Assembly (NCBI GenBank): GCA_001600495.1
Contig: BCKE01000077.1
Location: 65,698 to 90,850, forward strand
Reading direction: 5' to 3'
DNA from: Pilasporangium apinafurcum
Lineage: Eukaryota; Oomycota; Peronosporomycetes; Pythiales; Pythiaceae
Length of the DNA stretch: 25,153 nucleotides
Shown here: piece after piece, positions 1-25,153 of the stretch
Layout: the number at the start of each line of letters is the position of its first letter
Numbering within the stretch: position 1 is the first letter of the stretch
Position numbers and translations under genes: made by a program
The notes under the pieces: model-generated
The model's input: only the letters and a program-made list of their open reading frames with translations
Databases searched by the model: none
What the model was told of the DNA's origin: nothing

Positions 1-303
1 CAAAAAAATATCGAAGTCGCCTTCTTCGAGGAGTCCTGCCAGCTTTACTGGTGTTATAGGCCCAAGAGGGAGTAGGTGTCCGGTACTTTGGTATCTTTGG
101 CATCTATGAGGATCTCCTTAGGCGATTACCGGCAAATAGACTAAAATCGTGTGGACGCGTTTGAGAGATTATTAGACCCCATGGATACTCTTCCTACACT
201 CTGTTCTTCTCGGGGTGACTCGAATGATCTCGGGAGTCTACGTAGGAGACACATGGCGAATATAGGGATATTCTTCGACTGCAAGCAATATTCTCGCAGT
301 TAA
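1..303 (-). pseudogene. 3' fragment of a TnpB/Fanzor-family gene (left, inverted copy)
   Basis: Read on the minus strand, about 285 down to 110 is clearly similar to the 3' part of the larger copy at 728-1600 on the plus strand. Both contain ENI..., a C-L/F-LRRL block, a GTAGGAAGAGTATCCATGG stretch and a CAAACGCGTCCACACG block, in the same order. The fragment starts about at the RD-x-N-A-x-x-N-I motif (degraded, around 275-300) and runs off the window at position 1. The zinc ribbon and everything upstream are missing. It is a dead relic. It also lacks two short tandem duplications that the right copy carries. Confidence 0.55.
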
Positions 304-459
304 CTGTTGTACAAGCGCAGGGATGGATTGACAAACCAAATACTCATTTAGCAGACATTTACGAGCACATCCACAGGACAAAAGATATCGACGACAGCGA
401 GAGTGACAGCGAACTAGAGTTTAGTAGAGAAGAATTGTCCGAGTCCAGTAGCGACTAAT
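297..459 (+). pseudogene. Acidic-tailed ORF fragment, unidentified
   Basis: A reading frame from about 297 encodes a segment with WIDKPNTHLADIYEHI followed by a Ser/Asp/Glu-rich tail (DDSESDSELEF), then a stop at 423-425. Removing one T from the TTTT run at 420-423 would let the acidic tail continue (REELSESSSD) to a TAA at 457-459, so one frameshift is likely. It abuts the left Fanzor fragment and may be the end of another element's protein or of a disrupted host gene. I do not recognise the family. Confidence 0.25.
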
Positions 460-727
460 TGCACCCAGACTGGATACTAACAGTAGCATTCATACACATA
501 TATGATGTCTCGTGGTGATTTCTGGTTGACAAAGAATTGCAAATTGTCATGTGTATATGGATCTTAGACTTGTCGGATCTTGTAGATTTGAGTGAGATAT
601 GGTAAATAAGCAAGTAAAAAAGACTCATAGATGGTGTCGTGTAGTGTAAATGCATTCGACCATCCCATCATAGCCCACCAGTTGGTTCACAAGTACAAGT
701 TGTGTGTCGAGTACTCACACTAGATCG
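460..727. other. Non-coding spacer between element fragments
   Basis: AT-rich, no supported gene. It separates the acidic-tail fragment from the right Fanzor copy. If the right copy was once full length, its missing N-terminal half (RuvC-I region) should lie here, but I see no recognisable remnant. Confidence 0.4.
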
Positions 728-1474
728 ATGAGCCAGGGACCCAAACGCAAGCGCAAGCGCGACGAGTACGAGGCTGATGCGCCAACAAACGATGCACTCA
801 AGTACTCGACCGTCACCATGAAGTGAGTGGCAATTTACCGCAATCCTATCATCCAGCAAGGAGTAAACGAGTGAGTACTGACGATGAAGAAAGTTCAGAT
901 CCGGACAATGGTTACGTTCAAGACAGCATCGTATGAGCAGTATATGACAAACGACAAGTATGTGTGGAGACATCTCGACTTCTTGGTGAGCTTTTGTGCA
1001 TCGCATCCATTTCACAAATGGGGTTTCCTTCAGTCCAGATTTAGTCGAAAGATGTTGGCACATCTGGCAAAGCGATTGGTATCTACACCAAGTCCTCAGG
1101 TTTGCATTGGTCTCGGTGATTGGAGTTAACAGGACTTCATCAAGGGTCACGCGCATGGACCCGTGAAGCGATTCGCATGTGAGCTGGCAAAGTGTGCGAC
1201 TGTGCTGCAGATCGACGAGTACTGGACGAGTCAGTGATGCTCCGAGTGCTACCAGCTTAAGGAGACGTCATTTCCAACGAAAAAAGCTGATGGGAGCATG
1301 GGCATCGAGCTTTCCCACTAGGTTCTCCACTGCAATAACAGCGAGTGCAGAATCATATGGAAATGAGATGTGAATGCGTCGGAAAACATCCTTACGCTCG
1401 CCACGTGTTTTCTACGTAGACTTTCAAGACCATTAGAGTTACGACGAGAAGGAAGGAATGTAGGAAGAGAATAG
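728..1474 (+). pseudogene. Decayed TnpB/Fanzor-family RNA-guided nuclease gene (C-terminal half)
   Basis: One continuous frame runs from ATG 728 to TAG 1472-1474, interrupted by six in-frame stops (824, 872, 1127, 1235, 1319, 1364) but no frameshifts. The product shows a KRKRKR basic patch near the start, FHKWGFLQSRFSRKM, a GLGDWS block, a G-x-x-x-x-P-x-K segment, DEYWTSQ, a zinc ribbon (CSEC at 1238-1249, then HC-x4-C at 1328-1348) and the C-terminal D-V-N-A-S-E-N-I box at 1367-1390. This order (TS..C..C, C..C, RD-x-N-A-x-x-N-I) is the C-terminal signature of TnpB and its eukaryotic homologues, the Fanzor proteins, which are RNA-guided DNA endonucleases carried by transposons. The Arg of the RD motif is now TGA, as expected if CGA mutated. 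The RuvC-I region is not seen, so the copy is truncated as well as full of stops. The motif call rests on memory of the family; non-functional status is direct. Confidence 0.7.
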
Positions 1475-1610
1475 AGTGTAGGAAGAGTATCCATGGACAG
1501 CGGGGGCATCAACCGACTTTTCAAATAGAGAGTCAGCCGACTTTTCAAACGCGTCCACACGGTTAGTCCGTATTCTGGTAAGTGCCAGTAAAAATAGCAT
1601 CTGCATGGGT
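1475..1610 (+). repeat. 3' non-coding part of the Fanzor element, with short tandem duplications
   Basis: Sequence similarity to the left copy continues past the stop to about 1590-1600 (GTAGGAAGAGTATCCATGG, CAAACGCGTCCACACG and a TTAGTC..GGTAA block), then fades, giving an approximate element end. This copy has two small direct duplications absent from the left copy: GTAGGAAGAG twice at about 1460-1487 (the first overlapping the end of the reading frame) and CCGACTTTTCAAA twice at about 1513-1550. Confidence 0.45.
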
Positions 1611-1747
1611 TTATTTTGAACCAAATGCGTCAAGCTCAATATGCACATCTCTATACTGACGAACTTAAACACAAGACTTATCTGCCAGTATTGCACCTCT
1701 GTCGCTGAGAACTGCTGCTCGATTGCAAGACTCCCAGGACTGGCAAG

Positions 1748-4110
1748 ATGGAGGTGGTGATATTGGCAGCGAAGGATGCGTCTACACTTCAACTTGATTC
1801 CATTCTTTGCTCTCTGCAATGTGTGTTGTGTTTTCGAAGGTTTTGGCGATGTGGCTTTCATCGAATATATTGACTCATAGCACGCTTCTTCGTCTTTGTT
1901 TCTAATGCAGCTTCTGCCGAGCCGATAGAGATCCTTGAGCAGCTTCCAATGGTAAGATGGACTCGTTTATAGCTCCACTGAACGAGTAATGATGTATCTC
2001 ATTCAATAAACAGGCGCCAGAGCTCATCCATGATAATCATTTGGTATGTTACTAATGGGAATTACGAAAATGAAATCGTTATGATCGTCTCTTATCCTTT
2101 GTTGATGGATCTGTTCTTTATAGTTTATATCGCGACAGTACATGACTGTCAGCAATTTAGCCTTTCTTCTTCAGGACCAGACCCAACGAACTAATCGACC
2201 TCGGTCTAGCGGCGATGGATCGTCGACATCTGGAGCAAACGGTGAGCTGGATACCAACCGCCTTATGAAGAAACTCGCGAAAGTATGACCGAGATGCAAC
2301 AAAAAGAGTCTCTGCTGGCATGTAATAACGATGTGGGCCTCTCCCGTTTGATAGAAATCGAAAATGGTTAAAACACTTACCGCAGAACTCGAGGCTGTAC
2401 GAGAAGACTTGGTACAAGCCATACAAAAAGCGACACACTTGCAGATGGAGCAGGAACAGCTATTTGAGGACGTTCAGGAAATGAAGTATCAATATGACAA
2501 GTGTGTCCGCTTTGTTGCGCTCAAATGGATGCGTCAACAACATATCTCACTTGTACCTTGGAAACTCGATTTCATAGATTGCTATTGAGCCACAACAAGA
2601 TAATGTGGGAATACTTACCCGCACGAGATCCGGATATGCAAGCTATCCCATGTATGGCGACACAAATCGAAGAGAATCCGACGATGATTGGTAAATATCC
2701 TCTCCAACAAGTCCTCGGATACGGTCAATATGCTGTAGTATATTCATCGTCAACACCAGATGAGCCGAATCTGGCTATTAAAGCTATCGACAAGGAAAAG
2801 CTGACCGATTTAGTAGCTCTTCATCGCGTTAATTCTGAAATTGCGTCGTTAAGAGACCCAGCACTGCATCACCCTGGTATTCTTGCGATGAAAGATGTTA
2901 TTCATACTCCAAAGTATATCTATTTAGTCACTGAGCGTGGTGGAAAGGATCTCTTCGAATGCTTTGGCGCACAGCAAGAGGGACTTTTAGAAGAAACGAT
3001 CAAACCGTTGATGCATCGGATCGCGTTGGCTGTACGCACACTACATTGTCACAACTATTGCCACCGAGATCTCAAACCGTGAGAAAGTACCTTCATTATT
3101 CTTTGGTAGTATCCGATTGACTAACTAACGTGCACGATCCTGTTGACAGAGAAAACATCCTTTACTCACCGAATAGCATGCATGGTGCTTCTCACTTGGT
3201 CAAACTTATCGATTTTGGTCTTTGCACGAAGGCTGTGACGGCTCATAATCATATGCTTCATGATTTCTGTGGGAGTCCTGGATTTTTCGCTCCTGAGATC
3301 ATCTTGGACGACTGCTATGATGGCATGAAGGCCGACATCTGGAGTCTTGGATGTATTTTACTGGAGGTATAATTGGTCGATTCTTCTTGCCACTGATTTG
3401 TCGTTCTGTGGATATGAGTGTACTTACTCATATTTGATTGATGCAGCTTGCTCTGGGTAACGCCGTTTTTGTTGCAATATGGATGAGCATGTACGAAGTG
3501 GAGATACTCAAAGACCACGAACGGTTTGCTGAACACATCAAAGCGGTAGGTGTTCCCAATACGCCAATGTTGGTTGACCATGCCTAACGTGAATCTTGGC
3601 TTCAAGTAGAGCCTACTCCAAGCTCGAGAGTACTGCCACAGTCCGAAATGGGGTCATTCGACTACGTTACGTCATCTTCTGCTGAGCATTCTATGCCCAA
3701 ACCCTCGCGAACGCTTTACCATCCACGAAATGCTTGATCATCCCTGGTTCAACAGTGAGACTGCATCGTCTGGATCAGCGTCCACTTTCGCGCCAGTATC
3801 GCCATTACAACGCACACAAAGCGAGAGTGTCAATGGATCTCACCCTCGCTCGCCGGTAAAAACGAAGTCAGCGATATCTACTCCATCCCCTCCCACCTTG
3901 AATGATGGGATTCGGTTGGGGGCAGTCATTCGCCGGCAGTCAGGCACCAACACTTCCTCACTCCCCGTGACACCGCCCACAACAACACGCCCTCAGTCCA
4001 CAGCAAAGCTGAACCTGCCCAGTTTATCCCCCGAGAAACCTATCGGACAACGATCTCACGAGAAAGCGTTTTCACAACGTCATGTCTCTGATCGTCCACC
4101 CTCCTCTTAG
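1748..4110 (+). CDS. Ser/Thr protein kinase with N-terminal coiled coil (frameshifted)
   Basis: Proposed exons are 1748-1820, 1911-1951, 2014-2043, 2175-3078, 3150-3366, 3447-3545 and 3610-4110. All junctions are GT..AG and in phase, giving about 620 residues. The kinase domain is complete: glycine loop LGYGQYAVVY, catalytic Lys in AIKAIDKEK, helix-C Glu in VNSEI, HRDLKPEN split by intron 3079-3149, DFG, APE, and the closing NPRERFTIHEMLDHPWF. A Ser/Pro/Thr-rich tail follows. Upstream lies a predicted coiled coil (LTAELEAVREDL..., QMEQEQLFEDV). The large fourth exon needs three frame corrections near 2284 (-1), 2362 (+1) and 2502 (+2). Their sum restores a whole number of codons. It is either a pseudogene in the making, an assembly artefact or a mis-modelled exon. 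It resembles the CAMK/ULK-type groups but I cannot assign a subfamily. The start ATG was chosen because exon 1 joins exon 2 in phase. Confidence 0.75.
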
Positions 4111-4243
4111 CTAAACCAACAACCGCACGACAAATCCGTCAAATCAATAGATCCACGCGACAACATGACAAAAACCATACGCTGACGCAGTTTGCAAAAT
4201 TATTCCGCTCTTGTATTTTTATGTGTGTTTGTATTTCCTGGGT
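4111..4243. other. Convergent 3' intergenic region
   Basis: 133 bp between the kinase stop and the tubulin cofactor A stop on the opposite strand. No gene is seen. The two transcripts probably overlap at their 3' ends or terminate here. Confidence 0.4.
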
Positions 4244-4655
4244 TTAGTTGAGTAAACTCGGGACCGCAGCGAGCAGTGTTTGTGCTTCCTGGAACGTTTC
4301 AAGGTGTTCCAATTCGGCTCGATGATTGTCGATGAACTGCGTGACATCAGTCGCGGCTTCCTGCAACCGCATTTGACAATCGGGAAGCATTGTCGCTGTC
4401 TCTACCAGTACTTCTTCTTGCTTCTTGATATCGTACTCGTCGCGTTGTTCATCTCGCATTTGTGCGATCTTCTTTTCCTGTGCGGAGAGCTCTTTCACAT
4501 AATACTCGAGATCTTTCTTCACTCTAAACGACAATAAAGCCATCCACAAAGCAATGTCGTCATGAATATCGACACTAGTCAGTGGGGTAGATTCATCGAA
4601 TACTTCATTACCTGCGCAGCGTGCCCACTTTGATCTTGAACTGCTTGTCTGCCAT
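4244..4655 (-). CDS. TBCA: Tubulin-specific chaperone A (cofactor A)
   Basis: Two exons, 4655-4612 and 4523-4244, join across an 88-nt GT..AG intron to give 107 residues, the usual length of the family (human about 108). The protein starts MADKQFKIKVGTLRR and continues VKKDLEYYVKEL, then the conserved DEYDIKKQEEVLVET and MLPDCQMRLQEA blocks of the three-helix bundle. Cofactor A binds beta-tubulin released from the cytosolic chaperonin and holds it for assembly of the alpha/beta dimer. The internal ATG at 4655 was preferred over an upstream one because only it yields the family N-terminus and a splice-compatible frame. Its 3' end faces the kinase gene. Confidence 0.9.
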
Positions 4656-5536
4656 GGCTTCCTCCACGAATGTTTCCCTTTCGTTAGATGTGCGCAAATG
4701 TCAAGAGTGATGGTCACGTGCCCATGAAACGGAGCGGCTTCATATTACCTCTATTTAGTGACAAGTCATTATTTGATACATAGGTTTCGTTTTCGAACCA
4801 TAGGTGTGAGTAACGTCGATGGGTTTCCAGCAGATGACCGAGAAGGCGGTCAATTCCTCGGAGCTTTTACACAACAGACACTCTATGTGATGCATCTGAG
4901 CTACGAACGCCCCATCAACGTAGCTAAAGCACAAAGCGCATCTCTGAATTGAATCAGATGTCCATGCACAAGTAGAGATGAAAGATAGGGGGGGACGTTC
5001 CTGTGAACCACATTTCATATCGTACGGTACTTCCACTCAAAAATACGTACAGTAGCCAATCACACTGACTCCACCACAAATGACTGTATGGAGCGCTGCT
5101 ATCTCATCCTTCCGCAAGCTAGACAAAGGTCTGGCACCCACATACACCCTCAGCAGCGCGATCACCACAGCCATATGGGGGAGGGTGTATTCTTGGTCAC
5201 TTTGGTTGACTGCCACGTGCAATCTTGATCTAATCTGTGCCCATAACCTTTATCGTTTTCCGGAAGGAGCTCCTCGATTCCACCTGTTCCGTTTTTGGTT
5301 CAACGATGCCGGTATACGAGATGTGCATATATCGAAAGAACAACAAACCTCCTGAACTGGAGAGAGAGATCGAAGGTGGGACTGCTGCCCATATTCTGTG
5401 CATTTTTTTTACGATTGACTCGAGAACAGCTGTGAGACATACAGCAGAGAACAGTTTCGCGCTGTACTTCCGACGTGCACCCGCACTCTTACTCACTGAC
5501 TGAAGTGACAACGTCGCCGACCAACAATAGCTCACT
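4656..5536. other. Unresolved region between TBCA and a basic hypothetical protein
   Basis: About 880 bp with no gene I can model. On the minus strand two frames look partly protein-like: 5036-4755, including RCALCFSYVDGAF and HHIECLLCKSSEELTAF, and 5222-5037. A spliced minus-strand gene, perhaps with a PTB-like beta-sandwich, is possible, but phases and start are not demonstrable. The region should also contain the TBCA promoter and the promoter of the gene starting at 5537. Confidence 0.3.
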
Positions 5537-6001
5537 ATGGGGCTCGGTCGCTTGCTGCGACGGGTGCAGCGATCCTTCCATCGGCTGCGGCTGCGTCGCA
5601 CGGCCAAGCAGCGCGGTGACGTGACTGAGATATGGGAGAATAACATTGAAACAAGTCACCATACCCCACAATCACGAGTCTTTGACCATCAACAATCGCA
5701 TCCACAGAAACGCCATCACTTATCCACGTGGTTTTGGCCACGACGGAGCATGCGCAAGAGCACCTTTAATGTCGATCTCCAACCGAATTGCGATGCCAGT
5801 ACACGCGCACAATCTACAGGCATGAAGGAACAACCAGCTAGTGATACACCTGAAGCGGTTGACATGGTGGACAACATGATTGCGTTACGGAAAAGCGAAT
5901 TGGATTCTGATGGGAATCCGACCATCGCGGGACGAGAGCGACGAATGTCGGCGCAACAACGCCGCGAATCACTACCACAGCCACGACGCGAGTGGATTTA
6001 G
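5537..6001 (+). CDS. Hypothetical basic protein, 154 aa
   Basis: Single-exon frame starting MGLGRLLRRVQRSFHRLRLRR, an amphipathic Arg/Leu-rich N-terminus, followed by a hydrophilic Gln/Arg/Ser-rich stretch and ending RRESLPQPRREWI. There is no signal peptide, no membrane segment and no domain I recognise. The N-terminal helix could bind membranes or nucleic acid, or act as a mitochondrial presequence; this is inference only. It is convergent with the VIPAS39-like gene, with about 400 bp between their stops. The frame is open for its whole length and has a clean ATG, but no family supports it. Confidence 0.5.
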   Translation: MGLGRLLRRVQRSFHRLRLRRTAKQRGDVTEIWENNIETSHHTPQSRVFDHQQSHPQKRHHLSTWFWPRRSMRKSTFNVDLQPNCDASTRAQSTGMKEQPASDTPEAVDMVDNMIALRKSELDSDGNPTIAGRERRMSAQQRRESLPQPRREWI

Positions 6002-6397
6002 ATCCAGTTTGAAACTATATGCGGTAATAACGCATTAATTTTTTTGAAGCAACGATCTTCGACAGCAGAAGAACGCGTGTATTCTAAAATTCGAAATGCG
6101 AATTTATTCCCAGCAGGGCACTGCTTTCGGTCATCGGAAATCGAGCAGTGGACAGATAATGTGAAGGTGATAAGAAGAAACCCAAGAGAAACTTTATGAA
6201 AAAGCAAAAGAGAAGCGAAGAAAAGACCAAAAACAGAAATGATAAGGAGGATAAAGAATGTTCTCCTCCATGATCATTGTATCATTTACAGGACAAGTGA
6301 TTATGCCTCGTAGGAGTGGAATATATTGCGAGAGGCTAAAGTTGCAATATATATGTGTGTTGAACGCATGGTCACGGTCTGGAGTGTTTTTTTGTCA
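6002..6397. other. Convergent intergenic region
   Basis: About 400 bp, purine-rich around 6170-6260 (many AAAAG/GAAAG runs on the plus strand). No gene supported. Confidence 0.4.
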
Positions 6398-7849
6398 TCA
6401 GTGACCACTATTCTCAGCACGCACACTTGCAGGAACGTCGATGCGGATAGACAAGGTTGCATTCTCGTCTACATCCTTTCGACAACTCCACGCCCCAGGA
6501 AATTTTGCATCGTGTTTCTGGTGCAACGCCTCTAACGTCATGAGGAGACTCGGCGGAGCTTGTCCTTGATCGGCGATGTCAAATATCGCACCATACCCGA
6601 GCACTGCCGGGTCAAAATCACCAGCGGATGATGAAAACACGCTCAAATTGAGTTTTGGTGCCTTTGCATACTCCTCTAGCTGTTGCCAGTCCTTAACGCG
6701 AGCCGCATTGACCATCGAGGAATAGAAGAACCGCTTGTCGTCAATATGGAACCGATCGCGTAGCTTTAAAGGATGGTTGTCCTTGCGTTTATCATTATTG
6801 TGGTAGAGCAAACAGTATCGAAGAAACTCGTTCACAGTCATGCGATGCACGCATCTTCTCGGGAATTTTACCCACACTGGATCCATGCCAAGGCGCTTGA
6901 TATTGGCAGTCAGTGCTTCGATCCATAATCGTTGCGTTTCTGGGGTACACGTGTCAAGGATCAATGCATGGTCACCATCACCGATTTGCACACAATATGG
7001 ACGAATCGAGAACTTCCCGGCGTAATTCAGCGGCACAACACGTAGCCCTTTCGAGAGCGTGAGACTACCTTTCTTGCGTCTATCCAGGAACGGATTCTTC
7101 GAAGTCGAGATCTTATCTACATCATGCTTGCTATAGATTAGCTCGTTGGATGACAACTGGACGTATCTACGCCGCCAATTTGCCTGGAGGTTTGTCGTGC
7201 CACGCGAGCGTTTGTCCATATACCCATCTTTCACTTGGGGTTCCGGGGCCGTATCAGTATCCTGGAGCTCCGTAACGATCTGTAACTCGGTTAATTCAAT
7301 GAATTCGTTTAAGAATTCCAAGCTCCACGCTGGGAACTGGTGACGATAGTGTTTAGCGATATCCACGACCTCCTTCGCCACTCGCACTGCTTTTTGGATA
7401 TGCCATTGCTTAGAGATTTGCAGTAGTAGCAGCGTTGCCAAGTCCTGATAGCGTTTGGTGGATGAATAGAGCTCTAGCATACCCTGCAGCGCATACAGCG
7501 AAACGATTTCGTTCGTGACAATGCATTGTTCCCATACATAATTGATCCACTGGCTCATAGCGATCGGAGTGTTTGCTGCTAGTTCCTTGTGGAAAAGAGC
7601 AGGCGTCATGGTTTGCGATAAGTAGAGCAGGACATCCAAGATCACACCAGTGCAGCATGTCTCCTCAGCGGCTCGAAGCAGTTCGCGTTTCTGGTGTAAA
7701 GCATGTAGAGGGAACTGGTAAAGGTCTCGAAAATCGCGGATCTTTGGATGAGTGTTATCATTGATGCCGCCACTGTTATTGTTATCATTTGGGTCAACGA
7801 GCCCCATGTGCACGCATAGGAGCTGGTCTACCAGCTCCGCTGCTTTCAT
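6398..7849 (-). CDS. VIPAS39/SPE-39-like (Vps16 C-terminal family) protein with internal PH domain
   Basis: Single exon of 483 residues. The N-terminal part (about 36-200) has the SPE-39/VIPAS39 pattern: FRDLYQFPLHALHQKRELL, ILDVLLYLSQTMTPALF, an FHKEL..P.A segment, then helical repeats. Residues 207-318 form a pleckstrin-homology domain (KDGYMDKRSRG, NWRRRYVQLSSNELIY, closing LWIEALTANIK). The C-terminus resumes the family pattern with DRFHIDDKRFFYSSMVNAARVKDWQQLEEYAK. In animals VIPAS39 pairs with VPS33B in a complex for late-endosome/lysosome and recycling traffic; the PH domain would add phosphoinositide binding. That role is inferred from family knowledge. The PH insertion is seen directly and is unlike the animal protein. 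Confidence 0.72.
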   Translation of the reverse strand: MKAAELVDQLLCVHMGLVDPNDNNNSGGINDNTHPKIRDFRDLYQFPLHALHQKRELLRAAEETCCTGVILDVLLYLSQTMTPALFHKELAANTPIAMSQWINYVWEQCIVTNEIVSLYALQGMLELYSSTKRYQDLATLLLLQISKQWHIQKAVRVAKEVVDIAKHYRHQFPAWSLEFLNEFIELTELQIVTELQDTDTAPEPQVKDGYMDKRSRGTTNLQANWRRRYVQLSSNELIYSKHDVDKISTSKNPFLDRRKKGSLTLSKGLRVVPLNYAGKFSIRPYCVQIGDGDHALILDTCTPETQRLWIEALTANIKRLGMDPVWVKFPRRCVHRMTVNEFLRYCLLYHNNDKRKDNHPLKLRDRFHIDDKRFFYSSMVNAARVKDWQQLEEYAKAPKLNLSVFSSSAGDFDPAVLGYGAIFDIADQGQAPPSLLMTLEALHQKHDAKFPGAWSCRKDVDENATLSIRIDVPASVRAENSGH

Positions 7850-8384
7850 TCTTCTCTGCAGTTGTTTTGAATGTCACAGAAAACGTAGCATTTGATGATT
7901 TTTGGTGTTGTGAAGAATTTATCAAAATTCATTATTGATACAATGCCGCACGTAACTGAAGTCGAGGCATCGCGAGTTTTTATAAAATGAAAATTGAAAG
8001 TTAACATTTGCTTTCACAGCATGGGAAGCCGTTGATTATCGATGGTTGAAGTTACTGTCACAAGCGAATAATGGAGAGATGGCATGCTCGTTTAGTGGCA
8101 ACTCAAGTGGATGACCAGCGATAACCATGAATGCACATCAACAATAAGGAGGTAGATACGCAGCGAGTAAAGCATGGTAATGACTCTCTTCACTTATGAA
8201 GAAAAAGTCAAGAGTAGTGCACACTACACGTCCGAAGGAATATCTGCTAGTATGAGAGCAATCGCTGGGAATTGATCTATGACACGTTTGAAAGGTTTGC
8301 TTTTGTTTTTTGTTTTGCAAGTTTGTCTATGGGAAATATTTCTGTCTATATGGCAAAAGTTTAGAACGGTCAAGAAGCAGAAGC
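7850..8384. other. Intergenic region upstream of the VIPAS39-like gene
   Basis: 535 bp between two minus-strand genes. AT-rich near 7900-8000. It should hold the promoter of the VIPAS39-like gene and the 3' end of the isoleucyl-tRNA synthetase transcript. Only short chance ORFs are present. Confidence 0.4.
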
Positions 8385-11300
8385 TTATGACGATTCTACT
8401 ACTAGTGACTCAGCCAAATCGGAGACACTACACAACTGCGTGGCATCTGCACATCGGAAACACAGCTGTGTCTCATTAGCGTCGACTTCGGGAGCGTATT
8501 TCCAGCATCGCGGACATTTATAGCCTTTTGCAAGCGTCACAACCAACTCAACATCCACTTTTTCATTTTCCAGCATCAGCACGCAGTCTCCACGGTAATG
8601 TGTCGCCAAAGAAGTCACATCAATTTCGGTATCGGAACTCACTACCGACGTACCAGAGCAAAGCAAGACATTTTCCAGGACTTGTGAGCCAAGCAGCGGA
8701 CGAAGAAGATCAGCGACTCGCTTGTCTGAAGACACGATGTAGACGTTGCACTCCAGTTGGCTGCCCACTTTGCCATCAGCACGCATGATCTCTACAACAC
8801 GATTTACATCCATCCGTAATTGACGAATCGTCTGCCAGTTACGAGCCAGTGTATCGTTTTCCCATTCAGGAGCGCTTGGAAGCCATCCATCTTCCGTGAA
8901 AATGCTGCCTTGAACATCTTCGAGGGCGATTCCATGGATCTGAGACATCAAATGCATACGGATGTCTTCTGCAGTATGGCATACTACCGGTGCAATGGAC
9001 CTCGAGAGACTCTGCAGTGTCAGCCACAGCACTGTCTGTGCTGATCGTCGGCTTAACCCGTCTTTGGCATCACAGTAGAGGCGATCCTTGCATGCTTCCA
9101 TGTAAAATGCCGAGAGATCCGTCGAGATAAAATGTGAAATCGCATGTTGTACCCGGTTGAATGCATATGATTCGTAGCCCTCAGTCACTTGCTTACTCAA
9201 TTGAAACAGGATATGCAACATATACTTATCCACGTCGGTCATGTTCTCATAAGTAACGACATGCTTTTCTGGGTGGAAATTGTTCAGATTAGCCAGCAGG
9301 AAACGAGCCGTATTGCGTACTTTGCGCAGAGAATCACTCACTTTACCGACGATCGATGGACCAAAGTTAACATCACCAGTGTAATCTATCGTAGCGGCCC
9401 AGTAACGCAGCACATCCGCACCATACGCTGGCACCTTGATTTGCTTCGGCTTCTTCCCATTGACACCCGGAATAGTCACGACGGAACCATCGATGAAATC
9501 CTTTGGTACGATGGTATTGCCCAACGACTTGGACATTTTGCTGCCGCGTTCATCCAATGCGTACCCATGTGTGATGACATGCTTGTACGGTGCAGTCTTC
9601 TGCATTGCTAGAGATGTTAGTAACGAAGACTGGAACCACCCACGATGCTGATCTGAGCCTTCCAAATACACGTTGGCACGCTTCGGTTGGCCATTGGATG
9701 CAGCATCGTCAAGCACAGCATACCAGCTGCTACCACTATCAAACCACACATCCAGTGTATCCATCCCCTTCTCGTATTCATTCGCAGAGGACGCGTACGA
9801 AGCCGGAAGAAGCTGGTCTACAGGAAGATCCCACCAGCAATCTGAACCTTGACGACCATCATCCTGCTTGTATTCCCTCACCACATTCTGCAAGTGAGAG
9901 ATCGTTTCTTCATTGATAAGGGGTTCTCCTGTGCTTTTATGATAAAACACAGGGATCGGCAGTCCCCAAGCACGTTGACGAGAGATGCACCATTCGTGAC
10001 GACTGGACAGAGTTGCCTCCAAACGACGACGTGAGTTCTTTGGAACCATTTCGACCTGCTCATCAAGAACTTTCTTGCCCATTTCGTGCAATCCATCCAG
10101 CTTGGCGAACCATTGTGCCGTGGCACGAAGAATCACTGGCTTCTTGGTACGCCAGTCATATGGATAACGATGCTTGTACTTACTGACTGATATCAGATGT
10201 CCTGATTCGGAAAGCATGTCAACCACAGCCTTGTTGCCAGTCGACAATACGTCCAAGCCTGCTAGTTTTTCACCGGCATCACTGGTGAACAGCCCCTTAT
10301 CGTCCACTGGGCACGGTAACGGAACATCCTGTATCGATCCATTGTGATGGGCCATCCAGGCAAAGTAATCGTCTTGACCATGGGCAGGCGCTGTGTGAAC
10401 AATACCTGTACCAGCGTCAGTTGTAACGTGATCTCCCAAGAGCATAACAGACTGTCGCTCTGCAATGAGAGGGTGCTTGAACAGACTTCCATGGAGCTGC
10501 TTGCCTTGAAGTGTGTCTAGAATCTCAAGTTCCAGCGCATCATGCCCTGTACTCACTGCCAGCATATCAGCAAAACTGCCGACCAAACCCTTCGCCACGA
10601 GGTAATGATCATCAGTCGACGGATGCTTCACTACGACATATACCAGATCTGGATTCACACAAAGTGCCATATTCGATGGGATCGTCCATGGTGTGGTGGT
10701 CCAAATAACAGCTGAGAGCTTGTCGCCGTACTTCTCCACCAAGCGCTGGGCTGCTTGGGAGCTACCTGCTTCCTGTAATGGAAAGCGAATGTAAGCTGCA
10801 TGTGATACATGATTGTCCTGATACTCCAATTCAGATTCTGCAAGCGCAGTCATCGAAGATGGCGACCAATAGACTGGCTTAAAACCGCGGAAAATCAGGC
10901 CATCGTGTACCATTTGCTTCAATACGTCATACTGTTTGGCTTCGTACTTTGGGTCCATAGTCAAGTAGAAAGTGCCATCTGCACCACGCCAGTCAGCTAA
11001 GACTCCCCACCGCTCAAAGTCCTGTTTCTGATCCTGAATCGCACCCAATGCCAGTTCACGCGAGAGCTTCCGCACTTGTGATGGCGTCAGTTTCTGCACA
11101 TGGCCTTCACTCTGCTCGCGCTTGAGCTTCTCGAGCGCCTTGATCTCAATCGGCAAGCCATGGCAATCCCACCCAGGCACGTACTCAATACGATGGCCAC
11201 GCAGCAATTTGTATCGATTGATAATATCTTTGAGCACTTTATTGAGGAAATGTCCCATATGCAGGCTGCCGTTCGCAAATGGCGGCCCATCGTGTAGCAC

Positions 11301-11480
11301 GAACGGCTCAGCATCTTTGCGAAGCTCCTGCTGAGCAGAATATAATTGCGTGACACACCGCGCATGAAGCTCCTTCTCACGGACAGCAGCATTTGCGCGC
11401 ATAGGAAATGCTGTAGACGGCAAGTTGAGTGTCTTGCGCATCGCCTCAGCGAGCTTCTTGGCATCCGCAGCCGCAGCCAT
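8385..11480 (-). CDS. Isoleucyl-tRNA synthetase, bacterial/organellar type
   Basis: Single exon of 1031 residues. Class I signatures are clear: HMGH at residues 74-77 (the HIGH box) and KMSKS at 648-652, with the editing domain between them and WCISRQRAWGLPIP before KMSKS. The C-terminus carries the zinc-finger module CPRCW...CFRC typical of bacterial IleS and absent from the longer (about 1,200 residue) eukaryotic cytosolic enzyme. The first 40 or so residues are Ala/Lys/Arg-rich with no counterpart in bacterial enzymes and look like an organellar targeting peptide, so the enzyme probably charges tRNA-Ile in mitochondria. Dual targeting is possible. The start ATG at 11480 is the first in frame and sits 179 bp from the divergent POLD2 ATG. 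Confidence 0.93.
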   Translation of the reverse strand: MAAAADAKKLAEAMRKTLNLPSTAFPMRANAAVREKELHARCVTQLYSAQQELRKDAEPFVLHDGPPFANGSLHMGHFLNKVLKDIINRYKLLRGHRIEYVPGWDCHGLPIEIKALEKLKREQSEGHVQKLTPSQVRKLSRELALGAIQDQKQDFERWGVLADWRGADGTFYLTMDPKYEAKQYDVLKQMVHDGLIFRGFKPVYWSPSSMTALAESELEYQDNHVSHAAYIRFPLQEAGSSQAAQRLVEKYGDKLSAVIWTTTPWTIPSNMALCVNPDLVYVVVKHPSTDDHYLVAKGLVGSFADMLAVSTGHDALELEILDTLQGKQLHGSLFKHPLIAERQSVMLLGDHVTTDAGTGIVHTAPAHGQDDYFAWMAHHNGSIQDVPLPCPVDDKGLFTSDAGEKLAGLDVLSTGNKAVVDMLSESGHLISVSKYKHRYPYDWRTKKPVILRATAQWFAKLDGLHEMGKKVLDEQVEMVPKNSRRRLEATLSSRHEWCISRQRAWGLPIPVFYHKSTGEPLINEETISHLQNVVREYKQDDGRQGSDCWWDLPVDQLLPASYASSANEYEKGMDTLDVWFDSGSSWYAVLDDAASNGQPKRANVYLEGSDQHRGWFQSSLLTSLAMQKTAPYKHVITHGYALDERGSKMSKSLGNTIVPKDFIDGSVVTIPGVNGKKPKQIKVPAYGADVLRYWAATIDYTGDVNFGPSIVGKVSDSLRKVRNTARFLLANLNNFHPEKHVVTYENMTDVDKYMLHILFQLSKQVTEGYESYAFNRVQHAISHFISTDLSAFYMEACKDRLYCDAKDGLSRRSAQTVLWLTLQSLSRSIAPVVCHTAEDIRMHLMSQIHGIALEDVQGSIFTEDGWLPSAPEWENDTLARNWQTIRQLRMDVNRVVEIMRADGKVGSQLECNVYIVSSDKRVADLLRPLLGSQVLENVLLCSGTSVVSSDTEIDVTSLATHYRGDCVLMLENEKVDVELVVTLAKGYKCPRCWKYAPEVDANETQLCFRCADATQLCSVSDLAESLVVESS

Positions 11481-11659
11481 CGGTGATGCTTGTTGATACG
11501 CGCAAACTTGAGTTAGTGGATCAAAAGAAAATAACCAACAGAACGTTGGACTGTGTTATTCATTCAAACAAACGTTTCATTTCATTTGGTCTCAATCGAA
11601 CGTTTGATTGGTTATTTTGGCTTGCTGTTTGGCGGGGAGCAAACCGTCGGAAGGAGAAG
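11481..11659. promoter_or_regulatory. Bidirectional promoter between IleRS and POLD2 with a symmetric inverted repeat
   Basis: 179 bp separate the two divergent start codons. A 20-bp inverted repeat matching at 17 of 20 positions (AAAATAACCAA...AACGTT) lies at 11528-11547 and 11599-11618, about 47 bp from the IleRS ATG and 41 bp from the POLD2 ATG. Three AACGTT palindromes (11542, 11571, 11599) are spaced 29 and 28 bp, the middle one at the centre of symmetry. Each gene therefore sees the same element in the same orientation, suggesting a shared promoter or a dimeric factor site; this is inference. Confidence 0.55.
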
Positions 11660-13320
11660 ATGGCGCCAAGTGAAATGGTAAATCGCCGCATGCAAATGAG
11701 CCTCTTTCAGTGCAAACGGTCAACCCAAGTAGAGAATAAATTTAACGACTTGCTGTTTACTCTTTGGTGTGGCAGATTACACGAAGAAGCGTTGAGTATA
11801 AGCCAACCTACCAGGTAATGAACAATATTCATCGATGACATGTATCTCGTCAATAATCTGTTTATGCACATGGAGCCACCTTATTCTCATTCGTTCTGTG
11901 TATGTTACATATCTTTGGCCATTCTTAGAGGTTTGTGATAAAGGAGAAATGCTACGCACAACAGTATTCACACATTTACATGAGTCGATTGCTGCTTCTG
12001 CGGGATGCAGTCACGCGGCAAATAGAGGAAGATGCGACGGGCGTGGCGGTGCTGCCAAAAATCATTGATTTGCGCGATGGCGAGGAGTGCATTGTTGTTG
12101 GATCGTTGTTGAAGGTTCTGCAAGGTAAACCGGATTTGTTCAAGGCGTTAACTAGTGAGGGTGGTATTCAACCGATTGAGTTGGTTGAAAAACCTCTGGT
12201 CACCGAAGATGATCAACTAATCTTGGAGGATGAAAGTGGCCGCGTGGAGCTCACAGGTGATATCGAGGTGACGCAGATGGTGACAGGAGTCGTATTAGGT
12301 GTGCGTGGCAAATTGGATGCAACGAAGAATATGTTTATCGTGCATAAAATCTATTTGCCTCAATTACCTCCCCAGCATCCACTGCCAGAGCGAGAGGAGA
12401 GCGAGTATGTAGCACTGGTCTCTGGACTCTCAATTGGTCGCAATAACGATACAAAGCCGCTACGTAACCATGTACTCATGGATTACTTGGCTGGCCGCAT
12501 CGGTGAGGGGGAAGAGCAGCAGTTTGTGGCAAAAATTGTTCGCACGATTGTCGTAGGGAATTCGATTGATGTCTCGGTGGGGAATAGCGTCTCAGTTCAG
12601 TCGTCTTCCAAGAAGAAATCCGCGGAACAACTTTCACTGGAAGCAACACCCTTGAAGAACATGGACGAGCTACTGTCCTCGCTAGCGTGCGCCATGTGCG
12701 TGGACGTGATGCCTGGACATAGTGATCCAAGTAACTATGCACTCCCACAACAAAGCTTCCATCCGTGCTTGTTCCCACGCAGCTCTCGGTTTGCATCTTT
12801 CCGATCGGTGACAAACCCATATGAAGCACAGATTGGCGGTGTCTATTTCTACGGCCATGCGGGTCAGCCGTTGAACAGTTTGCTGCAATGTACATTACCA
12901 CCTTCACATGATGAAACAATGGACGAAGAGGAGCCAAAAACAGATGACGAAGTTACGCAAGCACTGGATTGTTTACAACACTGCTTAGAATGGCGACACG
13001 TCGCTCCAACCGCGCCTGATCTCTTGCCGTGCTTCCCAATGGTGAATGAAGACCCGTTCATTATAGAAACCTGTCCACATGTGTTCTTTGCTGGAAATCA
13101 GAAAACGTTTAGCTCAAGAATTATCCAAGGTAAGTTTTTATCATCATAGGATTGGTCTTTTTGATAGAAACAAATATTTAACACTATGAATGGCTTGTCT
13201 GTAGGTGCCAAGGGACAGCAAGTGCGTCTGATAACGGTCCCTTCATTTGCAGAAACGTCGACGATTGTACTTGTAGATCTGAAGGATCTTTCGTGCTTTC
13301 CAATATCCGTTGCTCTATAG
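11660..13320 (+). CDS. POLD2: DNA polymerase delta small (B) subunit
   Basis: Three exons, 11660-11814, 11931-13129 and 13205-13320, give 489 residues (human about 469). The first junction reads through SQPTRFVIKEKCYAQQYSHI, matching the conserved family N-terminus (SQP...RQYAHIY). The second joins IIQ to GAKGQQVRLITVPSF, continuing to DLSCFPISVAL at the stop. The domain order is an OB fold (VVGSLLKVL, LVLEDE-type LILEDESGRVEL, TGVVLGVRGK) then a calcineurin-like phosphoesterase fold (VALVSGLSIG, DVMPGHSDPSN, PHVFFAGNQ) that is catalytically inactive in this family. It is the scaffold linking the polymerase delta catalytic subunit to its other subunits in the nucleus. Confidence 0.93.
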
Positions 13321-13650
13321 TTATATAGTCCCAGTGCGTGATACTGGAAAACAGATCATACAGAATTGTGATGAAATTAATTTTTCAATAGCATTTAAAT
13401 TAGTCCTGTGGTCTGCTTTGGGAAACTCGCTATGCGCCGTGCATAGACTCTAGAAATGGTGTGCAATCATTTCATTCGTGCATGGGCGTTTTGCTCATCT
13501 ACACGAGTGTGTGCGCCGTATTCGTGGCCATACGCTCGTCGCTGATTGGTGGATTCTCTTATCAGTTCAAGTGGATAAGCGGATGAGGAGCTTCCGCATC
13601 ATTGCCATTTCCAAAAACGCATCTGACGAAGAAAGAAGAAATTGATACGA
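13321..13650. other. Intergenic region upstream of acylaminoacyl-peptidase
   Basis: 330 bp between co-oriented genes. Around 13599-13613 the sequence ATCATTGCCATTTCC, about 40 bp before the ATG at 13651, loosely resembles the oomycete initiator plus flanking-region core promoter (TCATTYYNCAWTTT), with mismatches. An upstream ATG near 13582 opens a frame that stops after about 20 codons. No gene here. Confidence 0.35.
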
Positions 13651-16115
13651 ATGCCAGCAGCAACGGACGGTACGGAGCACAAGGAGCGATTGAGCAAACT
13701 GTTCGATGAAGTGAACGGCCTCTCGGAGACGCTCAATGATGGTTTCTTGACTGTGAATGCGAAAGACCAGTCCGCGCAGGTGCAGCTCGTATGGGGAAAG
13801 AAAGATCTTATCAACAATACGACCAACAACTACCATGTGCAATACCATGCGAATGGGTTGGATAGCGAACATGAGAATGTGCAGCGTGGTCTTTTTCCGT
13901 CGAGTTGGGACGTCTCGTACACGTCAGTGTCACCCTCGAAGAAATACGTGGTGACGTTGAAGCTCGACAAAGGAAGCGATCCAAACGCCGCACCTGATGG
14001 TGTTTTCTTTGGTGGGTCTATTGATGTTCGAAGTAATAATGGCTATGCATGGATTACTAAACTTCAGATATGTTTATATGTATAGTGTACTCGGATTCGA
14101 AGCTCATCAAGACCTTCCGCACGCCCAAATCCACGCATGGTGCGATCTACCTGGGTGAACGTGAAGGTGGTCTCGCTTGGTCACAAGATGAAACCAAGAT
14201 TGCCTACATCGCCGAGAAGAAGCCCCAAGAATCGCCGCCGTTCTATGAGAATGTGAACAGCGCTACGTCAAAAAAGAAAAAGGAAGAGAGTAAAGACAAT
14301 GATGAGGAACCAAAATCTGAGCCGGGCGACAAGTTTGTTTACGAGGAAGATTGGGGAGAGCAGTACGTGGGCAAGAAGACCGGTGTAATTTTCCTTGCTA
14401 CGCTCGCAACAGGCAAGATTGAGGAAGTAAAGGGCACCCCCAGTAACATCACTTGTGCCGATGTGGCGTTTACCCCAAATGACGAAGGATTGGTGTTTTG
14501 TGGAACGGAAACGGATGCACCTAAGCGTCTAGGTATTATCTACTGCTATAATCGCCCAATCCATCTCTATCACTTGGTATTCAATCAAGAAGATCCGGCA
14601 AAGAATGTCGTCACCAAGCTTGATGCAGTTGGCACCGACGAAACATCCAGGGAAATCGGTACCATTCGCAGTCCTCGCTTTTCGTCGGATGGAAAGAAAC
14701 TTGCGCTGGTGTGCACGCGCGATGTAGTTACCCATAGCACCGTTAGCTTTCTGTGCGTGATGGAATGGGCCACCAAGGAAACCTCAACCGTGGTCGATAT
14801 TGTCGAAGAACCGGAAGCAAATTACACGTCGAACGGTGCCACCGCGTTCAACGGTTTGTTTATGGGCTCATTGAGCAAGAATGCTTGGTCATCCGATGGA
14901 AAGTACATATTTTTTACCACACAAATGGGCTCGCGTGTCGTGTGGAAGTATGTGGACGTGGCCACCAAGCACATTCACTCACCTCAATACCTAGAAGGCG
15001 ACAATGTGGCAGTGGAAACAGTACTTGATCGCGTCGACAATTGGGTGCTGGTCTCTGTGTCATCGCCCACACGCCCATCAAGTGTATTCTTGGTACACAT
15101 TGATTTTTCCTCGGGTAAATACTTGCGCTCACCTATCACTATCGCCGATCAAAATGGACTTTCATCGTATGTGAAAGAATGGAAGCTCTATCCGATCCCT
15201 ACCAGTGTCTCAGATAGCCCCGCGGCATCAAAGCAACAGCCTGACGTTCCAGCTTCTTTAAAAGAAGCTGATCTCGTGATTCCTCAAGTGTATAGTACGA
15301 GTGATTACGAAGCAGCCGTGATTCTCCCAAGGGGTGAAGCCCCACCTAACGGATTCCCTGTGGTCTTGGAGCTTCATGGTGGACCACACGGTAATTCTCC
15401 CGTGATGTATCGTGTGTTTTGTGAATATTTGGCCGCCCTGGGCTTCGTATGCATCACTGTTAACTATCGTGGCAGTACTGGGTACGGCCGGATGCCATTG
15501 GAATCGCTTGTGGGTAAAGTCGGCACGCAAGACATTTTCGATTGCCATTACGCCTTATTGCATTTGCTAGACAAGACCGATCTCCCTCTTGATCGTACGA
15601 AGGTGCATTGCTCTGGTGGTAGTCACGGCGGATTCATCGTGACGCACTTGATCGCGCAGTTCCCTGGCTTTTACAAGTCCATGGTCACACGGAACCCCGT
15701 GACCAACATCGCCACCATGTTCCCAGTGTCCGACATCCCCGACTGGGGGCTCGCTGTCACGGGGATTCGTCGTTTTGAGGGCATCACCACCACACAAAAG
15801 CTGCAAAAGGAACTCCAGTCATTACCACCAGTCCCACCAGCTACGCGCATGGCGATTCACAACAAACTTTGGCAGCATTCGCCCATTTCAAACGACCTGA
15901 GCAAAGTCGTAACGCCTTCGCTTTTTGGTATTGGAGCCAAAGATCGACGTGTACCTCCGTACCAAGGACTGGAGTATCGAGACGCAATTCGTGCCTATGG
16001 TGTCACCACTCGCACGCTCTGGTATCCAGAAGATTGTCATCCGCTGGGATCAGTGGCTGCGTATGGAGATTTCACTGTCAATTGGGCTTTGTGGCTGGTG
16101 CAACACAACAATTAG
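13651..16115 (+). CDS. APEH: Acylaminoacyl-peptidase (prolyl oligopeptidase family S9)
   Basis: Two exons, 13651-14011 and 14086-16115, spliced across a 74-nt intron so that GVFF joins VYSDSKLIKTF, give 796 residues (human 732). The N-terminal beta-propeller shows THGAIYLGEREGGLAWSQDE and IAYIAEKK, both typical of the family. The C-terminal alpha/beta hydrolase has the triad Ser633 (GGSHGGF), Asp740 (GAKDRRVP) and His772 (EDCHPLG). The Asp-His spacing of 32 equals that of the human enzyme. The protein removes N-acetylated residues from blocked peptides in the cytosol. There is a lysine/glutamate-rich insertion (KKKKEESKDNDEEPKSE) in the propeller. The first ATG in frame was chosen; the in-frame TTG upstream is not needed. 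Confidence 0.93.
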
Positions 16116-16133
16116 AGAATGAAAGAAAGAGAA

Positions 16134-16139
16134 AATAAA
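16134..16139 (+). terminator. Candidate polyadenylation signal AATAAA for APEH
   Basis: AATAAA lies 19 nt after the stop codon. The close spacing fits a compact genome. Oomycete genes do not always use this hexamer, so the assignment is tentative. Confidence 0.3.
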
Positions 16140-16874
16140 AGGATGAAACTATGTAAATGAGTACTTGATTTCTCTAGTGTTTGCGCTGATATGATCTTGA
16201 GAGCAAAATCAGCGTCTTAAGTGAGTGATTTCACACGGAGTGCGACTCTTGTAAATATTGGGAGCTTACTGGCATGCATGTTAATGCAGTCAGACGTTCT
16301 TGAAGCTTTTGCTAAATATCATTTTCTAACTCTACTATTGTACGGCGGGGGCTAACGGCTATTATTGGTTGGATTGAGTGTTGGATGCATGACTGACGGG
16401 GTATCATACTCATCCAGACATTTACACTCATTATTTTCATCATCACCATCTTGTTCGGATTCTTCCATGCCATCACACTGAACTGGAACACACGTCAAAG
16501 CAGCGAGAGGAAGGATCGAGCTGGGGCTTGTGTGTACATCTTGCAAAGGCGCCTTGATGATGCTCGATCGCTGATGATGAAGCCAACACTGGGAGAGTCA
16601 AACTCACATTGAAGGTGGCGATACTTGTTGAATCACACGCATGATTCATCTTCCACAAGCTGCTATCTCGTCCACCATAATAATAATTTAACAGTAATAA
16701 TCATAATAATAATACACTTACATCAAATCGATCACTCGAGTCGTCAACAATTGCTTGGTTTGGTACACACAGCTGCAGCAGCTCGTCCACCCTCTTTCCT
16801 GGCCGATCAAGTCTTCACGTGTGTCCCATATGTGAAGTAAACCAAATTACGCGATAACGCAATGATTTATGCTT
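16140..16874. other. Intergenic region with an unsupported acidic minus-strand frame and an ATAAT microsatellite
   Basis: About 735 bp. On the minus strand 16546-16352 encodes a short frame ending in an acidic segment (MEESEQDGDDENNE), with another short frame upstream (16658-16473). A two-exon small gene is conceivable but no in-phase splice was found. A run of TAA/ATAAT units lies at about 16676-16715. No confident gene. Confidence 0.35.
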
Positions 16875-17372
16875 TTAAAAGAAGCGCATGGAGACAGCCG
16901 TCGTCGAGATTGCTGAGGAGATGGCGCTTCGTTCTCGTCGCATCGGGAGTTGTCCAGTCGAACGTTCATGTACATACAAATGCGTGATGTCCTGTAGCGG
17001 TTTGCGCTTCATTACGCTTTTCTTCGTCTGCGTGGGCTTATCCTGTGTCGTGACTTTCCTGGGTGTCTGGGTATTCTTCTTCTTCTTCTTCTCGCTAGTG
17101 CTAGTGGTGCTGGTCTTCTTGCTCTTCTTGGTACTGGTCTTGGTCGTTTTTTTCTTGCTCTTCCCTTTCACTGCTGGACTAATCGATGACGTCGTCATTG
17201 GTGTAGACGGTGAAGCATCCATCGACACAGTCAGTGTCGTTGCATACAGTGCAGCAGCAGCCGCGGTCTGACTGCGTGTGCGCGGCCGCACAAAGTAGCC
17301 AATATTTTCCTTGTTGCTTTCATCGTATACCTCAAAGTCATTGTAGATCAGTGGCAGGAGGTGGTTGAACAT
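16875..17372 (-). CDS. Lys/Ser/Thr-rich protein with KEN box and D-box-like motif, 165 aa
   Basis: Single-exon frame. Residues 21-23 form a KEN box within DESNKENIGYF. The middle (about 65-120) is a low-complexity, highly basic region of Lys, Thr and Ser. Residues 123-126 (RKPL) begin RKPLQDIT, a match to the destruction-box style RxxL found in mitotic cyclins and securins. KEN and D-boxes recruit the anaphase-promoting complex, so the protein may be a cell-cycle-regulated APC/C substrate of the securin/shugoshin/sororin type; that is inference. There is no globular domain, signal peptide or membrane segment. The basic centre suggests nuclear, chromatin or microtubule binding. Simple-sequence content keeps confidence moderate. 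Confidence 0.55.
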   Translation of the reverse strand: MFNHLLPLIYNDFEVYDESNKENIGYFVRPRTRSQTAAAAALYATTLTVSMDASPSTPMTTSSISPAVKGKSKKKTTKTSTKKSKKTSTTSTSEKKKKKNTQTPRKVTTQDKPTQTKKSVMKRKPLQDITHLYVHERSTGQLPMRRERSAISSAISTTAVSMRFF

Positions 17373-18116
17373 GGTCGATGGTGTCTATCTTGATCGTTCT
17401 TGATCGTTCTTGAGCCGGCGACGAGGATGAAGGAAGCGAATGCGCGTACGTCTCGTTCTCTTTTTGCTCTTCTTCTTCTTGTCTTTGTCTTCTTGTCTAA
17501 TGGCGAGAGCGGCCAGCATTGCGCACAACGTACGTGTGCATCAGGGAAAAAGGCGCCAATATTGAAAATCTAAAAAAATCGATCGAAAATATAAAAAACC
17601 TTACAAAACAAGGTTTTATATTGGGAAAGTCCATTTTTGCAAAAGATTTTTTACCTGTTTGAAATTAAGGTTTTTCAATATTTTTAGAAAATTCGGATTG
17701 GTCAGGCGGCAAATGAAGACCATTTTATCCGGATTCCAGATGTATCATACATACAAATCGATAATGTATTCGTACAGAAACCGTCTTATTATCCGGATAA
17801 TGGATTTGAACCAGAGGACGCACTTCAACCTCGCGAGAGTGACAGCATGATATCTTTGAAGTACTGTTCAGCTCTCAGCAAAAAACCATACTAACAATAG
17901 CATGGAAGGTAGTTCCTGCATGTTCATGGTACTTGCTTTGCAAGTAAATGGATGAGCAGGATGAAGCGTTGATCTATGAAAATAAACACATTACTCCCTC
18001 CTCTCTTCCTTCTCTCTCTCTCTTCTTCTTATGACTGTGTTTTCCAAAATGAAAAGCTCAACCACATGCTGTTTTATAAAGGGAAGCAAGTGTACCCTCT
18101 CTTTCCCAAGCTCGTT
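17373..18116. other. AT- and CT-rich intergenic region with hairpin and CCGGAT palindromes
   Basis: About 740 bp. It contains CT-rich tracts (17455-17500 and 18000-18030), a hairpin at 17588-17622 (AATATAAAAAACCTT paired with AAGGTTTTATATT, loop ACAAAAC, two extra A on the left) and TTATCCGGAT palindromes at 17725 and 17789. A frame at 17688-17894 on the plus strand, after a possible TTTTTAG splice acceptor, encodes about 68 residues (IPDVSYIQIDNVFVQKP...) and might be a lone or decayed exon. Confidence 0.4.
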
Positions 18117-19727
18117 TTATGGAGCAGTGAACGCTTTCTCCAACGGATGCGGCCGCGTGATGACATCAAAACGGTCCTGACCGACACCGATCCACTTGAT
18201 ATGCGTGCCCAGCAACTCTTCGATGCGCAGCACGTACTTTTGTGCATTCACTGGCAAGTCCTCAAACTCCTTGCACTTGGAGATGTCTTCATCCCAGCCG
18301 TCCATCTCTTCGTACTCAACAACCGATTCCTCCAGCAATTGCAAGTTCGATGGCATGCCGTCGAGCTTCTTGCCCTTGTGCCAGTATGCAACACCGATCT
18401 TGACCTTCTTCAAGCCCGTGAGTACGTCCAACTTGGTCAAATTGAGCTCCGTGAAGCCGTTGACCATGTTCGAGTAGCGCATCTGCGGGATATCGAGCCA
18501 TCCACAACGCCGCGGGCGGCCTGTGGTCGTGCCAAACTCGGCACCAACGCGCCCCAGGTGCTCACCGACATCGTCAAGTAGCTCCGTCGGAAATGGACCT
18601 TCACCAACACGCGTGCAGTATGCCTTAACAATGCCAATGATCCCGTTCAGACGGTTGGGTGAGATACCACCACCGGTGCAGACACTACCGATCGATGGAT
18701 TCGACGACGTCACGTACGGGTACGTACCGAAATCGATATCCAACATGGTCGCATTAGCACCTTCAACCAAGATGCGCTTGCCCTCGATGTACGAGTTGTT
18801 CAAGTACGCAATGGTATCGACCGTAAAGGGCAAGACCACTTCCTTGATTTTCCGATACTTTTCAATCTCAGCATCGGCATCGACATCCAAGTCTGGGTAG
18901 TTATCCTTGTAGAACTTGACCTGGTCGCGCAACTTGTCCGCAAAATCGTCAAAGAACCGCAAATCACCGACACGCACACCATTGCGCAACATCTTGGAGC
19001 TATACGCCGGACCAATACCCTTCTTGGTCGTACCGATCTTGTTGCGGCCACGGCGCAATTCGTTCAGGCCATCGATTTCTTGATGCAAATCGAGAACCAT
19101 ATGCGCACGATCCGAGATCAGAATGCGACCTTCATAATCAATGCCCATACGTTTGAGCTCCTCAAGCTCCTGCAACAGGCCTGGCAAGTGCACGACCACA
19201 CCATTACCGATCACACAGACTGCGTTCGGATTCAGGATGCCCGATGGCACCAAGTGAAACTTGTACTTCTTGCCATTGTGCACAATCGTGTGGCCGGCGT
19301 TAGCGCCACCAGCGACACGTGCGATCACATCGTAGGATTGTGAGAGGTTGTCCACAAGCTTCCCCTTGCCTTCATCCCCCCACTGGGCGCCGAGCACCAC
19401 GTCGACACCAGGGTTAAGGCCGTCGTGGTGACGCTTTGGGTTCGCGACCGCACTTTCAATGCGGTTAAGCTTGGCTACGACTTCCTTAAGCATGGTCTGC
19501 GTGGCAACATCACGCCCCACCGGTGCAGTAGAGCTCGGTTGCTCGCATTGAGCGTCACCGTTCGTAGTAGTAGTCGAAGTAGCTACAGCGATACCAGCGA
19601 CACCAGCGAGTGCCGCCAGAGGAAACACCGCCCAGTGGTTATGGTTTTGGGGTTGACTTCCTTCCAGTGCAAGCGCAGCACGCAGCGTAGCCGCGCGAGC
19701 CACCTTCTTGACGGCGTCGATCCGCAT
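18117..19727 (-). CDS. Adenylosuccinate synthetase with N-terminal targeting/membrane extension
   Basis: Single exon of 536 residues from ATG 19727. The enzyme converts IMP and aspartate to adenylosuccinate with GTP, the first committed step to AMP. The catalytic core starts at about residue 108 with VVLGAQWGDEGKGK (P-loop type GDEGKGK 117-123). It continues with NAGHTIVHNGKKYKFHLVP, IGTTKKGIGPAY, LVEGANATMLDIDFGTYP and GTTTGRPRRCGW, all intact. The first 107 residues are extra: residues 1-25 are Arg/Lys/Ala-rich like a mitochondrial presequence, and 32-50 (HWAVFPLAALAGVAGIAVA) form a hydrophobic segment followed by Thr/Ser linker and a short helix. A membrane-tethered, possibly mitochondrial enzyme is suggested. 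The nine-residue extension upstream would start at GTG and is not used here. Third-position G/C is high, fitting strong expression. Confidence 0.93.
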   Translation of the reverse strand: MRIDAVKKVARAATLRAALALEGSQPQNHNHWAVFPLAALAGVAGIAVATSTTTTNGDAQCEQPSSTAPVGRDVATQTMLKEVVAKLNRIESAVANPKRHHDGLNPGVDVVLGAQWGDEGKGKLVDNLSQSYDVIARVAGGANAGHTIVHNGKKYKFHLVPSGILNPNAVCVIGNGVVVHLPGLLQELEELKRMGIDYEGRILISDRAHMVLDLHQEIDGLNELRRGRNKIGTTKKGIGPAYSSKMLRNGVRVGDLRFFDDFADKLRDQVKFYKDNYPDLDVDADAEIEKYRKIKEVVLPFTVDTIAYLNNSYIEGKRILVEGANATMLDIDFGTYPYVTSSNPSIGSVCTGGGISPNRLNGIIGIVKAYCTRVGEGPFPTELLDDVGEHLGRVGAEFGTTTGRPRRCGWLDIPQMRYSNMVNGFTELNLTKLDVLTGLKKVKIGVAYWHKGKKLDGMPSNLQLLEESVVEYEEMDGWDEDISKCKEFEDLPVNAQKYVLRIEELLGTHIKWIGVGQDRFDVITRPHPLEKAFTAP

Positions 19728-20788
19728 CTTTTTCAAGATTCCACGTCCAACCACTACTAGTGGGTGTCGTATACTATATCCGCAAGAAATAAACGTCCTT
19801 CATAACCCACGCAAACACGCAATTACCTGTGAAACCGATTTATCCGGATAAAAAATGGTGAGCAATCAAAGGCATTGCCACCAGTTGGTAGACGGTATTT
19901 CGTATACTTTTAATCCCAAGCGCTCTTGTGGACTTCCCTGTTATCCGGAAAACCCAAAGCGCTGGCCTGTATACCGACCATGGCAAGGGATCCATCAATT
20001 TTGGCGAGAATTACATTGGTAAGAATGTCGCACAAAATGTCAGATTGATTGGCGTGAGCAGTACTCCAGTGAAATTATCTATACACGTCATAGTATTAAA
20101 GATATATTGCAAAATAGGGTGTATATGTGGATTCTTTATTATGGTGAGGACAGAAGAAATGTACCGTATTTTGGAGTTTTTTTGGCGGGGATCGAATGTG
20201 CTTTCGATGTATAAAGCTGTCACGATCGGCGCTTTGGATCGTTTTTTCTTCTTCGTAAATGGATCGATGACTTGGATCTATGACTTGCCTTGTCATTCTC
20301 TCTATTCCTCCATGGAAAAAATGACCCATTTTCCTCTTATCCTTCGTGTATATCATCTTCTTACTCTCTTGCGCCACCGATATACACATGTACCTTATTC
20401 TGATTATACCCCAAAGCGTTCAAACGTACGCCTACAGTATCTACGCACGCACTCACCTGCATGAGTCCGCTTTTGCATCCTCTTCTCTCCCTCTTTGCAC
20501 ATCTCCAAGTCCAAAAGCATCCATTTTTTTTTTGATTTTTTTTTGATCTGTTGGGTTCTTCTTTTCTTGTTCCATTCAGAATCACTTAGCCTTCTCATTC
20601 TCCCACTCAGAAACATACACACTCTGCCACTCGTTGCACATCAACACCAAAAAAAAAATCAACTCGTAGCCTCCCAATCATAGGCAGAGCCAACGAATGA
20701 ATGACGAATGAATGGTGATGTGCACCATGGCGGCGGTCATTCTCTCTTTTCTTTTCCCCCATTTCTATAAATTCCTTTTCACACATTG
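19728..20788. other. Intergenic region between divergent AdSS and ankyrin genes
   Basis: About 1,060 bp. It has TTATCCGGATAA at 19840-19851 and TTATCCGGAA at 19941-19950. A 178-codon open frame at 19928-20464 (+) starts only at GTG and shows no domain; a 55-codon ATG frame lies at 19855-20022. T- and CT-rich tracts occur at 20470-20600. The ankyrin promoter probably lies at 20720-20785, where GGTCATTCTCTC (about 20735) loosely resembles the oomycete initiator. No confident gene. Confidence 0.4.
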
Positions 20789-23041
20789 ATGTCCATGAGT
20801 TCGGCGCGTTCCAATCGAAGTTTCTTGTTCTGTGAGCTCTGCGCTGAACAAGATGGTCGCAACGATAACAACATCAATCACAAGAATAGAAATAAACTAC
20901 GTCGGCGCCGCACGACACACTCAATGACCAGCGTTGGTCGATTCTTTGACCGTATCTCGCCACTTACGCTCGCTGTGATGCAAGGGCGACTCTCACACGT
21001 CCGTCATTGGCTCGATCACACGCGCAATTGCGACGTAAATGAAATGGATTACATGAACCTCACGGCGCTACATCGCGCGGCAATTGACGGCCATGTCGCC
21101 ATCGTCCAATTGCTCGCCACACGCGGTGCCTCACTGGATATCCGCACACTGAACGAGAAGAAAGACACAGCGCTTCACTTGGCTGCTCGTAAAGGTCATG
21201 TGCGCGTGGTCAGTTGTTTGTTGAAACACGGCGCGTTCATCGATGCTACGAATGCCATGAACCTCACGCCGCTACTAGTCGCGACCAAGGCAAACCAGAA
21301 AGAGGTGGTACAACTCCTCATCGCCCGTGGTGCCAACACTAGTGCTCCTTGGGCCGTCACATCCATTATCGAAGATGAATTGTCTTCTTCTTCTTCGTCG
21401 TCGTCGTCCCATAAAGACGTGGGTTCCTGTCTGCATTTGGCTGTGCAGTTTGGGTACCTTCAACTCACGAAATACTTTGTCTCAGTCGTAGCCATGGATG
21501 TCAATCAACGCACACAGCGACGAAGAGCAACACCACTGCATTTCGCGGCTAAGTACGCGCAGCTTCATATCTGTGAATTCCTGTTGTCACATTACGCGGA
21601 CATCTGCGCAAGAGATGCTGGAGGAATGACGCCGCTACATTACACTGCGAGTTACGGTTACCACCAGGATATACCGATGGTTCAGCATGAAATTATCGAG
21701 CGAAAACATGTTGACGTTGTCGTCCTGTTACTGAAAAGCGGTGCAAAAGTGAAAGCACGACGCAAAAGTGATCGTGCCACTCCACTACGGTGCGCCGCCA
21801 AGCGTGGTCACTTCCTTATTGCTAAGACGCTCGTCGACTATGGCGCACGTAGCAACCGCGCGTCCTTGTGGTTGTTTGCGCTGATCTATGGCGGCCGTGA
21901 TCCGGAGAAAGTCAGGTTTTTGCTTTCCAGTAATAGTAGCAAATATCATCCGTACCGTTCATCTTCACGTGGATTAAGTAACAGCAATAGCTTTACAACG
22001 GAGTCACCATATCCGCTCAAGCCTTCAACATCCATGGGTACAGCCAAAACGCGGCAATCGAGCTTGGTAAGGACGAGCACGACGCAACTCGAGAGTCCAC
22101 TGGTCTCTCCGCATTCACAACCGCAACAGGACCAACACGATCGTAATTCATCGGATTCTCGATACTCGATTCTCAACGAACAAGATGGCACCTGCACGCC
22201 TCTTCATGTTGCCTGTCGCGATATGGACTTGAATTTGCTGAAGGACTTACTGACACTACACAAAGTCAATATCGACGCACGAATGTTACCCGATGGACTC
22301 ACTGCATTGCATCTCGCTGCCTCAAAAGGCTGGTTGCGTGGGATTGCTCAACTTCTTTCGCATGGCGCCAATGTCTCCTTGAAAAGCATTAGCTCAGGAA
22401 GCACAGCGCTCCACCTCGCAGCCGAGAACGGCCACATCCCTGCGATCGGAAAGCTTCTCGCGGCGGGCGCACGTGTGAATGTACTGGATAACACCGGTGC
22501 CTCAACGTTGATGGTGGCGCTGCGTAATGGCCAATCGTACACAGTAAAATACCTGCTTCGCCATGGCGCAGATCCATCAACTGGCAGTATCTATGGCGAC
22601 TTAATGGACGATTACAATCCACAGCTTAGTGAGCAAGACCCACGGCTTCAGATGTTTGACCCGAAGAAAACCACGGCAATGCATATCGCCGCATTCTATG
22701 GCTCGCTCGAAACACTCCAGCACTTGGTGTGGGATGGAGCGGAAGTAGACGCGCGTGATGAAGACGGCGCGACACCTGTCTGGATCGCAGCACTCATGGG
22801 TCATTTTGAGGTCGTAGAGTACTTAGCACAGCAAGGCGCGAACTTGAGTGTCGTGGCGAAACACGGAGGTGGGTCCGTCTCGGGTGGAGCCGCTGAGTTT
22901 GGTCACTTGGAAGTGCTTGAGTATCTCTCGACCCCCTCACCAAACCTTCCGCAAGTCCGAAGACTTTCCTCGCTCACGCGAATGTCCTTTGATGCCCAAA
23001 CCAGCACCGAGCAGTCATACAGTCGGCGTTCTTCTATCTAA
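20789..23041 (+). CDS. Large ankyrin-repeat protein, 750 aa
   Basis: Single exon starting MSMSSARSNRSFLFCELCAE. Ankyrin repeats run from about residue 50 almost to the C-terminus, with canonical units such as MNLTALHRAAIDGHVAIVQL, KKDTALHLAARKGHVRVVSC, GLTALHLAASKGWLRGIAQL and DGATPVWIAALMGHFEVVEY. They fall in two blocks split by a Ser/Thr/Gln-rich linker at about 385-465. A poly-Ser run encoded by a TCT/TCG repeat (near 21383-21408) interrupts the first block. There is no catalytic domain, membrane segment or signal peptide, so it is probably a cytosolic or nuclear scaffold. The CxLC motif at the start (CELC) is too little to call a zinc finger. A more distant start is unlikely because the preceding codon in frame is not ATG. 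Confidence 0.9.
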   Translation: MSMSSARSNRSFLFCELCAEQDGRNDNNINHKNRNKLRRRRTTHSMTSVGRFFDRISPLTLAVMQGRLSHVRHWLDHTRNCDVNEMDYMNLTALHRAAIDGHVAIVQLLATRGASLDIRTLNEKKDTALHLAARKGHVRVVSCLLKHGAFIDATNAMNLTPLLVATKANQKEVVQLLIARGANTSAPWAVTSIIEDELSSSSSSSSSHKDVGSCLHLAVQFGYLQLTKYFVSVVAMDVNQRTQRRRATPLHFAAKYAQLHICEFLLSHYADICARDAGGMTPLHYTASYGYHQDIPMVQHEIIERKHVDVVVLLLKSGAKVKARRKSDRATPLRCAAKRGHFLIAKTLVDYGARSNRASLWLFALIYGGRDPEKVRFLLSSNSSKYHPYRSSSRGLSNSNSFTTESPYPLKPSTSMGTAKTRQSSLVRTSTTQLESPLVSPHSQPQQDQHDRNSSDSRYSILNEQDGTCTPLHVACRDMDLNLLKDLLTLHKVNIDARMLPDGLTALHLAASKGWLRGIAQLLSHGANVSLKSISSGSTALHLAAENGHIPAIGKLLAAGARVNVLDNTGASTLMVALRNGQSYTVKYLLRHGADPSTGSIYGDLMDDYNPQLSEQDPRLQMFDPKKTTAMHIAAFYGSLETLQHLVWDGAEVDARDEDGATPVWIAALMGHFEVVEYLAQQGANLSVVAKHGGGSVSGGAAEFGHLEVLEYLSTPSPNLPQVRRLSSLTRMSFDAQTSTEQSYSRRSSI

Positions 23042-23073
23042 GTAAAGTTATCTAGAGAAAGCATGCCAATGCA

Positions 23074-23079
23074 AATAAA
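23074..23079 (+). terminator. Candidate polyadenylation signal AATAAA for the ankyrin gene
   Basis: AATAAA 33 nt after the stop, inside the 95-bp gap to the convergent ING gene. Plausible by position only. Confidence 0.3.
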
Positions 23080-23136
23080 CTACGGATTTTGATATTACAA
23101 AAAGCATACCTAAGGATGTTTGTTTTGTTCATTGCC

Positions 23137-24113
23137 TCACTTGATGCCTAACAGCACCTTGCAATCCTTGCAATACCATGTACCTGCAGGTTGATCGGTC
23201 AGTCCCACGCACTCAAAGTGAAACCATTCGTATTTGCAATCGTCGTTATCACAGCCCACCATTTGCCCGTACGACACGCGCCGACAGTGGCAATAAATAG
23301 GTTCGTTTGGATCAATCGGCAAGTCATCTGCTCCCACGACAATCGGTAAATTGACTGCACCTGAATGCTGTGTCTGTACCGCTGGTACAACATCCAAAGC
23401 AGCATCTGTCGCCGAGCGTTTCCGTCCCGAACTCGTACTAGTCGAACTCGCAGGTGCTGCCACAGTTGTACTACTACTTCCACCGACCCCTCCACTCACT
23501 GGTCCATTGGCTGCACTGCTGCTCGATGTTCCATGCTTGCTCTTTGGCAATGGAGGTAACGCAGCTGCTTGAGAAGCCGAGGAAGACAATTTCGACTTCT
23601 TTTTCAATGTTTTCTCCTCTTCGAACTCGCCATTTTGCTTCAGTAGCGCTGCGTATGCTTCTAAATCCTGATCTAATCGACGAATGTGGTGGTCAACAAT
23701 GTCGTAGGACTGCGCAGCAATCGCAATTTTCTCGTCCAATTTCTGAACTACGCGTTGGTGTTTCTCGCGTAGCAGCTCCAGTGTCGCATCGGCGTCCACC
23801 AGTTCGCGAAGTTCAGCTTCGTCTGGTTCGCCGCTTTCCTTGTCGGCACAACGCTCCATCACTTTCTTCCGCGCATTACGTAAATATTCCTTGTGTGCGG
23901 TCTTCAGCTCTTCCAGCAAAGGATATGATGTCTATAAATCATCCAAACAAAGACAAAAGCAAACGTTAGTGATAATGGAGCCGAAAGAGACGGCAGTGAC
24001 ATGAAAGAATAGTGATTGACCTTGTCAAGCTCACGCATGAGATCAAAGTTGCGCTTGATCTCTGACGGCAGCATATACATGCTCTCCAAATAATCTTCCA
24101 AGTACGTCCCCAT
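23137..24113 (-). CDS. ING-family PHD-finger protein
   Basis: Two exons, 24113-24021 and 23931-23137, join in phase across an 89-nt intron (RELDK then TSYPLLEEL) to give 295 residues. The N-terminal ING domain shows YLEDYLESMYMLPSEIKRNF and a coiled-coil stretch to about residue 135. A Ser/Ala/Thr-rich linker follows. The C-terminal PHD finger has the C4HC3 ligands in YCHCRRVSYGQMVGCDNDDC, KYEWFHFECVGL and WYCKDCK. ING proteins read trimethylated histone H3 Lys4 and anchor histone acetyltransferase or deacetylase complexes in the nucleus. The aromatic residues around GQMVGCDN..C..EWFH are those used for H3K4me3 binding in the family. Its 3' end faces the ankyrin gene. Confidence 0.93.
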
Positions 24114-24170
24114 GTCGATTTACTTTGCGTTGGTGTTCGTTCTCTGCTGGGCGACGTTTACCAGGGGGAT

Positions 24171-24285
24171 TACTACCAGGTAGTACCAATATACAGTGAG
24201 GGCATTTTTATCAGTCACTGTAAACTACACTGTATGGGTAAAAGTAGAGTATACAGTGATAATTTTTTTATACCGTGACACTGTT
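24171..24285. repeat. Cluster of inverted TACAGTG/CACTGTA motifs upstream of the ING gene
   Basis: A 15-bp palindrome TACTACC-A-GGTAGTA lies at 24171-24185. It is followed by TACAGTG at 24192, CACTGTA at 24216 and 24228, TACAGTG at 24252 and CACTGT at 24279. The first four make two 31-bp inverted pairs (24192-24222 and 24228-24258). TA followed by CAGTG is the outer end of many Tc1/mariner-type terminal repeats, so this may be a nested or collapsed miniature element; it could also be a set of factor sites for the ING promoter, whose ATG is at 24113. Confidence 0.45.
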
Positions 24286-25153
24286 TCGGGAAATTTATTT
24301 GTTGAAAACCCCTAATAGTAATCGCTTTCTAAAAAACCAAAAATTATTTGAGGGTTGCACAGCAGTATTGTAGTAAACCTATCTGCTAGCTATAACATAT
24401 CGAATAATGGTTAATTGTACAAAATGTTCTTGAATAGGGAGATACAAAAGTGGGTAACTTTGAGAATTATTGACTCGTTAGAGAGTAAGCACCCAAAACA
24501 ATATATTGGAGCAATGCGACAGTTCCCCGCTTGGACTTTACCTAATTAATACAGTATTACTCATAGTTACCTAATTTTTTCATTATTTTTTCTAAGAAAT
24601 AGGTAAAATTGGGAGGTTAAATCTTGCAATTACAGCAACTAGAAAGTGATTTTGCCAAAGTTCCCATCATTTACCAGCATTAGATATACACCCTCTTTAC
24701 TAACTGACACTAGATACACGTACGAGGAAGCGTATGAAGAGGAAAGAGAGGAACCGAAAGAGATTTGCTCTTTTGGAGGAAACTTAGGAACTCAATTATC
24801 ACATTTAAGAAAGCTATGTAGAAAGTAAAACAATGAGTGACTGATGTTCGAGTGTCCAATTCAAACAGAACCGTAAGCAATCAACTATCGCACTTAGCAG
24901 AAGTTCGCATCCTACACACAGTAAGAAACCGTACTTTATCAAACCCGTTCGGGTTTATCCCGTTTTTAGACCTGCTGGGTATGAGATATAATGGAGATCC
25001 ATTACATACCAACTGTAGCCATAAACCTCAGCGCACGATCGGACGCCAAACTTCAACATTCTCCGATTTGCCACGATGACTTTGGAGACGTAGGGCTTCA
25101 AATTGGTACACCACGCTCGCGTTCCAGAGTCAAGTGCAACCAGAAGCCTTCAA
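24286..25153. other. AT-rich gene-poor region at the right edge
   Basis: About 870 bp with no supported gene. TTACCTAATT occurs near 24539 and 24568, with an inverted ATAGGTAA near 24600. Two short plus-strand frames (24646-24828 and 24837-25079) share an L-S-H-L element but no domain. It could be the decayed end of a mobile element that continues beyond the window. Confidence 0.35.

What the first reader, a model, noticed from the sequence alone, without database searches (positions are those of the whole stretch)
728..1474. Relic of a Fanzor/TnpB-type RNA-guided nuclease gene
One uninterrupted frame, apart from six stops, retains the DEYWTS-x-x-CSEC zinc ribbon and the D-x-N-A-x-x-N-I box in correct order and spacing, plus GLGDWS upstream. 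This is the C-terminal hallmark of TnpB and eukaryotic Fanzor nucleases. Such genes are often left unannotated because of stops, and related intact copies may sit elsewhere in this genome.
Basis: partly seen in the sequence, partly recalled or inferred. Interest (0 to 1): 0.75.

Follow-up and report, generated by a model that had tools for sequence, protein, structure and literature searches.

The report
Decayed Fanzor1 transposon, internally deleted
A dead, shortened copy of a jumping gene that once carried a eukaryotic RNA-guided DNA cutter (Fanzor1), in a genome with many similar relics, including a mixed family built from pieces of two kinds of Fanzor element.

Summary
It matches the TnpB/Cas12f zinc-ribbon model above Pfam's cut-off and keeps the Fanzor-type glutamate, four zinc cysteines and last RuvC aspartate. 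Six internal stops and the loss of RuvC-I mean it cannot encode a nuclease. It lies in a 1.47-kb TA-flanked element (119-1590) whose left end is an inverted copy of the Fanzor 3' end plus right end: an internal-deletion derivative of a Fanzor1 inverted-repeat element ('T'). Near-full-length, stop-ridden T copies exist. Its 3' half is 99% identical to a copy 7 kb away from another family, most simply by gene conversion. That family ('A') is a chimera: IS607-type left end, TnpA remnant and Fanzor2 pieces, then the Fanzor1 RuvC half and a T-like right end. In this 36-Mb genome 158 matches to the relic and 150 to the zinc ribbon were scored, both lower bounds. TA-flanked Fanzor1 elements and chimeric Fanzor families are in print; the IS607/Fanzor2-Fanzor1 chimera and double right end look like new variants. 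Guide-RNA evidence is weak.

The parts
119..120 (.). left TA, one side of a putative TA target duplication
   Evidence: sequence; by analogy, TA at both ends of 34 of 39 two-ended type-A copies
121..279 (-). left arm: inverted copy of the Fanzor1 3' end (last ~30 codons) plus right end; its tip is two bases shorter than the right end
   Evidence: inverted repeats 145-164/1545-1564 (95%), 179-207/1468-1496 (97%), 185-279/1378-1472 (76%); same layout in L071, arms 75-214/695-836
280..727 (+). body/leader; a short ORF tail (246-455, ...SESDSELEFSREELSESSSD) of unknown origin begins in the arm and ends here
   Evidence: window 126-727 is a repeat: 40 candidates scored of 263, the others 78-86% identical; tail: 70 matches from 71 candidates
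728..898 (+). start codon and basic N-terminus of the Fanzor1 gene (MSQGPKRKRKR), 2 stops
   Evidence: 83% DNA identity to L036, 87% to L054, near-full-length T copies
899..1474 (+). Fanzor1 C-terminal part, 4 internal stops; 899 is about the edge of the internal deletion; 899-1590 is 98.99% identical to type-A copy L002
1217..1219 (+). RuvC-II glutamate in the Fanzor ('alternative') position, six residues before CxxC
   Evidence: definition seen in passages of PMC10711439
1238..1348 (+). zinc ribbon CSEC ... CNNSEC
1367..1369 (+). RuvC-III aspartate of DVNASENI
1475..1588 (+). non-coding right end, candidate reRNA region
   Evidence: aligned over 41 ends; weak structure
1589..1590 (.). right TA
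   Evidence: sequence

Best explanation
Window 119-1590 is a dead, non-autonomous derivative of a Fanzor1-carrying, TA-flanked inverted-repeat transposon (family T). SHOWN: it has T's ends, leader, start codon and C-terminus. An internal deletion removed RuvC-I and most of the N-terminal half. Six stops are present. Its 3' half now resembles the neighbouring type-A copy L002 rather than T. INFERRED: the parent worked like other Fanzor1 transposons. A transposase acting in trans moved it into TA sites. The Fanzor1 protein, guided by an RNA read from the right end into the flank, cut the vacated donor site so that repair copied the element back. Deletion derivatives were carried along in trans, and copies exchanged sequence by gene conversion. 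The window copy is now inert.
For: PF07282 over cut-off. Fanzor-type glutamate, C4 ribbon and RuvC-III D retained. Near-full-length relatives with the same leader and/or N-terminus (L036, L044, L051, L054, L060, L047). Inverted ends and TA flanks. By eye in the alignment, two copies share each of three deletion junctions: window+L057, L020+L048, L061+L066. C-terminal tree of 72 loci: the window pairs with L002 (support 1.0) among A copies, while its left half is T-type. Ordinary host genes in the same window. L073 matches solved Fanzor1 structures.
Against: No transposase was tied to T. The leader's ORF tail has no Pfam match. Of two long open frames with that tail, the one I could read (L078) is open only through Ns; the other was not obtained. 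The guide-RNA structure is weakly supported. Direct PDB search with the relic found no Fanzor. Donor-site cutting is recalled from work on TnpB/Fanzor and was not tested here.
Confidence: 0.88

Rival explanations
1. The window element arose by one recombination joining a T left half to an A-type right half (template switch), not by gene conversion of an existing T deletion derivative.
For: The near-identity to L002 starts at the deletion edge (899) and runs to the element's end.
Against: L057 has the same junction by eye with a T-clade 3' half, so the junction seems to predate the A-like sequence; this rests on one other copy.
Confidence: 0.25
2. A bacterial TnpB gene, from recent transfer or contamination.
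For: The NCBIfam and Pfam models hit are TnpB/Cas12f models.
Against: Fanzor-type glutamate position in the window, and DPG RuvC-I in 42 of the 57 loci aligned there, L073 included; L073 matches Fanzor1 chains and no TnpB at E up to 1; neighbours include protein kinase, class I tRNA synthetase, acylaminoacyl peptidase, ankyrin and ING-domain genes.
Confidence: 0.02
3. A functional, domesticated short Fanzor protein rather than a relic.
For: The four zinc cysteines, E and D are all kept.
Against: Six stops, RuvC-I missing; the near-identical L002 also has stops (4).
Confidence: 0.02

Closest known systems
Fanzor1 Tc/mariner-type elements of Pythium ultimum (PUl-1, PUl-4; Bao & Jurka 2013, PMC3627910; section 7 read)
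   Same: Fanzor1 in a TA-flanked TIR element; some carry Fanzor1 only
   Different: Here each arm (~140 bp in L071) repeats the Fanzor 3' coding end as well as the right end; no mariner transposase was identified. Their TIR alignments (figure) were not visible to me.
CMe-1A of Cyanidioschyzon merolae (PMC3627910, passage seen)
   Same: about 150 copies, each ~80% identical to consensus; chimeric: 5' part equals another TE
   Different: In type A here the donor of the 5' part is itself an IS607-type Fanzor2 element, so remnants of two Fanzor types lie in one element.
IS607-type Fanzor2 elements; mimivirus L79 (PDB 9b0l)
   Same: L075/L076: TnpA remnant plus Fanzor2; L075 matches 9b0l at E 6.3e-25
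   Different: Most listed copies carry stops or are partial; no TnpA match reaches cut-off (0 of 111).
SPu-1 / SpuFz1 of Spizellomyces punctatus (PDB 8gkh)
   Same: L073 C-terminal part matches it; TIRs and putative TA (PMC3627910, part read)
   Different: SPu-1 has 33-bp TIRs and 9 of 17 copies with intact ORFs (PMC3627910); all 12 T copies here, window included, have stops in the C-terminal frame.

Membership tests
Fanzor1 | OrfB/Cas12f zinc ribbon (PF07282) | tested here: met
   E 3.4e-6, 27.5 bits over cut-off 26.3
Fanzor1 | RuvC-II glutamate six residues before the first CxxC | tested here: met
   window E1217-1219; 37 of 44 A and 22 of 25 T/unassigned copies keep E; definition in passages of PMC10711439
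Fanzor1 | DPG RuvC-I | tested here: not met
   absent from the window copy (deleted); DPG in 42 of 57 loci aligned there, L073 included. The window is a fragment of a Fanzor1 gene, not a complete member.
Fanzor1 | RuvC-III aspartate after the zinc ribbon | tested here: met
   window 1367-1369
Fanzor1 | similarity to characterised Fanzor1 proteins | tested here: met
   only through the relative L073: 8gkh E 2.5e-9, 9cer 3.6e-5; the relic itself gave none
Fanzor1 | right-end guide RNA and RNA-guided cleavage | tested here: inconclusive
   conserved right end; only weak structure; activity not testable
Tc/mariner-type element (for T) | TIRs and TA duplication | tested here: met
   TIRs in window and L071; TA on both sides read in the window copy only, with a left tip two bases short; not tallied over T copies
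Tc/mariner-type element (for T) | mariner-type DDE transposase in the element | tested here: inconclusive
   ORF tail without Pfam match; PF03184 (DDE_1) has 11 matches from 10 candidates in the genome, not linked to T; other DDE families not searched
IS607-type element (for sister family A) | TnpA serine recombinase | tested here: met
   as a fragment only: NF033518 E 3.1e-9 (L019) and 1.8e-6 (L009), below the 110-bit cut-off
IS607-type element (for sister family A) | matching dinucleotide at both ends | tested here: met
   TA at both ends in 34 of 39 copies with both ends recognised; a mariner-type TA duplication would look the same

The most novel reading that the evidence does not exclude
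Family A was an active hybrid. An IS607-type Fanzor2 element dropped most of its own nuclease and took the RuvC half and guide-RNA end of a Fanzor1, making an in-frame Fanzor2-Fanzor1 fusion that spread to perhaps a hundred or more loci. In T elements, two outward-facing right ends yielded guide RNAs against both flanks.
Probability: 0.1. Interest if true: 0.8.

Novelty: new variant of a known kind. Interest (0 to 1): 0.45.

Why it matters
Why Fanzor genes ride on so many unrelated transposons is an open question. Here one genome holds Fanzor1 inverted-repeat elements, IS607-type Fanzor2 elements and a hybrid of the two, each in many decayed copies. It is a natural record of how a Fanzor and its right end pass between transposon types that share the TA dinucleotide. 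The double right-end layout makes a testable prediction: guide RNAs pointing out of both ends.

Tried and rejected
Selection on the Fanzor frame. In 17 T-clade copies, variants shared by four or more copies favour third codon positions against singletons (45:42 vs 209:101 for positions 1+2: 3, Fisher p 0.008). In 44 A copies the difference is not significant (110:80 vs 130:78, p 0.36). The T-clade set was 11 T plus 6 of 14 unassigned loci that I picked from the tree; the other 8 were left out, of which four (L021, L024, L064, L069) also lie among T copies in the tree. Indels are rare in the Fanzor part of A (2029 substitutions, 20 indels) against the left end (369, 40; 36 copies), but most loci were chosen by translated hits, which favours unbroken frames, so I draw no conclusion.

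The Fanzor2-to-Fanzor1 junction is in frame in 29 of 44 A copies; 14 are off by one, 11 of these with one shared spacing, and 1 off by two (pattern search). That speaks against a needed fusion protein.

Structured guide RNA: three proposed hairpins pair in 87% of cells against 40-50% when slid, but 22 of 500 shuffles reach the observed covariation score, and the hairpins were read off the same sequences. The last 105 nt of 36 right ends are not more conserved than other parts (9.7% substitutions against 6.4% for the left end and 11.1% for the TnpA remnant, my division of the counts).

Transposase for T: two long open frames carried the leader's tail. The C86 one proved open only through Ns; the C22 one could not be fetched. 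Rfam found nothing in the window. No structure prediction was run.

Literature searches: Fanzor with oomycete, transposon+terminal inverted repeats, IS607+chimeric, pseudogene, omega RNA+eukaryotic, mariner, and non-autonomous/MITE (listings only except for two papers). Of PMC3627910 I read the first of seven parts, section 7 and passages; of PMC10711439 passages only. In what I saw there was no IS607-Fanzor2/Fanzor1 chimera and no double right-end layout. Supplements were not consulted and most subscription papers are not held.

Full report
OBSERVATION. The frame 728-1474 is as described, with six internal stops. Pfam returns PF07282 alone, above its cut-off. The signature that separates Fanzors from most TnpBs is a glutamate six residues before the first CxxC (PMC10711439, passages). 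It is present at 1217-1219, followed by the C4 ribbon (1238-1348) and the RuvC-III aspartate (1367-1369). RuvC-I (DPG) is absent. It was deleted: the window matches L073 only at residues 497-679, plus a T-type N-terminus.

THE ELEMENT. The window holds inverted repeats on both sides of the relic. They end next to TA at 119-120 and 1589-1590, giving a 1.47-kb element; the left tip is two bases shorter than the right. The left arm is an inverted copy of the last ~30 Fanzor codons and the non-coding right end. Window 126-727 is itself a repeat (40 candidates scored of 263). One copy, L071, is a MITE-like element of about 0.8 kb with arms of ~140 bp at 78% identity and no Fanzor middle. In L036, L044, L051, L054, L060 and L047 the same leader and/or N-terminus is followed by a much fuller Fanzor1 gene and a right end. 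I call this family T. Six T copies are internally deleted, by eye in three classes of two that share a junction (window+L057, L020+L048, L061+L066). Deleted forms therefore either multiplied or were duplicated.

A RECOMBINANT. From 899 to the element's end the window is 98.99% identical over 692 bp to L002, an inverted copy about 7 kb upstream in the contig, with a run of N between. L002's left half is of another kind. In a tree of 72 C-terminal regions, T copies lie outside a group holding the 44 type-A copies and four unassigned ones, and the window sits inside that group beside L002 (support 1.0; with L004 0.985; the support of the whole group was not read). Gene conversion from L002 or a near relative is the simplest reading.

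FAMILY A. Most members read are about 1.5-1.75 kb. They begin with a left end shared with IS607-type Fanzor2 elements (88-90% DNA identity to L076) and a TnpA remnant (NF033518 E 3.1e-9, below cut-off). Short N- and C-terminal pieces of Fanzor2 follow, then the Fanzor1 part from just before RuvC-I to the end, then a T-like right end. Type-A matches begin at about L073 residue 362-380 or later. L075, an open 504-aa Fanzor2, matches mimivirus L79. L073 matches Fanzor1 structures. So family A combines two Fanzor types. Of 39 copies with both ends recognised (L014 dropped as a duplicate of L013), 34 have TA at both and 20 have TTA on the left and TAA on the right. They appear to have moved as units into TA sites, although their two ends come from different element types. 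What moved them is unknown. IS607 TnpA matches number 111 and none reaches cut-off; the listed matches covering more than 100 profile positions all carry stops. DDE_1 genes with open frames of 366-957 aa exist (11 matches) but were not linked.

NUMBERS. The relic protein gave 158 matches at E up to 1 (150 of 730 candidates scored). PF07282 gave 150 (150 of 852). The Fanzor2 L075 gave 107 matches from 85 scored of 1169. The Fanzor1 L073 gave 67 from 65 scored of 794. Some matches are pieces of one locus, and the lists overlap to an extent I did not compute; candidates beyond those scored make the counts lower bounds. I read 72 loci with the C-terminal part: 44 A, 12 T (window included) and 16 unassigned, L072 and L073 among them. 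L001 (same as the window), L071 and L074-L077 were left out of that set.

MECHANISM. Shown: anatomy, relatives, decay, mosaic structure. Inferred from work on other Fanzors (recalled, and PMC10711439 passages): RNA-guided cutting by the parent, with a guide read through the right end into the flank and a target-adjacent motif at the left flank. From the insertion sites the motif for A would be TTA or TA. The double right end in T would allow guides against both flanks; nothing here shows that RNA is made. Structure in the right end is plausible but not supported by covariation.

AGAINST. Direct PDB search of the relic found no Fanzor. Eleven of 44 A copies share an out-of-frame fusion spacing, and A shows no significant sign of selection, which weakens the idea of a working hybrid protein.

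KNOWN OR NEW. Fanzor1 in TA-flanked elements of Pythium and a chimeric Fanzor family with ~150 copies are in print (PMC3627910). 'Hundreds of copies' is in print too (PMC10711439). The relic is an ordinary, broken member. The sister family A and the arm layout are variants I did not find in the listings and passages seen. Host context: kinase, class I tRNA synthetase, acylaminoacyl-peptidase, adenylosuccinate synthetase, ankyrin and ING genes lie in the same window. The species was not identified.

Noticed in passing
window 1-126: 100% identical over 126 bp to L015 (3289-3164, C14); a PF07282 match lies nearby at C14:557461-557658, so the left flank may be the end of another Fanzor-related repeat. 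Upstream of the window, L001 begins with a long run of N.
   Followed up: partly
L072 (C122:21500-23700): 636-aa open Fanzor1-like frame with Fanzor-type glutamate and RuvC-III D, but H, K and R at three of the four aligned zinc-ribbon cysteine positions (alignment-dependent); no Pfam match at 1e-5.
   Followed up: partly
L074 (C135:16500-18800): 691-aa open TnpB/Fanzor2-like frame; an IS607 TnpA match with four stops (C135:18007-18549) overlaps its N-terminal half. One long close relative (C7:592604, 88%) and short pieces at C71, C1 and C50.
   Followed up: no
type-A copies, Fanzor part (44 loci): 1349 of 2029 differences from the majority are C>T or G>A, with rates raised roughly 1.5- to 3-fold at CpG and CpC: deamination- or RIP-like decay. 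Not compared with single-copy DNA.
   Followed up: partly
C14, C22, C39, C69: Leader repeats of family T cluster on a few contigs, some as opposite-strand pairs with equal scores (e.g. C14:264055/269141), suggesting segmental duplication.
   Followed up: no
L077 (C47:258540-260100): Element with the IS607/Fanzor2 left and right ends whose Fanzor2 is mostly replaced by other sequence; a further hybrid.
   Followed up: no
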